Shown here piece by piece: positions 1-64,000 of a DNA stretch of 64,000 bases. The position numbers were made by a program, and so were the translations under genes. The notes beneath the pieces were generated by a model. The model did not search any database and was not told where the DNA came from. It was given only the letters and a program-made list of their open reading frames with translations. The stretch is from Mesorhizobium sp. RMAD-H1 (GTDB lineage: Bacteria; Pseudomonadota; Alphaproteobacteria; Rhizobiales; Rhizobiaceae), in assembly GCF_014191375.1 (NCBI RefSeq), contig NZ_JACHWN010000012.1, positions 1 through 64,000 of the forward strand. The letters are read 5' to 3'. Every line of letters begins with the position of its first letter. The first letter of the stretch is position 1.

Positions 1-2
1 CC

Positions 3-56
3 GAAGCCGAGGAGCAGTACTACGCCATGCTGGACGAACCAGCCATGGCTGCATAA
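3..56 (+). CDS. 3' end of an unidentified gene (partial)
   Basis: The frame beginning at base 3 reads 17 codons (EAEEQYYAMLDEPAMAA) to a TAA at 54-56. Acidic, alanine-rich composition is plausible for a protein C-terminus, and a cold-shock leader follows. Too short to identify; the other two frames are also open this far, so this is only the likeliest reading. Confidence 0.3.
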   Translation, partial: EAEEQYYAMLDEPAMAA

Positions 57-362
57 CTTAGACCAAACAGCCTCCGGCAAACCCGGCGCGGTTCACCCTT
101 TATCGCATTGGCCCTGCCGAACTGGATTGAGAGAGAGAGAGATATGCGGACCATGTCGTGAATTCGTGGTCTGGATTTATTTCCTGAAAGGCCTTGTTTC
201 GAACACCATTGTCGCCCATATCTAACCTATCGATCTTGCTTGTCGAACGTTGTTTCCGGCGTTTTGCGCCCTTCGCGATCTTCCTCTCTCAAATCGATTT
301 GAACCGCTCAGCGTGCGTTAGGCGCAGCGAGCACCGTTTCCACGATTTGTGAAGGAATAGAC
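57..362 (+). promoter_or_regulatory. Long upstream region and probable 5' leader of the cold-shock gene
   Basis: About 300 bases precede the cold-shock start without any convincing gene. The stretch has a GA-repeat (about 130-142) and ends in a GAAGGAA ribosome site just before the ATG at 363. Cold-shock genes of this family commonly have long structured leaders that act in temperature-dependent translation; that this is one is inference from length and position only. No promoter boxes were clear enough to name. Confidence 0.35.
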
Positions 363-572
363 ATGGCTACCGGAACCGTAAAGTTCTTCAATTCGACCAA
401 AGGCTTTGGCTTCATTCAGCCGGATGACGGCAGCACCGATGTTTTCGTTCACATCAGCGCCGTCGAGCGCGCAGGGCTGCCGAGCATCGTGGAAGGACAG
501 AAGCTGACCTTCGATGTCGTGAAGGACAACCGCAACGGCAAGAGTGCGGCCGAGAACCTTCAGGCCGCGTAA
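363..572 (+). CDS. cspA: Cold-shock protein, CspA family
   Basis: A 69-aa single cold-shock domain, the usual length of the family. RNA-binding motif RNP1 is KGFGFIQP (about residues 14-21) and RNP2 is VFVHI (about 32-36). The start is set by MATGTVKFF, standard for rhizobial CspA, with GAAGGAA just upstream. Acts in the cytoplasm as a single-strand nucleic-acid chaperone. It is followed by a strong terminator hairpin and then a small gene that often accompanies cspA in rhizobia. A degraded copy of the same family lies at about 2473-2640 on the other strand. Confidence 0.95.
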
Positions 573-636
573 CGGAACTGCGTTTCTGATCTTTGACCAC
601 GGATGTACTGGCACCGATCATCGAGACGCATAGGAG

Positions 637-666
637 AGGCCGGGTTCGCCCGGCCTTTTGCTTTTT
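637..666 (+). terminator. Rho-independent terminator after the cold-shock gene
   Basis: A perfect 8-bp GC-rich stem (AGGCCGGG at 637-644, CCCGGCCT at 649-656) with a TTCG tetraloop is followed by TTTTGCTTTTT. It lies between the cold-shock gene and the next small gene, so the latter is expressed by read-through or from its own promoter. Confidence 0.85.
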
Positions 667-687
667 CAGGTATAGGGAACAATCAGC

Positions 688-933
688 ATGAGCCGTGCCA
701 TAGACGAGCAGAGCCTGTTCAAACCAAGGCCTTCCAAGGCGGAAACCAAGGCCGACATCACCGATCATGCAGCTCGCGCGATCATAGGGGATGAAGCATC
801 TCGAAGAGATGCAAAAACCGCCCGACTGCGCCAGGCCCGGCTGGAAAGCGAAGCGAGGCTGACTGAACTCGCGACGCCTTCCAAATCCCTGCCAACCAGA
901 ACGCGAAAACGGCGTTCCTCTTCGATCTCCTGA
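688..933 (+). CDS. Small basic protein found next to cspA, function unknown
   Basis: An 81-aa charged protein beginning MSRAIDEQSLFKPRPSKAE, with a helical Lys/Arg/Ala/Glu-rich centre and a basic, serine-rich tail. From memory, rhizobial cspA loci often carry a small protein with this SLFKPRPSKAE-like start; no function is known to me. AGGTATAGGGA upstream is a fair ribosome site. The last 15 residues are of low complexity and could reflect a shifted C-terminus. No domain recognised. Confidence 0.7.
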   Translation: MSRAIDEQSLFKPRPSKAETKADITDHAARAIIGDEASRRDAKTARLRQARLESEARLTELATPSKSLPTRTRKRRSSSIS

Positions 934-1255
934 CGATGTGACGCCCCGGAATGTAGCCGGGGACGATAAGCTTTGTCAGGTTAACCGAATGGTCAACCCG
1001 CAAGCAGCAACATCATGCAAGCGCCAGGACGGCCGAGACCACAAGCCAAAGCCAGATGGTCAACGCCGACCGTGACCCGGAAATCAGAATGTGGCCAGCG
1101 CCCGTTCGCAGGATTGACCCAGTTCGCAAACGGGCTGGTCGGAACCGAGCGGAGTCCTCCACTCCGCCTTCTCCACGATGCTCCTGCGGTTGAAGCCGCT
1201 CGCGGCCTTCAGTTCAGTCATAAACTCTGCTGATCTGGGATCGGCGCGCGCACGC
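934..1255. other. Intergenic stretch without a convincing gene
   Basis: A short inverted repeat, CCCCGG (944-949) and CCGGGG (957-962), follows the small gene but has no T-run, so it is a weak terminator candidate at best. Open frames here lack ribosome sites and recognisable composition. I see no RNA gene. Confidence 0.4.
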
Positions 1256-1540
1256 TCAAGGCAGTAGGTTCAGGCTTGAAGCCGCGGCAACACTCGACGC
1301 CTCGTCCGCCATCTTGCGAGCGCTGGCGCCGGTTACCCCCCCCCCGATAAAGCCAACGATTACCAATGCAATTGCTCCTGCACCCGCACCGTGAAGTGTA
1401 GGCGACAGCCATGTAGGAGTTTCATGAAGATGTCCGATTCTGGTCTGGACAGACGCACCTGATTGCGCGAGCAATCTAACGCGGAAACGACATGCGGAGG
1501 TCAAAATCGTTACCAGGATGGCGATTGTCCTCGCAGCCAC
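1256..1540 (-). pseudogene. Degenerate small membrane protein with a ten-C homopolymer tract
   Basis: Read on the minus strand, residues around the middle give ALVIVGFIGGGVTGASARKMADEA (shown here in parts: ALVIVGF, GGGVTG, SARKMADEA). This resembles a small one-helix family in alphaproteobacteria with a GF-x-WGGW-V-TGG-TA core. Here the two Trp codons are gone and the glycines are encoded by a run of ten C on the plus strand (1336-1345), suggesting slippage or decay. No ribosome site precedes the frame, and the N-terminal residues look random. The family assignment is from memory and tentative. Confidence 0.35.
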
Positions 1541-1642
1541 ACGCTTATGCTGATAAAGTCAAATAGTCGGCAGCTCGGTTCAGGGCGCTGCCGGTTGAGG
1601 GCGGCCATAGTACCCTTGCCCCAACCTTAGAAGGAGGACGCC

Positions 1643-1942
1643 ATGCCCTCCCTTCATCCTAGTAGATCATATCTCACATCGGCGGACATGAGCATGATCA
1701 TGCGTGTCCATGCGAGCGTTTGCGCGAAGAACCGGATCGTTCCCGCCAGCCTAGCCGCCGAGCGAGTGGCGGCACTTCTCGTACGGGAGTTTCAGTTCGG
1801 TCTGACGAGCGAACAGGAACTGTTTGCAGCTTTCATGACCGACGATACTTTCAGGCTGAGCATACCCATCGACAAGATGGATCAGTTCATCGGCAACACT
1901 TTGCAAAGGTGGGAAATCGACGGCGAGACTGTTTCTCATTGA
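1643..1942 (+). CDS. Small cytoplasmic protein, function unknown
   Basis: A 99-aa protein with a strong GAAGGAGG ribosome site seven bases before its ATG. It has a mixed alpha/beta look, no signal or membrane segment, two Cys-free halves and an acidic C-terminus (LQRWEIDGETVSH). The central LVREFQFGLTSEQELFAAF segment is predicted helical by eye. I recognise no domain. It heads a run of three tiny genes read in the same direction (this one, 1973-2086, 2116-2364). Confidence 0.6.
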   Translation: MPSLHPSRSYLTSADMSMIMRVHASVCAKNRIVPASLAAERVAALLVREFQFGLTSEQELFAAFMTDDTFRLSIPIDKMDQFIGNTLQRWEIDGETVSH

Positions 1943-1972
1943 CCACTCTCTCCTCGCGCAAGGACAATTCCT

Positions 1973-2086
1973 ATGCATTACCTCGCACGGCTGAATGCCA
2001 ACCCGATGTTGTGGTCTCTGCTCCTTCTGGCCTTGAGCGTGGTGGCTACACTGCTCTTCGTCGTCCTGACCAGCATTACAATTTAG
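1973..2086 (+). CDS. 37-aa single-helix membrane peptide
   Basis: ATG at 1973, TAG at 2084-2086. The peptide has a short basic head (MHYLARLNANP) and one hydrophobic helix of about 22 residues (LLLLALSVVATLLFVVL within it), ending TSITI. AAGGACAATTCCT upstream supplies an AAGGA ribosome site 7-8 bases from the start. It lies 30 bases after the previous small gene and 29 before the next, which supports a mini-operon. No known family. Confidence 0.5.
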   Translation: MHYLARLNANPMLWSLLLLALSVVATLLFVVLTSITI

Positions 2087-2115
2087 CCCCCGTTGTTGAC
2101 GGACAGGATATGCCG

Positions 2116-2364
2116 ATGAGCAATGTCGTCCCCTTGCATGGAGAAAAACGCTGGAAAGCGGTGATCGAGTATCGCACGGCCGAAGGAGCGCAGAGCGTCG
2201 AGCACTATTTCGAGGAGATATCGGATCTTCACCTCGTTATCGAGCACGGACCCGACTGGAATTTTCTCATACGCTGTACAATCACGCTCAATCGCACTGA
2301 TGACGGCGAAGAACAAAATAGCGTCGGCAAGGCGCTGCGAGAGGAACGTGCCGGTAATCCGTGA
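2116..2364 (+). CDS. Small conserved rhizobial-type protein, function unknown
   Basis: An 82-aa protein, MSNVVPLHGEKRWKA onward, with an IEYRTAEGA-VEHYFEEISDLH-IEHGPDWN-ITLNR pattern. I recall similar short proteins in rhizobia with a VEH-EEI-DLH-GPDWN core; their role is unknown to me. The start at 2116 is preferred over 2110 because GGACAGGA ends eight bases before it. No signal peptide or membrane segment. The last dozen residues are charged. Confidence 0.6.
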   Translation: MSNVVPLHGEKRWKAVIEYRTAEGAQSVEHYFEEISDLHLVIEHGPDWNFLIRCTITLNRTDDGEEQNSVGKALREERAGNP

Positions 2365-2472
2365 TCGCCTGCTGACAAAAAGCCGCGCTGAAGCCGAACG
2401 CCTCGTATCCACATTCCGGGCCAATAGATCCGTGGCCACAGGTCGACGATGACGATTACGCCGCGTGCAAGT

Positions 2473-2640
2473 ATCCGCGACGTACTTGCCGGAACGGCTG
2501 TCGAGGACGACGTCGAAGCTCAGCTTGTGACCTTCCACGCTGGTCTGCAGCCAGCGCTCAACAGCGGAGATATGGCCGAGCACGTCCACGGCGCCGTCGT
2601 GGGCTTGATGCAGCCGAGGGCCTCTGGTGGCATTGGCAGA
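2473..2640 (-). pseudogene. Decayed cold-shock gene fragment
   Basis: The minus strand reads NATRG, then DGAVDV-GHISAVER, then VEGHKLSFDVVLDSRSGKY, which aligns with the CspA at 363-572 ([38 protein letters not shown]). The N-terminal KFF strand is missing, RNP1 is destroyed by substitutions or a shift, and RNP2 is damaged (VLGHI). It abuts the 3' end of the RND pump gene, so it may mark one edge of the block carrying the pump. Confidence 0.6.
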
Positions 2641-2643
2641 GCC

Positions 2644-5600
2644 CTACTCGGCAGCCATCGCTGTGTGCAGGTCCAGTTGCTCAGTCGCGATCTTGGGAGC
2701 CTCATCTGTAGTCGGCTTGATCCGGAACCAGGTGGTGTAGAGAGCGGGCAGGAAGAGCAGGATCAGCATTGTGCCGACCGCCGTGCCGCCGATCAGCGTA
2801 TAGGCCATCGATCCCCAGAAGACGGAGTGCGTGAGGGGAATGAAGGCGAGTACGGCTGCGAGTGCAGTCAGGATAACGGGCCGTGTGCGTTGCACCGTGG
2901 CCTCGATGACAGCGTGATAGGCGTCGAGACCGGCCGCACGGTTCTCCTTGATCTGCTCGGTCAAGATCAGCGTATTGCGCATCAGGATGCCGGCAAGCCC
3001 TATCAGGCCCAGAATGGCGTTGAATCCGAAGGGCTGGTTAAAGGCGAGCAATGTCGGCACGACGCCGATAAGGCCGAGCGGTGCGGTCAACATGACCATG
3101 GCCATCATCGAGAAGGATCGCACCTGAAGCATGATGACGATCAGCGTGGCGGCGATCATGACCGGGAAGACCTTCCCCAGCGCGGCGTTGGCTTTGCCGG
3201 CCTCCTCGATCGATCCGCCCATTTCGATGCGATAGCCGGCGGGAAGCGATGCGATCAGCGGCTGAAGCGCTGACATGATCTGCATGGAAACCTCCGGAGG
3301 CTGGGTCGCCTCGTTGATATCCGAGCGGATCGTAATGACGGGTGTGCGATCCCGGCGTTTCAGGATCGGCTCTTCCAGTCGGATTTCCGCGTGACCGATC
3401 TGGTCGAGCGGGATCTGCCGACCGTCCCGGCTCATCAGAGAGAAGTCCGCCAGACGCGCGGGGTCCAGCCGTTCAGCCCCGGCGCTGCGCGCCACAATGG
3501 GAACATTGCGGATGTCCTCGCGAACCTGCGTGACGGGAATACCGGTAAGGAGAAACTGGAGCTGCTGGCCTACTTCCGCCGGCGAGAGGCCGATGAGGTT
3601 TAGTCGATCCTGATCCGGGACGAAGCGGAGCACGGGCGTGCGGTTGCCCCAGTCGCGGTTGGCCTGCCGCACGTCCGGGACGCCCCGCATGACGTCGAGA
3701 GCTTTCTCGGAAATGCTGTAGAGCTGCACGGGATCTGGTCCCATGATCCGGAACTCGACCGGGAACGGTGTATAAGGGCCGAACACAAGCTGTGTGACGC
3801 GTACATGGGCCTCGGGCGCAAGCCCTTGCGAAATCGCCTCCCGGAGCCGGTGCTTCAGCGCCTCGCGCGTCCCGGCATCGGGAGTCAGCACGACGATCTT
3901 GGCAAAGGCGGGATCGGGCAGCTCCGGTGCCATCGCGAAGAAGAAGCGGGGAGCGCCCTGACCGACATAGCTGGTGATGATCTCGGCCTCGGGCTGGCTG
4001 TCCAGCCAGCGCTCGAGCTTCTCGACCGTGGCGGTCGTCGTCTCGATGCTGGTGCCTTCCGGCAGTCGGACCTCGACCAGCACCTCGGGGCGGTCGGACG
4101 TCGGGAAGAACTGCTGCTTGACGGCGCCCATCCCGACCACGGAAAGCGCGAAGGCGATGGCAACGGCACTGCAGGTTGCGAATTTATGGCGCACGGCAAA
4201 GGTGATGAGCCGCCGCAGACGCCGGTAGTTCGGTGTGTTGTAGATTGCATGATGACCACCTGCGACCGGTTTGATCGCGGGCAGCATCTTGACGCCGAGA
4301 TAGGGCGTAAAGATCACCGCGACGATCCAGGAGACGATGAGGGCGAACCCTACGACCCAGAAAATGTTGCCGGCATATTCGCCAGCCGTCGAGCGTGCAA
4401 AGCCCACGGGCAGGAAGCCGGCGATCGTCACGAGCGTTCCCGACAGCATCGGCGCCGCCGTGTGGCTCCACGCATAGGCCGCGGCCTTGATGCGGTCCAT
4501 GCCCTCTTCCATTTTCACCACCATCACCTCGATGGCGATGATGGCGTCGTCAACGAGAAGGCCGAGCGCCAGGATGAGCGCGCCGAGCGTGATGCGGTCG
4601 AAGAACCGGCCGGTCTCCAGCATGATCAGGAACACGACAGCGAGCGTCAGCGGGACGGCGGCCGCCACGACGATGCCGACCCGCCAGCCGAGGCTGACGA
4701 GGCTCACCAGCAGCACGACGCCGAGCGCCATCGCGAACTTCATCATGAACTCGTCGACCGCCGAGGTGATGTTGACCGCCTGGTCGCTCACCTTGTCGAG
4801 CGTCATCCCGAGCGGTAGCGTGCGGGCGATGGCCGCCGTTCTGTCCTCCAGTGCCTCGCCGAGCGCGAGACCGTCCCAGCCCTCCTGCATCACGGCAGCG
4901 AGCATGATGGTGGGCTCGCCCTGGCGTCGGATGAGATAGGTGGGAGGATCCTCATACCCGCGGCGGATTTCGGCGATGTCGGAAAGCTTCAGCGTCCGTC
5001 CGGTAGCAACGATCGGCGTATCGGCGATCGCCTGGACACTGTCATAGGCGCCGTCGACCCGTATGAAGACCCGCGGTCCCCGTGTGTCAACCGAGCCCGC
5101 GGGCGTGACGGTGTTCTGGCGCTGCAAGGTGGCGACGATATCCTGGGCCGATATGCCCAGCGTTGCCAACTTGGCATAGGAGAACTCGACGAATATCTGC
5201 TCGGGACGTTCGCCGAGGATGTTGATCTTCTTGACGCCGGGCACGTGCAGCAGGTCCTGGCGGATTGCCTCGGCCTGCCGGGTCAGCTCGCGCATTGGCA
5301 TGCCCTCGGCCTTGAGTGCATAGAGGGCGAAGCTCACATCCGAATATTCGTCATTGATGAAAGGTCCGTAGACGCCGGACGGCAGGTTGCGCGCTTCATC
5401 CCCGAGCTTCTTGCGGGCCTGATAGAACTCCTCCTGCACAACGGATGGCGGCGTGCTATCCTTCAGCGTAACGGTCATATAGGTGTAACCCGGCCGCGTG
5501 GTCGTCTCCACCCGGTCATACCAGCTCAGCTCCTGAAGCCGCTTCTCCAAGGGTTCGGCGACGAGATCCTGCATCTCGCGCGCCGTCGCGCCTGGCCACA

Positions 5601-5754
5601 CCGTGGTGACCGTGAGGGTCTTGATGGTGAAATTAGGATCCTCCGCCCGCCCCAGCATGATGAACGCGTAGGCGCCGGCTGCCACAAGCAGAAGGATGAA
5701 GAAGAGGGTGACGGCGCGTTCACGAACGGCGATCGCGGAAAGATTGAAGCTCAT
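2644..5754 (-). CDS. RND efflux pump, inner-membrane permease (TriC/MexK-like)
   Basis: A 1036-aa RND transporter. It has a first membrane helix at about residues 15-34, two large periplasmic loops, and a helix-4 proton-relay motif LLVDDAIIAIEV with Asp402-Asp403. The late-helix basic residue is Arg (ILMRNTLILTEQ), as in the TriC/MexK-like branch rather than AcrB, which has Lys. Start chosen at MSFNLSAIAV because its ATG overlaps the TGA of the adaptor gene by one base (TGATG), i.e. translational coupling. No outer-membrane factor gene is nearby, so the pump probably borrows a TolC-like channel. Likely controlled by the divergent TetR. Confidence 0.93.
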   Translation of the reverse strand: MSFNLSAIAVRERAVTLFFILLLVAAGAYAFIMLGRAEDPNFTIKTLTVTTVWPGATAREMQDLVAEPLEKRLQELSWYDRVETTTRPGYTYMTVTLKDSTPPSVVQEEFYQARKKLGDEARNLPSGVYGPFINDEYSDVSFALYALKAEGMPMRELTRQAEAIRQDLLHVPGVKKINILGERPEQIFVEFSYAKLATLGISAQDIVATLQRQNTVTPAGSVDTRGPRVFIRVDGAYDSVQAIADTPIVATGRTLKLSDIAEIRRGYEDPPTYLIRRQGEPTIMLAAVMQEGWDGLALGEALEDRTAAIARTLPLGMTLDKVSDQAVNITSAVDEFMMKFAMALGVVLLVSLVSLGWRVGIVVAAAVPLTLAVVFLIMLETGRFFDRITLGALILALGLLVDDAIIAIEVMVVKMEEGMDRIKAAAYAWSHTAAPMLSGTLVTIAGFLPVGFARSTAGEYAGNIFWVVGFALIVSWIVAVIFTPYLGVKMLPAIKPVAGGHHAIYNTPNYRRLRRLITFAVRHKFATCSAVAIAFALSVVGMGAVKQQFFPTSDRPEVLVEVRLPEGTSIETTTATVEKLERWLDSQPEAEIITSYVGQGAPRFFFAMAPELPDPAFAKIVVLTPDAGTREALKHRLREAISQGLAPEAHVRVTQLVFGPYTPFPVEFRIMGPDPVQLYSISEKALDVMRGVPDVRQANRDWGNRTPVLRFVPDQDRLNLIGLSPAEVGQQLQFLLTGIPVTQVREDIRNVPIVARSAGAERLDPARLADFSLMSRDGRQIPLDQIGHAEIRLEEPILKRRDRTPVITIRSDINEATQPPEVSMQIMSALQPLIASLPAGYRIEMGGSIEEAGKANAALGKVFPVMIAATLIVIMLQVRSFSMMAMVMLTAPLGLIGVVPTLLAFNQPFGFNAILGLIGLAGILMRNTLILTEQIKENRAAGLDAYHAVIEATVQRTRPVILTALAAVLAFIPLTHSVFWGSMAYTLIGGTAVGTMLILLFLPALYTTWFRIKPTTDEAPKIATEQLDLHTAMAAE

Positions 5755-6869
5755 CACTTGTCCCCGCTCTCGGATGCAGTCCTGACGCGCGCGCCCTCTT
5801 GCAGAAGATGCGCCCCAAGGGAAACCACCGGATCGCCGAGGTTCAGCCCCGTGACCGTAGCAGTTTCGCTGGTCACACGGACAAGCTTGACGGGTCGAAA
5901 CTGTACGGTCGACGTGGTGCGGTCCAGGACCCAAACACCTGTCTTCCCGCCATCGTCGAGCACTGCTCCCAGCGGCACCTGAGCTTCAGGATGGCTCATC
6001 TCGTTTGCAAGCCGAATGGTCACCGTAGCGCCAAGGGGTGCTGCCGCAGCTTCACCGTCGAGCACATAGCGGGCCTCATAGGTGCGGGTCTGCGGATCGG
6101 CGGAATCCGACAGCTGTCGCAGTCGTGCCGTATGGGTGCGTCCATCGCCACCATATATGCTGGCTTCAGCCGCCGAGCCGATCGCCGGTCGGATCGTCTC
6201 GGGAAGCGCGACCACCGCTTCGCGGGGGCCGGCCTGGGCGATCCGGACCACCGGCTGGCCGGCGGAGACGACCTGCCCCGGCTCGCCAAGCGTTTCGACC
6301 ACCGTTCCATCTGCGTCCGCCACAAGGACCGCGTAGGCCGCCTCGTTTCCGGCAACCCGTGCTTCGGCTTCGGCGGCGGCGAGTTGCGCTTCAGCCGTAT
6401 CCAGCGCGGCCTTCGCCTGCTCGTAGCGCTGCCGGGGAATCCAGCCATCCTTGAGCAAACTCGCGTAGCGCCGTTCATCCGGCTTGGCCTGAGCGACTAT
6501 CGCGCGAGCCGCGGCAACCGCGTTGCGCTTCGCAGTGAGCGCGAGGCGAAGATCGGCGTCATCGATCCGCATCAGCGGCCGACCGGCTTTGACCCCCTGG
6601 CCGACATCCACGAGCCGTTCCACGATCTTGCCGGGAACGCGAAAACCGAGATTGCTCTCCACCCTCGCCCCCACGATGCCCGTGAAGCTACGTTCGGATC
6701 CAATCACCGGTGCTGGCGTCACCAGCCTGACGATCGGCGATTCCTGCCTCGGATCACGCACGGTGGAGGCTTTCTGCGCCGGGGCCGTAAGTGCAGCGAT
6801 TGCCGCGGCCCCAGACGCTGCGACCAGGATGCCGGCCAGCACCACTCGATTCCTCATTTTCATACCCAT
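5754..6869 (-). CDS. RND efflux periplasmic adaptor (HlyD/membrane-fusion family)
   Basis: 371 aa with an N-terminal hydrophobic anchor (about residues 9-28). A split lipoyl domain follows, its first half around VPGKIVERLVDVGQGVKAG and its second around DADGTVVETLGEPGQVV. Between them is an Ala-rich alpha-hairpin (about 110-170), then beta-barrel and membrane-proximal domains. There is no lipobox Cys, so it is anchored by the helix. It links the RND permease to an outer-membrane channel. First gene of the two-gene operon; a purine-rich CTCCGG ribosome site (read on the minus strand) precedes the start, and the operator region follows. Confidence 0.92.
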   Translation of the reverse strand: MGMKMRNRVVLAGILVAASGAAAIAALTAPAQKASTVRDPRQESPIVRLVTPAPVIGSERSFTGIVGARVESNLGFRVPGKIVERLVDVGQGVKAGRPLMRIDDADLRLALTAKRNAVAAARAIVAQAKPDERRYASLLKDGWIPRQRYEQAKAALDTAEAQLAAAEAEARVAGNEAAYAVLVADADGTVVETLGEPGQVVSAGQPVVRIAQAGPREAVVALPETIRPAIGSAAEASIYGGDGRTHTARLRQLSDSADPQTRTYEARYVLDGEAAAAPLGATVTIRLANEMSHPEAQVPLGAVLDDGGKTGVWVLDRTTSTVQFRPVKLVRVTSETATVTGLNLGDPVVSLGAHLLQEGARVRTASESGDK

Positions 6870-6886
6870 CGTCCCGGAGTAAAAAT

Positions 6887-6933
6887 AGATTGCGTTCGAA
6901 CTCTATAACTGATATAGATTATGAATGCAATCT
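6887..6933. promoter_or_regulatory. Nested palindrome between pump and TetR gene: probable TetR operator
   Basis: Outer arms AGATTGCGTTC (6887-6897) and GAATGCAATCT (6923-6933) are inverted copies matching at 10 of 11 positions. Inside lies a second inverted repeat, CTATA (6903-6907) and TATAG (6913-6917). The element fills most of the 80-base gap between the divergent adaptor and TetR genes, where a TetR repressor would be expected to act on both promoters. Confidence 0.7.
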
Positions 6934-6949
6934 AAATCAGGAGCAGATG

Positions 6950-7537
6950 ATGCGGGTAAGTCGTGTTCAGGCGGAGGAAAACCGCCAAACCGTGATCAGT
7001 GTCGCAAGCCGCCTTTTCCGCGAGCACGGATTTGACGGCATCGGGCTCAAGGACCTGATGAAAGGTGCCGGGCTGACCCAGGGTGCTTTTTACAAGCAGT
7101 TCGCGTCGAAGGAGGATTTGGCGGCGCAGGCGTCGAGGCGAGCATTGGAGAGTGTCTCCAGCCGATGGTCGGAAGCGATCGCGGCGCGTCCGGATGATCC
7201 GCTTGGCGCGGTGATCGCATTTTACCTCAGCATGGAACATCGCGAAGAAAAGATGGATGGCTGCCCGGTCGTCGCGCTCGGCTCGGATGCGGCCAGGCAG
7301 GGCGCGGACGTGAAGGCATCGTTCGAAACCGGAATCAAGGCGTATCTCGAAACCCTCGACCGTATGATTGGTGAGGCGAACGGCGGCGAGGAAACCAGAC
7401 GCAAGGCCATGGTCGTTCTTTCCACGATGGTCGGCGCGCTGATGCTCTCGCGCGTGGTCAATGACCCCGATCTGGCGCGAGCCTTTCTCGACGCGGGGGC
7501 CCAGCATCTTCGTGAGACCGTCGCGGCTGAAGCGTGA
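6950..7537 (+). CDS. TetR-family regulator, probable repressor of the RND pump
   Basis: 195 aa with an N-terminal TetR helix-turn-helix (GFDGIGLKDLMKGAGLTQG, then AFYKQFASKEDLAAQA, about residues 30-65). The C-terminal ligand domain contains MDGCPVVALGSD, a pattern seen in the AcuR/NemR-like branch of TetR proteins. Two ATGs are adjacent; the second (6950) has the better spacing from AGGAG at 6939-6943. It is divergent from the adaptor/permease genes and 61 bases ahead of a ketosynthase gene on the same strand. The ligand is unknown; the conserved Cys could sense an electrophile (inference). Confidence 0.88.
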   Translation: MRVSRVQAEENRQTVISVASRLFREHGFDGIGLKDLMKGAGLTQGAFYKQFASKEDLAAQASRRALESVSSRWSEAIAARPDDPLGAVIAFYLSMEHREEKMDGCPVVALGSDAARQGADVKASFETGIKAYLETLDRMIGEANGGEETRRKAMVVLSTMVGALMLSRVVNDPDLARAFLDAGAQHLRETVAAEA

Positions 7538-7598
7538 ATACCCCCGAGGATCGAGCTTTGGAGCGGACAGCGCAGATGCGCCCCGAATAGGAGAAGAG

Positions 7599-8903
7599 AT
7601 GCGAAGGATTGTTGTTACAGGCATGGGCGCTGTCACGCCCCTTGCTGCAGATGCCGAGACATCCTGGTCGCGTCTGCTCGCCGGTCGCTCCGGCATACGC
7701 AGGCTTCCCGACGATATGGTGGGCGATCTGCCGGCGAAGATCGGCGGACTGGTTCCTTCCTTGGAGGAAGATCCTGAGGCCGGCTTCACCCCCGACACCG
7801 TTCTGGCTCCAAAGGATCAGCGCAAGGTGGACCGCTTCATTCTCTTTGCATTGGCGGCGGCAGAAGAGGCGCTCGCTCAGGCCGCATGGAAACCTGCTTC
7901 GGAAAAGGACGGGCTCCGCACCGCGACAATCATTGCCTCGGGTATCGGAGGGTTCCCCGCCATCACCGAGGCGGTGCGAACGGTTGACCAGCGAGGTGCC
8001 CGGCGTCTTTCACCATTCACCGTACCGTCTTTCCTGGTAAACCTCGCGGCGGGGCACATTTCGATCCGCTATGGCTTCAAAGGCCCGCTCGGCGCGCCGG
8101 TTACGGCATGCGCGGCCGGCATCCAGGCGATCGGCGATGCCGCTCGTCTTATCCACGCCAATGAAGCCGATATCGCCGTGTGCGGTGGAACGGAAGCATG
8201 CATGAATACCGTCAGTCTCGGTGGCTTTGCTGCCGCACGCTCTCTTTCCACCGGCTTCAATGACAGGCCGGCTCAAGCCTCGCGTCCTTTCGACATGTCG
8301 CGGGACGGCTTCGTCATGGGTGAAGGAGCGGGAATCCTGGTCATCGAGGCGTTGAGCCACGCGCTGGCGCGCGGCGCGAAACCGCTTGCCGAGCTCGTCG
8401 GTTACGGCACGACAGCGGACGCTCATCACATCACATCCGGTCCAGAGGACGGCGGCGGCGCGTGTCGGGCAATGGAGATCGCGATTGCCCAGGCGGGGAT
8501 TTCACCGCACGAGGTTCGTCATCTCAATGCGCATGCAACCTCCACACCGGTGGGCGATCTCGGTGAGATCGAAGCGATCAAGAGCGTATTCGGGCGCAAC
8601 TTCTCCGTAGCTGTCAGCGGCACGAAATCGGCGACCGGACACCTGCTCGGTGCGGCCGGCGGGCTTGGAGCCATTTTCGCAATCCTGGCGCTCAGGGACC
8701 AGGTGGCACCGCCGACGCTGAACCTGACCGCTCCAGATCCGGCGGGCGAGGGGATCGACTATGTCGCAAACGAGGCCCGGCCAATGGCGATGGACTACGC
8801 GATCTCAAACGGCTTCGGCTTCGGAGGTGTCAATGCCAGCGCACTGTTTCGCCGCTGGACGGAGGAACTGCCTTTCGGGAGCGCCGGAAGGGCACATAGC
8901 TGA
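7599..8903 (+). CDS. Beta-ketoacyl-ACP synthase II-like (FabF family), accessory copy
   Basis: 434 aa with the full thiolase-fold ketosynthase triad: Cys171 in VTACAAG, His312 in NAHATSTPVGD and His348 in SATGHLLGAAG, plus Lys343. Length and the C-terminal FGFGGVNAS motif are typical of FabF. RBS AGGAG sits eight bases before ATG 7599. It lies between a TetR gene and an SDR gene rather than with fabG/acpP/fabH, so it is probably not the housekeeping elongation enzyme. It may work with the SDR on a special acyl chain, or on a compound also handled by the pump (inference). Confidence 0.9.
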   Translation: MRRIVVTGMGAVTPLAADAETSWSRLLAGRSGIRRLPDDMVGDLPAKIGGLVPSLEEDPEAGFTPDTVLAPKDQRKVDRFILFALAAAEEALAQAAWKPASEKDGLRTATIIASGIGGFPAITEAVRTVDQRGARRLSPFTVPSFLVNLAAGHISIRYGFKGPLGAPVTACAAGIQAIGDAARLIHANEADIAVCGGTEACMNTVSLGGFAAARSLSTGFNDRPAQASRPFDMSRDGFVMGEGAGILVIEALSHALARGAKPLAELVGYGTTADAHHITSGPEDGGGACRAMEIAIAQAGISPHEVRHLNAHATSTPVGDLGEIEAIKSVFGRNFSVAVSGTKSATGHLLGAAGGLGAIFAILALRDQVAPPTLNLTAPDPAGEGIDYVANEARPMAMDYAISNGFGFGGVNASALFRRWTEELPFGSAGRAHS

Positions 8904-8962
8904 CGCCTGCACGCGGGCCTTTTACGCTCCCCTCATTCAACACCAAGAAAGAGATGGTTTCC

Positions 8963-9778
8963 ATGGACAAGAACAATCCTGGCGTGGCGCTCGTCACAGG
9001 GGCATCCTCCGGCATCGGCCGCGCGACGGCCGAAGCCCTGCAGGGGGCGGGTTATTCCGTATTTGGAACAAGCCGTCGCGCAGTTGCCGAACGATCCGAC
9101 GGCATTACCATGCTGACCTGCGACGTCACCGATGATGCGTCCGTGGCGCAATTGGTCGATGAGGTGCTGGCCAGGGCCGGGCGCATCGACCTGCTCGTCA
9201 ACAATGCCGGCATTGGCCTGTTTGGCGGCGCCGAGGAATCCTCAACCCTACAGGCTCAGGCGCTGTTTGACGTGAATGTCTTCGGTGTTCTTCGCATGAC
9301 CAATGCGGTGCTGCCGGCAATGCGCCGTCAGAAGAGCGGCAGGATCATCAATCTGAGCTCGGTGCTGGGCCTCATTCCGGCTCCCTATTCCGCCCTTTAT
9401 GCGTCGACCAAGCACGCCATTGAAGGCTATTCTGAATCGCTTGATCACGAGTTGCGCCCGTTCGGAATTCGGGTTGTCCTGGTCGAGCCGGCCTATACCC
9501 GGACTTCATTTGAAGAGAACCTCGTAAGGCCCGACCGGTTGCTGGACATCTATGACTCTGCACGCGCTGGCATGAACGAGGTTCTGCGGAAAGCGATCGA
9601 CAGGGGCGATGTGCCCGAAGTGGCAGCCGGCACGGTCGTGAAAGCAGCGACCGCTCTTGCGCCGAGGAGGCGCTATGCGGCGGGAAAATTGGCGCGCCAG
9701 GTCAGCTTCCTGCGCCGCTTCGTCCCTGAATCCGCATTCGACAAAAGCCTCCGCAAGCAGAACGGGCTGCCGGTCTGA
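8963..9778 (+). CDS. Short-chain dehydrogenase/reductase
   Basis: A classical SDR of about 271 aa: cofactor motif TGASSGIG near residue 13, NNAG around residue 85, catalytic Ser in NLSSVLG, and the YASTK (Y-x-x-x-K) pair. The residue after the second strand favours NADP(H) (GTSRR, two Arg). AAGAAAGAG precedes; ATG 8963 has the better spacing, though 8954 is possible. It is 59 bases after the ketosynthase gene and likely co-transcribed. The substrate cannot be told; a carbonyl/aldehyde reductase role fits a TetR-controlled detoxification or lipid operon. Confidence 0.88.
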   Translation: MDKNNPGVALVTGASSGIGRATAEALQGAGYSVFGTSRRAVAERSDGITMLTCDVTDDASVAQLVDEVLARAGRIDLLVNNAGIGLFGGAEESSTLQAQALFDVNVFGVLRMTNAVLPAMRRQKSGRIINLSSVLGLIPAPYSALYASTKHAIEGYSESLDHELRPFGIRVVLVEPAYTRTSFEENLVRPDRLLDIYDSARAGMNEVLRKAIDRGDVPEVAAGTVVKAATALAPRRRYAAGKLARQVSFLRRFVPESAFDKSLRKQNGLPV

Positions 9779-9913
9779 CAGCGCCTTCAACGATATCCTG
9801 TTTGGTCTAACCGGCAGAATATGAGCGCGTTCAGAAGCCGGCAAAAAGACGCGCATCTTCGGAAACGACCGCGACCGAGGTAATCACCCCTCCATATTGA
9901 TGAAAGGACATCC

Positions 9914-10138
9914 TTGAAGATCAAATTATCGGCGCTGGAAACACGGTGCCACATCGGCGAGAAAGCTTGCGGCAAACGGCTATACGATGAAGCTCGCCAA
10001 CTCGAAGAGGTTGCAATGGTGCGACCGGGGCGGCTTAAGCTGCCGCCGATCCATAGCTTTCCGTTCGAGGAACTTCCGAAAGCCTTGTCCGACTTTAAGG
10101 CGCGCCAAGCGTCGGGGAAATTCGTGGTCATGGTATGA
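9914..10138 (+). pseudogene. C-terminal remnant of a medium-chain alcohol dehydrogenase / quinone oxidoreductase
   Basis: The end of this frame (HSFPFEELPKALSDF, then ARQASGKFVVMV) matches the conserved C-terminus of zinc-type alcohol dehydrogenases, in which a H-x-F-P-L-E-x-A-x-x-A pattern is followed by GK-VV. Only about 40 residues of a roughly 340-aa protein remain, preceded by unrelated sequence, so it is a gene remnant. It sits between the SDR gene and a LysR gene that points toward it. Confidence 0.6.
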
Positions 10139-10245
10139 GCAACGATGATGGCCGGATGCCCAAGTCTTCTCAAGCCGCGGGCCTCGCCATCTTTATTGTA
10201 TCGGAATTAAGCGATCTCTCGCGTGATCGGCTTATGAGCGCCCAG

Positions 10246-11148
10246 TCAGTCGATCCCGTCCACCTTTCTCAATTTCTCAACGAGGAAATCGACGAATGCC
10301 CGCACGATCGGCCGCATGAAGCGCGTCGAAGGGTAAGTGAGGAACATCTCGGCCGGGCGAAGGGAATAGTCGGGGAGTATGTGGACGAGCTTGCCTGTCG
10401 CAAGATCCTCTGACACGAGGATCACCTGCACAGGTCCAATGCCGCGCGCTTCCCTGAGGCTCCGGGTGATCACCTGGGCATTGTTCGTTCTCAGCTTTGG
10501 ACAGACCGGCACCTCGATTGTCTCGCTGCCACGACACAGCGTCAGCGTATTGCGTGGAGACAGAACCGCCAGCGTCGTCACGACGTCGAGTTCGGAGAGC
10601 CGCTCGGCCGAATCGATCGGCCCAACTCTCTCCAGATAGGCTGGGGAGGCGACGAGAACGCGTCTGATCAGGCCGATCCTTCGAGCGATAACGTCCTGGT
10701 TCTCCGGCCGGTCATAGCGGATTGCCAGGTCGAAGTTCTCGTAGACGAGATCGACATGGCGGTTATCCAGCACCAGGTCGACGCACACCAGCGGGTGCTC
10801 GTCCTGAAATTCCATGACGATGCGGTCGAGGTGCGCGGCCCCGATGCACGAAGGCGCAAAGATGCGGAGCGCTCCCCGCATCTCGCCCATATCACGTCGG
10901 ACCCCCTCTAACGCCGCTTCAATGGATGCAAGTGCCACGCGGCTCGCTTCGTACAGAGCGATGCCCTGGGGTGTCGGGCGCACGGCACGATTGCTGCGTT
11001 CGAGCAGCCTTGCATTCACATGCCGCTCCAGATTTCTGAGATGCTTTGTGACGGCGGGCTGCGAGATGGCAAGGTCCTTGGCCGCACCCGTGACCGAGCC
11101 CTTTTCGACGGTCCGCACGAAGGCGCGCAGGGCGGCGTTGATATCCAT
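10246..11148 (-). CDS. LysR-family transcriptional regulator
   Basis: 300 aa with an N-terminal winged helix-turn-helix (GSVTGAAKDLAISQPAVTKH, residues 17-36) and a type 2 periplasmic-binding-like effector domain. It has the usual family length and the LERSNRAVRPTPQG wing. Closest by pattern to the CrgA/AaeR-type subgroup. Divergent from the L,D-transpeptidase gene across a 94-base gap with a 10-bp perfect palindrome, so it probably controls both itself and that gene. The effector is unknown. Confidence 0.92.
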   Translation of the reverse strand: MDINAALRAFVRTVEKGSVTGAAKDLAISQPAVTKHLRNLERHVNARLLERSNRAVRPTPQGIALYEASRVALASIEAALEGVRRDMGEMRGALRIFAPSCIGAAHLDRIVMEFQDEHPLVCVDLVLDNRHVDLVYENFDLAIRYDRPENQDVIARRIGLIRRVLVASPAYLERVGPIDSAERLSELDVVTTLAVLSPRNTLTLCRGSETIEVPVCPKLRTNNAQVITRSLREARGIGPVQVILVSEDLATGKLVHILPDYSLRPAEMFLTYPSTRFMRPIVRAFVDFLVEKLRKVDGID

Positions 11149-11158
11149 GTATATCTCC

Positions 11159-11187
11159 TGGTTATGGTCATTATTCTACCATAACCA
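11159..11187. promoter_or_regulatory. Perfect inverted repeat: probable LysR operator
   Basis: TGGTTATGGT (11159-11168) and ACCATAACCA (11178-11187) are perfect inverted copies separated by nine bases. The centre also fits the T-N11-A rule of LysR boxes. It begins about ten bases upstream of the LysR start codon and lies about 55 bases before the divergent transpeptidase gene. Confidence 0.75.
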
Positions 11188-11242
11188 ATAGACATTTCCG
11201 GCGCCAGAGACCTTTATGTCGGCCAAAGGAGACTGCCAGCAG

Positions 11243-11929
11243 ATGCCCATCACCCGCCGCTCTTTCATGACAGGTCTGCCACTTGTTCTCGGTGGCTGTG
11301 CGACAAGTGAGATACCGGTTTCGATCAAGCCAGTGACGTACAGCCCAGCCAGTGATCCTCATTATCGCGAAGTGTACGGACCGATCACTTCGGAGCCGTG
11401 GCCGATCGCTGGCGTAGACCTGAAGAAGGTGAACCCGAAATTTCTTAGGCAGGAGGTGGCCTATATCTCTGCATATGCGCCGGGCACGGTGGTCGTGGAT
11501 CCGGTCGAGCGCTTCGCCTACCTGATCCAGGAAGGGAACCGGGCGCTTCGCTACGGCGTGGGTGTAGGCAAGGTCGAAGCCTTCAACTTTCAGGGCGAGG
11601 CGACGATTGCGGCAAAGAAGGAGTGGCCCGGCTGGAAGCCCACGCCGGACATGATTGCGCGAGAACCTGAACGATATGGTCCTTTGAAAGATGGACTATC
11701 AGGCGGGCCGAAGAACCCTCTGGGCCCTCGAGCCCTCTATCTGTTCCGCGACGGTCGCGACACCTTCTATCGCCTGCATGGCACGGTAGAGCCATGGACC
11801 ATCGGCACCAAGGTGTCGTCGGGCTGTATTCGCCTGTTCAACCAGGACATTATCGACCTTTACAACCGCGTTCCGGTTGGAACGAAAGCCGTGGTGCTCC
11901 CTGCCACCAAGGAGGCGGAGACCGCATAG
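11243..11929 (+). CDS. L,D-transpeptidase, probable lipoprotein (YkuD family)
   Basis: 228 aa. The N-terminus has a twin Arg followed by a hydrophobic stretch and a lipobox (LVLGGC, Cys19), so it is exported and probably lipid-anchored facing the periplasm. The YkuD catalytic site is present: HGT at His179 and SSGCIRLFN with the nucleophile Cys195. Such enzymes cross-link peptidoglycan stems or attach outer-membrane proteins to it. Start at MPITRRSF is chosen because it gives a proper signal. Divergent from the LysR gene, which may regulate it. Confidence 0.9.
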   Translation: MPITRRSFMTGLPLVLGGCATSEIPVSIKPVTYSPASDPHYREVYGPITSEPWPIAGVDLKKVNPKFLRQEVAYISAYAPGTVVVDPVERFAYLIQEGNRALRYGVGVGKVEAFNFQGEATIAAKKEWPGWKPTPDMIAREPERYGPLKDGLSGGPKNPLGPRALYLFRDGRDTFYRLHGTVEPWTIGTKVSSGCIRLFNQDIIDLYNRVPVGTKAVVLPATKEAETA

Positions 11930-12014
11930 GGGCAGTTCAACACAAGGCTCGTGTCGACCTGAGAGCCGTTAATTGAAAGTTCAAAGCCAGAGGCGGCCGG
12001 TTCGATGCCAGCCC

Positions 12015-13874
12015 TTACGCCTTGAAAATTCTCTTGATCGACTGAAGGAGGCGAGGACGCTCACGTGGAAAGCCAAAAGCGTCGTTGAGAAAAGCTATGT
12101 CTTGAGACGCAAGCGAATCCCGGAAGCCGCCTACCTCGCCTTTTCGAACCTTGGGCGCGCCGTTGCGTGGGCGTAACCAGGGCAAAGGAAACTGGTCGGA
12201 ACTCTCAAGTTCCTTCATCTTATCAAACGATCCGGCCTCGACGGCACGTGCAATGTCCGCGGCGGAGGCATCCAGTTCAAAAAACTCTAGGACCTTGGCA
12301 AGCGTCTGGGCGGAGTCGCGGTGGCAGTCTTCATAGGTGATCTTCAGCACGTTGGGCTGTCGGCAGAGTTGTTCCCACATCGCCCGGAAGCGGGCCAGAT
12401 TGTGCGCCCCGAAATAAGGGTCACGGATAAAATCCGAGATCGTGCCCTGATAGTTGAAGAAATCACGGAACCGGCCGGTCACTTGATGATAAAGGCTGAC
12501 CATCACGTCACGCGGATCACGTTCCAGATAAACGATACGGTCGACCTTGCCGTAACGCTCCAGGCGTTCCTGAACGGAAAAGTCATGAGGCGGCAAAGAT
12601 CCGTCGTTGAACTCGAAACCGTCGTGATGAAACCTGATCGGGTCGGCCTGATCGAGCTGCGCCAGCATGAACCGAATCCAGGTCCGGCCCGATTTCGGGT
12701 AAGAGATGAAATGCCGGCTTAGCGGCGATGAGGATCGGTCGGTTTCCCGCTGACGCATCTTGTCCATCTCTCCTGGCTCGAATTTCTGATTGCCAGTGTC
12801 GGTCTTTTTCGAAGCTCTGTGAATATCTTCCCCATCCGGCGCAGAAGAAAAGATTGTCTCGCCAGGGCGATGGTCACAGGCAACCAGGACCTTGGCGCTG
12901 TAGGTATGCCAATCCATAAACTCTATTGCAGCGCGGGCGGCGCTTGCGAGGCTTTTGCCCAGCCCGGGCGACCCGCGAAGTTTCGCGATTGCACCCGCGA
13001 TTGCGGCATGGGTGGGCCGGTCGATCACGAGCGCTGTTTCCTGATCCTTCGCCATGACGCCGGTGCCATGCGGCGTGCAGACGACCGGTACACCGCTCGC
13101 CATTGCTTCGGCGACCAGGTTCGACCAGCCGGCGTTCTCCTCGGTCATGACCACGCAATCGAGCTGACGATAGAACGCAGCGAGATCGGCGTCGAAAACT
13201 GGTCCCTGAAGCACGATACGCCCGGATGCCAGAAGATCGGGATGTTTCTCGGCGATCCCGGTACTATCCCGACCGAAGAACCGCAGTTGGACGTCCTGTG
13301 GCAGATGTTCGAGCGCGGCGATCAGCGGTTCGGGATTCTTGTTGGCCAGCGCTCCGATGACGAATGCTTGGGACACATCTTCTTCACGAGCCGCCGGGGC
13401 GAACAGATCGGTATCCACAGCGCCTGGGATGACGAAAAAGCGATCGGCCTGAAACTCCGTATAGCTTCCCGCGGGCCAGTGATCATTATTGAAGATGATG
13501 ACATTGGGCCGGAAAGACCGATTCACCTGCAGGAATCTGTCGCGGCGGCTTTGATCATTCAATATGTGCTGAACACGAACGCCGAACGTTTCGGCATTCA
13601 GCAATTCAAACTGATCGATGGTTTGCGGGGGAAAGCCGGCGCCCGGCACAAAAGTCGCATCCCACCAGTGCCTGCCCGCTTCATCAAAGGTCAAAACCGG
13701 AAATTCCGATTTCCACGCCGGCCTGTGGTCAGGGGAAAAAACCAGGTAGGACAATGAATGCCCCTCATCACGGATGGCGCGGCCAAAGCGCTCGAACCGG
13801 AGTAAGCCCCCCGCCAAGACGATCTGATCACAAGCAACAAGAATGTTTTTTGGAGGAGGATTTTGTGGAGACAT
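12015..13874 (-). CDS. Fused glycosyltransferase - sulfotransferase
   Basis: A 619-aa two-domain protein. Residues 1-345 look like a GT-B glycosyltransferase of the GT4 type: a sugar-nucleotide domain with an E-N-AGWSNLVAEAMASGVPVV segment (about 246-265). Residues 385-619 are a P-loop sulfotransferase: the PAPS 5'-phosphosulfate loop SYPKSGRTWIRFML (391-404), the 3'-phosphate strand YLERDPRDVMVSLYH (449-463), and a C-terminal KVRKGEVGGFRD segment that matches the usual RKG-x-x-G-x-W/F loop. A charged linker (about 345-385) joins them. The protein could add and then sulfate a sugar on one acceptor. No signal peptide, so it is cytoplasmic. It points away from the Ig-like gene cluster. Which acceptor it uses is unknown. 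Confidence 0.85.
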   Translation of the reverse strand: MSPQNPPPKNILVACDQIVLAGGLLRFERFGRAIRDEGHSLSYLVFSPDHRPAWKSEFPVLTFDEAGRHWWDATFVPGAGFPPQTIDQFELLNAETFGVRVQHILNDQSRRDRFLQVNRSFRPNVIIFNNDHWPAGSYTEFQADRFFVIPGAVDTDLFAPAAREEDVSQAFVIGALANKNPEPLIAALEHLPQDVQLRFFGRDSTGIAEKHPDLLASGRIVLQGPVFDADLAAFYRQLDCVVMTEENAGWSNLVAEAMASGVPVVCTPHGTGVMAKDQETALVIDRPTHAAIAGAIAKLRGSPGLGKSLASAARAAIEFMDWHTYSAKVLVACDHRPGETIFSSAPDGEDIHRASKKTDTGNQKFEPGEMDKMRQRETDRSSSPLSRHFISYPKSGRTWIRFMLAQLDQADPIRFHHDGFEFNDGSLPPHDFSVQERLERYGKVDRIVYLERDPRDVMVSLYHQVTGRFRDFFNYQGTISDFIRDPYFGAHNLARFRAMWEQLCRQPNVLKITYEDCHRDSAQTLAKVLEFFELDASAADIARAVEAGSFDKMKELESSDQFPLPWLRPRNGAPKVRKGEVGGFRDSLASQDIAFLNDAFGFPRERPRLLQSIKRIFKA

Positions 13875-14437
13875 GCCTTCTCAGCCAAACCGAAGTCAAG
13901 AAATCTCGTGAATTCTTCACGCAGCGATCTTGGTAGCGGAAGTGAAAGATCGGTGCAATCTCCACATCTGAAAGAGGCAAAAGATAGATTTGCAGCGGTG
14001 TTAATGGTGGGGATTGCACCACGGGTTTAGATGAGGCGAAGACGAACCGATGGCGTCGCTTTTGTCCCTTCATCCGAATAAGAGGTAAAAAAATTTACAG
14101 CAGAATACAAGTAATCTATATGGATTGATACACAAAAAATATAATTAAATTCATTCATATTAATATATAATCCAACGTCTAAAATGTTGTCCGTTATCAG
14201 AGTTTACAAAAGCTAACGATCTTCTTAGCAATCGCTTGTGAACGCGTAGGCCGAATGACAGGATCGTCTGCGTCAAGAGTTTACTTCGCGGTCTGTCGGA
14301 AGAGCATTCGATAACACCTGGACGGCACCGCAAAAACACTCAAGACAAGTATTGAGCCGGGGTGCCTCCGATCAGCGGAGGTGCGCTTGAGGTATTTGTG
14401 TCCGGCCCTCCGGTCGGGAAGATGTCTGGAGAAGATG
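13875..14437. promoter_or_regulatory. AT-rich divergent regulatory region
   Basis: About 560 bases with no convincing gene. Bases 14080-14215 are strikingly AT-rich, with many TATAAT-like and poly-A/T runs, against a GC-rich background. Near the right side CCTCCG (14365-14370) and CGGAGG (14376-14381) form a 6-bp hairpin in the leader of the first Ig-like gene. Such AT-rich islands are typical sites for nucleoid-silencing proteins (Ros/MucR or H-NS-like) at horizontally acquired surface genes; that it works so here is inference. Confidence 0.5.
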
Positions 14438-16054
14438 ATGGCCCTGAGTACCATGAAATCGGAAACTATAGCCAAAGTAGCTCCGATTAACCAAGCTGTT
14501 AATGTCTATGTCAGTTTTAAAAGTGACGATAGATACGAGGACAAGGTCACTTTTTCGACTATTTACGATCAGCCGCAATATGAGGGAGGTCCGTATGTCA
14601 CATATCCCGGTGGGGGAAACGTAGGCACATTGAATGATGTCTACTCAGGTTTGGCGCAAGGCACGCTCAATGTGCCGGAGGGGCTGATGGGGTTCATCAC
14701 GATTAAGGTCCTCCGTAAAGCTGTTAAATCGGGAGTATCTGACGATACAACAACCATCGGCCCTATCGAATTTATCCCCTATGATTTCCTTGGGGATGAT
14801 GCCGGCAATTATGGTTCCGGCGTGCTTTCGTATCCGCTTGCCAGCAAAACGGTGCTGACGCCTGGAGATCTTTCCCAGGTCAGCGTTACTCTGACCTTTA
14901 ATAATCCGGATCCTGATCTACCCCCCGTCCCCATTGAAGGTGCGGAAGTACATTTCAGGGTCGTGACCGGTCTCGTCCCGGGGGCATGGGCCTATCCCAC
15001 GAATTCAGTTGGGACCCAAATGGACTACCCAGGAAAAGCTTATTGGACGACCACGACGAATGCTCAGGGCGTCGCGACCGCCTTTATTCAGTCAGGCCTC
15101 GTACCTGATCCTGTGACCGGTGATCCGACAGATCAGATACTATCAGGTATGGTGCGGCTACAGATAACAACTCTGGGGGGAAGCATCGATGACCGTTATA
15201 TCACGCTATATTATCCCAGCATGAGTGACGATGATCAAACTCCCGTTGTATCCAGCAGCCTCGTTATCGACAGCACCTATAACCTCCAGGGGAGCAGCGT
15301 TGTTGTTCTAGGCATGCCGGATGATATGCCGGACAAGTATAAGGGCGCAAATGTCAGGGGCTTCGTCTATCTGGAAACAGACTCAGGCAAAAATGGAGTA
15401 ATCAGCGAAATTGAAATCATGAAGCGGGTAGTAGACAACACGTACCTTAGTCCATCAGCAGCAAACTTCGAAAGAAATGATGGAGGCAACAATACACCTG
15501 TCATTTGGTATGTAGACTCTTTTGGAACCGCTGCTAAAAGCCAGAAGACAAGTACTCAGGTGTTTGGTGAATATTCTAACCGACCCGATATCACTTTACC
15601 CAACAACAATTGGATAGATCCGCCTTATCCCGCCAAACGTCCGGGGAAAAATCAGGGCGCGATAACCCCCGCCACCCTCGCGGATAATGGCAATCGCATG
15701 CGGGTGCAGATCGACGATCCGCTGCCGGATGAATATCTGGATGGAACCTATCAGCTTTACTACATCCTTTTTGCCAACAGCGGAGAGGATGGCAAGTTGG
15801 GAGAGGCGCTGTATTACTATCCCGATTATACGACTGGTGCGCCGGGGCTTCCTCTTCAGGCCGGTACGAATGGCTTTAACCAGTACAGGTCCATAATGCT
15901 GGATGGGAACAAGTTCATGGGATACGCGCCTCCCGGACAGTTTTATTGCGTATGTGCGGTCACTCAGGACAATACATCCGACCCAAGTACTTGGACATAT
16001 TGTAACTACGTGTTCGCCAAAAAGGATACGTGGTGGACCCTAGATACGGCGTAA
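14438..16054 (+). CDS. Beta-rich Ig-like protein 1, function unknown
   Basis: 538-539 aa, starting at one of two adjacent ATGs (14435 or 14438; GGAG at 14428-14431 favours 14438). No signal peptide. The sequence is rich in Thr, Ser, Gly, Asp, Pro and Tyr with short beta-strand-like segments. A bacterial Ig-like (invasin/Big-type) unit appears around VEVHFRVVTGLVPGAW-type text and TTTNAQGVATAFIQSGLV. The C-terminal part (DGTYQLYYILFANSGEDG) resembles a strand near the C-terminus of the next three proteins. First of four tandem related genes. Codon usage is less GC-rich than neighbours, suggesting transfer. No export route is visible. Confidence 0.75.
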   Translation: MALSTMKSETIAKVAPINQAVNVYVSFKSDDRYEDKVTFSTIYDQPQYEGGPYVTYPGGGNVGTLNDVYSGLAQGTLNVPEGLMGFITIKVLRKAVKSGVSDDTTTIGPIEFIPYDFLGDDAGNYGSGVLSYPLASKTVLTPGDLSQVSVTLTFNNPDPDLPPVPIEGAEVHFRVVTGLVPGAWAYPTNSVGTQMDYPGKAYWTTTTNAQGVATAFIQSGLVPDPVTGDPTDQILSGMVRLQITTLGGSIDDRYITLYYPSMSDDDQTPVVSSSLVIDSTYNLQGSSVVVLGMPDDMPDKYKGANVRGFVYLETDSGKNGVISEIEIMKRVVDNTYLSPSAANFERNDGGNNTPVIWYVDSFGTAAKSQKTSTQVFGEYSNRPDITLPNNNWIDPPYPAKRPGKNQGAITPATLADNGNRMRVQIDDPLPDEYLDGTYQLYYILFANSGEDGKLGEALYYYPDYTTGAPGLPLQAGTNGFNQYRSIMLDGNKFMGYAPPGQFYCVCAVTQDNTSDPSTWTYCNYVFAKKDTWWTLDTA

Positions 16055-16084
16055 TCGCGGAAACTTGACACCATTCCTGCCGTC

Positions 16085-16115
16085 GGGCGGTGCGGCTTCG
16101 AAAGCGGCACCGCCC
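16085..16115. other. Strong intergenic hairpin between Ig-like genes 1 and 2
   Basis: GGGCGGTGC (16085... read from about 16085) pairs with GCACCGCCC (ending 16115), continued after one G/G mismatch by GCTT/AAGC around a CGA loop. It is followed by a run of nine C (16113-16121) instead of T, so it is not a normal terminator. It may stabilise or partly attenuate the polycistronic message. Confidence 0.5.
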
Positions 16116-16173
16116 CCCCCCTTGAACATTGCCCGTGCGCTGCGTGCCGAAGGGTAATTTTAGGAGCCTGTCA

Positions 16174-17514
16174 ATGAGTAGGATTAGCTATATTGCGCAG
16201 CAGCCAGACGTTGCAAAGAACATTACGGTCGACAACATTGATAATCCTCCGATCGACTGTCTTATCCGCTTGACCGCCGTTGCAACCCAGGATGCAAAGC
16301 CGGGTGATACCGTCACTTGGAAAAAAGTACTCGGAGCCGGAGACGATACCATTTACTTCTATCCCGCCAGCGGTATTCCAAAGGACAAGAGGGCGGTCCA
16401 ACCTTCCCCTTATACGATGGATACGGGTGAAAGCACGCTGGGCGATAACCTGATGTCAAGCATCTACGTCGCTTCCGCCGATCCATGCATCGTTACCATC
16501 TCCGCTGAGTTGGGCACCGGTACCGGCCAGACCTATACAAGCGTCGTATTGTGCACTGTCGATCCGTCAAAGTCAGATAGCGATCTGCCCGCTATTGGCA
16601 TGTCTGATACATCCGTACCGATGGTAAAGGGCGGTCAGGAGGATGTACCGTCTCAGACTTATCCTTTTGACGCCTATGTCAACGTCGCAAAGGGCGTAAC
16701 AGCAAATTATGCCGTGTTGCTGGCGACGGGAGCTGATCCTGTGACGGGAAACCCTCCTGTTTTTCCGCCTTATCGTCTGCTGCAGCCCCTCGCCCAGATC
16801 GGCGGTGAAGCCGGCCAAACAGTTGAATTTGAGGTGCCCTATTCGGAATGTGAGGTCGGATCCAGCAGTAAAACCGATGTGGCATATTTTATCTGCGATG
16901 AGTTCGGGAGAACTTATCTCTCTCCAGTAGACGGGCCAGTAAAGGTAACAGGATATCCGGTTTCGCAGCCGAATCCAAATAACCCACAAACTCTTCCGGC
17001 TCCAATACAGATACAGCCGCAGACACAATATGGGGACGATTCATATAATTCCGCTTATCCAAATGGAACACTTCTGGATGAGCCGAATGATCCGATAACG
17101 AACAATGATTTCGATCAGAGTAAGAACGTTCTTTATTTTGCTATTCCAGACTATGGATATAAGCCGGAAGATCAGATCTTTGTCTATTACTATTTTAACG
17201 GCTGGCATGAAAAGCAGTCTCTCGGGGCGCATTTTGGTCCTCCGATCGCCAGCGGACCTTGGCCGGCGACCAGGTTTACCAACGGGTTTGGAAACACCGC
17301 GAACAAGGGCAACAGCGATAACTTCCTGAAGGTCAACGTCCCGAAATCCAAGGTTCTTGATTATGAAGTCGAGCCCGGCGTCGATAATGGTTTCGGTTAC
17401 CTCTGGGTTCAGTACAAGGTCTTGACCGGGGCTCCTAGTGATAAAAATAAAGACGCGAATACTTCGGAGGTTTACTACTCCATGCCGCTTTTTACCCACT
17501 GCCTTATTGATTGA
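16174..17514 (+). CDS. Beta-rich Ig-like protein 2, function unknown
   Basis: 446 aa starting MSRISYIAQQPDVAKN, with AGGAG at 16162-16166 eight bases upstream. No signal peptide. An Ig-like first domain is suggested by LTAVATQDAKPGDTVTWKKV, and the C-terminal part has alternating Tyr-rich strands (IFVYYYFNGW, LWVQYKVLTG, SEVYYSMPLF). Composition (Asp, Pro, Thr, Tyr, Gly, few Lys clusters) is like gene 1. Not identifiable to a named family. It probably shares the transcript with the genes on both sides; the gap to the next gene is about 200 bases. Confidence 0.75.
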   Translation: MSRISYIAQQPDVAKNITVDNIDNPPIDCLIRLTAVATQDAKPGDTVTWKKVLGAGDDTIYFYPASGIPKDKRAVQPSPYTMDTGESTLGDNLMSSIYVASADPCIVTISAELGTGTGQTYTSVVLCTVDPSKSDSDLPAIGMSDTSVPMVKGGQEDVPSQTYPFDAYVNVAKGVTANYAVLLATGADPVTGNPPVFPPYRLLQPLAQIGGEAGQTVEFEVPYSECEVGSSSKTDVAYFICDEFGRTYLSPVDGPVKVTGYPVSQPNPNNPQTLPAPIQIQPQTQYGDDSYNSAYPNGTLLDEPNDPITNNDFDQSKNVLYFAIPDYGYKPEDQIFVYYYFNGWHEKQSLGAHFGPPIASGPWPATRFTNGFGNTANKGNSDNFLKVNVPKSKVLDYEVEPGVDNGFGYLWVQYKVLTGAPSDKNKDANTSEVYYSMPLFTHCLID

Positions 17515-17711
17515 CGTTGCGTCTTGTGAAGCCGAGCCCGGAAATGCCGGCTGCCAACAGCGGCATTTCCGGAACCGAATAGAAAATACCGGCTGACGCA
17601 GCCGTTCAGACCGAAAGCCAACAGTAAAAGGATCAGGGCCGCCACCGCCGCCCTGCGAGAGGATTATTGCACGGAAAGCGTCGCCAACACGGGAATTTTG
17701 AGGAGACAGAC

Positions 17712-20700
17712 ATGACAAAAGATCCTACCCAGACTCCGCAGGGACAGCACGCTAAGGAGCAGTCGAAAGCCGCCGGAAAGGATAACAAGAGAGCGCCCAT
17801 CAATGTAGATGCAGGCGATGGCGAGATCACCATCACATCTGATTCCGGCGATACTCTTACACTTTACTCGGAGCACGTACTCACGGCCACATATACGGGC
17901 TCGGACGAGCGCGTGAAAACCATCGGATGGACTGCACAGCAGGTAGCCCCTCCAGGTCAGGCCGATTGGAGCGCACCGTCACAAATTCTGGTTGTCTTTG
18001 ATCCGCCGCGCTCGGAGTTGATCAACGGTCAGGCCAAAACAAACATATTGGTTTACGGCGCCTTCACCCAAGCAGGCGATGAGGCGAAAGGGATTGATGT
18101 TTACGCGCGCGTCCTAGAGATGGATGTCGATGTTCAGCGCGGCATGAAAAACTTCTCCTGCAACGTGCCCGCAGTGCCACCGGGTAACATTCTGGCCTTG
18201 GATTCGGTCGAAGGCGATCCGGTAACGACGGGAGACGCCTTCCATATGTTCGTCGCGACCTGCAGTACATATGACGGAAAATCTCCGATATGGCCTCCGC
18301 AATGGTATCCGTTAGTCGACTGGTCTGCCGAAATCGTTTCGCCCAATCCCCCTCCGGACGCTCAGATCCAGCTCATGAGTTTTTCCATGACGGACGATTC
18401 GACGACGCTCTACAATATTCCCCCTTCGACCGGATCCGGCCCGTCCTATGCCCTGAACGGCATCCGGGTAACAAGCTCCGAGCCAGTCCTGGTCGAGGTA
18501 ACGGCGTTAATAACGGAGCCCGACCACTACTCGCGCAAAATCCGGGTCCAATTCCAGAAGGATGCATCACTCTCTTCTCAGGGGGTCATGGAACTCTATC
18601 CGCTGGATCCCGAGCCGTGGCTCGCGGACGGTAACACTCACACTGTCCAACTCAGCTACGACAGGCCCGGCGGTGTGCCGGAGGGAACTTCGGTATTCTG
18701 GTGGCCTTTCTTAATAGACATACTTGGCGTTCAGAACGCCTACACATTTACCAACTCGGATCAGAGCACCAGCAATTCCGTCAGCCAGTGGAGATCCCCC
18801 CCTTACTTCGGTTATTGGGACTTTACCGGAATAACCATCGCCAGAAGTCTCAACTCGCAAACGGGAGCCTATGATTATGGCAAACTGCCGGTATTCTACA
18901 AATATTCTGATCAGGATGCGATCGTAGTTACACCCGATCCGCAGGAAAGGACCGGACAAAAGCTCTATGCGCCGCGCACGCTCAACGCCACTTACAGGGG
19001 CGATAAGACCTTCTCGCAGGTGACGTGGTCGGTGGATCTCGAAGAAAATCCAGAATACATGATTACCTTCGAGCCCAATCCCTCGACTGTAACCAGCGAA
19101 AGCGGCACTCTGACCACGACCACGCAGATGACGGTCAACGGACCGAACAAGCCGGTCAACGTCACAGCCTATGCGGAATCGGCAGACGGGGATTTCGTCG
19201 TGGGTCGATCCTATCTTCTCACCTTCCACCCGGTGGAGCAGGCGCCGCAGGGCAATGAAATCGTGATTGTCTCGCTGGATGGTGACACGCTCAAGGAGCG
19301 CGATGACACCGGGCCGCAGTGGCACATGCTGAAGGCGATTTACAGGCAGTTGGACGGCACACCGATTGCCGGAGCGTCTCTCACCTGGAGAGCCAGCGAT
19401 AACAGCATCACAATTGCGCAGCCGACGGGTGGCAAGACGAACTCGGATGGGGTCATGACCAATGTGATCCAGACCACGCGAACCGATCAGTTCGATTTTA
19501 CAGTGACGGTATCGGCGGACAATACCAGCGACACCCTTACGATCCCGCTCACCTTCCAGCCAACAGTGGACGCTCTGCCCGGACAGCAGTTGGTGACTAT
19601 CACGTTATCGGGAGGTGCCGATAAGCTAGAGTTTGATAAACCCTATCCGGTGGTCGCCAATTTCCAGACGAGTAGCTTGCCACAACTGGTCACCTGGACA
19701 GCTTTTCCAGCGGATCGGCTGACCTTCACCCAAGGTGTGACGCAGATTTTGGACGGAGCGATGACAAACTATGTCAAAGCCTCGCCGGGACCAGACATTC
19801 CGGTTGCCCTGATTTCCGCGACGTCTTTCCACTCGCCCAGCACTTATATAACCGTTTCCAGCCCGGTTGGCATTTATGATCACTCCGAGCCTGATCTCGT
19901 CTTGAGTTTCGAGGGCGGGATCTCCGACACGATTGTGATCAAGGCAGATTCTCCGCCGCTTTATCTGTTCAATACGGATCAGCTGATTGACGGCACGTAT
20001 ACGGGGGACAAGCAGTTCAACGAGGTGGTGTGGTCGGTGGACCCGGAGGAGAACCCGGATTATGCGATCACGTTTGATCCCAATCCGTCCCCGGCGACTG
20101 CTGAGGACGGAGGGCGGACGACGCAGACCAAGATGACGGTCTACGGCAAGAACCAGCCGACCACGGTCACGGTCTATGCCTATTCAGCGGACTATGTCCG
20201 CTCGGTGGGTCAGGATTTCGTCAAGGGGGTGCAGTCCCTCGATTTCCTTCCGGCGTCCAAGCCGCCACAGACGGGGTGGATCGAGCTTGTCTCGCTGGAA
20301 GGCAACCCGCTGGCCGAGGGCAGCGGCGCGCCGCTGATCCAGGCGACCTACCGGCTGGGCAATATGGGCGGCTTTGAGCCGCTCACCTGGGAGATCGTCG
20401 ATGATTCGAGCGGCGGTACCGTCTCGCTGCTGACCTTGCACGGCGAAACCGACGTCAACGGCGTCATGATCAACAGCGTGACGACCACCAGCACCGGGCC
20501 GGTGACCTTCACCGTGAAGGTGACTTCGGACGATTATGGCGACGTCGGCACGCTGGACCTTGCCTTCCAGCCGAAGGAGGATGTGCCGCAGCTGCCCGGG
20601 CAGGAGATCATGACGATCCATTCCCCGGATGGCACCACGCTGACGATCGGGGACACGCACCCGTTGTCGGTGGACTATTCCGGTTCCGAGGTCACCTGGA

Positions 20701-21986
20701 TCGGCTTCCCGTCCGACCGGCTGGTCTTCGGCCAGACGGAGAGCAAGACGACCACCGTGCAGGTGCTCGACGGGCCCGACATTCCGGACGCGGCGGTCAT
20801 GACGGTGCACTTCAACAAGGATATCGGCGCCTATGACTACGGCTATCTCGCGCTCTCCTTCAAGACCAAGCAGACACAGGGCGTGGTCGGGGTCACGATC
20901 GACAAGGCCTATGCCCTGAACACCGATACCTTTGTCGACCCGACGGTGCAGAGCCAGGTGATCGCATGTCAATTGCAATTGCAGGCCGACAACAATCAGA
21001 ACCAGCAGATCCTGTTGCCGACCGATCCGGGCACGATCGTCGCCTCATTCGTCAACGCGCAGGGCAATGATCTGCCGAAAAAGACGGATGGCACCTACTA
21101 CATCAACACCGGCAATGACGGAAAGGCGACGTTCTTCGTCGGGTCGGAGAACCCCTCGACCTTCATCCTCAACACGCAATGGCAGAATAAGGACCAGCCT
21201 GCGTCCGCCACGCTTACCGTGGCGACCAATGCCCCGCCCGGAACCTGGCCGGCGCCGGTCGTGCCGGACCTGGGCGGGGGGACGACGCTGCAGATCCCGA
21301 GCGGCTGTCCCGCACCGACCTTCCAGGTCACGATCCCGAACGGCGCACCGGCGGGTAACATGGCGCTGCTGCTCAACAGCAGGATCGTCTATCGCGGACT
21401 GGTCGATCCTGCCAAGAACCCTGTCGTGGAGGTGGCCTATTGCGCCCTCGATCTCTCCGGGACCAATGTTCTGGTCTACCTGCCGGAGTCATCCGTCAAC
21501 CTGTCGCTGCCCTGTTCCTTCACGGTGGACACGACGAACGGCAATCCGCAGACGGGGCCTTGCCCCAATCTCGAGCGGAAGCTGTTCGCGCCAGATGGCC
21601 TGGATGCGTCACAGACAATTGGGGCGGGGGACATCCTGCCGCCTGGTCTCAGCGTCTATATCGAGCCCTATGAGAATATGGAGGCCGGCGACGATGTGAT
21701 CACCGCCTTCTTCTACCTGCAGGGAACCGATGTTCTCTCGCAGGAGACGGGAGGAGTCGCTCTGTCGATCAACAACATCGTGGTGTCGGAGCCCTATCCC
21801 GTCACGAACGACAGCTTCAAGGACGGGTCGATCCCGATGACCCTGCCGCAATGGGCGGCCGCCGGCTATGCCAACGGCCAGTTGCAGGTCGACTATATGG
21901 TCGTCGGCAAGAAGAACGGAACGCGATGGTCCGAAATATCGCCGACCGTCCCGCTCAATACAACCATACCCTTCCCGGCAGCCTGA
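17712..21986 (+). CDS. Large multi-domain Ig-like protein 3 with internal repeats
   Basis: 1424 aa, ATG 17712 after a GAGGAGACAGAC ribosome site. The N-terminus (MTKDPTQTPQGQHAKEQSK) is hydrophilic and has no signal peptide. At least three Ig-like units recur: one near residue 50 (LYSEHVLTATYTGSDE), one near 416 (LYAPRTLNATYRGDK, then VTWSVDLEENPEYMITF) and one near 748 (LYLFNTDQLIDGTYTGDK, then VVWSVDPEENPDYAITF). The last two repeat with a period of about 332 residues. Residues 747-1407 are encoded by the 1984-bp repeat shared with the next gene. The C-terminal part holds four Cys (CPAP, YCALD, PCSF, PCPN) that might pair outside the cell. Suggests a surface or matrix structural protein; the export route is unknown. 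Confidence 0.78.
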   Translation: MTKDPTQTPQGQHAKEQSKAAGKDNKRAPINVDAGDGEITITSDSGDTLTLYSEHVLTATYTGSDERVKTIGWTAQQVAPPGQADWSAPSQILVVFDPPRSELINGQAKTNILVYGAFTQAGDEAKGIDVYARVLEMDVDVQRGMKNFSCNVPAVPPGNILALDSVEGDPVTTGDAFHMFVATCSTYDGKSPIWPPQWYPLVDWSAEIVSPNPPPDAQIQLMSFSMTDDSTTLYNIPPSTGSGPSYALNGIRVTSSEPVLVEVTALITEPDHYSRKIRVQFQKDASLSSQGVMELYPLDPEPWLADGNTHTVQLSYDRPGGVPEGTSVFWWPFLIDILGVQNAYTFTNSDQSTSNSVSQWRSPPYFGYWDFTGITIARSLNSQTGAYDYGKLPVFYKYSDQDAIVVTPDPQERTGQKLYAPRTLNATYRGDKTFSQVTWSVDLEENPEYMITFEPNPSTVTSESGTLTTTTQMTVNGPNKPVNVTAYAESADGDFVVGRSYLLTFHPVEQAPQGNEIVIVSLDGDTLKERDDTGPQWHMLKAIYRQLDGTPIAGASLTWRASDNSITIAQPTGGKTNSDGVMTNVIQTTRTDQFDFTVTVSADNTSDTLTIPLTFQPTVDALPGQQLVTITLSGGADKLEFDKPYPVVANFQTSSLPQLVTWTAFPADRLTFTQGVTQILDGAMTNYVKASPGPDIPVALISATSFHSPSTYITVSSPVGIYDHSEPDLVLSFEGGISDTIVIKADSPPLYLFNTDQLIDGTYTGDKQFNEVVWSVDPEENPDYAITFDPNPSPATAEDGGRTTQTKMTVYGKNQPTTVTVYAYSADYVRSVGQDFVKGVQSLDFLPASKPPQTGWIELVSLEGNPLAEGSGAPLIQATYRLGNMGGFEPLTWEIVDDSSGGTVSLLTLHGETDVNGVMINSVTTTSTGPVTFTVKVTSDDYGDVGTLDLAFQPKEDVPQLPGQEIMTIHSPDGTTLTIGDTHPLSVDYSGSEVTWIGFPSDRLVFGQTESKTTTVQVLDGPDIPDAAVMTVHFNKDIGAYDYGYLALSFKTKQTQGVVGVTIDKAYALNTDTFVDPTVQSQVIACQLQLQADNNQNQQILLPTDPGTIVASFVNAQGNDLPKKTDGTYYINTGNDGKATFFVGSENPSTFILNTQWQNKDQPASATLTVATNAPPGTWPAPVVPDLGGGTTLQIPSGCPAPTFQVTIPNGAPAGNMALLLNSRIVYRGLVDPAKNPVVEVAYCALDLSGTNVLVYLPESSVNLSLPCSFTVDTTNGNPQTGPCPNLERKLFAPDGLDASQTIGAGDILPPGLSVYIEPYENMEAGDDVITAFFYLQGTDVLSQETGGVALSINNIVVSEPYPVTNDSFKDGSIPMTLPQWAAAGYANGQLQVDYMVVGKKNGTRWSEISPTVPLNTTIPFPAA
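19951..21934 (+). repeat. 1984-bp direct repeat, copy 1 (3' half of Ig-like gene 3)
   Basis: This segment recurs at 23598-25581 with a constant offset of 3647 bases. By eye I find one difference: A at 20475 against C at 24122, changing Ser to Arg. Sequence diverges sharply just before 19951 and after 21934. It encodes about 661 residues including an Ig-like unit and the shared C-terminal domain. Confidence 0.95.
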
Positions 21987-22010
21987 CATCTTCCGCCACA
22001 CTCACCGAAA

Positions 22011-22032
22011 GAGCCCGGCAAATGCCGGGCTC
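22011..22032 (+). other. Terminator-like hairpin without a T-run, after Ig-like gene 3
   Basis: GAGCCCGGC (22011-22019) and GCCGGGCTC (22024-22032) form a 9-bp stem with an AAAT loop. The same hairpin follows gene 4 but there with a T-run. Lacking it here, transcription should continue into gene 4; the hairpin may protect the upstream message. Confidence 0.7.
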
Positions 22033-22090
22033 CGCAAGACGGAAGACAATGACCCGGCGCGAAACGCCCTAGATTTTTGAGGAGGCAGAC

Positions 22091-25000
22091 ATGACAAAGA
22101 ATACTAACATCGCCACGACGTCTTCGAATAAACAGATGCGCAAAGATGCATATAGGATCAAACGGAGGCAAGGTGTCCGCGACACGAACGGCGCCCTGAC
22201 CGTCGTCTATCCGCCGCAAGACCTCACCCTTCCGATCAATTCCCCCGTAGAGGTATGGGTCTATTTCAGCGGTTACGGTACCGGTCTGGGCGCCCAACCC
22301 ATCACCTTCACGCCCACAAATGCCAATATCACCGTGGTTTCCGCTGACACACACACGGACAATGATGGCTTCGCCCATGCGATTATCAAGGCCGCAGGCG
22401 ACGGGTCGCTGACGGTGGAGAGCCCGAAAGGGGATTCGAGCCCACCACCGGTTACATGGCCCTTGCACCCCGATCTCTCGGCGGGAGGACCACAGGGAGT
22501 TGGCGGTGCCTGGGCGCCATATCAAGACCAGGTAATAAGGAACACATGGAATCTGGCGGTTGCTGAGTATGCCGAGGATTTTGCTGTTTCGCCTCGTCAA
22601 AATATCATGACATTCCAGATGAACGATTCTGGCGAAAGCACTGTCTTTTTTAAAGACAAGCAGATGATATCCGTTTCCTATTTTGCCTACAATTTAATAA
22701 AGACTAACCTTCCTGCAAATTCTACCGTTCCACCAGCTACATTCTCCGTGCCGAATGTCATTGCGGGGCAGGATGAAAGCGCGGGCTGGGATGATGACGC
22801 CGCGGGCTGGGGGGATTCTGGTCCTCCCACTGTAATTGAGGCCGAAGGACCCATGGGAACAGGTACCATCACCGTGGGACCTGATCCCACAGTTGAAGAC
22901 AATGTAGTCCCAACCACCGTGACATTCAAGGCGGTTTTCCTTAAGGAAAACGGAGATCCTTGGAAGGATAAAAATCTGAACTGGACCACTTTTTACAATT
23001 GGTTTAGCGGTTCGATAACTTATAATGTCAATACGACGACAGATGAGTATGGAGCGTCGTCCAATGATTTTAGCATTGGCGTTTACGACAATCCGGGCAG
23101 CTTAGTAATTATCGTGAATGGCACTGAAGACGATGGCGGCCTTGTGCAAGGGGCTTGGGTCGGAATGCACTACGATCCCGCCAATCCTCCTTTCTGGAAC
23201 GGAAAGGTGGCGGTCACGCCGCCCGCCGGTGATCTGACGCTCGGGCAGGGATACGCGGTCACGGTAACCGCTCTGCAAGGAATTGGTCTCTTAAACCATG
23301 ATCCCACCGGACCATGGGCTGATACCACGATCCGCTGGTACGCCGACGACGCCAGCAAGGACCGGATCGTCTTCTCGCTGCCCGGCGATCCGCTCGGTAC
23401 GGTGCCGGGCGAACGCTTCCCGACGGTAACGGATGCTCAGGGCAACACCTCCATCGTGGTCTCCGCGCTCGGGACGGAGTCGCTTACCGCGATTATTTAC
23501 GCGGAAGTGGCAAGCCCGATTACAGGGGAAGCCTACACGGGTTCGGCAAGCATCTCGTTCGGGACGGTCTCAGACACGATCACGATCACGCCGGACGCTC
23601 CGCCGCTTTATCTGTTCAATACGGATCAGCTGATTGACGGCACGTATACGGGGGACAAGCAGTTCAACGAGGTGGTGTGGTCGGTGGACCCGGAGGAGAA
23701 CCCGGATTATGCGATCACGTTTGATCCCAATCCGTCCCCGGCGACTGCTGAGGACGGAGGGCGGACGACGCAGACCAAGATGACGGTCTACGGCAAGAAC
23801 CAGCCGACCACGGTCACGGTCTATGCCTATTCAGCGGACTATGTCCGCTCGGTGGGTCAGGATTTCGTCAAGGGGGTGCAGTCCCTCGATTTCCTTCCGG
23901 CGTCCAAGCCGCCACAGACGGGGTGGATCGAGCTTGTCTCGCTGGAAGGCAACCCGCTGGCCGAGGGCAGCGGCGCGCCGCTGATCCAGGCGACCTACCG
24001 GCTGGGCAATATGGGCGGCTTTGAGCCGCTCACCTGGGAGATCGTCGATGATTCGAGCGGCGGTACCGTCTCGCTGCTGACCTTGCACGGCGAAACCGAC
24101 GTCAACGGCGTCATGATCAACCGCGTGACGACCACCAGCACCGGGCCGGTGACCTTCACCGTGAAGGTGACTTCGGACGATTATGGCGACGTCGGCACGC
24201 TGGACCTTGCCTTCCAGCCGAAGGAGGATGTGCCGCAGCTGCCCGGGCAGGAGATCATGACGATCCATTCCCCGGATGGCACCACGCTGACGATCGGGGA
24301 CACGCACCCGTTGTCGGTGGACTATTCCGGTTCCGAGGTCACCTGGATCGGCTTCCCGTCCGACCGGCTGGTCTTCGGCCAGACGGAGAGCAAGACGACC
24401 ACCGTGCAGGTGCTCGACGGGCCCGACATTCCGGACGCGGCGGTCATGACGGTGCACTTCAACAAGGATATCGGCGCCTATGACTACGGCTATCTCGCGC
24501 TCTCCTTCAAGACCAAGCAGACACAGGGCGTGGTCGGGGTCACGATCGACAAGGCCTATGCCCTGAACACCGATACCTTTGTCGACCCGACGGTGCAGAG
24601 CCAGGTGATCGCATGTCAATTGCAATTGCAGGCCGACAACAATCAGAACCAGCAGATCCTGTTGCCGACCGATCCGGGCACGATCGTCGCCTCATTCGTC
24701 AACGCGCAGGGCAATGATCTGCCGAAAAAGACGGATGGCACCTACTACATCAACACCGGCAATGACGGAAAGGCGACGTTCTTCGTCGGGTCGGAGAACC
24801 CCTCGACCTTCATCCTCAACACGCAATGGCAGAATAAGGACCAGCCTGCGTCCGCCACGCTTACCGTGGCGACCAATGCCCCGCCCGGAACCTGGCCGGC
24901 GCCGGTCGTGCCGGACCTGGGCGGGGGGACGACGCTGCAGATCCCGAGCGGCTGTCCCGCACCGACCTTCCAGGTCACGATCCCGAACGGCGCACCGGCG

Positions 25001-25633
25001 GGTAACATGGCGCTGCTGCTCAACAGCAGGATCGTCTATCGCGGACTGGTCGATCCTGCCAAGAACCCTGTCGTGGAGGTGGCCTATTGCGCCCTCGATC
25101 TCTCCGGGACCAATGTTCTGGTCTACCTGCCGGAGTCATCCGTCAACCTGTCGCTGCCCTGTTCCTTCACGGTGGACACGACGAACGGCAATCCGCAGAC
25201 GGGGCCTTGCCCCAATCTCGAGCGGAAGCTGTTCGCGCCAGATGGCCTGGATGCGTCACAGACAATTGGGGCGGGGGACATCCTGCCGCCTGGTCTCAGC
25301 GTCTATATCGAGCCCTATGAGAATATGGAGGCCGGCGACGATGTGATCACCGCCTTCTTCTACCTGCAGGGAACCGATGTTCTCTCGCAGGAGACGGGAG
25401 GAGTCGCTCTGTCGATCAACAACATCGTGGTGTCGGAGCCCTATCCCGTCACGAACGACAGCTTCAAGGACGGGTCGATCCCGATGACCCTGCCGCAATG
25501 GGCGGCCGCCGGCTATGCCAACGGCCAGTTGCAGGTCGACTATATGGTCGTCGGCAAGAAGAACGGAACGCGATGGTCCGAGGTATCGCCCATCGTCCCC
25601 TTCAATACAACCATACCTTTCCCGTCGGCCTGA
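22091..25633 (+). CDS. Large Ig-like protein 4 sharing its C-terminal half with protein 3
   Basis: 1180 aa, ATG 22091 after GAGGAGGCAGAC. The 20 bases around the start match those of gene 3, so the translation start region is also duplicated. No signal peptide. Residues 1-502 are unique, with Ig-like strands (PVEVWVYFSGYGTG, TVTFKAVFLKENGDPW, YAVTVTALQGIG); residues 503-1164 are nearly identical to protein 3. A conserved C-terminal module with a swapped N-terminal part is the pattern of a modular adhesin or assembled matrix protein. Terminated by the strong hairpin at 25655. Function not known. Confidence 0.78.
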   Translation: MTKNTNIATTSSNKQMRKDAYRIKRRQGVRDTNGALTVVYPPQDLTLPINSPVEVWVYFSGYGTGLGAQPITFTPTNANITVVSADTHTDNDGFAHAIIKAAGDGSLTVESPKGDSSPPPVTWPLHPDLSAGGPQGVGGAWAPYQDQVIRNTWNLAVAEYAEDFAVSPRQNIMTFQMNDSGESTVFFKDKQMISVSYFAYNLIKTNLPANSTVPPATFSVPNVIAGQDESAGWDDDAAGWGDSGPPTVIEAEGPMGTGTITVGPDPTVEDNVVPTTVTFKAVFLKENGDPWKDKNLNWTTFYNWFSGSITYNVNTTTDEYGASSNDFSIGVYDNPGSLVIIVNGTEDDGGLVQGAWVGMHYDPANPPFWNGKVAVTPPAGDLTLGQGYAVTVTALQGIGLLNHDPTGPWADTTIRWYADDASKDRIVFSLPGDPLGTVPGERFPTVTDAQGNTSIVVSALGTESLTAIIYAEVASPITGEAYTGSASISFGTVSDTITITPDAPPLYLFNTDQLIDGTYTGDKQFNEVVWSVDPEENPDYAITFDPNPSPATAEDGGRTTQTKMTVYGKNQPTTVTVYAYSADYVRSVGQDFVKGVQSLDFLPASKPPQTGWIELVSLEGNPLAEGSGAPLIQATYRLGNMGGFEPLTWEIVDDSSGGTVSLLTLHGETDVNGVMINRVTTTSTGPVTFTVKVTSDDYGDVGTLDLAFQPKEDVPQLPGQEIMTIHSPDGTTLTIGDTHPLSVDYSGSEVTWIGFPSDRLVFGQTESKTTTVQVLDGPDIPDAAVMTVHFNKDIGAYDYGYLALSFKTKQTQGVVGVTIDKAYALNTDTFVDPTVQSQVIACQLQLQADNNQNQQILLPTDPGTIVASFVNAQGNDLPKKTDGTYYINTGNDGKATFFVGSENPSTFILNTQWQNKDQPASATLTVATNAPPGTWPAPVVPDLGGGTTLQIPSGCPAPTFQVTIPNGAPAGNMALLLNSRIVYRGLVDPAKNPVVEVAYCALDLSGTNVLVYLPESSVNLSLPCSFTVDTTNGNPQTGPCPNLERKLFAPDGLDASQTIGAGDILPPGLSVYIEPYENMEAGDDVITAFFYLQGTDVLSQETGGVALSINNIVVSEPYPVTNDSFKDGSIPMTLPQWAAAGYANGQLQVDYMVVGKKNGTRWSEVSPIVPFNTTIPFPSA
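23598..25581 (+). repeat. 1984-bp direct repeat, copy 2 (3' half of Ig-like gene 4)
   Basis: Second copy of 19951-21934, same orientation and same reading frame relative to its gene. The near-perfect identity over 2 kb, including synonymous positions, points to recent duplication or ongoing gene conversion. Confidence 0.95.
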
Positions 25634-25654
25634 TATCTCCGTCTCGCACACCAC

Positions 25655-25685
25655 AAAGAGCCCGGCAAACGCCGGGCTCTTTTTT
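25655..25685 (+). terminator. Rho-independent terminator of the Ig-like gene cluster
   Basis: A 12-bp stem, AAAGAGCCCGGC (25655-25666) with GCCGGGCTCTTT (25671-25682), AAAC loop, and a T-run through 25685. It ends the four-gene unit. About 280 AT-rich bases follow before the autotransporter start. Confidence 0.92.
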
Positions 25686-25966
25686 GCGGAAATGCCAAAT
25701 AAAGCTGGGCGATGAAGTAGTTAGGATTCGAAACAATTGCAGATGTGCAGGACGCATGTCTATGTAACTGAATTATATTGGAAAACAGGATAATATTGAA
25801 TTACATAAAAACCCGAATGTATTTTCATATTATGCGAGAATAATAGAATATTAATGTTATTAACATAGGAATCACATCTATTTCGAATGTGAAAGGCGTT
25901 CCCTTTGAAGCATTAAGGTGGCACCGGGGCTTGGGAAGACGCTGCGGCAAGCGAAGGAATTGCGGG

Positions 25967-28900
25967 ATGACAGGTTTCCAGGCAGAAAAAATCATTGGTC
26001 GACATGTTCGCCGGCGCACGGGGTGCGGCGATTTATTGACGACAGTTTCAGTTTCGGCTCTTCTTGCGGTTGCAATGACGTCTGCCCCTGCTGCAGCGCA
26101 AACCTGGAAAGGCGGGACCGCGGGCGCCCCCTCGGACTGGAACACCGGAACCAACTGGGTCGGCAACGTTGTGCCGAATGGCGGCGTCGTCATAATCGAT
26201 CAGGCACCCGAGACCATCCTTGGCAATACTCCTGACGGTAACACCGGTAACACCACGGTGGGCGAAAACGGTACAGGGACATTGACCATTAAGAACGGCG
26301 TCGCCCTGAAATCCACGGGATACCTGATCGTGGGCCACAACGCTGGTTCCAATGGCGCGGTGACCATCACAGGCCAGGGCTCGAGTTATACAACGAGTGC
26401 TACAGTCCAAGGTGTTGGCGCCGTTGCCATCGGCTACTGGGATACTGGGAAGATGACGGTCACCGACAACGCCACGGTCACAACGACCAGCAGCGATCCA
26501 AACGGCGACATGACTGTCGGCGGGTTTGCCAGGGGAGACTTATACATCACAAATGGCGGTACCTATACCACCAACTCCGATGCCCATATAGGCTGGGGCA
26601 CCAACGGCGTAGGAACCGTAACTGTCGGCGGGGCAGGGCAGGGAGGTACCAAGGCGCAATGGACGATGCGGACGCTGGACGTCGGGCTGGGAACTCAAGG
26701 CACACTCACCATTAATGCCGATGGCAAGGTGACGACCAATGGCGGCATACAGCTCAACAAAAACGGGACAATCAACGTTACAGGCGGCACTTTAGCGACC
26801 TCGTCACTTGCTTCTGGGCCCAGCGGCGCAGGACAGGTCAATTTCACGGGCGGTACATTGCAGGCCATCGGCGACAACAGCTCAGGGTTTATCACCGGCC
26901 TCGGCACGAAACTCAATATAAACGGGGGGCTGACGGGCGGCCTGACAGTCGATACCGACACATATACAGTGGGCACGGATGCGAGTTCCTGGTTTTCCGG
27001 CGCGGGCGGTCTGACCAAGACCGGTACGGGCACGCTCATCCTCGCTGGCATAAACTCCTATACCGGCGGCACGACGATTTCCCAAGGCACATTGCAGGTC
27101 GGCAATGGCAGCACGGGTGCGATTACGGGCGATGTCGTCAATAACGCCACCCTTGCCTTCAATACCAGCTCTACCACGTTCTCCGGCCTGATCTCCGGCA
27201 CGGGCAAAGTCGTCCAGATGGGTACGAAGCTGACCCTGTCCAATGCCAATAACAGCTATTCCGGCGGAACCGTCCTCCAGGCGGGTGTTCTGTCGGTTTC
27301 TGCCGATTGCAATCTCGGTTGCAATCTCGGTGTTGCGACGGGAGATCTGACCTTCACCGGCGGCACGCTGGAAAACACGCAGGTGATGACGCTCGGCGCA
27401 GGACGCACGGTGAAGATGACCGGCGCTGGCACCCTCAAGGCGGATGCCGACCTGACCGTGGCCGGCAGTATCACCGACTCCGGCACGCTGACCAAGGACA
27501 ATACCGGCAAACTGATCCTCACCGGGGACAACAGTTTGTATTCAGGCGACTTGTTGATCAAGGGAGGAGAACTGCATGTTGGCAATGGCGGCTCATCGGG
27601 CACGCTGGGAGGCAACAGTAGCAGTGTCGAATTGGTCGGTGCGAGCAACAAGCTCATTTTCAACCGGTCGGGAGATTTGATTTACAGGGGCGACATCACC
27701 GGTGATGGCTCGGTGACGGTGCAGGGCGGGATTACACTGACCCTAACCAATGATAACAGTTACAAGGGAGCCACGACCGTTGCCGCAGGCAGCACGCTGG
27801 TCGTCAATGGCGATCAAACCCAGGTGACGAACGATACGACCGTGGATGGCACTCTGCGTGGCGGCGGTACCATCGGCGGCAATGTTATCGTGAACAGCGG
27901 CGGCAATCTCACGGTGCAGGACGAGGCCAGCGGCGTAAGCAAGCTGACCATCCTGAAGGATCTCACGTTGAACCCGGGCTCGACGCTGAACTATGTCTAC
28001 GACGTGTCGCCGGTGACTGGCCAGGGCAGTGCATTGATGGTCGATGTCACTGGCCCCATCACAATCGGCACCAATGTAACATTGAATGTGGGCGGCACGG
28101 CAGCGTCGACGCTCGATCTCGGCGTCTATGGCCTGCTGGAAACGCAAGACACCGCAACGGGTATAACGGGGACATTCGACACGACGAACATCCCCTCCGG
28201 CTTCACGGTGCGATACGGGACGCAGGAAGTCGACATGGTCAAGACCGCGCCGCCGCCTCCTTCCGGATTGTTCAACCACTGGGATGGAACGCAGACAACT
28301 GCCAACGGCCGTGTCGATGGCGGCTCGGGCATCTGGCAGGCGAGCGCCGGCGGCCTGACCAACTGGACGACATCCGACGGCAGCTCGAACGGCGCCTACA
28401 CCGATAAGAGCTTTGCCATTTTCGAGGGCCAGCCCGGCACCGTCACGGTGGATGACAGCAAGGGCGCGATCAATGCGGCCGGCATGCAATTCGCTGTGGA
28501 CGGCTATACACTGACAGGCGGCGTCGTCACGCTGTGGCCAACCCCCAGCAGCCCTATGGGCAGCAATCAGAGCCTCATCCGCGTCGGCAAGAACACATTG
28601 GCGAGCACCGGTATGACGGCGGTGATCGGGTCGCAGCTGGTCGATGCACCAGGCCATTCCATCCAATTGGTGAAGGGCGATCTCGGCACCCTGGTGTTGA
28701 CCAATGCCGCCAATAGCTATTCCGGCGGCACGTTGATCAAAGGGGGTGTTTTGTCGGTGTCCGCCGACGGCAATCTCGGCGCATCGGCCGGCAGCCTGAC
28801 GCTCACCGGTGGCACCTTGCAGGTCACGGGCGGATATGCAGCGACCTCGCGCGACATTACGGTCGGCACAGGCGGCGGGGGTATCGACGTCGCCAATGCG

Positions 28901-31900
28901 TCCTTCACGATCTCGAAGGCGATCAGCGGTGCGGGCACACTCACCAAATCAGGCGCCGGCACGTTGGTGCTGGCCAATGCGGGCAATGCCGCAAGCTATG
29001 CGGGCGCCATCGTCATCGCGGACGGCACGCTATCGATCGCCTCAGGGGACAATCTCGGCTCGGGCGGGCTCACTTTCGACACGGGCGCTCAGGGCGGCGG
29101 GGCCAGTGCCACGCTGCTCGTAACTTCCAACACCAACTACGCTGATCCCGTGAAATTCAACACGGATGGTACGATCGAAACCGCTCCATCGATCAGCGTA
29201 ACACTGGGGGGCGAACTCTCGGGGGCAGGACGCCTCATCAAGGACGGCGCCGGCAAGCTGATACTTTCGCATGACGTGAATACTTACTCCGGCGGGACCG
29301 TGCTCAATGAGGGCACGCTGGCCGTGGGTTTTGACTGCAATCTCGGTTGTACCGGCGGAGCACTGGGCGACCTCACCTTCAATGGCGGTACGTTGCAGAG
29401 CACGAGGACAATCACCTCTTCCCGCAAAGTCGTGATCGATGCCGGCGGCGGCACCTTCCTTACCGATCCAAACGGCGATCTGACGTTTGGAGGGCAGGTG
29501 ACCGGGAGCGGCCAGCTTGTCAAGGACGGTGGCGGCACTTTGACATTGACGGGCAGCAGCGGCGGTTTTGCCGGCTCGACCACCGTTTCGGACGGGACAC
29601 TCTATGTGGATGGCCCGCTCGGCGGTACCATGAACGTCGCCTCGGGCGGGACGCTCGGCGGCACGGGCACCGTCGGTTCGACGATCATCGCAGATGGCGG
29701 CACGCTTCTCGGGCGGCAGGGCGAGCGACTGACCATCGGCGGCGATCTGGAGCTCTCGAGTACTTCCAACGTAAATGTCTCGCTTGGCGCGCCGGAGACG
29801 ACAACGGACCCCGGTCTTTTTCACGTGACAGGTGATCTGACGCTGGACGGCGTGCTTAAGATCACGGATCAAGGCGGCTTCAGACCCGGCCTTTACCGGC
29901 TGTTCGACTATGACGGCGCTCTCACCGACAATGGGCTCGATCTGGGTATGGTGCCCGGGAACATCGATCCCGATGATCTGGAGGTGGACACGAGCACCGA
30001 CCATGAAGTCAATCTGATCAGCAGTAACGGCGTCGTCTTGAACTACTGGAAGGGCGGTAATGGGACATGGAACCACGCCAACAATAACTGGACCAATGGG
30101 ACACCAGGGACGACTGACGGCAAATGGGCGGATGACAATTTCGCCATCTTCCGGAATCCTCCCGCCGGCACTGTAACGGTCGATGACAGCGGTGGTCCGA
30201 TTCTGGTCTCCGGCATGCAATTCGCGATCGACGGCTATCGCATCGAGGGCGACGCGATCAGGCTTGGCGCCGCCGAAACCATCATCCGCACCGGACTTGG
30301 GGGGCGCGCGGCCGGGACGACAGCGACCATCGCCTCGGAACTGGCCGGGTCGGGCAAGCTCGTGAAGACTGAAACCGGGACGCTGATCCTGACGGGGAAA
30401 AACAGCTACACCGGCGGCACGGAAATCGATGAAGGCACATTGCAGCTCGGCGAAGGCGGTACTTCGGGCAGCGTCGAGGGAGCGATCACCAATGATGGCA
30501 CACTCGCCTTCAACCGCTCTGATGATGTTGTTTTCAAGAATGCCGTCACCGGTACCGGCGGCTTTGACCAGAGGGGCACGGGCAAGACGGTGCTCGGCGG
30601 TGATTATTCCGGCCTGACCGGCATCCATAAAGTCAACAAGGGCATTCTCGAGGTCAATACCAGGCTCGGGGGCGTGATCGATGTGCTCGGCGGACAATTG
30701 CAGGGCACCGGCATCGTAGGCTCGGCGCTGAACGGCGCCGGCGGTACGATCGCGCCTGGCAATTCGATCGGCACGCTGACTGTCGATGGCGATTACATCG
30801 GGCAGGGCGGCACGCTTGCGATCGAGGCCGTGCTCGGTGGTGACAACTCGCCGACAGACTTGTTTGTCGTCACAGGGAGCACCTCGGGTAAAACCAATGT
30901 GCAGGTGACGAATCTCGACGGCAGTGGCGCGCAGACCAATAGCGGCATCAGGATTGTCGAGGTGAACGGCGCCTCCAACGGCACCTTCACGCTTGCCGGC
31001 GATTACACCTATAAGGGCGACCAGGCGGTGGTCGGTGGTGCCTATGCCTATCGCCTCTATCGGGGTGGGGTCGCCGATCCAAGCGACGGCGACTGGTACC
31101 TGCGCTCGGCCCTGATCGATCAGTGCCAGGAGGAAGGATGCCAGCCCCACTACCAGCCGGGCGTCCCGATCTACGAGGCCTATGCGCATGTGCTGCAGGA
31201 GCTGAACGCGGTAGGCACGCTGCGTGAGCGCGTCGGCAACCGCTACTGGAGCGGCGCGGCCAATCCGGTTCTCGCCGAGGGCGACGGGCCGGGCATGGCC
31301 GAAGCCGTGCCTTCGCCGGATGCCGGCGCGGCGGTCGACACCGCCTCCACCGTCTGGGGCCGGATCGAGGGGGCGCATGGCCGCTTCGAGCCGAAATATT
31401 CCACCAGCGCCACGCAATACGACATTGATATGGTCAAGCTGCAGGCCGGGCTCGACGGCATGCTTTACGAGACCGAAATGGGCCGGCTGATCGGCGGGCT
31501 CACCGTGCATTACGGCCATGCCAAGGCCGATATCGGCGCAGTGCATGGCGACGGCTCGATCAATGTCGACGGCTACGGCTTCGGCGGCACCTTGACCTTC
31601 TACGGCGAGGACGGGCTTTATCTCGATGCCCAGGCGCAGGTGAGCTGGTACGAGAATGACCTGAATTCCGAGACCGCGCACAGGACGCTCGCCAACCGCA
31701 ATGACGGCTTCGGCTATGCGCTTTCGCTGGAAGTGGGCAAGCGCTTTGCGCTCACACCCGTCTGGACCATCACCCCGCAGGCGCAGCTCATCTGGTCGCA
31801 GGTGGATTTCGACGGCTTCACCGATCCCTTCGGGGCCAGCGTGGTGCATGACAGGAGCGACAGCTTCAGGGGCCGGCTCGGTATCTCGGCCGATTACGGC

Positions 31901-32182
31901 ATGGCCTGGCGCGACGATCAGGGCCGGCTGACACGCGCCAATGTCTACGCCATCGCCAATCTCCATCACGAGTTCCAGGAAGGCAGCAAGATCGAGGTGT
32001 CCGGGGTGAGCTTTGCCAGCGACAACGACCCGACCTGGGGCGGCATCGGCGCCGGCGGCACCTATAGCTGGGCTGACGGCCGCTATGCGCTCTATGGCGA
32101 CGTCTCGCTCGACACAAGCCTCGAGAACTTCGCCGACAGCTACAAGGTCAGCGGCAATCTGGCAATGAAGGTCAGGTGGTGA
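25967..32182 (+). CDS. Giant classical autotransporter (type Va) with beta-helix passenger
   Basis: 2071 aa. ATG 25967 is preferred (GAAGGA about eight bases upstream); ATG 25889 would add 26 residues. A long signal peptide with a basic N-region ends near residue 44 (APAAA-Q). The passenger carries many autotransporter-associated beta-strand repeats of the form G-L-TK-GTGTL-L-G-NSYTGGT-I--GTL-VG. Three similar modules begin with Trp-rich motifs: [15 protein letters not shown] near the N-terminus, then HWDGT and [16 protein letters not shown], the last two each with a [15 protein letters not shown] tail. The passenger junction ([16 protein letters not shown] to DWYLRS) precedes a 12-strand barrel (about 1790-2071) ending in Trp. 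Role: surface adhesin or biofilm protein (inference). Confidence 0.92.
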
Positions 32183-32350
32183 GGGGCGGGAGATCGCTCA
32201 TCGCAGAAGCGAGCACCGGGCATGGAAGCATCCCGCCGCCGGGCCGCTCGACAGCGCGATTGATAAATGGCCGCAAGGCTAGAGCGTACGGCATACCCTC
32301 ATAGGCATAGGGCGATCGGCCCCTCGCTTTGTGCGACGGTGGCCTGCTGG

Positions 32351-33253
32351 CTAGGCTGCCCGGTCCTGCAAATAGCCCTCTTTCAGATGCGAGAGGAGGT
32401 TCCTAGTCAACACCGGTAACTCCTCATCGGGTCGATAGCAGAGCGACAGGCGTCGTGTTGCCCATGGATCGCGCAGTTGGACGGAGACTAAGGGCATGGA
32501 TCTGCGGCACCTGCGTGCGGCCCGCTCCGGCACGATCCCGATGCCGGCACCTTGTGCAACCATCGTGCAGATGCCCTCGAAGGTGCGAACGCGCGCGCGG
32601 AAGCTCAACCTCCTTCCGACCTGCGCCGCATGACCGTTGATGTGGTCCTGGAGCGCGCCTTGCGCCAATCCGATGAATTGTTCATCGAGCACCTGCGCAA
32701 AAGACACCTGTCTTTTCGAAGCGAGTGCATGGCTCCGCGGCACTATAAGCAAGAGATTATCGACGGCGAATGGCTTGAGGCACAGTCCTGCTGCCGCAAC
32801 CGCATCGGAGATGATCCCGACCTCGGCCAATCCCGCCGAGATCGCTTTAATGATATCCGGGCTCTGCCGTTCCCTAAGGTCGACATCGACGCGCGGGTGA
32901 GCCGCCAGCCAGGTGCCGAGGCGATCTGGCAGGAATTCAGTCATCGCGGCGGTGTTGACGAGCAGTCGGATGGTCGCTCGCATTCCCTTGGCCCGTTCGC
33001 CCAGCTCGCTTTGCATGTCGACGACCTGGCGCAGGATCAGCCTTGCATGATAAGCCAGTGCTTCTCCGGCTTCGGTCGGCACCGTTCCCCTGCGCCCTCG
33101 CTCCAACAGCTTCACTCCGGCGGTGAGCTCCATGTCGCGCAGCCGTTCACTGGCAGCGGCGAGGGAAAGATTGGCCCCGGCCGCACCGTGGGTGATGCTG
33201 CCCGCCTCTATGATGGACAGGAACAATCGAAGGTCCGTAAGATCAAAGCGCAT
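32351..33253 (-). CDS. LysR-family transcriptional regulator
   Basis: 300 aa with a winged helix-turn-helix (GSITHGAAGANLSLAAASERLRD around residues 18-40) and an effector domain of normal length. The recognition helix LSLAAASERLR resembles regulators that pair with TauE-type permeases. Divergent from the TauE/SafE gene across a 96-base gap that holds a large palindrome, so it likely controls that permease. Effector unknown, possibly an organosulfonate or organic acid. A 168-base gap without visible features separates its 3' end from the autotransporter. Confidence 0.9.
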   Translation of the reverse strand: MRFDLTDLRLFLSIIEAGSITHGAAGANLSLAAASERLRDMELTAGVKLLERGRRGTVPTEAGEALAYHARLILRQVVDMQSELGERAKGMRATIRLLVNTAAMTEFLPDRLGTWLAAHPRVDVDLRERQSPDIIKAISAGLAEVGIISDAVAAAGLCLKPFAVDNLLLIVPRSHALASKRQVSFAQVLDEQFIGLAQGALQDHINGHAAQVGRRLSFRARVRTFEGICTMVAQGAGIGIVPERAARRCRRSMPLVSVQLRDPWATRRLSLCYRPDEELPVLTRNLLSHLKEGYLQDRAA

Positions 33254-33263
33254 GGCCCATTAT

Positions 33264-33301
33264 AGCGAGATTTGTGCCTTCGGAACAGCCGAAGTCTCGC
33301 T
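33264..33301. promoter_or_regulatory. Nested inverted repeats in the LysR - TauE promoter region
   Basis: Outer arms AGCGAGA (33264-33270) and TCTCGCT (33295-33301); inner arms CTTCGG (33278-33283) and CCGAAG (33289-33294). It begins 11 bases upstream of the LysR start codon and lies about 50 bases before the permease gene: the expected place for a LysR binding site. Confidence 0.6.
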
Positions 33302-33349
33302 CCGGATCATCCGCATTGCGACTTTGCTGGCCGGCAGGCCAGATGGGCC

Positions 33350-34279
33350 ATGTTCGACTCGCCATTGTTCATGCTTGCCGCCATTGCGGCGACCTTTTTC
33401 ATCGCTGGTCTCATCAAGGGTGTCACCGGCATGGGGCTTCCGACGGTCGCGATGGGCGTGCTCGGCACGCTCATCGCACCGGTCACGGCGGCCACACTTT
33501 TGATCGTCCCCTCTTTCGTGACCAACGTCTGGCAGCTTGTCGCCGGACCAAGTTTCGGACGCCTCGTCCGGCGCTTGTGGCCCATGATGCTTGCGATCAC
33601 GGCAGGCACTGTGGCGGGGACCTCACTGCTGGCGAGCGGCGACACCAAGCTGACGACTTCTGCCCTCGGGGCGGCGCTGGTTGTCTATGCCGCCTATACG
33701 CTGTTGGCTCGGCAGCTGCTGGTGCCGCCAAGATACGAATCCTGGCTTTCTCCTGTGATCGGCCTCACGACCGGCGTCGTGACTGGGGGAACTGGTGTCT
33801 TCGTCATCCCGGCGGTGCCATATCTTCAGGCGCTGGGCCTGGAGAAGGATGATCTGGTTCAGGCGCTTGGATTATCGTTCACGGTTTCGACGGTGGCGCT
33901 TGCCGCTGGGCTCGCGCTTCGCGGTGCCTTTCACCTGGATAACCTCGCCATGTCCACTCTGGCGATCGCGCCTGCCTTGGCCGGCATGTGGGCGGGCCAG
34001 ATCATTCGCAACAAGGTCAGCCCTTCGACCTTTCGCCGCTGGTTCCTGATAGGCCTGCTTCTTCTCGGGGTCGAGATGCTCGCCCGCGGTAACGCCGATA
34101 ACGCAACCGCGAGCCTGAGTCAGCGTGACCGGTATCATCCGATCGACCGACCATTCCCTGAGTTCGATGGAGCGGCTGGGTATGCCCGTCGCAAGGATCT
34201 TGATTTCCTCGATCCCCGAAATGCCAGGCAATTCTCATCCGGTCAGCTGCTGATCTATGTGATCCAGCGCCCCGCCTGA
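33350..34279 (+). CDS. TauE/SafE-family membrane permease with an abnormal C-terminus
   Basis: 309 aa from ATG 33350; no good ribosome site is visible. Residues 1 to about 245 form the usual eight or so hydrophobic helices, with the two family half-repeats (GLIKGVTGMGLPTVAMG and GLTTGVVTGGTGVFVIP). Proteins of this family export or import sulfite, sulfonates or organic acids. The family normally ends soon after LLLLGVEMLARG; here about 60 more charged residues follow (RYHPIDRPFPEFDG and on), without membrane character. This suggests the original stop was lost by a rearrangement. Probably regulated by the divergent LysR. Confidence 0.82.
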   Translation: MFDSPLFMLAAIAATFFIAGLIKGVTGMGLPTVAMGVLGTLIAPVTAATLLIVPSFVTNVWQLVAGPSFGRLVRRLWPMMLAITAGTVAGTSLLASGDTKLTTSALGAALVVYAAYTLLARQLLVPPRYESWLSPVIGLTTGVVTGGTGVFVIPAVPYLQALGLEKDDLVQALGLSFTVSTVALAAGLALRGAFHLDNLAMSTLAIAPALAGMWAGQIIRNKVSPSTFRRWFLIGLLLLGVEMLARGNADNATASLSQRDRYHPIDRPFPEFDGAAGYARRKDLDFLDPRNARQFSSGQLLIYVIQRPA

Positions 34280-34416
34280 GGCGGCCGGCGCCAATTCGCA
34301 AAAGGGGCCCCGACGATCCGGCCGGGGCCCTTCGCAGGTCTCAGTCGCCGCGGCCCGTTTGGGCGGGGTGCTATCACTGCGCGTCTCTTGCGGAAATCTC
34401 TGCAGGCCGATTGCAG

Positions 34417-34863
34417 TCAGCTCACGGTTCCAATCCCGGCGGCGTAGTGGCGGCCAGCCTCGATCTCTTCCATTTCTTCGGCCTCTTCGCGCGTCAGGTG
34501 CAGCTTAAAGCCTTCGGCGCGGGGTCTGCCCAGTTCCGGCCGGAGCTGCATCGTCGGGATCAGATAATCCCCGCCATTTTGCTGCCGGTAGGGGATCGGC
34601 GGCGTGGTCGCGAGCCTCCGCACCCTTTCACGGAGTTGCTGAGCCGTGCGCTCGAACTCGATCTCGGAAAGGCGATCCGCTTTGTAGACGACGAAGGGCG
34701 GAAGCACATCATAGCCCGGATAATGGAGAATGCCGTGGTTGATCGGGAAGAGCAGGTCATCGATCGGTCCATTGATGCCGCGGGCCGAATAGTGTTCCTC
34801 CCAGCCGCCGGTGGTGACGATCAGCATGGCGCGTTTGCCGGCAAGGGTACCGCTTGCGGCCAT
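34417..34863 (-). pseudogene. NAD(P)H quinone oxidoreductase (MdaB/NQO family), 5'-truncated
   Basis: 148 aa that match the C-terminal two-thirds of flavodoxin-fold quinone reductases: GKRAMLIVTTGGWEEHYSA, GINGPIDDLLFPINHGILHY, then PYRQQNGGDYLIP and QLRPELGRP. The N-terminal part with the FAD-binding loop and the WW-PA motif is missing. The cut is at about 34863, exactly where a truncated EamA gene starts in the opposite direction. Probably non-functional. Confidence 0.8.
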
Positions 34864-35242
34864 GCAGCAGAGCGTCGGCTTCGTTTTCGCTCTACTGCTG
34901 CTGGTAGGTAATTGGCTGTTTGGGCTGGAGCATTTGCCGGAATCGATTCCGGGATGGCTGATTTTCCTCGCGCTTGCGTCGGGCGTCGTCCAATACGCGC
35001 TAGCTTTCTGGTTCTATCTGATAGGGCTTCAAGTGCTGCCGGCGGGAACGGCCGCTGCGATCCTGACCTTGATTCCGGTCTTCGGCGTCGGCGGCGCGAT
35101 GGCTTTCCTTGGCGAGGAACTGGCGCCGCCGCAGTGGCTGGGCTGCGCGATTGTGATCGCCGCAATGATAGCCATGACACTGCTGGTCAAGAAAGAGAAA
35201 GACGAGGGCGCGACGGAGCGTAGCATGGGCGATCAGCCTTGA
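34862..35242 (+). pseudogene. EamA/DMT-family transporter, 5'-truncated
   Basis: About 126 aa corresponding to the C-terminal EamA half: four hydrophobic helices, a PAGTAAAILTLIPVFGVGGA segment and FLGEELAPPQWLGCAIVIA, which is the family's conserved E-x-x-x-x-x-Q-xx-G-A-xx-I motif. A functional protein would have ten helices. The missing 5' half meets the missing 5' half of the quinone reductase gene at the same base, so both were lost in one deletion. Confidence 0.8.
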
Positions 35243-35424
35243 GGCGGCGCCGACCGCATCCGCCAGCCGGCCGGACAAATAGAGCGCGAATTTGGTAAGA
35301 GAATGTCGGTGTCGGCGGTTGGGTCCACCGGCTGGCGTGGTCTTTGACCCGCCCCTTTAAGTGCCTGCCAGTCGCCCAAAAGGCGCAAGTCATACGGGGT
35401 CGTGAACTGGCAGCTTTGGTGTCA

Positions 35425-35452
35425 GAGAGAACGATAGCGCAAGCGTTCTCTC
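35425..35452. other. Inverted repeat in an otherwise empty stretch
   Basis: GAGAGAACG (35425-35433) and CGTTCTCTC (35444-35452) are perfect inverted 9-mers with a ten-base spacer. No T-run follows, so it is more likely an operator or a rearrangement relic than a terminator. The rest of 35243-35600 shows no gene. Confidence 0.45.
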
Positions 35453-35605
35453 GAATGTGTTCTCGTTGATCATTCTCCGCTCTGGGGCAGAAGACAATTG
35501 AAGATACGCGATCCGCTCTTTAGAGCCGAAAGGCCGTCGCGAAGACCGTAAGGATGCAGGCGGGAATTAAGATGCGGCGAATTCCTGCCCGCAACCTTCG
35601 AGTCC

Positions 35606-35923
35606 CTTGCAAGACTTATCCGCACCGACAAGCGCGTGCAGGACATGGTCCGCCATTTCCATGAAACCGGCAAACCGATCTTCACGATCTGCCATGGTGT
35701 GCAGATCCTGATGGCTGTGCCGGGCGTGTTGAAAGGGCGCAAAGTCGCCGGTCTCGGCGCCTGCGAACCCGAGGTGACGGCCGTCGGCGGTACCTATATC
35801 GACGTGAAGCCGACGGAGGCTTATGTTGATGGCAACATGGTCTCTGCCAAGGGCTGGACCGGCCTTGCCGCGTTCATGCGTGAATGCCTGAACGTTCTCG
35901 GCACCAGGATCACTCATAGCTGA
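35606..35923 (+). pseudogene. DJ-1/PfpI-family protein, C-terminal half only
   Basis: The frame reads LARLIRTDKRVQDMVRHFHE, then GKPIFTICHGVQILM with the family's nucleophilic Cys elbow (ICHG), then GRKVAG, VDGNMVSAKGW and FMRECLNVLGTRITHS. This is the second half of a DJ-1/PfpI (class I glutamine amidotransferase-like) protein of about 190 aa; the first half with the conserved Glu is absent. A short piece could be translated from GTG 35636, but it would lack the fold's N-terminal strands. Its last residues closely match a second tail fragment at 63460-63561. Confidence 0.75.
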
Positions 35924-36608
35924 TTTTCAGCGGTTCACAGCGCGGAGTGTCTCCGAAATCTTTGCGCTGTGGACCTTTCTGATGCGGACAAGAGCATCGC
36001 CACGACTCTTCAGGAGGACCGGCTCTGAGCGTCTGTCGCCTGACAGGCCGAACTGGCTCTGCACTGGACGCGGTTTGCCGGCTCATGACAACGGCAGCGC
36101 GATCTGGGAGGCGGCGAAGTCCACCAGACCCAGAGATCCATGAAGAATTCGTGGCCATAAGAAGCCGAGCGTGCTTGAATGCCTGTCTGATCGCGCTTGG
36201 AAGGAACGCCGAATTCTCCCCCGAGGAGATCGCCGGACAGCTGCCCCCAGACCGGCGCAACTGGTTGCCAGGGCGGATGAGATCGATCGAACGACCAAGA
36301 AGCTCACCGCTTTGGCGATGGCTTGCTCCTGCGGTGAAATGCTCGGTGCCGACCCCTCTGGAACGCCCGCCTTCGGACCAATGCTCCACCTCGCCAACGC
36401 TGAGCAGGCACGGAAGCAGCGGAAGCGGGCAGGCTAGCCCGGAGAGGCCAGATCGCTTCGACAAGAACTTCAAAACGCACCAGCAGCTGTACCGTCTGGG
36501 GCCCGCGTCGTTCGACCGGGCGTAATCTCCCCCGGGAGAGGCACCAGAAATGCTGCGGTGTTTCAGTCGCTTTTTCCAACCGCGTCAGCACTCCTTGACA
36601 GAATGTTT
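35924..36608. other. Intergenic stretch without a recognisable gene
   Basis: About 680 bases. Several open frames exist on both strands, but none has a ribosome site, a biased codon pattern or a family motif I know. It follows the DJ-1 fragment and is probably decayed sequence. TTGACA at 36595-36600 is a good -35 box for the sugar cluster that starts at 36644. Confidence 0.45.
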
Positions 36609-36628
36609 GCAATAATAAAAAACAATTC
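36609..36628. promoter_or_regulatory. A-rich operator candidate, site 1 (GntR of the sugar cluster)
   Basis: GCAATAATAAAAAACAATTC matches the 20-mer at 38992-39011 at 17 positions. It lies just downstream of the TTGACA box at 36595, i.e. over the expected -10 region, and 16 bases upstream of the first gene's start. Position suggests repression. Confidence 0.55.
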
Positions 36629-36643
36629 CAACGGGAGGATTTC

Positions 36644-37066
36644 ATGTCGGTCACGCCTATTCTGCAATCCGGCCGAATCGAGCGATGGAAGCTGCACATC
36701 CCGAACCTCGGGCACAGCGATCGCGTGGCGGGTTGGCTGGCGGAAGGTGGTGCCGGTTCGCCTCTGGTGCGGGAAAGACTTGCCGATCCCACCGTTCGGG
36801 CGGATTTGGAAAGCCTCTATGATCGTGAAGTGCTGCCGGTCTTGGCCGCCGCTGGTAATGGGAACACCGCCCAATACGTGGCCACGACGCTTGACTGTTT
36901 TGCCAATCCGTCTTTGGCACACCGCCTGTCGGATATTGCACAGAACCATGCCGAAAAGCTGCGCCGCCGGATTGGAGCCTTCCTCCATTGGGGTACTGCC
37001 CTGGGTGTTGCGGTGCCGCAACCCCGCTTATGTCGCATTTTTGCCGCCGCGGAGCAGGCTCAATGA
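36644..37066 (+). CDS. Orphan C-terminal domain of a mannitol-dehydrogenase-family protein
   Basis: 140 aa with a good GGGAGG ribosome site. The KLHIPNLGHS segment fits the K-x-x-x-x-N-x-x-H catalytic motif of polyol/mannitol dehydrogenases, and the ALDCFANPSLAHR-like stretch (TTLDCFANPSLAHRLSDIAQ, 20 residues) matches the domain's R-F-x-NP-x-x-x-H pattern. The N-terminal Rossmann domain is absent, so NAD-dependent activity alone is unlikely. The stop overlaps the ATG of the aldo/keto reductase by four bases (ATGA), so the fragment is still translationally coupled. It may be a leftover kept for coupling, or a repurposed domain. Confidence 0.6.
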   Translation: MSVTPILQSGRIERWKLHIPNLGHSDRVAGWLAEGGAGSPLVRERLADPTVRADLESLYDREVLPVLAAAGNGNTAQYVATTLDCFANPSLAHRLSDIAQNHAEKLRRRIGAFLHWGTALGVAVPQPRLCRIFAAAEQAQ

Positions 37067-38028
37067 AACGAAATCGGATCGGCAAGACCGACGTTGAGGT
37101 CACAGAGATCTCTTTTGGGTGCTCGGGGATTGGCAACTTGTTCCGCAAGGTCAATGATGCGGCCGCCGAGGCGGTGCTCCGGCGCGCTTGGGACCAGGGC
37201 ATCCGCTATTTCGACACCGCGCCGCATTACGGGCGCGGCCTGTCCGAGCAGCGCCTAGGCAAGTTCCTGCGCGGTAGGGAACGCCGTGAATATGTGGTTT
37301 CAACCAAAGTGGGGCGGCTGCTATCTCCCGGGCCGAGGCTTGCCGAGGCAGACGGCTTTATCGAACCGCTACCGAATTCCGCCAGATACGATTATACAGG
37401 CGACGGTATCGAGGCCGCATTCGAGCAGAGTTGTGAACGGCTAGGTACTGACGTTATCGACATTGTCTATGTACACGACATCGGACAGGCGACGCATGGC
37501 CCGAACCACGCGCGGTATCTGACGGATTTTATGGATAGTGGGCTCGACAGCTTGTGGAGGCTGAAGGCCGCTGGGCGAATCCGCGCCTTTGGCCTCGGGG
37601 TGAATGAAAACGAGGTGTGCATTGAAATCCTGACGCGGGCAGACCTCGACGTGATCTTGCTGGCAGGCCGGCTGACGCTTCTTGACCGCTCGGCCGAGGA
37701 GCAGCTCGTTCCGCTCTGCCGGCAAAAAGGCATCAGCCTTGTCCTGGGAGGCATTTTCAATTCCGGCATCCTCGCAACAGGCCCGGTGCCGACTGCAACG
37801 TTCGACTATGCACCCGCGTCGCCTGAAATCCTTCAGCGCGTCGATGCGCTACAGCGCCGGGCCGAGGCAGCCGGGGTAACGCTGGCCGCAGCTGCGCTGC
37901 GTTTTGCGCGGACACATCCTCAGGCGGCTTCGGTGCTGATTGGCACTGCGCAAACCGCATCGCTTGACCGCAATCTCGCTGCGGCTTTGGCATCTTGGCC
38001 GACTACAGCGGACGGCATTCTTGTCTAG
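37063..38028 (+). CDS. Aldo/keto reductase, probable D-threo-aldose 1-dehydrogenase (L-fucose/D-arabinose type)
   Basis: 321 aa TIM-barrel. Catalytic tetrad residues are visible: Asp in YFDTAPHYG with its Tyr, Lys in STKVG, and His in YVHDIG. The pattern GCSGIGNLF, SEQRLG, DYTGDG-SLERLG-like text fits the L-fucose dehydrogenase branch, which oxidises aldoses to lactones with NAD(P). It overlaps the preceding gene by four bases and sits next to a sugar ABC importer and a GntR regulator, which supports a role in catabolising an imported aldose. Exact sugar not determined. Confidence 0.85.
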   Translation: MKRNRIGKTDVEVTEISFGCSGIGNLFRKVNDAAAEAVLRRAWDQGIRYFDTAPHYGRGLSEQRLGKFLRGRERREYVVSTKVGRLLSPGPRLAEADGFIEPLPNSARYDYTGDGIEAAFEQSCERLGTDVIDIVYVHDIGQATHGPNHARYLTDFMDSGLDSLWRLKAAGRIRAFGLGVNENEVCIEILTRADLDVILLAGRLTLLDRSAEEQLVPLCRQKGISLVLGGIFNSGILATGPVPTATFDYAPASPEILQRVDALQRRAEAAGVTLAAAALRFARTHPQAASVLIGTAQTASLDRNLAAALASWPTTADGILV

Positions 38029-38049
38029 GTCGTAACTGGCTGTAAATCG

Positions 38050-38952
38050 CTAGACCAGTGCGTGGCTGCGCAGCGAAGACAGGAGCGTCAGCTTGGATGT
38101 GCGCAGATGATCGCGCGCGGCGGCGATTGCGCCTGCCTCGTCACGATCGGTAAGTGCCTCAATCAACCGGAGATGTTCGCCGATGGCCGCAAAGTTGCGT
38201 TCACGTTCATCCTTCTTGTCCCACTGATAATGATAGTGAAAAATGAGGGTGATGACCTTCTGGAATTCAGCCACAAAGCGGTTGCGCACCACGCTGCCGA
38301 TCGCAGTATGGAACCGCTCGTCAAGTAAAGAGAAATCGTGGTAACGCTCGTCGATCTGCTCAGCCAATCGATGGTGCTCGACCTCGAGCACCGCCAACTG
38401 GCTCCAGATTGGGTGGTCGATAGGCAACGCCACGAGCTGCGATACAGCGTTCAGTTCCAACATCATGCGGAAATCCGATAGCTCGATGGCGAATTCGCGG
38501 GTGAAGCCGACCAGTTCCCACCCTCCGCGTGGGCGGCGTTGCACTAGGCCGAACCGGCTGAGCGAAGCCAGGAACTCCTGCAGGCTGTGCGCCGGTACGC
38601 GGAATCTGCGGGCCAGTTCGGTCACGTTGAGCGGGGTGCCGGGAGGCACGTCGAAACGCAGAACCCAATTGAGGAATTGCTGTTCTAACTCTTCGGCAGA
38701 CATCTGGTCGGGCTCGACGGGCAGCCAATCCTGTGGGGAGGGGCGACGAAGTAAGGTTTTCTCACGCCCCTCCCACCTGACAAGCCCCTCCGCTCGCAGC
38801 CTCTCCAGAGCGGAGCGAACAACCGTACGGCTAACCTCCAGATATTTGGCTAACGCTACTTCGGAGGAAAGCTGGGCACCTGGGGCCAGCGTCCCGCAAT
38901 AGTCCAGCAATGCATTGTAGGCTTCGCGAAAGCGTTCGTCCGTTCTTGCCAA
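38050..38952 (-). CDS. GntR-family regulator with two winged-helix segments
   Basis: 300 aa. An N-terminal GntR wHTH (LSSEVALAKYLEVSRTVVRSALERL region, residues about 28-53) is followed by a second wHTH-like stretch (LNVTELARRFRVPAHSLQEFLASL region) and then a helical FCD-like effector domain with His residues (FHTAIGS, HYHYQW). A double DNA-binding arrangement is unusual for GntR proteins, which have one. It lies between the aldo/keto reductase and the ABC importer, and the matching A-rich motifs at 36609 and 38992 are the obvious targets. Its start is about 40 bases from the second motif. Confidence 0.85.
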   Translation of the reverse strand: MARTDERFREAYNALLDYCGTLAPGAQLSSEVALAKYLEVSRTVVRSALERLRAEGLVRWEGREKTLLRRPSPQDWLPVEPDQMSAEELEQQFLNWVLRFDVPPGTPLNVTELARRFRVPAHSLQEFLASLSRFGLVQRRPRGGWELVGFTREFAIELSDFRMMLELNAVSQLVALPIDHPIWSQLAVLEVEHHRLAEQIDERYHDFSLLDERFHTAIGSVVRNRFVAEFQKVITLIFHYHYQWDKKDERERNFAAIGEHLRLIEALTDRDEAGAIAAARDHLRTSKLTLLSSLRSHALV

Positions 38953-38991
38953 TTTCCCCCCTTGTGTCGTGCCGGCATAGCTGAGTTTCAG

Positions 38992-39011
38992 ACAATAATT
39001 AAAAACAATTG
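38992..39011. promoter_or_regulatory. A-rich operator candidate, site 2
   Basis: ACAATAATTAAAAACAATTG, 17 of 20 matches with the site at 36609. It lies in the divergent gap between the GntR gene and the permease gene and overlaps a TTGACA -35 box at 39009-39014. This would let the regulator act on its own gene and on the importer. Confidence 0.6.
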
Positions 39012-39075
39012 ACAGCAGCTTTTGTGCGGGTCAATCCTGTTCTTAATAATTCTAAACAGAAGCGAGGGGAGCGTT

Positions 39076-40098
39076 ATGTCGGTTGCTTCAGGTGAAGCGC
39101 GTGCCGTCGCCGGCGCAAGCGGCCCCAGTGGCGAAACACTGCATAAGCTTTCGGCATTGCTGACACTGGCGTTGCTGATTGCGATCTTCGCCTTCGGAAA
39201 TGCCGCCTTTCTGTCGGTCAATAATGGCCTGACCGTTTTGCTGCAGACCTCAGTCATCGGCGTGCTGGGGATCGGCATGACGATGGTGATTATCACCGGC
39301 GGCATCGATTTGAGCGTCGGCTCTGTTCTTGCGCTGTCGGGAACGGTAACCGGAATGCTCGTTAAGGCCGGCATACCGGTTCCGGCGGGCATGGCAGCCG
39401 GCATTGCCGTCGGGGCGCTATGCGGGCTCGCGAACGGCCTGGTTATAACCAAGATGCGGATCACGCCATTCGTCGCGACATTGGGAATGATGCTCATCGC
39501 ACGTGGCACAGCCCTGCAACTGACCGGCGCCGCCCCCATTTCGCAACTGGGCGAGGCTTTCGGGCGCCTGGGCAATGGCGCGCTGTTCCGTTTTGTCGAA
39601 AAGCAGCCGAACGGCCTTTCGAAGGTGATCTTTCCCGGCATACCTTATCCAGCGATCGTGCTTTTGATCGTGGCCATTGCCGCGGCCTTCATACTGCGCC
39701 GCCGCGCTCTCGGCCGTCATATCTACGCTACCGGCTCGAATGAAGAGGCGGCGCGCCTCTCCGGCGTTAATGTGGACCGCACCAAAATCGCGGCTTACGT
39801 CCTGTCAGGTGCGTTGGCAGGGCTTGCAGGTAACATCCTGATGTCGCGCCTAGTCACCGCGCAGCCGAATGAGGGCGTGATGTATGAACTCGATGCAATC
39901 GCGTCCGCGGTGATCGGGGGAGCCTCACTTATGGGCGGCGTCGGTACGATTTCCGGCACCATGATCGGCGCCTTCATTATCGGAGTGCTCCGCAACGGTT
40001 TGAACATGGCCGGCGTCTCGGCCTTCATCCAGCAAATCATCATCGGCTTCGTCGTCATTCTGGCCGTATTCGTCGACCAGTTGCGCAGCCGCAGGTGA
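39076..40098 (+). CDS. Sugar ABC transporter permease (RbsC/FrcC-like)
   Basis: 340 aa, about nine hydrophobic helices, with the family motif GGIDLSVGSVLALSG and the EAARLSGVNVDR coupling segment. BPD_transp_2 family, inner membrane. ATG 39076 is chosen because GAGGGGAG sits six to seven bases before it. First gene of a permease, binding protein, ATPase operon. Together they resemble the Frc system (fructose/ribose/mannose) of rhizobia, but gene order differs (permease first). Confidence 0.93.
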   Translation: MSVASGEARAVAGASGPSGETLHKLSALLTLALLIAIFAFGNAAFLSVNNGLTVLLQTSVIGVLGIGMTMVIITGGIDLSVGSVLALSGTVTGMLVKAGIPVPAGMAAGIAVGALCGLANGLVITKMRITPFVATLGMMLIARGTALQLTGAAPISQLGEAFGRLGNGALFRFVEKQPNGLSKVIFPGIPYPAIVLLIVAIAAAFILRRRALGRHIYATGSNEEAARLSGVNVDRTKIAAYVLSGALAGLAGNILMSRLVTAQPNEGVMYELDAIASAVIGGASLMGGVGTISGTMIGAFIIGVLRNGLNMAGVSAFIQQIIIGFVVILAVFVDQLRSRR

Positions 40099-40135
40099 CT
40101 GAGCAGCAGCAGTCTTCAACTTGGGAGGAGAAACT

Positions 40136-41074
40136 ATGAGGATTACCCTGAAAGCCGCTCTCGCCATTGGGGCCGTTCTGGCGTTTCCGGCGGCAGCAAT
40201 GGCGGGCGAGATCGCCGTCATCGTCAAGACGACCAACTCCAACTTCTGGCAAAACGTCAACAAAGGTGCCTCGGCTGCGATCGAGGGAACCGGGCACACG
40301 CTGACCTTCGACGGGCCTGCGGCGGAATCTGCCGTGGCCGACGAGGTAAATCTTGTCGACAACGCGGTGAACCGCGGCGTCGCGGGCATTGTCCTGGCCC
40401 CTTCCGATCCCGAAGCGCTGGTCCCGGCGGTAAAGCGTGCCAATGAGGCGGGCATTCCCGTCGCCATCATCGACTCGGCGCTCGGGAAAGATGGGGCAGG
40501 CACATACCAGACCTTTTTGTCCACTGATAATTGCGCGGCGGGCAAGCTGGCCGCCGATAAAATGATCCAACTGACCGGTGGTGAAGGCAAGGTGGCCGTC
40601 ATGTCCTATGTTGCCGGCGTCGGCTCGGAAATTGGGCGTGTTGGCTGTTTCGTCGAGCAGATCAAGGCGAATTCGAAGATGGAGATCGTCGGACCTTATT
40701 ATTCGCAGTCTCAGATGGCGACGGCACTGAACCAGACCACGGACGTGCTGGCCGCCAATCCTGACCTGAAGGGCATCTTTGGCGCCAATGAACCCACGGC
40801 GGTAGGCATGGGACGGGCGCTCCAGCAATCGGGCAAGGCCGGGCAGGTTGCGGCCGTCGGCTTTGATGGCAATGAAGACCTTCAGGCCTTTGTCAGGGAG
40901 GGTGTGCTGGATGGCACGCTCGTCCAGGGCTCGTTCCAAATGGGCGAATTGGGGGTCAAAGCCGTGGTCGACCTGATTGCCGGCAAGACAGTCGAACCTC
41001 AGATTGATACCGGGGTCGTCTATGTCACCAAAGAGAATCTCGACTCGGCCGAGGCGAAGAACGTCCTTTACTGA
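40136..41074 (+). CDS. Sugar ABC transporter substrate-binding protein (RbsB/FrcB-like)
   Basis: 312 aa with a Sec signal peptide (basic start, hydrophobic core, AAAMA-G cleavage near residue 23). The mature part has the type 1 periplasmic-binding fold: VIVKTTNSNFWQNVNKGA, then IVLAPSDPEALVPAV, VAVMSYVAG and AVGFDGNED. GGGAGG precedes ATG 40136. Binds the imported sugar in the periplasm. A pair of Cys (NCAAGK, GCFVEQ) may form a disulfide. The specific sugar is not evident. Confidence 0.93.
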   Translation: MRITLKAALAIGAVLAFPAAAMAGEIAVIVKTTNSNFWQNVNKGASAAIEGTGHTLTFDGPAAESAVADEVNLVDNAVNRGVAGIVLAPSDPEALVPAVKRANEAGIPVAIIDSALGKDGAGTYQTFLSTDNCAAGKLAADKMIQLTGGEGKVAVMSYVAGVGSEIGRVGCFVEQIKANSKMEIVGPYYSQSQMATALNQTTDVLAANPDLKGIFGANEPTAVGMGRALQQSGKAGQVAAVGFDGNEDLQAFVREGVLDGTLVQGSFQMGELGVKAVVDLIAGKTVEPQIDTGVVYVTKENLDSAEAKNVLY

Positions 41075-41141
41075 CGGACCATCCGGGCGGCGCGCACGCC
41101 GTCCGGACTGTTTCGACCGATGATGGATAAAGAGCAGGACC

Positions 41142-41912
41142 ATGACGCCTCTAGTGGAAATGATTGATATCGAGAAGCATTTCGGCGGAATCCATGCCGT
41201 AAACGGGGTGTCGCTAGATCTTCATCCGGGCGAAGTGGTTGGTGTTTTAGGTCACAATGGGGCGGGGAAGTCGTGCCTGATGCGCATCCTGTCGGGCGCG
41301 ATGCGGGCAAGTGCAGGCGAGATACGGGTGGGCGGAGAGAAGGTCGAGTTCCACTCGCCCCATGATGCACGCAGTTTTGGCATTGAAACCATCTATCAGA
41401 CCCTTGCCCTGGCGGATCATCTGGACGCGCCGGCAAACTTGTTTCTCGGGCGGGAGTTGCGGACCCGTTGGGGCAATCTGGACGATAAGCGGATGATGGA
41501 GGAAGCTCGGAAGGTGCTTGCTCGGCTGAATCCGAATTTTCGCAATCTGAGCGACGCGGTTTCGCGTCTGTCAGGCGGGCAACGTCAGGTGATCGCCATA
41601 GCCCGCGCGGTCTATTTCAATGCCAAGGTCCTGATCATGGATGAGCCCACTGCAGCGCTTGGTCCGGCAGAAACAGCGATGGTTGGAAAATTGATCAAGC
41701 AACTGCGGCAGGAGGGCGTAGGCATCTTCCTGATCAGTCACGATATGCACGACGTTTTCGACCTATGCGACCGCATCGTCATCATGAACCGTGGCAACAG
41801 TGTCGGATCGTATCGAATCGATGAAGTTTCCAAGGACGACGTGCTGAGTCTGATCATCAAGGGATCGCTGCCAGAGGACTGGACGCAGCGCAACCGAGAG
41901 AGGCTGCAATGA
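41142..41912 (+). CDS. Sugar ABC transporter ATPase, single-domain (FrcA-like)
   Basis: 256 aa with one ATPase domain: Walker A GHNGAGKS (37-44), signature LSGGQRQ, Walker [12 protein letters not shown], and switch His in LISHDMHDV. RbsA-type ATPases are normally doubled (about 500 aa); a single-domain version is the hallmark of FrcA. The TGA overlaps the ATG of a 34-codon frame by four bases. Works with the two upstream genes. Confidence 0.93.
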
Positions 41913-42013
41913 CCGTGATCGAATGGATCGAGGCGCGCACGTTGATTGCCGGCACCCGTTTCAAGCCGGGAAAATTCGAGCTGCGCAAGGCGGCTGCCTC
42001 ACACCGCGCCTGA
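41909..42013 (+). CDS. 34-aa frame overlapping the ATPase gene, probably a truncated gene start
   Basis: ATG 41909 overlaps the ATPase stop (ATGA), a normal coupling arrangement. It encodes [20 protein letters not shown] and 14 more residues before TGA. This looks like the first codons of a catabolic or kinase gene that has been cut off. In Frc operons a kinase gene can follow the ATPase, but too little remains to say. The following 200 bases show no gene. Confidence 0.35.
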
Positions 42014-42227
42014 GGGCTGGTCGCGCAGGCTGCCGGTGGATGCCGTTTAAGCGCATTCCTCGGTCGTCCGGCCGTGATCTAGCCGATACCGGCTCTTTCG
42101 ATATGCGTTGAGCAGCATGCTTAAGGGGGCAAGTCGGTAGTGCTGTTCACCCGATGTTCAGGCTCGGTTTCACAAACTGTGCCAAATACGACGGGTTGGC
42201 CGGTGGCTGAATAGGAGGATACCCACG

Positions 42228-42530
42228 ATGAGAACTCTCGGCTTCGTTACGGCTGTCGGCGTTGCTCTCACGACGTGGACGGGCGGAGCCACGGCCGATC
42301 CATGGAAGGACGAAAGCGGGCATGGGCGCCGGATTAGCCGCCATCATCACTATGAAGACCACCGGTCGCGACGCGATTATCGCGAATACAAGCGCTATTC
42401 CTATAAGGAGGAATTGCGACGTGGCCGTTGCAAGATAGAACGGAAGTGGGTTCACGACGAATACAAGGAGGAGATTAAGTGCAAGCGCGGCTCTAGGCGT
42501 CCTGTTTACTACGATTATTACCGTTACTAG
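42228..42530 (+). CDS. Small secreted basic protein with a CKIERKW-CKRG pair of cysteines
   Basis: 100 aa. A Sec signal peptide (about 22 residues, GGATA-D) is followed by a mature part very rich in His, Arg, Tyr, Lys and Glu (SRHHHYEDHRSRRDYREYK). A CKIERKW-EYKEEIKCKRG motif holds two Cys about 18 residues apart. I recall small rhizobial exported proteins with this CK-ERKW-Y-EEIKC ending; function unknown. GGAGGAT precedes the start. Could bind metal or cell-wall polymers (speculation). Confidence 0.7.
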   Translation: MRTLGFVTAVGVALTTWTGGATADPWKDESGHGRRISRHHHYEDHRSRRDYREYKRYSYKEELRRGRCKIERKWVHDEYKEEIKCKRGSRRPVYYDYYRY

Positions 42531-42616
42531 CTTGCGCGGGAGCAGCGTCGAACGTGTTGTCACTGTCAGCGCTTCCGACAGTCACTTGCACCGGCCTATC
42601 TCTGTTCAGCGGAAGG

Positions 42617-43645
42617 TTACTGTGATGTCCTTTCTCCGCCTGGGCGCTTCTTGTGCGGGAAGGCGGCTGCGGTTGCGATCACAGCGAGACTACTACCGAC
42701 CAACATGTCCTGCACACGCTCGATGAATAATCCTTGCACGCGGGTCGAGCCGAACTCGGCAAGATCGTAGGCGATGAGGATCAGTGCCGTGATTATCGTG
42801 GTATGCAGCCAATAGCGGCGCGCAAAATGATGCGGCGTCAACAGCGCAAGAATGATAATCGCCACGCATAATAAAGCCGGTGGACCGAACAGCCTGACGA
42901 TCAACCAGGCGCCCATAACACCCGCAAACGTTCCGACCGTGCGCTCCACCACACGCACATAGCTTGAGTGGGCATCCGGCTGCATCACCAACATCGTTGT
43001 CACCACCACCCAAAGCGCGTGCGGTGGGTCCAGTTCCACGCCGATCCAAAGACCAGCAACTGCAGCAAAGCCATAAGCCAGAGCAAAGCGGATCCAGCCG
43101 CCGTTTGTCGGTGATATCGCGCTAGCCGGCGAACGCAGTTGGGCCAGAGGCCCGAAGATCCAATGGTCGGTTAAACGCGTTAGTACGACCAGCACAGCCC
43201 CGCCGATCGCAAAAGCGATTTCATGTGGATTGGCCCCCGTGATCCCGACGGACACGACCATGGCCATGGCGGCAAGACGCATCGCCATGGCCTGGGCCTT
43301 GCCGATGTGATAAAGAAGGCCCGCTGCAAAGGCCATGATCGCGAAGGCGGTCCAGAAGAGCGGGTGGAAGCCAGCAAGAATGTGCCCCAGCAATATGCCT
43401 GCGAACAGGCCGGCGACACATAGGGCGAGGATGGAAAAGCGCGGTCGCAAACCGCCGTCAGCATCGGCGAAATAAAGCAGAAGCCCGACCACACCTCCGA
43501 TGAGTCCGGCTTGCGGCTGTCCTATGCCGACACCCACGACAATCGGGCCGCCGGTCGGGATCAGGCACAAAACCGCGCGGCGCAAAGTGTCGCGATCCAG
43601 CAAGGCGGCGCGCAATGCATGCCATTGCAGCGTCACATTATCCAT
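42617..43645 (-). CDS. FUSC-family membrane protein
   Basis: About 342 aa, with ten or more hydrophobic segments in two halves separated by a cytoplasmic-looking stretch near residue 170. The second half has the FUSC_2 pattern: RFALAYGFAAVAGLWIGVE, then HALWVVVTTMLVMQPD, and RVVERTVGTFAGVMGAW. FUSC proteins relate to aromatic-acid exporters such as AaeB. Start at MDNVTLQWH (43645) is preferred; an upstream ATG at 43711 would add 22 residues. Neither has a strong ribosome site. No partner membrane-fusion gene is present, so the role is uncertain. Confidence 0.8.
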   Translation of the reverse strand: MDNVTLQWHALRAALLDRDTLRRAVLCLIPTGGPIVVGVGIGQPQAGLIGGVVGLLLYFADADGGLRPRFSILALCVAGLFAGILLGHILAGFHPLFWTAFAIMAFAAGLLYHIGKAQAMAMRLAAMAMVVSVGITGANPHEIAFAIGGAVLVVLTRLTDHWIFGPLAQLRSPASAISPTNGGWIRFALAYGFAAVAGLWIGVELDPPHALWVVVTTMLVMQPDAHSSYVRVVERTVGTFAGVMGAWLIVRLFGPPALLCVAIIILALLTPHHFARRYWLHTTIITALILIAYDLAEFGSTRVQGLFIERVQDMLVGSSLAVIATAAAFPHKKRPGGERTSQ

Positions 43646-44333
43646 CAGGCATGAATGGAGTGTAGCAGAAATAGAAAGCTTTTTGAAAAACATTGATAAG
43701 TATTCATCCAAATATCCAATATAGGTTCTGCCATCCTTAAGATGGGGTTACATCGGATAACTGCGATATCTGATCGAATTCGCGCATGTTTGTGTATATA
43801 TGGCCGCTCGGTGGCGCAGGTCCTGACCGCATTGGATTCCGCTGGAACAGATTTTCTTATGTTTTTCAGACTTATGAGCATTCTGTTGAACGCGCTCGCT
43901 TTAGATTCACGAGGTGCTGGCAGAATTCGTATGAATCCAGCGTAAGGCAACTCATTCATATCACCCGAGGTACAACGCCGGCTGGCCGGGGACCACCGTA
44001 GGCGGCGGAAGAAGTTTCAGGGAAATCTCCACCTTCGAGCCATTAGGTCGGCCCTCAAATTCGAGCAATCCAACACGGACTAGCCTGCTTCGTGTATTTC
44101 TTCGCTATAGGGCGCTGGTGATCGGGTGGACACGCCTGCACTGTGTGCTTGTGCGACGACGCTGTCATAGAGCTGGACCTAAATGAAGTCGTCCCTCGCG
44201 ACAGACGTTAGGAGCCTCAGCGGCATTCCGAGATCCGGCCACCGAAGCTATGGACGATCCGACTTGCGATATGCAAAACTGGTCCGACCAGAGGGGCGGC
44301 GTACGATCGCCCATGGTAGTCTTGGGAGGAATA
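43646..44333. other. Intergenic stretch with a possible gene remnant
   Basis: Nearly 690 bases without a convincing gene. On the minus strand at 43961-44072 a frame reads LLEFEGRPNGSKVEISLKLL and ends shortly after; it might be the tail of a lost sensor kinase, but the match is weak. A GGGAGGA ribosome site near the right edge belongs to the M24 peptidase gene. Confidence 0.35.
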
Positions 44334-45527
44334 ATGGTGGATATCGACGCGCTTCACACGGCCCGCACCGTGGCACCCTTCGACACGAGCCGCCTGGATA
44401 CACTCATGGAACAGGCCGGCATCGATGTGCTCGTCGCCACATCCAAGCACAACATCCAATACTTGCTCGGCGGTTACAGATTCATCTTCTTTTCGGCCAT
44501 GGACGCGATCGGGCACAGCCGATACCTGCCCGTCGTCATTTACGAAAAGGGGCGCGCCGACAATGCCGCTTATGTGGCGAACCGGATGGAGGGTGGTGAG
44601 CACCAGAATCGTCCGTTCTGGACGCCCGCGTTCTACCCGCAGAGCTGGGGCACGCTGGACGCTGCCGCCCGTGCGGTCGAGCATCTGACGAAGATTGGAA
44701 AACGGGAGGCGCGCATCGGCATCGAGCCCTCGTTCCTGCCGGTAGATGTTTACAGAGTGTTTTGCGACCGGCTTGATGGTGCGACCTTCGTCGATGCGAC
44801 CGGCATGCTGGAGCGCATGCGTGCGGTTAAGGCACCGGAAGAATTGGAGAAGCTGCGGACGGCCTCCGAACGTATCACCGACGCCATGACGACGACGATC
44901 GCCTGGGCGCGCGAGGGCACCACCAAGACCGAGATCATCGAGCGGCTACGACGGGAGGAGACGAATCGTGGCCTGCAGTTCGAATACTGCCTGCTGACCC
45001 TCGGATCGAGCCACAACCGCGCAGCCTCGGACCAAGCCTGGCGGGAGGGAGAGGTGCTCTCCATCGATTCCGGCGGAAACTACAAAGGTTATATCGGCGA
45101 TCTCTGCCGCATGGGCGTGCTGGGCGATCCGGATACCGAACTGGAGGATCTGCTCAGCGAAGTGGAAACGGTCCAGCAGGCGGCGTTCTCAAAAATACGT
45201 GCAGGCGCTGCAGGTGGCGATATGATCGCCCATGCCGAAAGCGTGCTGAAGGCCTCAAAAGTCGCCGCGTTCACGGATTTCTTCGCCCATGGGATGGGCC
45301 TTATCACGCATGAGGCACCGTTCCTGGTGACCAACCATCCTGTCACCTATGAGGGCGTCGACGCCGCCCGCCCGCTGGAGGCCGGCATGGTGCTATCAGT
45401 GGAGACGACAATGCTCCATCCCTCTCGCGGCTTCATCAAACTCGAGGACACGCTGGCGGTGACCGCGGACGGCTATGAAATGTTCGGCGAGCGCGGCCGC
45501 GGCTGGAACCTCGGCGCGGCGGCATAG
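44334..45527 (+). CDS. M24-family metallopeptidase (prolidase/creatinase fold)
   Basis: 397 aa. The C-terminal pita-bread domain carries the five metal ligands expected of an active di-metal enzyme: Asp245 (SIDSGGNY), Asp256 (IGDLCR), His319 (FAHGMG), Glu357 (SVETTM) and Glu371 (IKLEDT). An N-terminal creatinase-like domain precedes. ATG 44334 follows GGGAGGA by about seven bases. Its neighbours (cupin, PEP-hydrolase-like and Tm-1-like genes, convergent) suggest catabolism of a small amide or dipeptide-like compound, not a housekeeping aminopeptidase. Substrate not determined. Confidence 0.88.
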   Translation: MVDIDALHTARTVAPFDTSRLDTLMEQAGIDVLVATSKHNIQYLLGGYRFIFFSAMDAIGHSRYLPVVIYEKGRADNAAYVANRMEGGEHQNRPFWTPAFYPQSWGTLDAAARAVEHLTKIGKREARIGIEPSFLPVDVYRVFCDRLDGATFVDATGMLERMRAVKAPEELEKLRTASERITDAMTTTIAWAREGTTKTEIIERLRREETNRGLQFEYCLLTLGSSHNRAASDQAWREGEVLSIDSGGNYKGYIGDLCRMGVLGDPDTELEDLLSEVETVQQAAFSKIRAGAAGGDMIAHAESVLKASKVAAFTDFFAHGMGLITHEAPFLVTNHPVTYEGVDAARPLEAGMVLSVETTMLHPSRGFIKLEDTLAVTADGYEMFGERGRGWNLGAAA

Positions 45528-45567
45528 GGGCAGGCATGCCCGCCTGCGTTGCCTATGGCCGTCACTG

Positions 45568-45990
45568 TTACACCGCGCCGGCTTTCACCAAGCGGAAATC
45601 CGGCAGATCGCGGAGAGCCTTTTCGGGGCCGGCCGGCGAATAGACGACGAAAAGCTGCATCGGGCCGTCGCCGGTGTTGAGCGTCGAGTGATAGCGGCTT
45701 TCGGGAACATAGACCGTGCAACCCGGCCCGATCGTGCGCGTAACGGGTTCGCCGTTCTCGTCCTCGACCATCTGTTCGCCAATGCCCGAAATCACGAAAA
45801 TGATCTCCTCCGCCCCCGGATGGTTGTGACGGGCGTGGCCTTTTCCGGGGTTGACGTTCACAACGCCGCCAGAAAAGCGCGTTGCGCCATTGACCTCCGG
45901 CCCGACCGTCAGGGCCAGCCGTCCCCAGTCGAAGCCGAAGGCATCCACTTCGCCGGGATTAACGAAGAATTGCCGGCCATTGCTGCTCAT
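45568..45990 (-). CDS. Cupin-domain protein
   Basis: 140 aa, a single cupin barrel. Motif 1 is HARHNHPGAEEIIFVISG (two His and one Glu metal ligands) and motif 2 PESRYHSTLNTG (His). A metal-dependent enzyme or a sensor is possible. It is 23 bases downstream of the PEP-hydrolase-like gene and last in that minus-strand operon. It converges on the M24 gene with about 40 bases between. Confidence 0.85.
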   Translation of the reverse strand: MSSNGRQFFVNPGEVDAFGFDWGRLALTVGPEVNGATRFSGGVVNVNPGKGHARHNHPGAEEIIFVISGIGEQMVEDENGEPVTRTIGPGCTVYVPESRYHSTLNTGDGPMQLFVVYSPAGPEKALRDLPDFRLVKAGAV

Positions 45991-46013
45991 GTCGCTTTCC
46001 TCCCTGCAAGACC

Positions 46014-46856
46014 TTACATAGGTGCGCGCAGCGGCAGCGCCTTGAACGCCGCCGTCTGCTCGCGGATTGCCGCCTCCGCAGGCAGGCGTTCCATCGAGCT
46101 CGCACCAAAAAAACCGTGGATTCCATTGCAGCGCTCAAGGACATAGCGCGCGTCGTCAGGCATGGAGATCGGCCCTCCGTGGCAGAGCACGATAATGTCC
46201 TCCCGGACGGCCCTGGCCCCAGCTGCAATGGCGTCGATCTCCGTCACACACCGGTCCAGTGATTTGGCCGAGGATGCGCCGATGGTACCGCCGGTGGTCA
46301 CCCCCATATGGGCGACTACGACATCGGCACCGGCGCGCGTCATCGCGGCCGCCTCTTTAGGATTGAAGACATAGGGTGTGGTCAGGAGATCGAGATCATG
46401 CGCGGCGGCAATCATGTCGACCTCCAACGCATAGGACATGCCGGTCTCCTCGAAACTCTGGCGCATCACGCCATCGAAGAGGCCGATCGTCGGGAAATTT
46501 TGGACGCCGGAGAAGCCCATGTCCTTTAACTCGCCCAGGAACCGTGGCATCAGCACGAAGGGGTCGGTTCCGTTGACGCCTGCAAGCACTGGGGTCTTTT
46601 TCACCACCGGCAGCACCTCGACCGCCATCTCCTTTACGATCTCGTTGGCATTTCCGTAGGCGAGCAGGCCGGCGGCGGAGCCGCGACCGGCCATGCGGTA
46701 ACGGCCCGAATTATAGATGATAATGAGGTCGACTCCGCCGGCCTCCTCGGCTTTGGCGGACAGGCCGGTTCCGGCACCGCCGCCGATGATGGGTTTGCCC
46801 TCGCCGATCATCTTTCGGAATGTCTCGAGAATTGCCTTGCGTGGAATGGCGGGCAT
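46014..46856 (-). CDS. Phosphoenolpyruvate hydrolase-like TIM-barrel protein
   Basis: 280 aa with an N-terminal [18 protein letters not shown] segment, [13 protein letters not shown], and a [13 protein letters not shown] stretch. This matches the family annotated as PEP hydrolase-like or TIM-barrel signal transduction protein, which is regularly paired with or fused to Tm-1-like proteins. It is eight bases downstream of the Tm-1-like gene here, reproducing that pairing. Biochemical function of the family is poorly known. Confidence 0.88.
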
Positions 46857-46864
46857 CTTGCCTC

Positions 46865-48061
46865 TCAGTGGTGGGAGATTTCGAGAAAGGCCGCGGTTGC
46901 GGCATCGGCGAAAGCAGGGTCGTTGATGTGCGATGGCAGCCGCATGATCCTGCGCCTGGCGGTCTGGCGGATGGTCGTTTCGAGCGCCAGGAAGAGCGCT
47001 GCGTCGGCTTCGGGGTCGAAGAAGGCGCCCCCTTCAATATCGAGTGCCGAAACGCCCTTTTCGGGGATCAACAGCCGGACCTCTCCTTCGCAGGTATTCA
47101 GCTTATGGCCGATCCACTCGCCCAGAATGCGGCACTCGTCGGGCGTCGTGCGCATGAGTGTAACATTGGGGTTGTGCCGGTAGAGATTGCGCTGGCGCAA
47201 TTGCGGCGGGATCGTTTCCGGCGCCCAGAAATTCACCATGTCGAGCGCGCCGACAGAGCCCACATAGGGAAGGCGGGTGCGGGCGACGGCGCCCAAACGA
47301 TCTTGCGTGGCGGGCAAGACGCCGCCAAACAACAGGTCGCATATCTCGGTTGTCGTGATGTCGACGATGCCTGTCAGCACGCCACTGTCAGCCAGTTTCT
47401 CCATCGTGCGGCCACCGGTGCCGGTGGCATGGAAGACCATGCAGTCATAGCCATCCCGCAGGCGCTTTGCGATGGCCGTGACACAGGGAGTCGTCACACC
47501 GAACATGGTAAGGCCGATCGAAGATTTTGAACTTTGGTGCTTGGCAGGATGCGCAACCATTCCTGCGAGTGCCTGAGCAGCATTGTGCAGGATGAGACGG
47601 CTAAGGCCGTTCAGCCCTGCGATATCGGTTACCGCCGGTATCATGACGATGTCGGAGATGTCGACATAAGGGGACACGTCTCCTGAAGCCAGGGTCGAGA
47701 CCATCAGCTTGGGAATGCCGTAGGGCAGTACCCGCATTCCGGCCGTAATGATCGAGGTGCCACCCCCGCCTCCGATGCCGATGATTCCGCCGACATCCTC
47801 CCGCGAGGCGAGAAAGCGGCTGAAGGCTGTTCCCATTGCTGCAACGGCGGCTCCGCGATCATCGAGGCCGAGAACCGCCGTGACGCCGTCGGGATGAAAG
47901 GCCGCTACGTCCGCGGCCGGGATATCAGAATCGAAGATCGAAGGACGCGTGCCAACGTCGACGCGGGCCAACGGCAGCCCACGATCCTCGATCAGGGTGG
48001 CAAGAAAGGACAATTCCTCCGCTTTGGTGTCGGCCGTACCGACCACATAGATCCGTTTCAA
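46865..48061 (-). CDS. Tm-1-like ATP-binding domain protein (UPF0261)
   Basis: 398 aa from a TTG start at 48061, chosen because GGGAGG lies five bases before it and the protein then begins [17 protein letters not shown], the family's normal N-terminus. Conserved [15 protein letters not shown] and [15 protein letters not shown] segments are present, the latter typical of the plant Tm-1 resistance protein family. First gene of the three-gene minus-strand operon (Tm-1-like, PEP-hydrolase-like, cupin). Divergent from a TetR gene that probably controls it. Bacterial role unknown. Confidence 0.88.
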
Positions 48062-48169
48062 GCAACCTCCCGCGGCGACCCGTTCTTCTGTTTTGCCGCT
48101 TGCGCCCTTATTGCAGTGGCAGGTTCCGCCGCTTATTGCAATTTTTTGAGACGCGCGTATCATATTGAT

Positions 48170-48811
48170 ATGGATATCTCACGTCAATCAACCGAATTGC
48201 TGCAGGAAAACAAGCGAGGCCCGCGGGCAAGAACCCGCCGGCTGATGCTTGAAACAGCGATCCGGCTCATGCAGGCAGGTGAAACGCCATCGGTCAGCGA
48301 GGTGGCCGAGGCAGCCGAAGTTTCCCGAGCTACCGCGTATCGCTACTTCCCCAGCCAAACGGCGTTGGTCAATGCTGTGGTCGACGAGGCTCTGGGGCCG
48401 ATCTTGAATTGGAAGAGCCGATCGCCTGATGCCGTGGAGCGGATCGAGGACCTGTTTCGGACTTCGCTACCACGTATCGACATGTTCGAGGCCACGTTCA
48501 AGGCTGCGCTCAAGCTGTCGCTGGACCAATGGGGGCAGCGTAAATCAGGGACGCCGGGAGCCGAGCCGCAGTTCATGCGCGGCCACCGTGTGCACCTTCT
48601 GCGCCAGGCGCTTGAGCCGCTGCGGGCGCAATTGCCCCAAGAGGAGGCCGACCGGCTTGTCCAGGCGCTGTCGCTGATCTTCGGGATCGAGGCACTGGTG
48701 GTGCTCAAGGATATTTGGGGTCTGGGCAGCAAGGAGGCAGAGCGGGTAACGACCTGGGCTGCCCTCGCACTGGTACGCGAAGCAATGCGGTCAGCAGGGA
48801 AGGAGGGGTGA
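48170..48811 (+). CDS. TetR-family regulator
   Basis: 213 aa with a standard TetR helix-turn-helix (SVSEVAEAAEVSRATAYRYF, about residues 43-62). ATG 48170 has no ribosome site and sits in a small palindrome, CATATTGATATG (48161-48172), so translation might be leaderless or autoregulated. It is divergent from the Tm-1-like operon, which it likely represses. An alternative is a start upstream with a longer N-terminus, but that text lacks coding character. Confidence 0.85.
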   Translation: MDISRQSTELLQENKRGPRARTRRLMLETAIRLMQAGETPSVSEVAEAAEVSRATAYRYFPSQTALVNAVVDEALGPILNWKSRSPDAVERIEDLFRTSLPRIDMFEATFKAALKLSLDQWGQRKSGTPGAEPQFMRGHRVHLLRQALEPLRAQLPQEEADRLVQALSLIFGIEALVVLKDIWGLGSKEAERVTTWAALALVREAMRSAGKEG

Positions 48812-48823
48812 AGGGCAGGGCTA

Positions 48824-48840
48824 ATCTGGCCAGACCAGAT
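48824..48840. promoter_or_regulatory. FadR-type operator candidate, site 1
   Basis: ATCTGG-CCAGA-CCAGAT, a perfect palindrome of 6-bp arms with five-base spacer. It shares spacing and core with three other sites (48990, 58924, 59101). It lies 13 bases after the TetR stop and about 315 bases before the binding-protein gene. Being a hairpin downstream of a gene, it could alternatively be part of a weak terminator. Confidence 0.45.
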
Positions 48841-48989
48841 CGGCTATCCCCTTGTTGAGAGAAACCCCTCATTCGATGAGGAAGACGCAGAGGATTATTT
48901 AAAAATTCCCCCAAAAACGGGGGTTATGAGCGGATTTATCGACAAGTCGAAGTAATATAATGCCAATAGCCGCTTGACTGAAAACGTAA

Positions 48990-49006
48990 TTTGGTACTAC
49001 CAGATT
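48990..49006. promoter_or_regulatory. FadR-type operator candidate, site 2 (ABC operon promoter)
   Basis: TTTGGTACTACCAGATT, 16 of 17 bases identical to 59101-59117. On the other strand it reads ATCTGG-TAGTA-CCAAAT. It lies just after a TTGACT box (48974-48979), so binding would block the promoter of the ABC operon. The leader to the first gene is about 150 bases. Confidence 0.72.
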
Positions 49007-49153
49007 AGCTTAAGAGCAGGAAGAACAAGCGGCTTCAGGGGAATTGGTGAACAGGTGAGGAGGCCTGTCTGCACAATAACCTTGGATGAAGCCTTCTGGA
49101 GAAGTGGGAGTTTAGGCGCGGAAAAGTTCAAGTACAAAAATGGGAGGAACATT

Positions 49154-50461
49154 ATGCGCAAGGGAATGAAAGGCTTATTTGCGGGCATTTCGCTGCTTGC
49201 CTTCGGGACATCGGTAAGCGCGCAGGAACTGACGATCTTCTGGGCCGAGTGGGACCCTGCGAATTATCTGCAGGAATTGGTGAACGAATACGAGGCGGAG
49301 ACCGGCGTCAGAGTTACTGTCGAGACCACGCCGTGGGCCGACTTCCAGACGAAGGCATTCACCGAGTTCAACGCCAGGGGATCGGCCTATGATATGGTCG
49401 TGGGAGATTCCCAATGGCTGGGGGCCGCCTCCGAGGCCGGCCACTATGTCGATCTCACCGACTTCTTCAACAAGCACAATCTGAAGGAGGTGATGGCCCC
49501 GGCAACGGTGAAGTACTACGCCGAGTACCCCGCGGATTCCGGCAAGTACTGGGCGATCCCCGCCGAAGGTGACGCGGTGGGCTGGTCCTATCGCAAGGAC
49601 TGGTTCGAGGATCCCAAGGAGATGGAGGCGTTCAAGGCCAAATACGGCTACGACCTCGCTCCACCAAAGACATGGAAGGAACTCCGTGACATCGCCGAGT
49701 TCTTCCATCGCCCCGACGAGAGGCGCTACGGCATCGCCATCTACACGGACAATTCCTATGACGCCCTCGTGATGGGCGTCGAGAACGCAATCTTCTCATG
49801 GGGCGGGGAGCTCGGCAACTACGCGACCTACCAGGTCGACGGCATCATCAACTCCGAGAAGAACGTACAGGCGCTGGAGGCCTATCGGGAGCTCTATGGT
49901 TTCTCGCCTCCCGGCTGGGCGAAGGCCTTCTTCGTGGAGGACAACCAGGCGATCACGGAAGGCCTGGCGGCTATGAGCATGAACTATTTCGCCTTCTTCC
50001 CAGCGCTTTTGAACGAGGCGACCAACCCTCACGCCAAGAACACCGGCTTCTTTGCCAATCCGGCCGGACCGAACGGAGATCAGTTCGCGGCGCTTGGCGG
50101 GCAGGGCATCTCGATCGTGTCCTATTCGCAAAACCAGGAAGAGGCGTTCAAATTCCTGGAGTGGTTCGTCAAGGACGAAACGCAGAAGCGCTGGGCCGAG
50201 CTCGGCGGATACACGGCGAGCGCCGCGGTTCTGGAATCCGATGAGTTCCAGAACGCCACGCCCTACAACAAGGCCTTTTATGAGACCATGTTCAAGGTGA
50301 AGGACTTCTGGGCGACGCCGGAATATGCCGAACTGCTGATCCAGATGAACCAGCGCATCTATCCTTACATCACCGCCGGACAGGGAACGGCGAAGGAAGC
50401 GTTAGACGCCTTGGCTGCCGACTGGAACGCGACCTTCAAGAAGTACGGCCGCACGCAATAG
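49154..50461 (+). CDS. ABC transporter substrate-binding protein (family 1 carbohydrate type)
   Basis: 435 aa with a Sec signal peptide (SVSA-QEL, about residue 25) after a GGGAGGA ribosome site. The mature protein has the UgpB/MalE-like fold: LQELVNEYEAETGVRVTVET near the start, DMVVGDSQWLG, WAIPAEGDAVGWSYRKDWF and the hinge region. Size and motifs fit large-sugar or polyol binders. First gene of the operon SBP, permease, permease, small membrane protein, two ATPases, which is like the rhizobial glycerol GlpSTPQV system in having two ATPases. Confidence 0.92.
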   Translation: MRKGMKGLFAGISLLAFGTSVSAQELTIFWAEWDPANYLQELVNEYEAETGVRVTVETTPWADFQTKAFTEFNARGSAYDMVVGDSQWLGAASEAGHYVDLTDFFNKHNLKEVMAPATVKYYAEYPADSGKYWAIPAEGDAVGWSYRKDWFEDPKEMEAFKAKYGYDLAPPKTWKELRDIAEFFHRPDERRYGIAIYTDNSYDALVMGVENAIFSWGGELGNYATYQVDGIINSEKNVQALEAYRELYGFSPPGWAKAFFVEDNQAITEGLAAMSMNYFAFFPALLNEATNPHAKNTGFFANPAGPNGDQFAALGGQGISIVSYSQNQEEAFKFLEWFVKDETQKRWAELGGYTASAAVLESDEFQNATPYNKAFYETMFKVKDFWATPEYAELLIQMNQRIYPYITAGQGTAKEALDALAADWNATFKKYGRTQ

Positions 50462-50538
50462 TGGGCAAGGGGGCGGTCTGCCGCCCTCGTTCCCGGCGTG
50501 TTGAAGCGCATTACGGTTGGTTCTGGGAGGAGCAAGAC

Positions 50539-51447
50539 TTGGCGACTTTGACGATCAACACCACGCTTGACCCGCAGTCGCGCGCGGCGCGTCGCGGATT
50601 GAGCGATCTTATGATCAGGAATCTCTTCATTATTCCGACCATCCTGTTTCTGATCATCTTCAACATCTTTCCGCTGCTCTACTCGCTCGGCTACTCCTTC
50701 ACGGATTTCCGCGCGTCCACCAATGCACCGGCCAATTTCGTCGGGCTCGCCAACTACCGGGCGCTGCTCAACGACCCCTTCATCTGGTCGAACTTCGCCA
50801 TCACGGCGAAATACGTCATTGTCTCGGTGGTCGGCCAGGTGGTGGTCGGTTTCGGTGTGGCGATGCTGCTCAACCGCGGCATCCCATTCAAAGGGCTGAT
50901 TACCACGCTCCTCCTTCTGCCGATGATGCTGTCGATGGCGGTCGTCGGGCTGTTCTGGAAGCTGCTCTACGATCCCTCCTTCGGCATCATTAACTATGTG
51001 TTGGGGCTTGGCCGCTTCGAATGGCTGTCGAACCCAGATATGGCGCTCTATGCGGTCGCCATCACCGACATCTGGATGTGGTCGCCTTTCGTCATGCTGC
51101 TCTCGCTGGCGGGTCTCTCCGCGGTACCGAAGCATCTCTACGAGGCGGCGGCGATCGATCGCGCCGGGCCGTTCTACACTTTCTTCCGCATCACGCTTCC
51201 GCTGGTGGCACCGATCCTGATGATCGCGATCATCTTCCGCACCATGGAGGCATTCAAGACCTTCGACCTGGCCTACATCCTGACCAGCCAGCCGACGACG
51301 GAGGTGATCTCGATCCGGCTCTACAAGATGGCCTTCCAGGAGTGGCAGACCGGCATGTCCTGCGCGCTCGCCTACATCGTGCTGATCATGGTGATCGCGA
51401 TCACCAACATCTACGTGAAATACCTCAACAAGGTGAAGGAGCGCTGA
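50539..51447 (+). CDS. ABC transporter permease 1 (UgpA/MalF type)
   Basis: 302 aa, six helices, with the EAAAIDRAGPFYTFFRITLPLV coupling loop (EAA motif; about residues 210-230). I choose the TTG at 50539 because GGGAGGA ends eight bases before it; an ATG-like start at 50461 would add an uncharacteristic Arg-rich stretch. Non-ATG starts on this gene, just after the highly expressed binding protein, would lower its yield. Confidence 0.9.
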   Translation: MATLTINTTLDPQSRAARRGLSDLMIRNLFIIPTILFLIIFNIFPLLYSLGYSFTDFRASTNAPANFVGLANYRALLNDPFIWSNFAITAKYVIVSVVGQVVVGFGVAMLLNRGIPFKGLITTLLLLPMMLSMAVVGLFWKLLYDPSFGIINYVLGLGRFEWLSNPDMALYAVAITDIWMWSPFVMLLSLAGLSAVPKHLYEAAAIDRAGPFYTFFRITLPLVAPILMIAIIFRTMEAFKTFDLAYILTSQPTTEVISIRLYKMAFQEWQTGMSCALAYIVLIMVIAITNIYVKYLNKVKER

Positions 51448-51448
51448 G

Positions 51449-52408
51449 ATGGCGGCCGTCAAGACCGCGTCGGAGCGGGCCCTCAACAAGGTGGCGATCG
51501 TCGCCGTCCTCATCGTCACGCTGATTTTCCTGGCGCCGATCTACTGGATCGTGTCGACATCGTTCAAGCCACGCAACCTGGCGACCACGATCCCACCGAC
51601 CATTGTCTTCCAGCCGGAGATATCGCCCTTCGTGAAGTTGGTGCTGCGCCGTTCGCAGCTGCGCGAGCAGCCGACGCCGGAGGAGTACGCGGCAGCACCC
51701 TGGTGGGAGCGCCTGGTCTTCGACGGCGGCGAGAAAGTGGTGCGAGACGGCCGGGGTAACGCCCAGCTCTCAGGCTATCCCAGCCGCTTCCTCAATTCGC
51801 TGATCATCGCCATCACCTCCACGGTTCTGGCCGTCGGCATGGGGACCTTCACCGCCTACGGCTTCTCGCGCTTCAAGGTAAAGGGCGAGCAGGATTGGCT
51901 GTTCTTTATCCTGTCGACGCGCATGCTGCCGCCCGTGGTGGTGGCGATCCCGATGTTCCTGATGTACCGCGCCGTCGGCCTCAACGATACGCATGTAGGC
52001 CTGATCATCCTCTACACGGCTTTCAATCTCAGCTTTTCGGTGTGGCTGATGAAGGGATTCATCGACGAGATCCCGAAGGAATATGAGGAGGCGGCGCTGG
52101 TCGACGGCTACACGCGCATGGAGGCTTTCTTCAAGGTGGTGTTGCCGGAAGCGGCGACGGGAATCGCGGCCACCGCCGTGTTCTGCTTCATCACGGCCTG
52201 GAACGAATATGCCTTCGCGCTGATCATGACGCGCCGGGATGCACAGACCGCGCCGCCCTTCATTCCCAGCCAGGTCGGATCCGGCCTTCCGGACTGGACG
52301 GTGATCGCGGCCGGCACCTTCCTGTTCCTCCTGCCAGTGGCGATCTTCACCTTTCTTTTGCGCAACCATCTGCTGCGCGGCATGAGCTTCGGAGCAATTC
52401 GCAAATGA
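51449..52408 (+). CDS. ABC transporter permease 2 (UgpE/MalG type) with an extra loop
   Basis: 319 aa, begins one base after the stop of permease 1. It has the EEAALVDGYTRMEAFFKVVLP coupling loop and six helices. Between the first helix and the rest there is an extra charged loop of about 70 residues (RRSQLREQPTPEEYAAAPWW and following), longer than in typical MalG-like proteins and presumably periplasmic. Confidence 0.9.
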   Translation: MAAVKTASERALNKVAIVAVLIVTLIFLAPIYWIVSTSFKPRNLATTIPPTIVFQPEISPFVKLVLRRSQLREQPTPEEYAAAPWWERLVFDGGEKVVRDGRGNAQLSGYPSRFLNSLIIAITSTVLAVGMGTFTAYGFSRFKVKGEQDWLFFILSTRMLPPVVVAIPMFLMYRAVGLNDTHVGLIILYTAFNLSFSVWLMKGFIDEIPKEYEEAALVDGYTRMEAFFKVVLPEAATGIAATAVFCFITAWNEYAFALIMTRRDAQTAPPFIPSQVGSGLPDWTVIAAGTFLFLLPVAIFTFLLRNHLLRGMSFGAIRK

Positions 52409-52638
52409 GCTTCCGCACCCTGAACGAACGCTGGCTGCATCCGGTTTCCCAAGCGCTCATGATCTTCGGGATCGTGGCCCTGTGCCAGCCCTGGAGCTTC
52501 TTCCTGCACCGCTACGGGGTCACGCTGATCCTGATCGGCCTTGTCGGTTTTCTCATTACCAGCAAGATCGCGCCGGCGTCGAAAAGGACGGACGGCGGCG
52601 TATTCGATGTGTCGGATCACCACGAGGGCAAGGCATGA
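52405..52638 (+). CDS. Small two-helix membrane protein within the ABC operon
   Basis: 77 aa with two hydrophobic segments (ALMIFGIVALCQPWSFF and GVTLILIGLVGFLIT) and a charged tail. It overlaps the preceding gene by four bases (ATGA) and the next gene by four bases (ATGA), so it is firmly coupled to the transporter. Similar small proteins occur in some rhizobial two-ATPase importers; they may be accessory subunits. Not assignable to a named family. Confidence 0.72.
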   Translation: MSFRTLNERWLHPVSQALMIFGIVALCQPWSFFLHRYGVTLILIGLVGFLITSKIAPASKRTDGGVFDVSDHHEGKA

Positions 52639-53741
52639 CGCAGATCGAACTTCGCGGTGTCCAGAAGTGGTTCGGCGCCGTCCAGGTCATCAAGGACATG
52701 AACCTGGCGATCGAAGGCGGCGAGTTCATCGTCATGCTTGGCCAGTCGGGCTGCGGCAAGACCACGACACTGCGCGCCATCGCCGGACTGGAGACGATTG
52801 ACGAGGGCGATATCCTGATCGACGGCAAGCCGGTCCAGCATCTCAAGTGCTCGGATCGCGACATCGCCATGGTCTTCCAGTCCTTCTCGCTCTATCCGCA
52901 CATGACAGTATACGAGAACGTCGCCTTCCCATTGCGGGCCACGCGTATAGGCAGGGGTGCCGTTGACAAGGCGGTACGTGAGATTGCGAAGGTCCTGCGC
53001 ATCACGGATCTGCTCGGGAGCAAGCCGTCGGCGCTATCGGGCGGCGACATGCAGCGCGTCGCCATCGGCCGCGCGCTGGTGCGCCAGCCCAAGGCGATGC
53101 TGATGGACGAGCCGATCGGCGCGCTCGACGCCAAGCTGCGCGAGGAGATGCGCGCCGAGATCAAGCGGCTGCATATCAAGCAGGGGTCGACCACCATCTA
53201 TGTCACGCATGATCAGGTGGAGGCGATGAGCCTCGCCGACCGGATCGTCATCATGCACGAAGGGGTGCTTCAGCAGATCGGCACGCCGGAGGAGGTCTAT
53301 GCCCAGCCGCAGAACCTGTTTGTGGCGCAATTCGTCGGCAGTCCGGTGATGAACGTCGTGCCCGCGCGCGTCAGGGAGGCGGCTGGTTCGGTGCGCATCA
53401 CCTTGGATGAGGCGACCGAGGGATTCCCGTTCCCAAGCGAACTATTGGCCAAGCTGAACGGACATGCGGTCGAAGGCAATCTCGCACTCGGCATCCGACC
53501 CGAAGGGGTGCTGGTTTCGCACGAGGCCCGCGAGGGCTATCTGCCCGTGGAAGCGCACATCATCGAGCCACTCGGCTCGCACGACATCGTCGACCTCAAG
53601 GTGGGCGAGGGGATGCTGCGGGCGCGCACGCCGGCCGGTTTCGTGCCTCGGGCGGGGGAACGGGTGCATGCCCGCATCGATCCCGCGCAGGCGCACTTCT
53701 TCGATACCAAGAGCGGCAAGTCGCTCGGGGTGAGGCTGTAA
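52635..53741 (+). CDS. ABC transporter ATPase 1 (MalK/UgpC type)
   Basis: 368 aa: Walker A GQSGCGKT (36-43), signature LSGGDMQRVAIGRA, Walker B AMLMDEPIGALD, H-loop VTHDQVEAMS, and a C-terminal TOBE/OB regulatory domain. The signature has Asp-Met where the typical form is LSGGQ. It pairs with the next gene; two different MalK-type ATPases in one operon imply a heterodimer, as in GlpS/GlpT. Confidence 0.92.
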   Translation: MTQIELRGVQKWFGAVQVIKDMNLAIEGGEFIVMLGQSGCGKTTTLRAIAGLETIDEGDILIDGKPVQHLKCSDRDIAMVFQSFSLYPHMTVYENVAFPLRATRIGRGAVDKAVREIAKVLRITDLLGSKPSALSGGDMQRVAIGRALVRQPKAMLMDEPIGALDAKLREEMRAEIKRLHIKQGSTTIYVTHDQVEAMSLADRIVIMHEGVLQQIGTPEEVYAQPQNLFVAQFVGSPVMNVVPARVREAAGSVRITLDEATEGFPFPSELLAKLNGHAVEGNLALGIRPEGVLVSHEAREGYLPVEAHIIEPLGSHDIVDLKVGEGMLRARTPAGFVPRAGERVHARIDPAQAHFFDTKSGKSLGVRL

Positions 53742-53753
53742 CGGGTATTGGCC

Positions 53754-54827
53754 ATGGCGCATATCGAACTTAAGAACATCACCAAGACCTTCGGCGACAA
53801 CACCGCGCTCAAGGGGCTCAATCTGGAGGTAGCGGACGGCCAATTCTTCGTGCTGCTCGGCGAGACGGGCGCCGGCAAGACCACCACACTGCGCATCGTT
53901 GCCGGCCTGGAGAAGCCGGACGACGGCACTGTGCTGATTGACGGGGTCGATGTCAGCAACTGGGGCGCGGCCGAACGCGACGTCGCGCTTGTGCTTCAGC
54001 AATACTCACTTTACCCGCGCTATACGGTCCGCGAGAACCTTGAGTTTCCTTTAAAATCCAAAATCCGTCGCGTCGAGCCGGCCGAGGTGAGCGAGCGCGT
54101 GGAGCGCGTCGCCAAGACCTTGCGCATCGACCATTTGCTTGACCGCAAGACGGACCGGCTCTCCGGTGGCGAAATGCAGCGCGTCTCGATCGGTCGGGCG
54201 ATCGTGCGCAAGCCGCGCGTCTTCCTCATGGACGAGCCGCTGTCGGCGCTCGACGCAAAGCTGCGCGAGGCGTTGCGCACCGAGCTCAAGAATCTCCAGA
54301 TGAATCTCGGGGCGACCTTTCTCTTCGTCACGCACGATCAGGTCGAGGCCATGTCCATGGGGGACCGGATCGGCGTGCTCGACCGAGGGCGCCTCGTCCA
54401 GGTCGGTACCCCGTCGGAAATCTATTCCAATCCGAAGAACACCTTCGTCGCCCGTGCAGTTGGCTCTCCGCAGATGAATCTCGTCGACGGTGCCATCAGC
54501 AGCGGAATTGCCATGGCCAACGCCGGCTTCAGCCTGCCGATCGCAACACACAATGGCAGTTTGGAAGGGCGCGGCTTGATTTTTGGGATCCGGCCCGAAG
54601 ACCTGTTCCTCGAAAGCGGAGCGCCCGCCCAGGCCAGAATCCATGACATCGAGAACCACGGCGTCGAGAAGATTGTCACGCTGCGGGCCGGCGAGAGCCT
54701 CATCCGGCTGACGACACCTGCGCATCAAAACCTTCAAATCGACCAAACCGTGCAGTTCTCCTGTAATCCAAACAAGGTGATCCTCTTCGACAAAGCAACG
54801 GGCAGGAGCCTGGCTCATCTGGCTTAG
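53754..54827 (+). CDS. ABC transporter ATPase 2 (MalK/UgpC type)
   Basis: 357 aa: Walker A GETGAGKT (36-43) instead of the usual GPSGCGKT, signature LSGGEMQRVSIGRA, Walker B VFLMDEPLSALD, H-loop VTHDQVEAMS, and a C-terminal OB domain (HDIENHGVEKIVTLRA). ATG 53754 is chosen; a TTG six bases earlier is possible. Last gene of the operon; the 237-base gap after it holds no gene. Confidence 0.92.
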   Translation: MAHIELKNITKTFGDNTALKGLNLEVADGQFFVLLGETGAGKTTTLRIVAGLEKPDDGTVLIDGVDVSNWGAAERDVALVLQQYSLYPRYTVRENLEFPLKSKIRRVEPAEVSERVERVAKTLRIDHLLDRKTDRLSGGEMQRVSIGRAIVRKPRVFLMDEPLSALDAKLREALRTELKNLQMNLGATFLFVTHDQVEAMSMGDRIGVLDRGRLVQVGTPSEIYSNPKNTFVARAVGSPQMNLVDGAISSGIAMANAGFSLPIATHNGSLEGRGLIFGIRPEDLFLESGAPAQARIHDIENHGVEKIVTLRAGESLIRLTTPAHQNLQIDQTVQFSCNPNKVILFDKATGRSLAHLA

Positions 54828-55064
54828 CACGGCATTGGCGGGGCTTGTTCGGCTGGCGCATTCTTCGTCGTCATCGCGAGCGAGGCGAGACCCGGGACCA
54901 TCGGCCGCCCGATCGTAAGGCAGGTCCGGTTCTCATCCGGTCGCTCGCCGGCGCTGTCCGGCCTTGTGTGGCGACCAGCCGCGCTTTTCAAAACATATCC
55001 GGGGCTCCGGCGTGCTTCGCTCCGTTGGCCGGGAAGACGACTGACGAGCAGCCTCAACCTGAAT

Positions 55065-56048
55065 TCATCCTGCTCCTGCAGAAAATCTGAGGCGGTAGCG
55101 TGATTCCGCTTCCGGATTGCAGAAATTCTTCGGGAGTTCGCCGGAGAGGATGCGGACCGCCTCTTCGGCCACTCCAACACCCATTCTCATCATGGAATCC
55201 TCAGTAATTCCTGCGGCGTGGGGCGTGAGGATCACATTGTCGAGCGCAAGAAAAGGGTGATCCGCCGGCAGGGGTTGGGTTGAGAATACATCAAGGGCAG
55301 CGCCACCAATCCGGCGGTTTTGCAAAGCAGAAACCAGCGCCGCCTCATCGACAACGGGGCCACGCGAGACGTTGATAAGCAGCGCCTCGGGCTTCATCCG
55401 GCCGATGCGCTCGCGGCTCATAAGGCCCCTGGTTTCCGTGGTCAACGGGCAGCACAGCACAATGATGTCCGATTGAGCAATCAGCGTATCGAGATCCACC
55501 CTGCGGGCTTCCTCTGGAAGCAAGGCGGCGCTTCGGGTCGCCATGATGACATTCAGCCCGAAGCCGAATTTGGCGCTTCTGAATACAGCGCGGCCCACCG
55601 CGCCCATGCCCACGATGCCCATGGTCCGGCCGGCGAGATCATGGCCCAAATCGATATGTGCCCGCGCCGCTGTCCAGCCTGATTGGCGCAGATCGCGATC
55701 AACCAGACGGAACCGGCGCAGCAGCGCTAAGGTCACCATCATCACGTGCTCGGCCACGGTCGGCGCGTTCACAGCCGGCACGTTGGCAACGAGAACGCCC
55801 GCCTCGGTCGCGGCCTCGACCGGGATCATGTCGAGGCCTGCTCCATGCCTGATTGCCGCACGTAAACGCGGCGGATCGCGAAACAGGGCGGCCGGGAGGG
55901 GAGCTCTCACGATGATGATGTCGGCTTTACGGCCTTCGCGCAGGATCGTCTCCTGGTCGGGTGCGCTTGCGACAATGTATTCGCCGGTGCGCTCGAGAAT
56001 TTCGACGGCTTGGGGATGAAGGCGGTGTGTCGAGAAGATGACTGGCAC
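55065..56048 (-). CDS. D-isomer-specific 2-hydroxyacid dehydrogenase family protein
   Basis: 327 aa: Rossmann motif GIVGMGAVGRAV (144-155), catalytic Arg229 in NVSRGPVVDE and His277 in TPHAAG. The usual catalytic Glu is Gln258 (DVFSTQPL, where the family has DVF-x-x-EPL). Some alphaproteobacterial members share this, so the enzyme may still be active with altered pH dependence. Nine bases downstream of the GntR gene, last of the four-gene catabolic operon. Likely reduces or oxidises a 2-keto/2-hydroxy acid in sugar-acid catabolism. Confidence 0.88.
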   Translation of the reverse strand: MPVIFSTHRLHPQAVEILERTGEYIVASAPDQETILREGRKADIIIVRAPLPAALFRDPPRLRAAIRHGAGLDMIPVEAATEAGVLVANVPAVNAPTVAEHVMMVTLALLRRFRLVDRDLRQSGWTAARAHIDLGHDLAGRTMGIVGMGAVGRAVFRSAKFGFGLNVIMATRSAALLPEEARRVDLDTLIAQSDIIVLCCPLTTETRGLMSRERIGRMKPEALLINVSRGPVVDEAALVSALQNRRIGGAALDVFSTQPLPADHPFLALDNVILTPHAAGITEDSMMRMGVGVAEEAVRILSGELPKNFCNPEAESRYRLRFSAGAG

Positions 56049-56057
56049 TTGGCTAAG

Positions 56058-56789
56058 CTAACCGCGCGCGTGGGCGGCCTCCGGTTGCGCTTCACGCTCC
56101 TCGTCTGCACCAGGCGCACCGATCAGCCCCTTCCAGTAACTTTCAGCTCCGTTCAGGTGCGCGTTCATGAGAGCTTGTGCCAGATTGCCGTCCCGGCGCA
56201 ACAGTGCTTCGTAAATCTGGATGTGCTCGGCATGGGATCGGCGGCGGCGTTCGGGATCGCTGAAATAGATCGGCAGGCGCTGTTCTCCCATGATGTAATA
56301 GACGCTGCAGACCTTGTGGAAGACGCTGTTCTTGGTGGCACGGACGATCTCAAGGTGGAAATCACGGTCCTCCCGTGCAAGGCCTTCGCCCGCAGCCAGT
56401 TTTTCCTCCGAGGCCTTCAGGATCTCCCGCAGCCGCTCGAAGTTCTCTTCCGTCGCCCTCGCGCAGGCGAGCTCGGCGGCCTTGATCTCGTGGATCTTCC
56501 TCAGTTCCACGGTCTCATAGATCTGCACAGGATCGAGCGGAACACCGGCGCGCGCGAACAGCGCCATCGCCTCGACACTTGCCTGGTGCGTGGTCAGATA
56601 GATGCCGGATTTTGCGCGACGCTCGACAATGCGCATGGCCTCTAGGATGGCGAGGGCTTCGCGGATCTGACCGCGGCTCACCGAGAAGTGGTCGGCAAGC
56701 TCCCGTTCGGACGGAAGACGCGCATTATCCGCTTTCGACTGCGAATAGAGGTGAGCCGCCAGATCCGGAAGGAGGTTGTTTTCTTTCAT
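56058..56789 (-). CDS. GntR regulator, FadR subfamily with FCD domain
   Basis: 243 aa. An N-terminal wHTH (LPSERELADHFSVSRGQIRE and EALAILEAM) is followed by a helical FCD domain whose metal-binding pattern is present (DRDFHLEIVR, SHAEHIQIYEA, MNAHL). It lies inside the operon, two bases from the enolase-superfamily gene and nine from the dehydrogenase gene. The four ATCTGG-N5-CCARAT sites in this window fit FadR-type operators (TGGTnnnACCA), so it is the probable regulator of both this operon and the ABC operon. Effector perhaps a sugar acid intermediate. Confidence 0.9.
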   Translation of the reverse strand: MKENNLLPDLAAHLYSQSKADNARLPSERELADHFSVSRGQIREALAILEAMRIVERRAKSGIYLTTHQASVEAMALFARAGVPLDPVQIYETVELRKIHEIKAAELACARATEENFERLREILKASEEKLAAGEGLAREDRDFHLEIVRATKNSVFHKVCSVYYIMGEQRLPIYFSDPERRRRSHAEHIQIYEALLRRDGNLAQALMNAHLNGAESYWKGLIGAPGADEEREAQPEAAHARG

Positions 56790-56791
56790 AT

Positions 56792-57961
56792 TCAGCTTCT
56801 CTGCGCGTAGGTCGCCAGAACCGTTTCCGCAATGGTGAGGCCGAGGCCGGGGCGGTCCGGGATTTCGATGAAACCGTCCCTTACCGACACATCATCTTCC
56901 ATGAGGTCGTGCAGCATCGGGTTTGCGCCGAGCGAATATTCGATGATGAAGCTTGCTGGCGAAGCCGCGCATACATGCAAACCGGCGAAAAAACAAGGCG
57001 CGCCCGCCCATAGATGCGGCGCCAGCCGGAGATTGAAGGCGCTGGCGATCGCACCAATGCGCATGGCTTCGGTTATGCCGCCGCAGAAGGCCGGGTCGGG
57101 CTGGAAGATGTCGGCGGATTTCAGCACCGCCAGATCGCGGAAAGCGAAGCGGGTTGCTTCCGACTCGCCAGCGGCGATCGGTACCAGTCCGCTCGACCGA
57201 ACCTCCGCCATGCCCAATTTGTCATCGGCGATCACGGGCTCTTCGAACCAAGCAAGATCGCAATCGGACACAAGCTGGACGAACCGCTTCGCGTCGGCAA
57301 CGGTATAAGTCCCGTGCGCATCGACCATGAGCTGGACATCCGGGCCGAGCGTCGATCGGGCGGCCTTGACCCTTGCCGCAGAGACGTGCGGGGCACCGTC
57401 CATCGCTCCCACGCGCATCTTGACCGCGCGGAAGCCGCCGGCAGAGATATATGACTGCAGCTGCTCGCCGATCTTATCGGCGGGTGCCCAGCCCCCGGAA
57501 GCATAGACCGGCATTCGGTCCGCCTTGCGCCCCCCGAGGAGCTGCCACACAGGTCGTCCGAGCGATTTGCCGAGAATATCCCACAGCGCGATGTCGACCG
57601 CGCTGATCGCGGCAATGGACAGACCCCGGCGTGAGAGCTCGGGCATTGCATGGCCCTGGGCGGCGGCTGCTTCGTGCCGTACGCCGTTATAGAGCATCTC
57701 CCATATCTGAACGATGTCGGCGGGATCGCGCCCGATCAGGCGTGGCGCTATCTCATGGTTCAACAAGTGGACCAATGCGGCATAGGTGCCGGCGCTGCCG
57801 GCGGCATTCTTGCCCTCGCCCCAGCCCACCAGTCCGTCATCGGTTTCGATGCGCAAAATGGCGGCGTCGAATGTCTGCAGCTGGCCGAAGTCGCTGCGAT
57901 GCTGGCGATCTTTCTCGATCGGTATCCGGATCCACCATGCCTGTGCCGACTTGACCCGCAT
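56792..57961 (-). CDS. Mandelate racemase/muconate lactonizing-family enzyme (enolase superfamily), probable sugar-acid dehydratase
   Basis: 389 aa. Metal ligands Asp214 (LMVDAHGTY), Glu240 (FEEP) and Glu266 (AAGESE) are in place, with His316 (APHLWAG) as possible acid/base. The KxK motif of mandelate racemases is here VKMRVG (Lys181, Arg183), an Arg variant at the second position. Sugar-acid dehydratases of this superfamily turn aldonates or uronates into 2-keto-3-deoxy acids. Directly follows the epimerase gene (nine bases), within a GntR-controlled operon. Exact substrate unknown. Confidence 0.9.
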   Translation of the reverse strand: MRVKSAQAWWIRIPIEKDRQHRSDFGQLQTFDAAILRIETDDGLVGWGEGKNAAGSAGTYAALVHLLNHEIAPRLIGRDPADIVQIWEMLYNGVRHEAAAAQGHAMPELSRRGLSIAAISAVDIALWDILGKSLGRPVWQLLGGRKADRMPVYASGGWAPADKIGEQLQSYISAGGFRAVKMRVGAMDGAPHVSAARVKAARSTLGPDVQLMVDAHGTYTVADAKRFVQLVSDCDLAWFEEPVIADDKLGMAEVRSSGLVPIAAGESEATRFAFRDLAVLKSADIFQPDPAFCGGITEAMRIGAIASAFNLRLAPHLWAGAPCFFAGLHVCAASPASFIIEYSLGANPMLHDLMEDDVSVRDGFIEIPDRPGLGLTIAETVLATYAQRS

Positions 57962-57970
57962 CTCATGCGC

Positions 57971-58858
57971 TCATCTGATGAGCGGCAGGATCGTTTCGGC
58001 CGTAATGCGCATCTGGTCGGAGTAGAATGCCTCCGTCAGCAGGCTTGAGCCGTGATCCTGTATGAATTTCAGTTGCTCGGGCGGAATGTCGACCGGGTTG
58101 CGCTCGACCATGTCCGGGTATTTCGCGGCAGGTGTCCGGTCGACCGGCGCGACGAACTCATTGGTGAGTGCGCCATCATATCCGATCTCCTTCAGCGTGC
58201 CGATGATCCTCGGCCAGTCGAGATGGCCGAGGCCGGCAGCGAAGCGGTTGTTGTCCGCGATATGAAAATCGAACAGGCGATTGCCGGCAAGCCGGATCGC
58301 TTCGTAGATGTCCTCTTCCTCGATATTCAGATGGAAGGCATCAAGGCAGACGCCGCATTCGGGACTGACCGCGTCGGCCAAGGCAAGCGCCTGCGCACAG
58401 CGGTTGAAGAAATAGGTCTCGAAACGGTTGAGAGGTTCGACGGCAATCCGCACGCCTTGTTTCTTGGCGTGGTCGAAACATTCCCGAGTGGCGTCGACAA
58501 CCCACTTCCACTCTTCCTCCTCCGTCCCGTCCGGAACCACCTTGCCAACGGTCGCGGGCACAAGCGTAACAATTTCCCCGTCGAGCTCGGATACCATCGT
58601 GATAACGCTCTTCACGTAATCGACGCTACGGGCGCGCCGCCCCTCGTCCCTGGCCGCAAGATTGCGCTCGCCCAGCGTCAGCGTCACGGCGCCCCAGCAG
58701 CGAATGCCGTGCTCCTTGAGCAAGGCGCGGGTCTCGTTCACATCGTACTGCTTCGGCTCGCCCGAGATCTCAATGGATTCATAGCCAAACTGCTTGATAC
58801 GGCGCAGCGTGGTCTCCAGCGACTCCGCCCGCATCCAATTGTGTGTCGAAAGATGCAT
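57971..58858 (-). CDS. Sugar epimerase/isomerase, D-tagatose 3-epimerase-like (TIM barrel)
   Basis: 295 aa from MHLSTHNWMR, with GGGAGGAGG upstream. The metal and catalytic residues of ketose 3-epimerases are recognisable: Glu141 (VEPLNRFETYF), Asp173 (CLDAFHLNIEEED), His199 (DFHIADNNR) and Glu234 (NEF). First gene of the catabolic operon (epimerase, enolase-superfamily enzyme, GntR, dehydrogenase). The operator at 58924-58940 lies about 66-82 bases upstream. A divergent paralogue is at 59130. Confidence 0.9.
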   Translation of the reverse strand: MHLSTHNWMRAESLETTLRRIKQFGYESIEISGEPKQYDVNETRALLKEHGIRCWGAVTLTLGERNLAARDEGRRARSVDYVKSVITMVSELDGEIVTLVPATVGKVVPDGTEEEEWKWVVDATRECFDHAKKQGVRIAVEPLNRFETYFFNRCAQALALADAVSPECGVCLDAFHLNIEEEDIYEAIRLAGNRLFDFHIADNNRFAAGLGHLDWPRIIGTLKEIGYDGALTNEFVAPVDRTPAAKYPDMVERNPVDIPPEQLKFIQDHGSSLLTEAFYSDQMRITAETILPLIR

Positions 58859-58923
58859 TGCCTGCCTCCTCCCTGGCGCATCCCTCAACCCGGAACCGCC
58901 TGTCCTCCAAAGTGGGTCGCGCA

Positions 58924-58940
58924 ATCTGGTGCGACCAATT
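58924..58940. promoter_or_regulatory. FadR-type operator candidate, site 3 (catabolic operon promoter)
   Basis: ATCTGG-TGCGA-CCAATT, matching the ATCTGG-N5-CCA(A/G)(A/T)T spacing of the other sites. It lies 65 bases before the minus-strand epimerase start and could cover that operon's promoter. Confidence 0.6.
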
Positions 58941-59100
58941 CCTCCTGACTTCACCTCTATCGTATTCCCGCCCGATCCACAAGATTTGGTGGCTTTAAGT
59001 TTGTTGGAATGAAAAAATGAAAAGTGGCAGTATGTTATGACGGTAGAGAGGCGATTAGGCTCCCTTTGTTGATAGCCCTCGTCTTGATCGTATTGCTATA

Positions 59101-59117
59101 TTTGGTATTACCAGATT
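59101..59117. promoter_or_regulatory. FadR-type operator candidate, site 4
   Basis: TTTGGTATTACCAGATT, 16 of 17 bases as in 48990-49006. It lies only 12 bases before the plus-strand epimerase start and overlaps a TATATT -10-like box at about 59096, so binding would repress. Confidence 0.72.
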
Positions 59118-59129
59118 GGGAGGACTGCG

Positions 59130-59990
59130 ATGAAGATCGGAATGTGCATGTTCCTTTGGACGACGAATGTCACCGAGGAACACGAAAGCCTGCTTCGCAA
59201 CATAAAGGCGACCGGTTTCAACGGCGTGGAGATACCGGTCTTCAACGGCGAGCCGACTGATTACGCACGCCTTGGTGCGCTGCTCGACCGGATTGGCCTG
59301 GAGCGGACAGCTGTGTCGGCGATCGGTGATCCTGCGAAGAACCTCATCTCCGGCGATGCGGGAGAACGCGAGGCCGGTATCGCCTATATGAAATGGGCCA
59401 TCGATTGCGCCTCTGCGCTTGGTGCAAACCTTCTCAGCGGACCACTCCACTCCACCCTTGGGCATTTTTCCGGGGAAGGGCCGACGCAGGAGGAGTTCCG
59501 CCGTTCGGTCGAATCCCAACGGGCCATCGGCGACTATGCGCAGTTACGCGGCGTGACGATAGGGCTCGAGGCGCTCAACCGATTCGAATGTTATTTCATC
59601 AACACGATGGACGCGCTTGCCGCCCATATAGAGGAAATCGGGCGCCCCAGAATTCGCGCGATATACGATACCTTCCACGCCAATATCGAGGAGGAGGATC
59701 CGGTCGGCGCCTTCACCCGTAACAAGAAGACGGTCGTCCATATCCACATCTCAGAAAACAACCGCGGCGTGCCGGGCCGGGGTAACATCCCTTGGGAGGA
59801 GACCTTCGCCGCGATCCAGGACAGCGGATATGAAGGCTGGCTGACGATTGAGGCCTTTGGACGCGGGCTTCCCGATCTGGCGGCGGCGACGAAGGTCTGG
59901 CGCGATTTCGCCGAAAGTCCCGCGGCCGTATACCAGGAAGGCTATCGCCACATCCGGAGGCATCTGGGCGCGAGCCTGGATGGAGTTTGA
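59130..59990 (+). CDS. Sugar epimerase/isomerase, D-tagatose 3-epimerase-like, second copy
   Basis: 286 aa, with GGGAGGA just upstream. Catalytic residues of the ketose 3-epimerase fold: Glu147 (GLEALNRFECYFINT), Asp180 (YDTFHANIEEED), His206 (HIHISENNRG) and Glu241 (TIEAFGRG). The NN-R-GVPGRG motif is closer to D-tagatose/D-psicose 3-epimerases than that of the divergent paralogue. Its 3' end overlaps the 5' end of the DJ-1 pseudogene. Regulated by site 4, in step with the ABC operon. The two paralogues probably act on successive or alternative sugars. Confidence 0.9.
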   Translation: MKIGMCMFLWTTNVTEEHESLLRNIKATGFNGVEIPVFNGEPTDYARLGALLDRIGLERTAVSAIGDPAKNLISGDAGEREAGIAYMKWAIDCASALGANLLSGPLHSTLGHFSGEGPTQEEFRRSVESQRAIGDYAQLRGVTIGLEALNRFECYFINTMDALAAHIEEIGRPRIRAIYDTFHANIEEEDPVGAFTRNKKTVVHIHISENNRGVPGRGNIPWEETFAAIQDSGYEGWLTIEAFGRGLPDLAAATKVWRDFAESPAAVYQEGYRHIRRHLGASLDGV

Positions 59991-60330
59991 TTCGGACCGA
60001 CCTGAAGAGGAGAAAGCGACGTCAGGTAAGAAGATCCTGATGCTGCCTGGTGAATTCACCGAAGAGTACGAGATTTAGTCTTTCAGCGGGTGATGGAGGC
60101 CGTCGGCCACACGGTTCACGCGGTCCATCCGGACAAGAGTGCCGGCGAGATGATCAGGACCTCGCTGCACGGCATCGAGGGTGATCAGGCCTGTATAGAG
60201 ATACCCAGCCACACTTTGCGTTCAACGAGACCTTTTTTAAGAGGTCGGGCCGGAGCAGTACGACCGGCCTATCGTGCCGGCGGGCGCGGCCAGCGGCGCT
60301 AATTTGCCGCCAACGAGAATGCTTGCTCCG
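59980..60330 (+). pseudogene. DJ-1/PfpI-family protein, N-terminal half, frameshifted
   Basis: From an ATG overlapping the epimerase 3' end, the frame reads GKKILMLPGEFTEEYEI, then a stop. Continuing, VFQRVMEAVGHTVHAVHPDK, TSLHGIEGDQACIE, and in another frame FNETFFK and EVGPEQYDRPIVPAG. These match successive parts of DJ-1/PfpI proteins (KKILML-GDF-EDYE, GH-VHAV-PDK, H-FEGDQ, DYD-LV-PGG). At least one stop and two frameshifts make it non-functional. Its C-terminal tail reappears at 63460-63561, after a four-gene unit. Confidence 0.75.
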
Positions 60331-60433
60331 GATTCGCAATGATGCTGAATACGAGTGCAGCAATGAAATCCATCCAGGCCGGTGGTTCAACCGGGAAGGA
60401 TTGCCTTTTCTGCTGCATTCGGGAGGAACGTCA

Positions 60434-61024
60434 ATGACAGAACACCGGCCGAACCTCAAACATCGGCTATACACGGTTCTTATTGCTGGCGTGGGCGGTA
60501 CCGCCGCAGCCGGTGTTTCCCTTGCGATGGCCATCTATGACGCGGCACATCCTGATCCGGTTTTAACCGTGGCGGCAAATGAGACCGTCGATACCGGTCG
60601 CTGGCTCGTAACCATACGCGACGCCTATACCGGAAACATTCCGCCGACCGGGACCAAACCACTCGAGCCAAAACGGTTTGTCATGGTGGTACTGGATCTG
60701 GACAACCGTTCTGCAGCAACGAGCAGTGCTTTTCACGACCTGATCACAATCGCGGAGCCGGAGGTTGAAGGATTGCCGAAACCTACCTACTACCTGGCGC
60801 GCGACAAATGGATCGCCGGTGCCGTCAACCCGAACATGCCCGAACGCCTTATAGCCGCCTGGGAATGGCCACAACATAAGCCGCTTCCCGAAGGGTTGAG
60901 GCTGAGCGTTAAGAGCCAGATCTTCAAACCGCGCGACAATCTCTATGGTGCGCCGGGCTGGTTTGATCGGGGGACCACGGCAATCGTGGCGCTGCCGGTC
61001 GATCAGCGAGATGAACCACAATGA
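60434..61024 (+). CDS. Membrane-anchored small protein A, function unknown
   Basis: 196 aa, ATG 60434 after GGGAGGAAC. One N-terminal hydrophobic segment (about residues 15-38, LIAGVGGTAAAGVSLAMAI) anchors a beta-rich exterior domain with WLVTIRDAYTG, VMVVLDLDNRSA and similar strands, resembling the DUF4352-like fold in outline. Periplasmic or surface face presumed. Overlaps the next gene by four bases (ATGA). No family recognised with confidence. First of three tandem genes of similar plan. Confidence 0.72.
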   Translation: MTEHRPNLKHRLYTVLIAGVGGTAAAGVSLAMAIYDAAHPDPVLTVAANETVDTGRWLVTIRDAYTGNIPPTGTKPLEPKRFVMVVLDLDNRSAATSSAFHDLITIAEPEVEGLPKPTYYLARDKWIAGAVNPNMPERLIAAWEWPQHKPLPEGLRLSVKSQIFKPRDNLYGAPGWFDRGTTAIVALPVDQRDEPQ

Positions 61025-61614
61025 TGCAGGCCTTCAAAACCGTGTTGCTGCTGGCATTGGGGGCCGCGATTCTTTACGGAATGCAGCATGCAACACCTGG
61101 CTACGGCGATATCACATCGCCGATCGTGATCGAGGGCGAGGCCGGAAAGCGGGTGGACGGCAGCGCCTATGCATTTGGCCTGGCCAATGTTCATGTTGCG
61201 CGAAGCGTGAAGACGGAAAGCTTCGGCCGAACGCGCGAATATACCACCTCAGGCGTTTGGCTGATCCTGGAGGGGGCGGCCGTTGCGAAAAAGGAAAGCC
61301 TGGCACTCACTTCCGCCGAATGGCTCGGCCCGAGCGGCATCCGCTACGCGATGAGCCAGCGTTTATCCATAGCGAGCGGCTTACTGAACACGGAACGCCT
61401 TCAGCCAGGTTTGCCCAAACCGGTCCTGCTGGCGTTCGAAGTGCCGGAGAAAGAGATTGCCGGCGGCCAACTCCTCATCGCGCGTTCGAGAATAATCCCT
61501 CTGGATGAAGAATTCCGTATCGACCCAGGCAAGGCCCTTCCTGTATCAGCAAGCCCGTCGCTGACAATCCTTCGAGGGAACGGCACCAACTCCTGGACCA
61601 TCAGGGCCGAGTAA
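61021..61614 (+). CDS. Membrane-anchored small protein B, function unknown
   Basis: 197 aa beginning MMQAFKTVLLLALGAAILYG, one anchor helix (about 5-20), followed by a beta-rich domain (SPIVIEGEAGKRVDGSAYA, VWLILEGAAVAKKESLAL, LLAFEVPEKEIAG). It overlaps gene A by four bases and is 11 bases from gene C, so A, B and C form an operon. Beta strands separated by similar spacing to A and C suggest three diverged copies of one fold; identity is too low to claim it firmly. Confidence 0.72.
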   Translation: MMQAFKTVLLLALGAAILYGMQHATPGYGDITSPIVIEGEAGKRVDGSAYAFGLANVHVARSVKTESFGRTREYTTSGVWLILEGAAVAKKESLALTSAEWLGPSGIRYAMSQRLSIASGLLNTERLQPGLPKPVLLAFEVPEKEIAGGQLLIARSRIIPLDEEFRIDPGKALPVSASPSLTILRGNGTNSWTIRAE

Positions 61615-61625
61615 GGTTATTAAGG

Positions 61626-62168
61626 ATGTTTACTAGCGAACGGCGTCAATACTGGACCAGCATCGCCGCCCTTATGGTAGCCATGCCGACTGCCATTCTC
61701 GTTCATTCCTGGGGCAGCCTCGCACAGTGGTATGAGGAGCGACCCCTACCCATTTCCGTGGCGCAAGGAGCATCGGCGCCCTATTCCGGAGCGCAATGGC
61801 GCCTGGCACAACTCAGACGCCTGCCCGGGCCCTACCAAGGGGCAGCGGTCATCCTGGCCGAATTCGAGGTGCGTCCCGGAGCGACGCCGATGGGCGTTAG
61901 CGGCCAGTGCAGGATCAGGCTGACAGATGCAGATGGCCGCCAGTGGGAGCCGACCCTCACCATCGCGGCAATCGCCAGAAAGATGGATCCTGAGATTGCG
62001 GACCGGCCTCGGTGCGGCGCATCGGCATTCGCGGAAGCGAGACCGGGACGCCAGATCAAAATGGCCGCGACTTTCGTCATCCCGACAGATGCACGCGATC
62101 TCGCACTGCTTGTCGAAATCCCTGAAGCCGCTCCCAACGCACTGTCGTTCATGTGGCCCGAGCAGTGA
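61626..62168 (+). CDS. Membrane-anchored small protein C, function unknown
   Basis: 180 aa with an N-terminal helix (about 12-30) and a beta-rich domain that has two Cys (VSGQCRIRLTD, RPRCGASAF) that could pair in the periplasm. AGGAT upstream is a weak ribosome site. Its 3' end overlaps the 3' end of the convergent membrane-protein gene by 20 bases. Like A and B, no family recognised. Confidence 0.7.
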   Translation: MFTSERRQYWTSIAALMVAMPTAILVHSWGSLAQWYEERPLPISVAQGASAPYSGAQWRLAQLRRLPGPYQGAAVILAEFEVRPGATPMGVSGQCRIRLTDADGRQWEPTLTIAAIARKMDPEIADRPRCGASAFAEARPGRQIKMAATFVIPTDARDLALLVEIPEAAPNALSFMWPEQ

Positions 62169-63411
62169 CCGGCTCTGCGGCGCGCCGGTTCGAGACCGCA
62201 TATTCCAGCATCGCCGCCAGAAGGACGATTCGCAGAGCGTCCAGAAGAATCCCCCCGTCAAGGTCACTTGGGCTGCCAATGAAGACGCTGACAACGCCGA
62301 AGATAGCCTGCCAAGCGTCCATATCCTGCGGCGCCAGCATGCGGGTAAGGCCATACCAAAGCCAAGCGCCCAGCCAGCCGATCAAACGATAGGCGACGAT
62401 GAAGGCGAGAAGGGAAGCAAGACCGGAACTAAGCGTAAGCTTGAGACATATCCAGACTGGACGATAGCGTGAACGGTAACCGCTCGCGAAATGATTGATG
62501 AAATCGGCAAGCCATTTGCGCCACGTGCCGCCATGCAGTCTCACGGGTGCTGCCGAGCGGCTCGCCCCTGAGAACTCATAGCCATTGATGATAGCAGCCA
62601 TTACCAGCCAAACCATGGGCAGCAGCGCATAGAAAAACAAGCTCTGCAGCTGTGTGGTCAAGTCCGGCGACTGGAACTCAACAGGGGTGAAGACCTCGGC
62701 CGCATGTACCACGGACACAAGCAGGGAGCCTGAGATTTCACTCACCTCGTCTGAAAGGACGCCTGACCCGAGCCAGGAGATAAATGCATCCTTCCACAGG
62801 CTCAGCCCGTAGAGACCGATAAAAATCCAACTCGCATCCGCCGCGACGACGACCAGACGCCAATATGGAGCGCGCGCCTGCCTGTTCATACGCTTCGCCA
62901 ACCAACGCACCACCCAGCAGGCGAAAATCGATAACAGCAAGCCTCGCGAGCTAAGGACATCAAGGAAACGCGCGCCTTCGCCCAACTGCACGTTGTCCAA
63001 TGCCAGGCGAGAGTATTCGCGTACGCTGTCGCCGAGGAAGCCCCACGCGGCGTAATAGGCGAAGAAGGGCAGAATGGCGGCTGCGGTCAGCGCCAGCATG
63101 TGGTTTCCGCTCTTCCCCTCCAATGGGGTATCGGGCGTTGCAGATCTTTGTGAGAGCGATGCCAGGGCCGGTAATCCGGGACGCAGCACCAGGAACATCA
63201 TGACAACGACAGCAAGCTTGACAAGGACGACCAGCGACAGGATCACCATACCGCCGAGCGGATGCATCGTCCCGACGCCGACGGCGGCGCGCAGCAGTAG
63301 ATCTCGCAGCACATAACCAAGTGCTCCAACCAGCAGTAGTTGCGGCCAGAAACGGAAAAGCAGGCGGCCAGAAAGGGCCAATGGGCCTGCGATGGGCTCG
63401 ATGATGGTCAT
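62149..63411 (-). CDS. Multi-spanning membrane protein, function unknown
   Basis: 420 aa with about eight to ten hydrophobic segments (for example LLLVGALGYVLRDLLLRAAV, VILSLVVLVKLAVVVMMFLV, WLVMAAIINGYEF). A central soluble stretch contains VEFQSPDLTTQLQSLFF. It is convergent with the A-B-C operon with a 20-base overlap of 3' ends, so the four genes look like one unit. I do not recognise the family; the length and helix pattern do not fit a common transporter. Confidence 0.78.
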   Translation of the reverse strand: MTIIEPIAGPLALSGRLLFRFWPQLLLVGALGYVLRDLLLRAAVGVGTMHPLGGMVILSLVVLVKLAVVVMMFLVLRPGLPALASLSQRSATPDTPLEGKSGNHMLALTAAAILPFFAYYAAWGFLGDSVREYSRLALDNVQLGEGARFLDVLSSRGLLLSIFACWVVRWLAKRMNRQARAPYWRLVVVAADASWIFIGLYGLSLWKDAFISWLGSGVLSDEVSEISGSLLVSVVHAAEVFTPVEFQSPDLTTQLQSLFFYALLPMVWLVMAAIINGYEFSGASRSAAPVRLHGGTWRKWLADFINHFASGYRSRYRPVWICLKLTLSSGLASLLAFIVAYRLIGWLGAWLWYGLTRMLAPQDMDAWQAIFGVVSVFIGSPSDLDGGILLDALRIVLLAAMLEYAVSNRRAAEPVTARAT

Positions 63412-63459
63412 GGCAACGTTGTATCCAGAACGAGTAGCTAAGACAATTGCAAGGCTCTT

Positions 63460-63561
63460 GTCGGCGGCAAGCTGGTCTGGACAAAGGCTCGGACGACCCA
63501 GTCCGTCTTCATGCGCGAATGCCTGAGGTTCTCGGCGCCGAGATCAGGCACAGCTAGATAA
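63460..63561 (+). pseudogene. DJ-1/PfpI-family C-terminal tail
   Basis: The frame VGGKLVWTKARTTQSVFMRE continues CLRFSAP to a TAA. It aligns with the DJ-1 C-terminus seen at 35606-35923 (VDGNMVSAKGW and FMRECLNVLGTRIT); a one-base loss after CCTGA shifts the last residues. The bases TTCATGCG-GAATGCCTGA are shared. With the N-terminal half at 59980-60330 in the same orientation, it suggests one gene split by the unit between. Confidence 0.6.
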
Positions 63562-63568
63562 GTATACC

Positions 63569-63790
63569 CTATGCCGGTCGGTAAATGCGATTGGCGGTGT
63601 CGTGCATGATGTGCGAGGCGGCCTTGGCACCATGCTGTTCGGCCGCGGCGCGATGGGCGGAAAGCATGGTGCCGTAATCCGCCCAGAGTTTTTCTATCGG
63701 GAAGTTTGAACCGAACATCAGCCGCTCGTTGCCGAGAATGTCGATTGCGGCGTGGACAATAAGCCTGATGAGGTCTGAAAATGGCGGGCT
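63569..63790 (-). pseudogene. Amidohydrolase-2-type protein, C-terminal remnant
   Basis: The minus strand reads DLIRLIVHAAIDILGNERLM, then FGSNFPIEKLWADY and HDTANRIYRPA. This matches the last strands of TIM-barrel amidohydrolases (MFGSNFPVEKL, then FHDTA-R-Y). Only about 70 of the usual 280-300 residues remain; upstream text is unrelated. Confidence 0.65.
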
Positions 63791-63824
63791 TAGCGTCATA
63801 TGAAAAAGTCGGCTGTGTTGACGG

Positions 63825-64000
63825 CTATTCGACGCTTCCGTTAGTGCCATCACTGACGTCGCCGATGATCTCCCTGGCGTCGCGGAAATCCTTGGCCTTC
63901 TCGAGAGAACGGATCAATATGATGACATTATCGCTTCGCTCCGCCGCCCGAGAGACGATCAGGCGGCCCGTGCCGCCGATCGCCCCGAGCACCACGATCT
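63825..64000 (-). pseudogene. NAD(P)-binding NmrA/SDR-like N-terminal fragment, cut by the window edge
   Basis: The minus strand from the window edge reads IVVLGAIGGTGRLIVSRAAE, then NVIILIRSLEKAKDF and EIIGDVSDG before a TAG at 63825-63827. GAIGGTGR is the glycine-rich nucleotide loop (normally GATGGTGR) of atypical SDRs such as NmrA-like proteins. The stop after about 60 residues truncates it. Confidence 0.6.

Follow-up and report, generated by a model that had tools for sequence, protein, structure and literature searches.

We propose that two neighbouring genes of Mesorhizobium sp. RMAD-H1, here called P3 and P4, each of which encodes a large Ig-like protein, are older tandem paralogues that have recently undergone gene conversion, and that such conversion is a recurrent habit in the genus; we give this reading a probability of about 0.75. 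The window, by which we mean the whole stretch of DNA that was analysed, comprises 64,000 nt of contig NZ_JACHWN010000012.1 (assembly GCF_014191375.1; 5,140,609 bases in 21 contigs), and its data represent one isolate and one assembly. P3 (17712-21986, + strand; 1424 aa) is delimited as an open reading frame, with a Big_1 match of 39.9 bits against a cut-off of 34.9 and with a place in a tree of N-terminal parts, and P4 (22091-25633, + strand; 1180 aa) as an open reading frame with a Big_1 score of 24.6 bits, which lies under that cut-off.

The two genes have in common a near-identical tract of 1984 bp, located at 19951-21934 in P3 and at 23598-25581 in P4, on the + strand and in the same frame in both. 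Compared base by base at an offset of 3647, the copies differ at one position out of 1984, namely 20475 versus 24122, where AGC stands against CGC and Ser against Arg; mismatches resume immediately beyond the tract, at 19950 on its left and 21935 on its right. A preliminary description of this DNA had reported just such a direct repeat with a single base difference, in frame in both genes, and the comparison and the reading frames bear it out, as they do the reported duplication of the start regions (GAGGAGACAGACATGACAAA and GAGGAGGCAGACATGACAAA; 35 nt at 86%). It had also called the N-terminal parts unrelated, which holds at the sensitivity of a BLASTP search of residues 1-730 of P3 against 1-487 of P4, where no match was found at 1e-3. 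A DNA search of the RMAD-H1 genome with the tract returned the two window copies and one 203-bp match at 66% within P3; no orphan tract fragments were seen in this genome, nor did searches detect silent cassettes, whether of the tract or of P4, elsewhere in it. The third match represents an older, diverged copy of the same domain pair in the P3 front half (18849-19832, + strand), 41% identical at the amino acid level to residues 474-791 of P4.

Both edges of the tract lie within sequence that is diverged and yet homologous. On the left, 9 of 30 bases differ between 19921-19950 and 23568-23597 (+ strand), and on the right, where the sequence is still coding, 9 of 52 differ between 21935-21986 and 25582-25633 (+ strand), compared with 1 of 1984 in the tract itself (Fisher p 1e-16 and 2e-14, respectively). 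Farther leftward, the nucleotide identity of P3 and P4 is 32-53% per 50-base window, which is not alignable. Beyond both stop codons, sequence alignment reveals a 22-nt hairpin with one change between its two versions, at 22011-22032 after P3 (+ strand; predicted fold -21.4 kcal/mol) and at 25658-25679 after P4 (+ strand; -23.5 kcal/mol). The final 52 coding bases and the hairpin of the 3'-UTR are common to both genes but have diverged, and the alignment thus shows that the P3/P4 homology predates the identical tract. The 3' ends were homologous and had drifted apart by the time identity arose in the inner tract, which is the trace expected of gene conversion or of some other, equivalent form of homologous exchange.

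As a separate observation on the hairpins, only that of P4 is followed by six Ts (TTTTTT), the P3 version being without a T-run; on these folds, transcription may pass P3 into P4 and end after P4. Neither hairpin is listed by the terminator scan, which counts the Ts that follow the longest stem, and both the promoter-like sites (9 versus 7.4 in shuffles, sd 3.2) and the terminator-like sites (14 versus 10.9, sd 3.2) of the window occur at chance level.

By its genome, RMAD-H1 is a congener of Paramesorhizobium deserti. When 61 genomes (its own and 60 others) were searched with the repeat half, six matched, all of this one genus (its own and five congeners), as against 0 of 31 genomes from the family's other genera and 0 of 24 from the order's other families; a profile of the last 365 aa matched one of 385 genomes of the class, that of RMAD-H1 itself. 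Among contigs of named genomes, scanning with the repeat half yielded 8 matches to the pattern, none of them from a relative, and a scan with the alignment of the downstream autotransporter gave one locus (L045), which belongs to Paramesorhizobium deserti A-3-E, the congener designated G002. No relative was found in viral contigs and plasmids, and a literature search retrieved no paper on these Ig-like proteins among the entries listed.

Two of the five congeners, G003 and G004, carry pairs of Ig-like genes with diverged 5' parts and with 3' parts that are 97-99% identical, over lengths that are lower bounds, as these assemblies are without the middle or the end of the repeat. In G004, the genes on contigs C34 and C54 have 9 mismatches in 844 bp (98.9% identity), beyond which their identity falls to about 50%, so that a sharp left edge within older homology is found here as well as in P3/P4, where both edges are sharp; their front parts are 34% identical in amino acids, and both contigs end within the family at the same base, with an exact overlap of 127 bp that is shared by construction. 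In G003, the 66-bp ends shared exactly at three junctions are likewise shared by construction: C53 and C57, whose front parts are of different types, end at the same 3' base with 66 bp exact, 4 mismatches in the last 352 bp and 85% identity over 1125 bp, the starts of C53 and C54 coincide to the base, with 66 bp exact and a 3'-end stretch of 415 bp that is 97.3% identical, and the first 66 bp of C57 equal the sequence at position 350 of C54. Exact contig-end overlaps are a mark of unresolved repeats in short-read graphs, and the sharing of ends among C53, C54 and C57 implies at least two, probably three, copies of the gene end in G003.

The remaining congeners are less regular. The genes on C43 and C21 of G005 both run off their contigs within the family, and they align over 508 bp at 84% in a patchy manner (74%-100% per 50-base window), with 65% amino acid identity over the best 225 residues and without an exact contig-end overlap, which weakly suggests a patchier version of the same pattern. 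G002 has a single Ig-like gene, the N- and C-parts of which are out of frame between two copies of a 61-bp repeat, and this frame change sits at the domain boundary that matches the left edge of the window tract; the junction could reflect either the collapse of a pair or a genuine frameshift. The repeat in question (L032, 9506-9684) is direct and perfect, its copies 118 bp apart with the change of reading frame between them. G001 shows a single open frame of 493 aa with partial similarity, on a contig that is unbroken there. The preliminary description had suggested looking in relatives for independently diverged copies, and what the relatives display speaks for conversion, clearly so in G003 and G004 but only weakly so for G005.

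The trees separate the front parts from the back. In a tree of front parts (9 rows, 750 columns), P3 groups with the G003 genes on C53 and C36 at 100/100, its front half (aa 1-730) being of a type in common with two G003 genes; the C57 gene of G003 falls outside that clade, beside the rows of G004, G002 and G005 on poorly supported branches. One of the six inner branches of this tree is starred, and P4, the front half of which (aa 1-487) has two weak local matches only among the congeners, occupies a very long branch. In a second tree (11 rows, 372 columns), built from the pair of domains ahead of the linker, P3 groups with P4 (100/100) and G003 C53 with G003 C57 (100/99). When the N-terminal clade of P3, C53 and C36 was enforced on the domain-pair data, it was rejected both with all 3 rows (p-AU 2.9e-5) and in a 2-row version (p-AU 7.2e-4). 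This incongruence implies that front and back parts have had different histories; as far as these alignments tell, N-terminal types cross species and C-termini cluster by genome. Paralogues within a genome are thus closer than orthologues between species, with 1 mismatch in 1984 bp for P3 and P4 as against 43% amino acid identity for the best congener match of the repeat half. Because this match of the same half reaches only 43%, selection on the DNA letters themselves is unlikely. The earlier suggestion that conversion keeps the neighbouring C-terminal halves alike is supported both by tract edges that lie in older homology and by relatives in which 3' parts are alike per genome and 5' types cross species.

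The identity could perceivably have arisen otherwise. If a copy of the 3' half had recently been placed in tandem and joined in frame to a different front half, with no conversion involved, a single event would account for the near-identity as well as for the tandem order, the common strand and the one mismatch; such an event, however, predicts identity as far as its junction and none past it, whereas the right edge falls within diverged homology that continues through the coding bases into the shared hairpin, and the pairs of G003 and G004 would each require a separate event. We consider a fresh partial duplication of this kind unlikely, and a gene-conversion tract would fit the sequence better. 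A different concern is that the assembly might have written one consensus into two genes or duplicated the stretch. The assemblies of relatives do break at this repeat, and 0 matches to 16S rRNA genes were obtained in the RMAD-H1 genome by a search that was positive in 9 of 14 control genomes, so that repeats may be lost, collapsed, masked or poorly handled in it. Yet the flanks are distinct on both sides of both copies, one base distinguishes the copies, the window is without Ns, a near-identical, though shorter, tuf pair is also resolved within one contig, and the independent assemblies of G003 and G004 indicate repeats in the same gene family, all of which renders an artefact very improbable.

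The preliminary description had further seen in this arrangement a design for modular N-terminal variation. A constant back joined to differing front halves in several species is what one would expect of a programmed system of antigenic or phase variation, in which dedicated machinery reassorts front halves onto a constant half; but a Pfam scan of 14 ORFs of the window found no recombinase, searches of the genome turned up no silent cassettes for either the tract or P4, and with a single isolate no switching was seen. We give such a system very little credence, and the notion of a design, which implies one, lacks support in that form. A related proposal, that recombination between the repeats would produce a deletion, is correct as to the geometry (3647 bp), but no new combination would result, since both C-terminal halves are already the same.

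Returning to gene conversion, we envisage that P3 and P4 had existed as tandem paralogues for some time when a recent non-reciprocal homologous exchange, presumably dependent on RecA, overwrote 1984 bp of one gene with those of the other. A break or gap in one copy would have been repaired from the neighbouring copy, and the two halves would thereby have become identical again; a shared half of 2 kb would be long enough for such repair, and the front halves would be too dissimilar to join in. If this was repeated in the genus, C-terminal halves would evolve in concert in each genome and front halves would keep their identities across species. The shared half may serve a common step, be it secretion, anchoring or assembly, with differing binding functions left to the front halves, in which case a common C-terminal half might be selected for. 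Had the event ended in a crossover instead, 3647 bp would be deleted and a P3-like gene with a P4 tail would be left, the P4 front half being lost. Import from another strain would leave the same pattern as an exchange between P3 and P4.

As to what these genes encode, the Ig-like domain type and the gene neighbourhood lead us to infer that P3 and P4 are probably large extracellular proteins. The cut-off of the Pfam family Big_1 (PF02369) is exceeded in P3, as given above, and in G003 C53 (36.8), and G004 C34 (31.7) and C54 (28.8) stay under the cut-off, as does P4; Pfam does not list it for G005 C43, G005 C21, G003 C36, G003 C57 or the N-part of G002. Pfam finds no Big_2 (PF02368) in P3 or P4, and NCBIfam and PHROGs assign no family to either protein or to the products of their companion genes A and B. 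Inverse autotransporters of the intimin/invasin type place an N-terminal beta-barrel ahead of their Ig domains, whereas neither Pfam nor NCBIfam detects a β-barrel family in P3 or P4. Leptospiral Lig proteins carry an N-terminal lipoprotein signal; in contrast, judged by hydropathy only, the first 100 residues of P3 and P4 contain no hydrophobic segment (highest 19-residue means 0.57 and 0.62). Sequence searches of the PDB gave 0 matches with a profile and 4 weak ones with another search (E >= 0.24). Modelling of the last 365 aa gave a structure of low confidence (pLDDT 54.5, pTM 0.44), whose top Foldseek matches, to adhesin and other Ig-type chains at TM values <= 0.2, were set aside. The Ig-like gene on C21 of G005 (L057, 2-1717) begins with a front domain of about 130 aa that weakly matches DUF7910 (E 0.041).

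Upstream of P3 lie gene A (14381-16054, + strand; 557 aa from a GTG start), which is without a family match, and gene B (16174-17514, + strand; 446 aa), which is 25% identical to an equally placed gene of G002; ORFs sized like A and B, though of weak similarity, precede the Ig-like genes in G002, G003, G004 and G005. A C-terminal domain common to companion and Ig-like proteins is at most hinted at by E values of 0.003 and 0.007, obtained among 27 proteins, which would not be significant for a large database. Downstream of P4, an autotransporter with a barrel and PATR repeats is encoded at 25889-32182 (+ strand), and its homologue adjoins Ig-like genes in G002 and on C36 of G003. On the latter contig (L027, 3659-10625), four tandem paralogues of about 530-560 aa, 40-54% identical, are found directly upstream of the Ig-like gene, and two of the four, b and c, have a 509-bp stretch in common at 79%.

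The closest precedent is the LigA/LigB pair of Leptospira, likewise tandem multi-Ig-domain genes with about 1.9 kb near-identical and the remainder unique to each, for which a review infers gene conversion aided by the tandem order (PMC7821625). The two cases are mirror images, Lig sharing the 5' half (-266 to +1890) with C-terminal parts that differ (PMC7821625), and P3/P4 sharing the 3' half; the Lig proteins are described there as Big_2, as opposed to the Big_1 matches here, and P3 and P4 reside in a soil alphaproteobacterium. The Porphyromonas gingivalis genes rgpA, kgp and hagA resemble P3/P4 in joining differing N-terminal domains (proteases or none) to identical adhesin repeats, which also broke short-read assemblies, as in the congeners here, but the gingipains, likened to P3/P4 by description, differ in their known type IX secretion, conserved CTD and catalytic front domains (PMC5266723). 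The rhs genes of Enterobacteriaceae likewise combine a long shared region, within which homologous recombination takes place, with a non-homologous end; there, however, variation concerns a short tip at the C-terminus, which incoming tips displace, and tips that have become dissociated lie downstream (PMC2935791). In P3/P4 it is the N-terminal half that varies, and no orphan fragments of the tract were seen in the genome. RMAD-H1 itself offers a further near-identical pair in its tuf genes (contig C2, 221338-222510 and 239156-240328), which are 99.83% identical over 1178 bp (2 mismatches). Gene conversion keeps such pairs of tuf genes uniform; they differ from P3/P4 in that the whole gene is homogenised, the copies lie 17 kb apart and the function is a housekeeping one.

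Taken together, we argue that P3 and P4 provide a clean natural example in which conversion is limited to one half of each modular protein; its edges are legible to the base, and a like habit can be traced in sister species. They also advise caution with short-read assemblies of the genus, which lose or join these Ig-like genes. They would further allow a test of whether homogenisation of the C-terminal half is favoured by selection, the half being co-adapted to a partner in export or anchoring, or simply follows from the tandem arrangement. Tentatively, and with considerable doubt on our side, one may go further and imagine a constant/variable surface-protein system across the genus, in which each Paramesorhizobium-type genome would hold several large Ig-like proteins with a C-terminal half repeatedly re-homogenised by conversion, so that any new front half arriving in the cluster would automatically gain the resident C-terminal half, matched to the export or anchoring partner of the strain.
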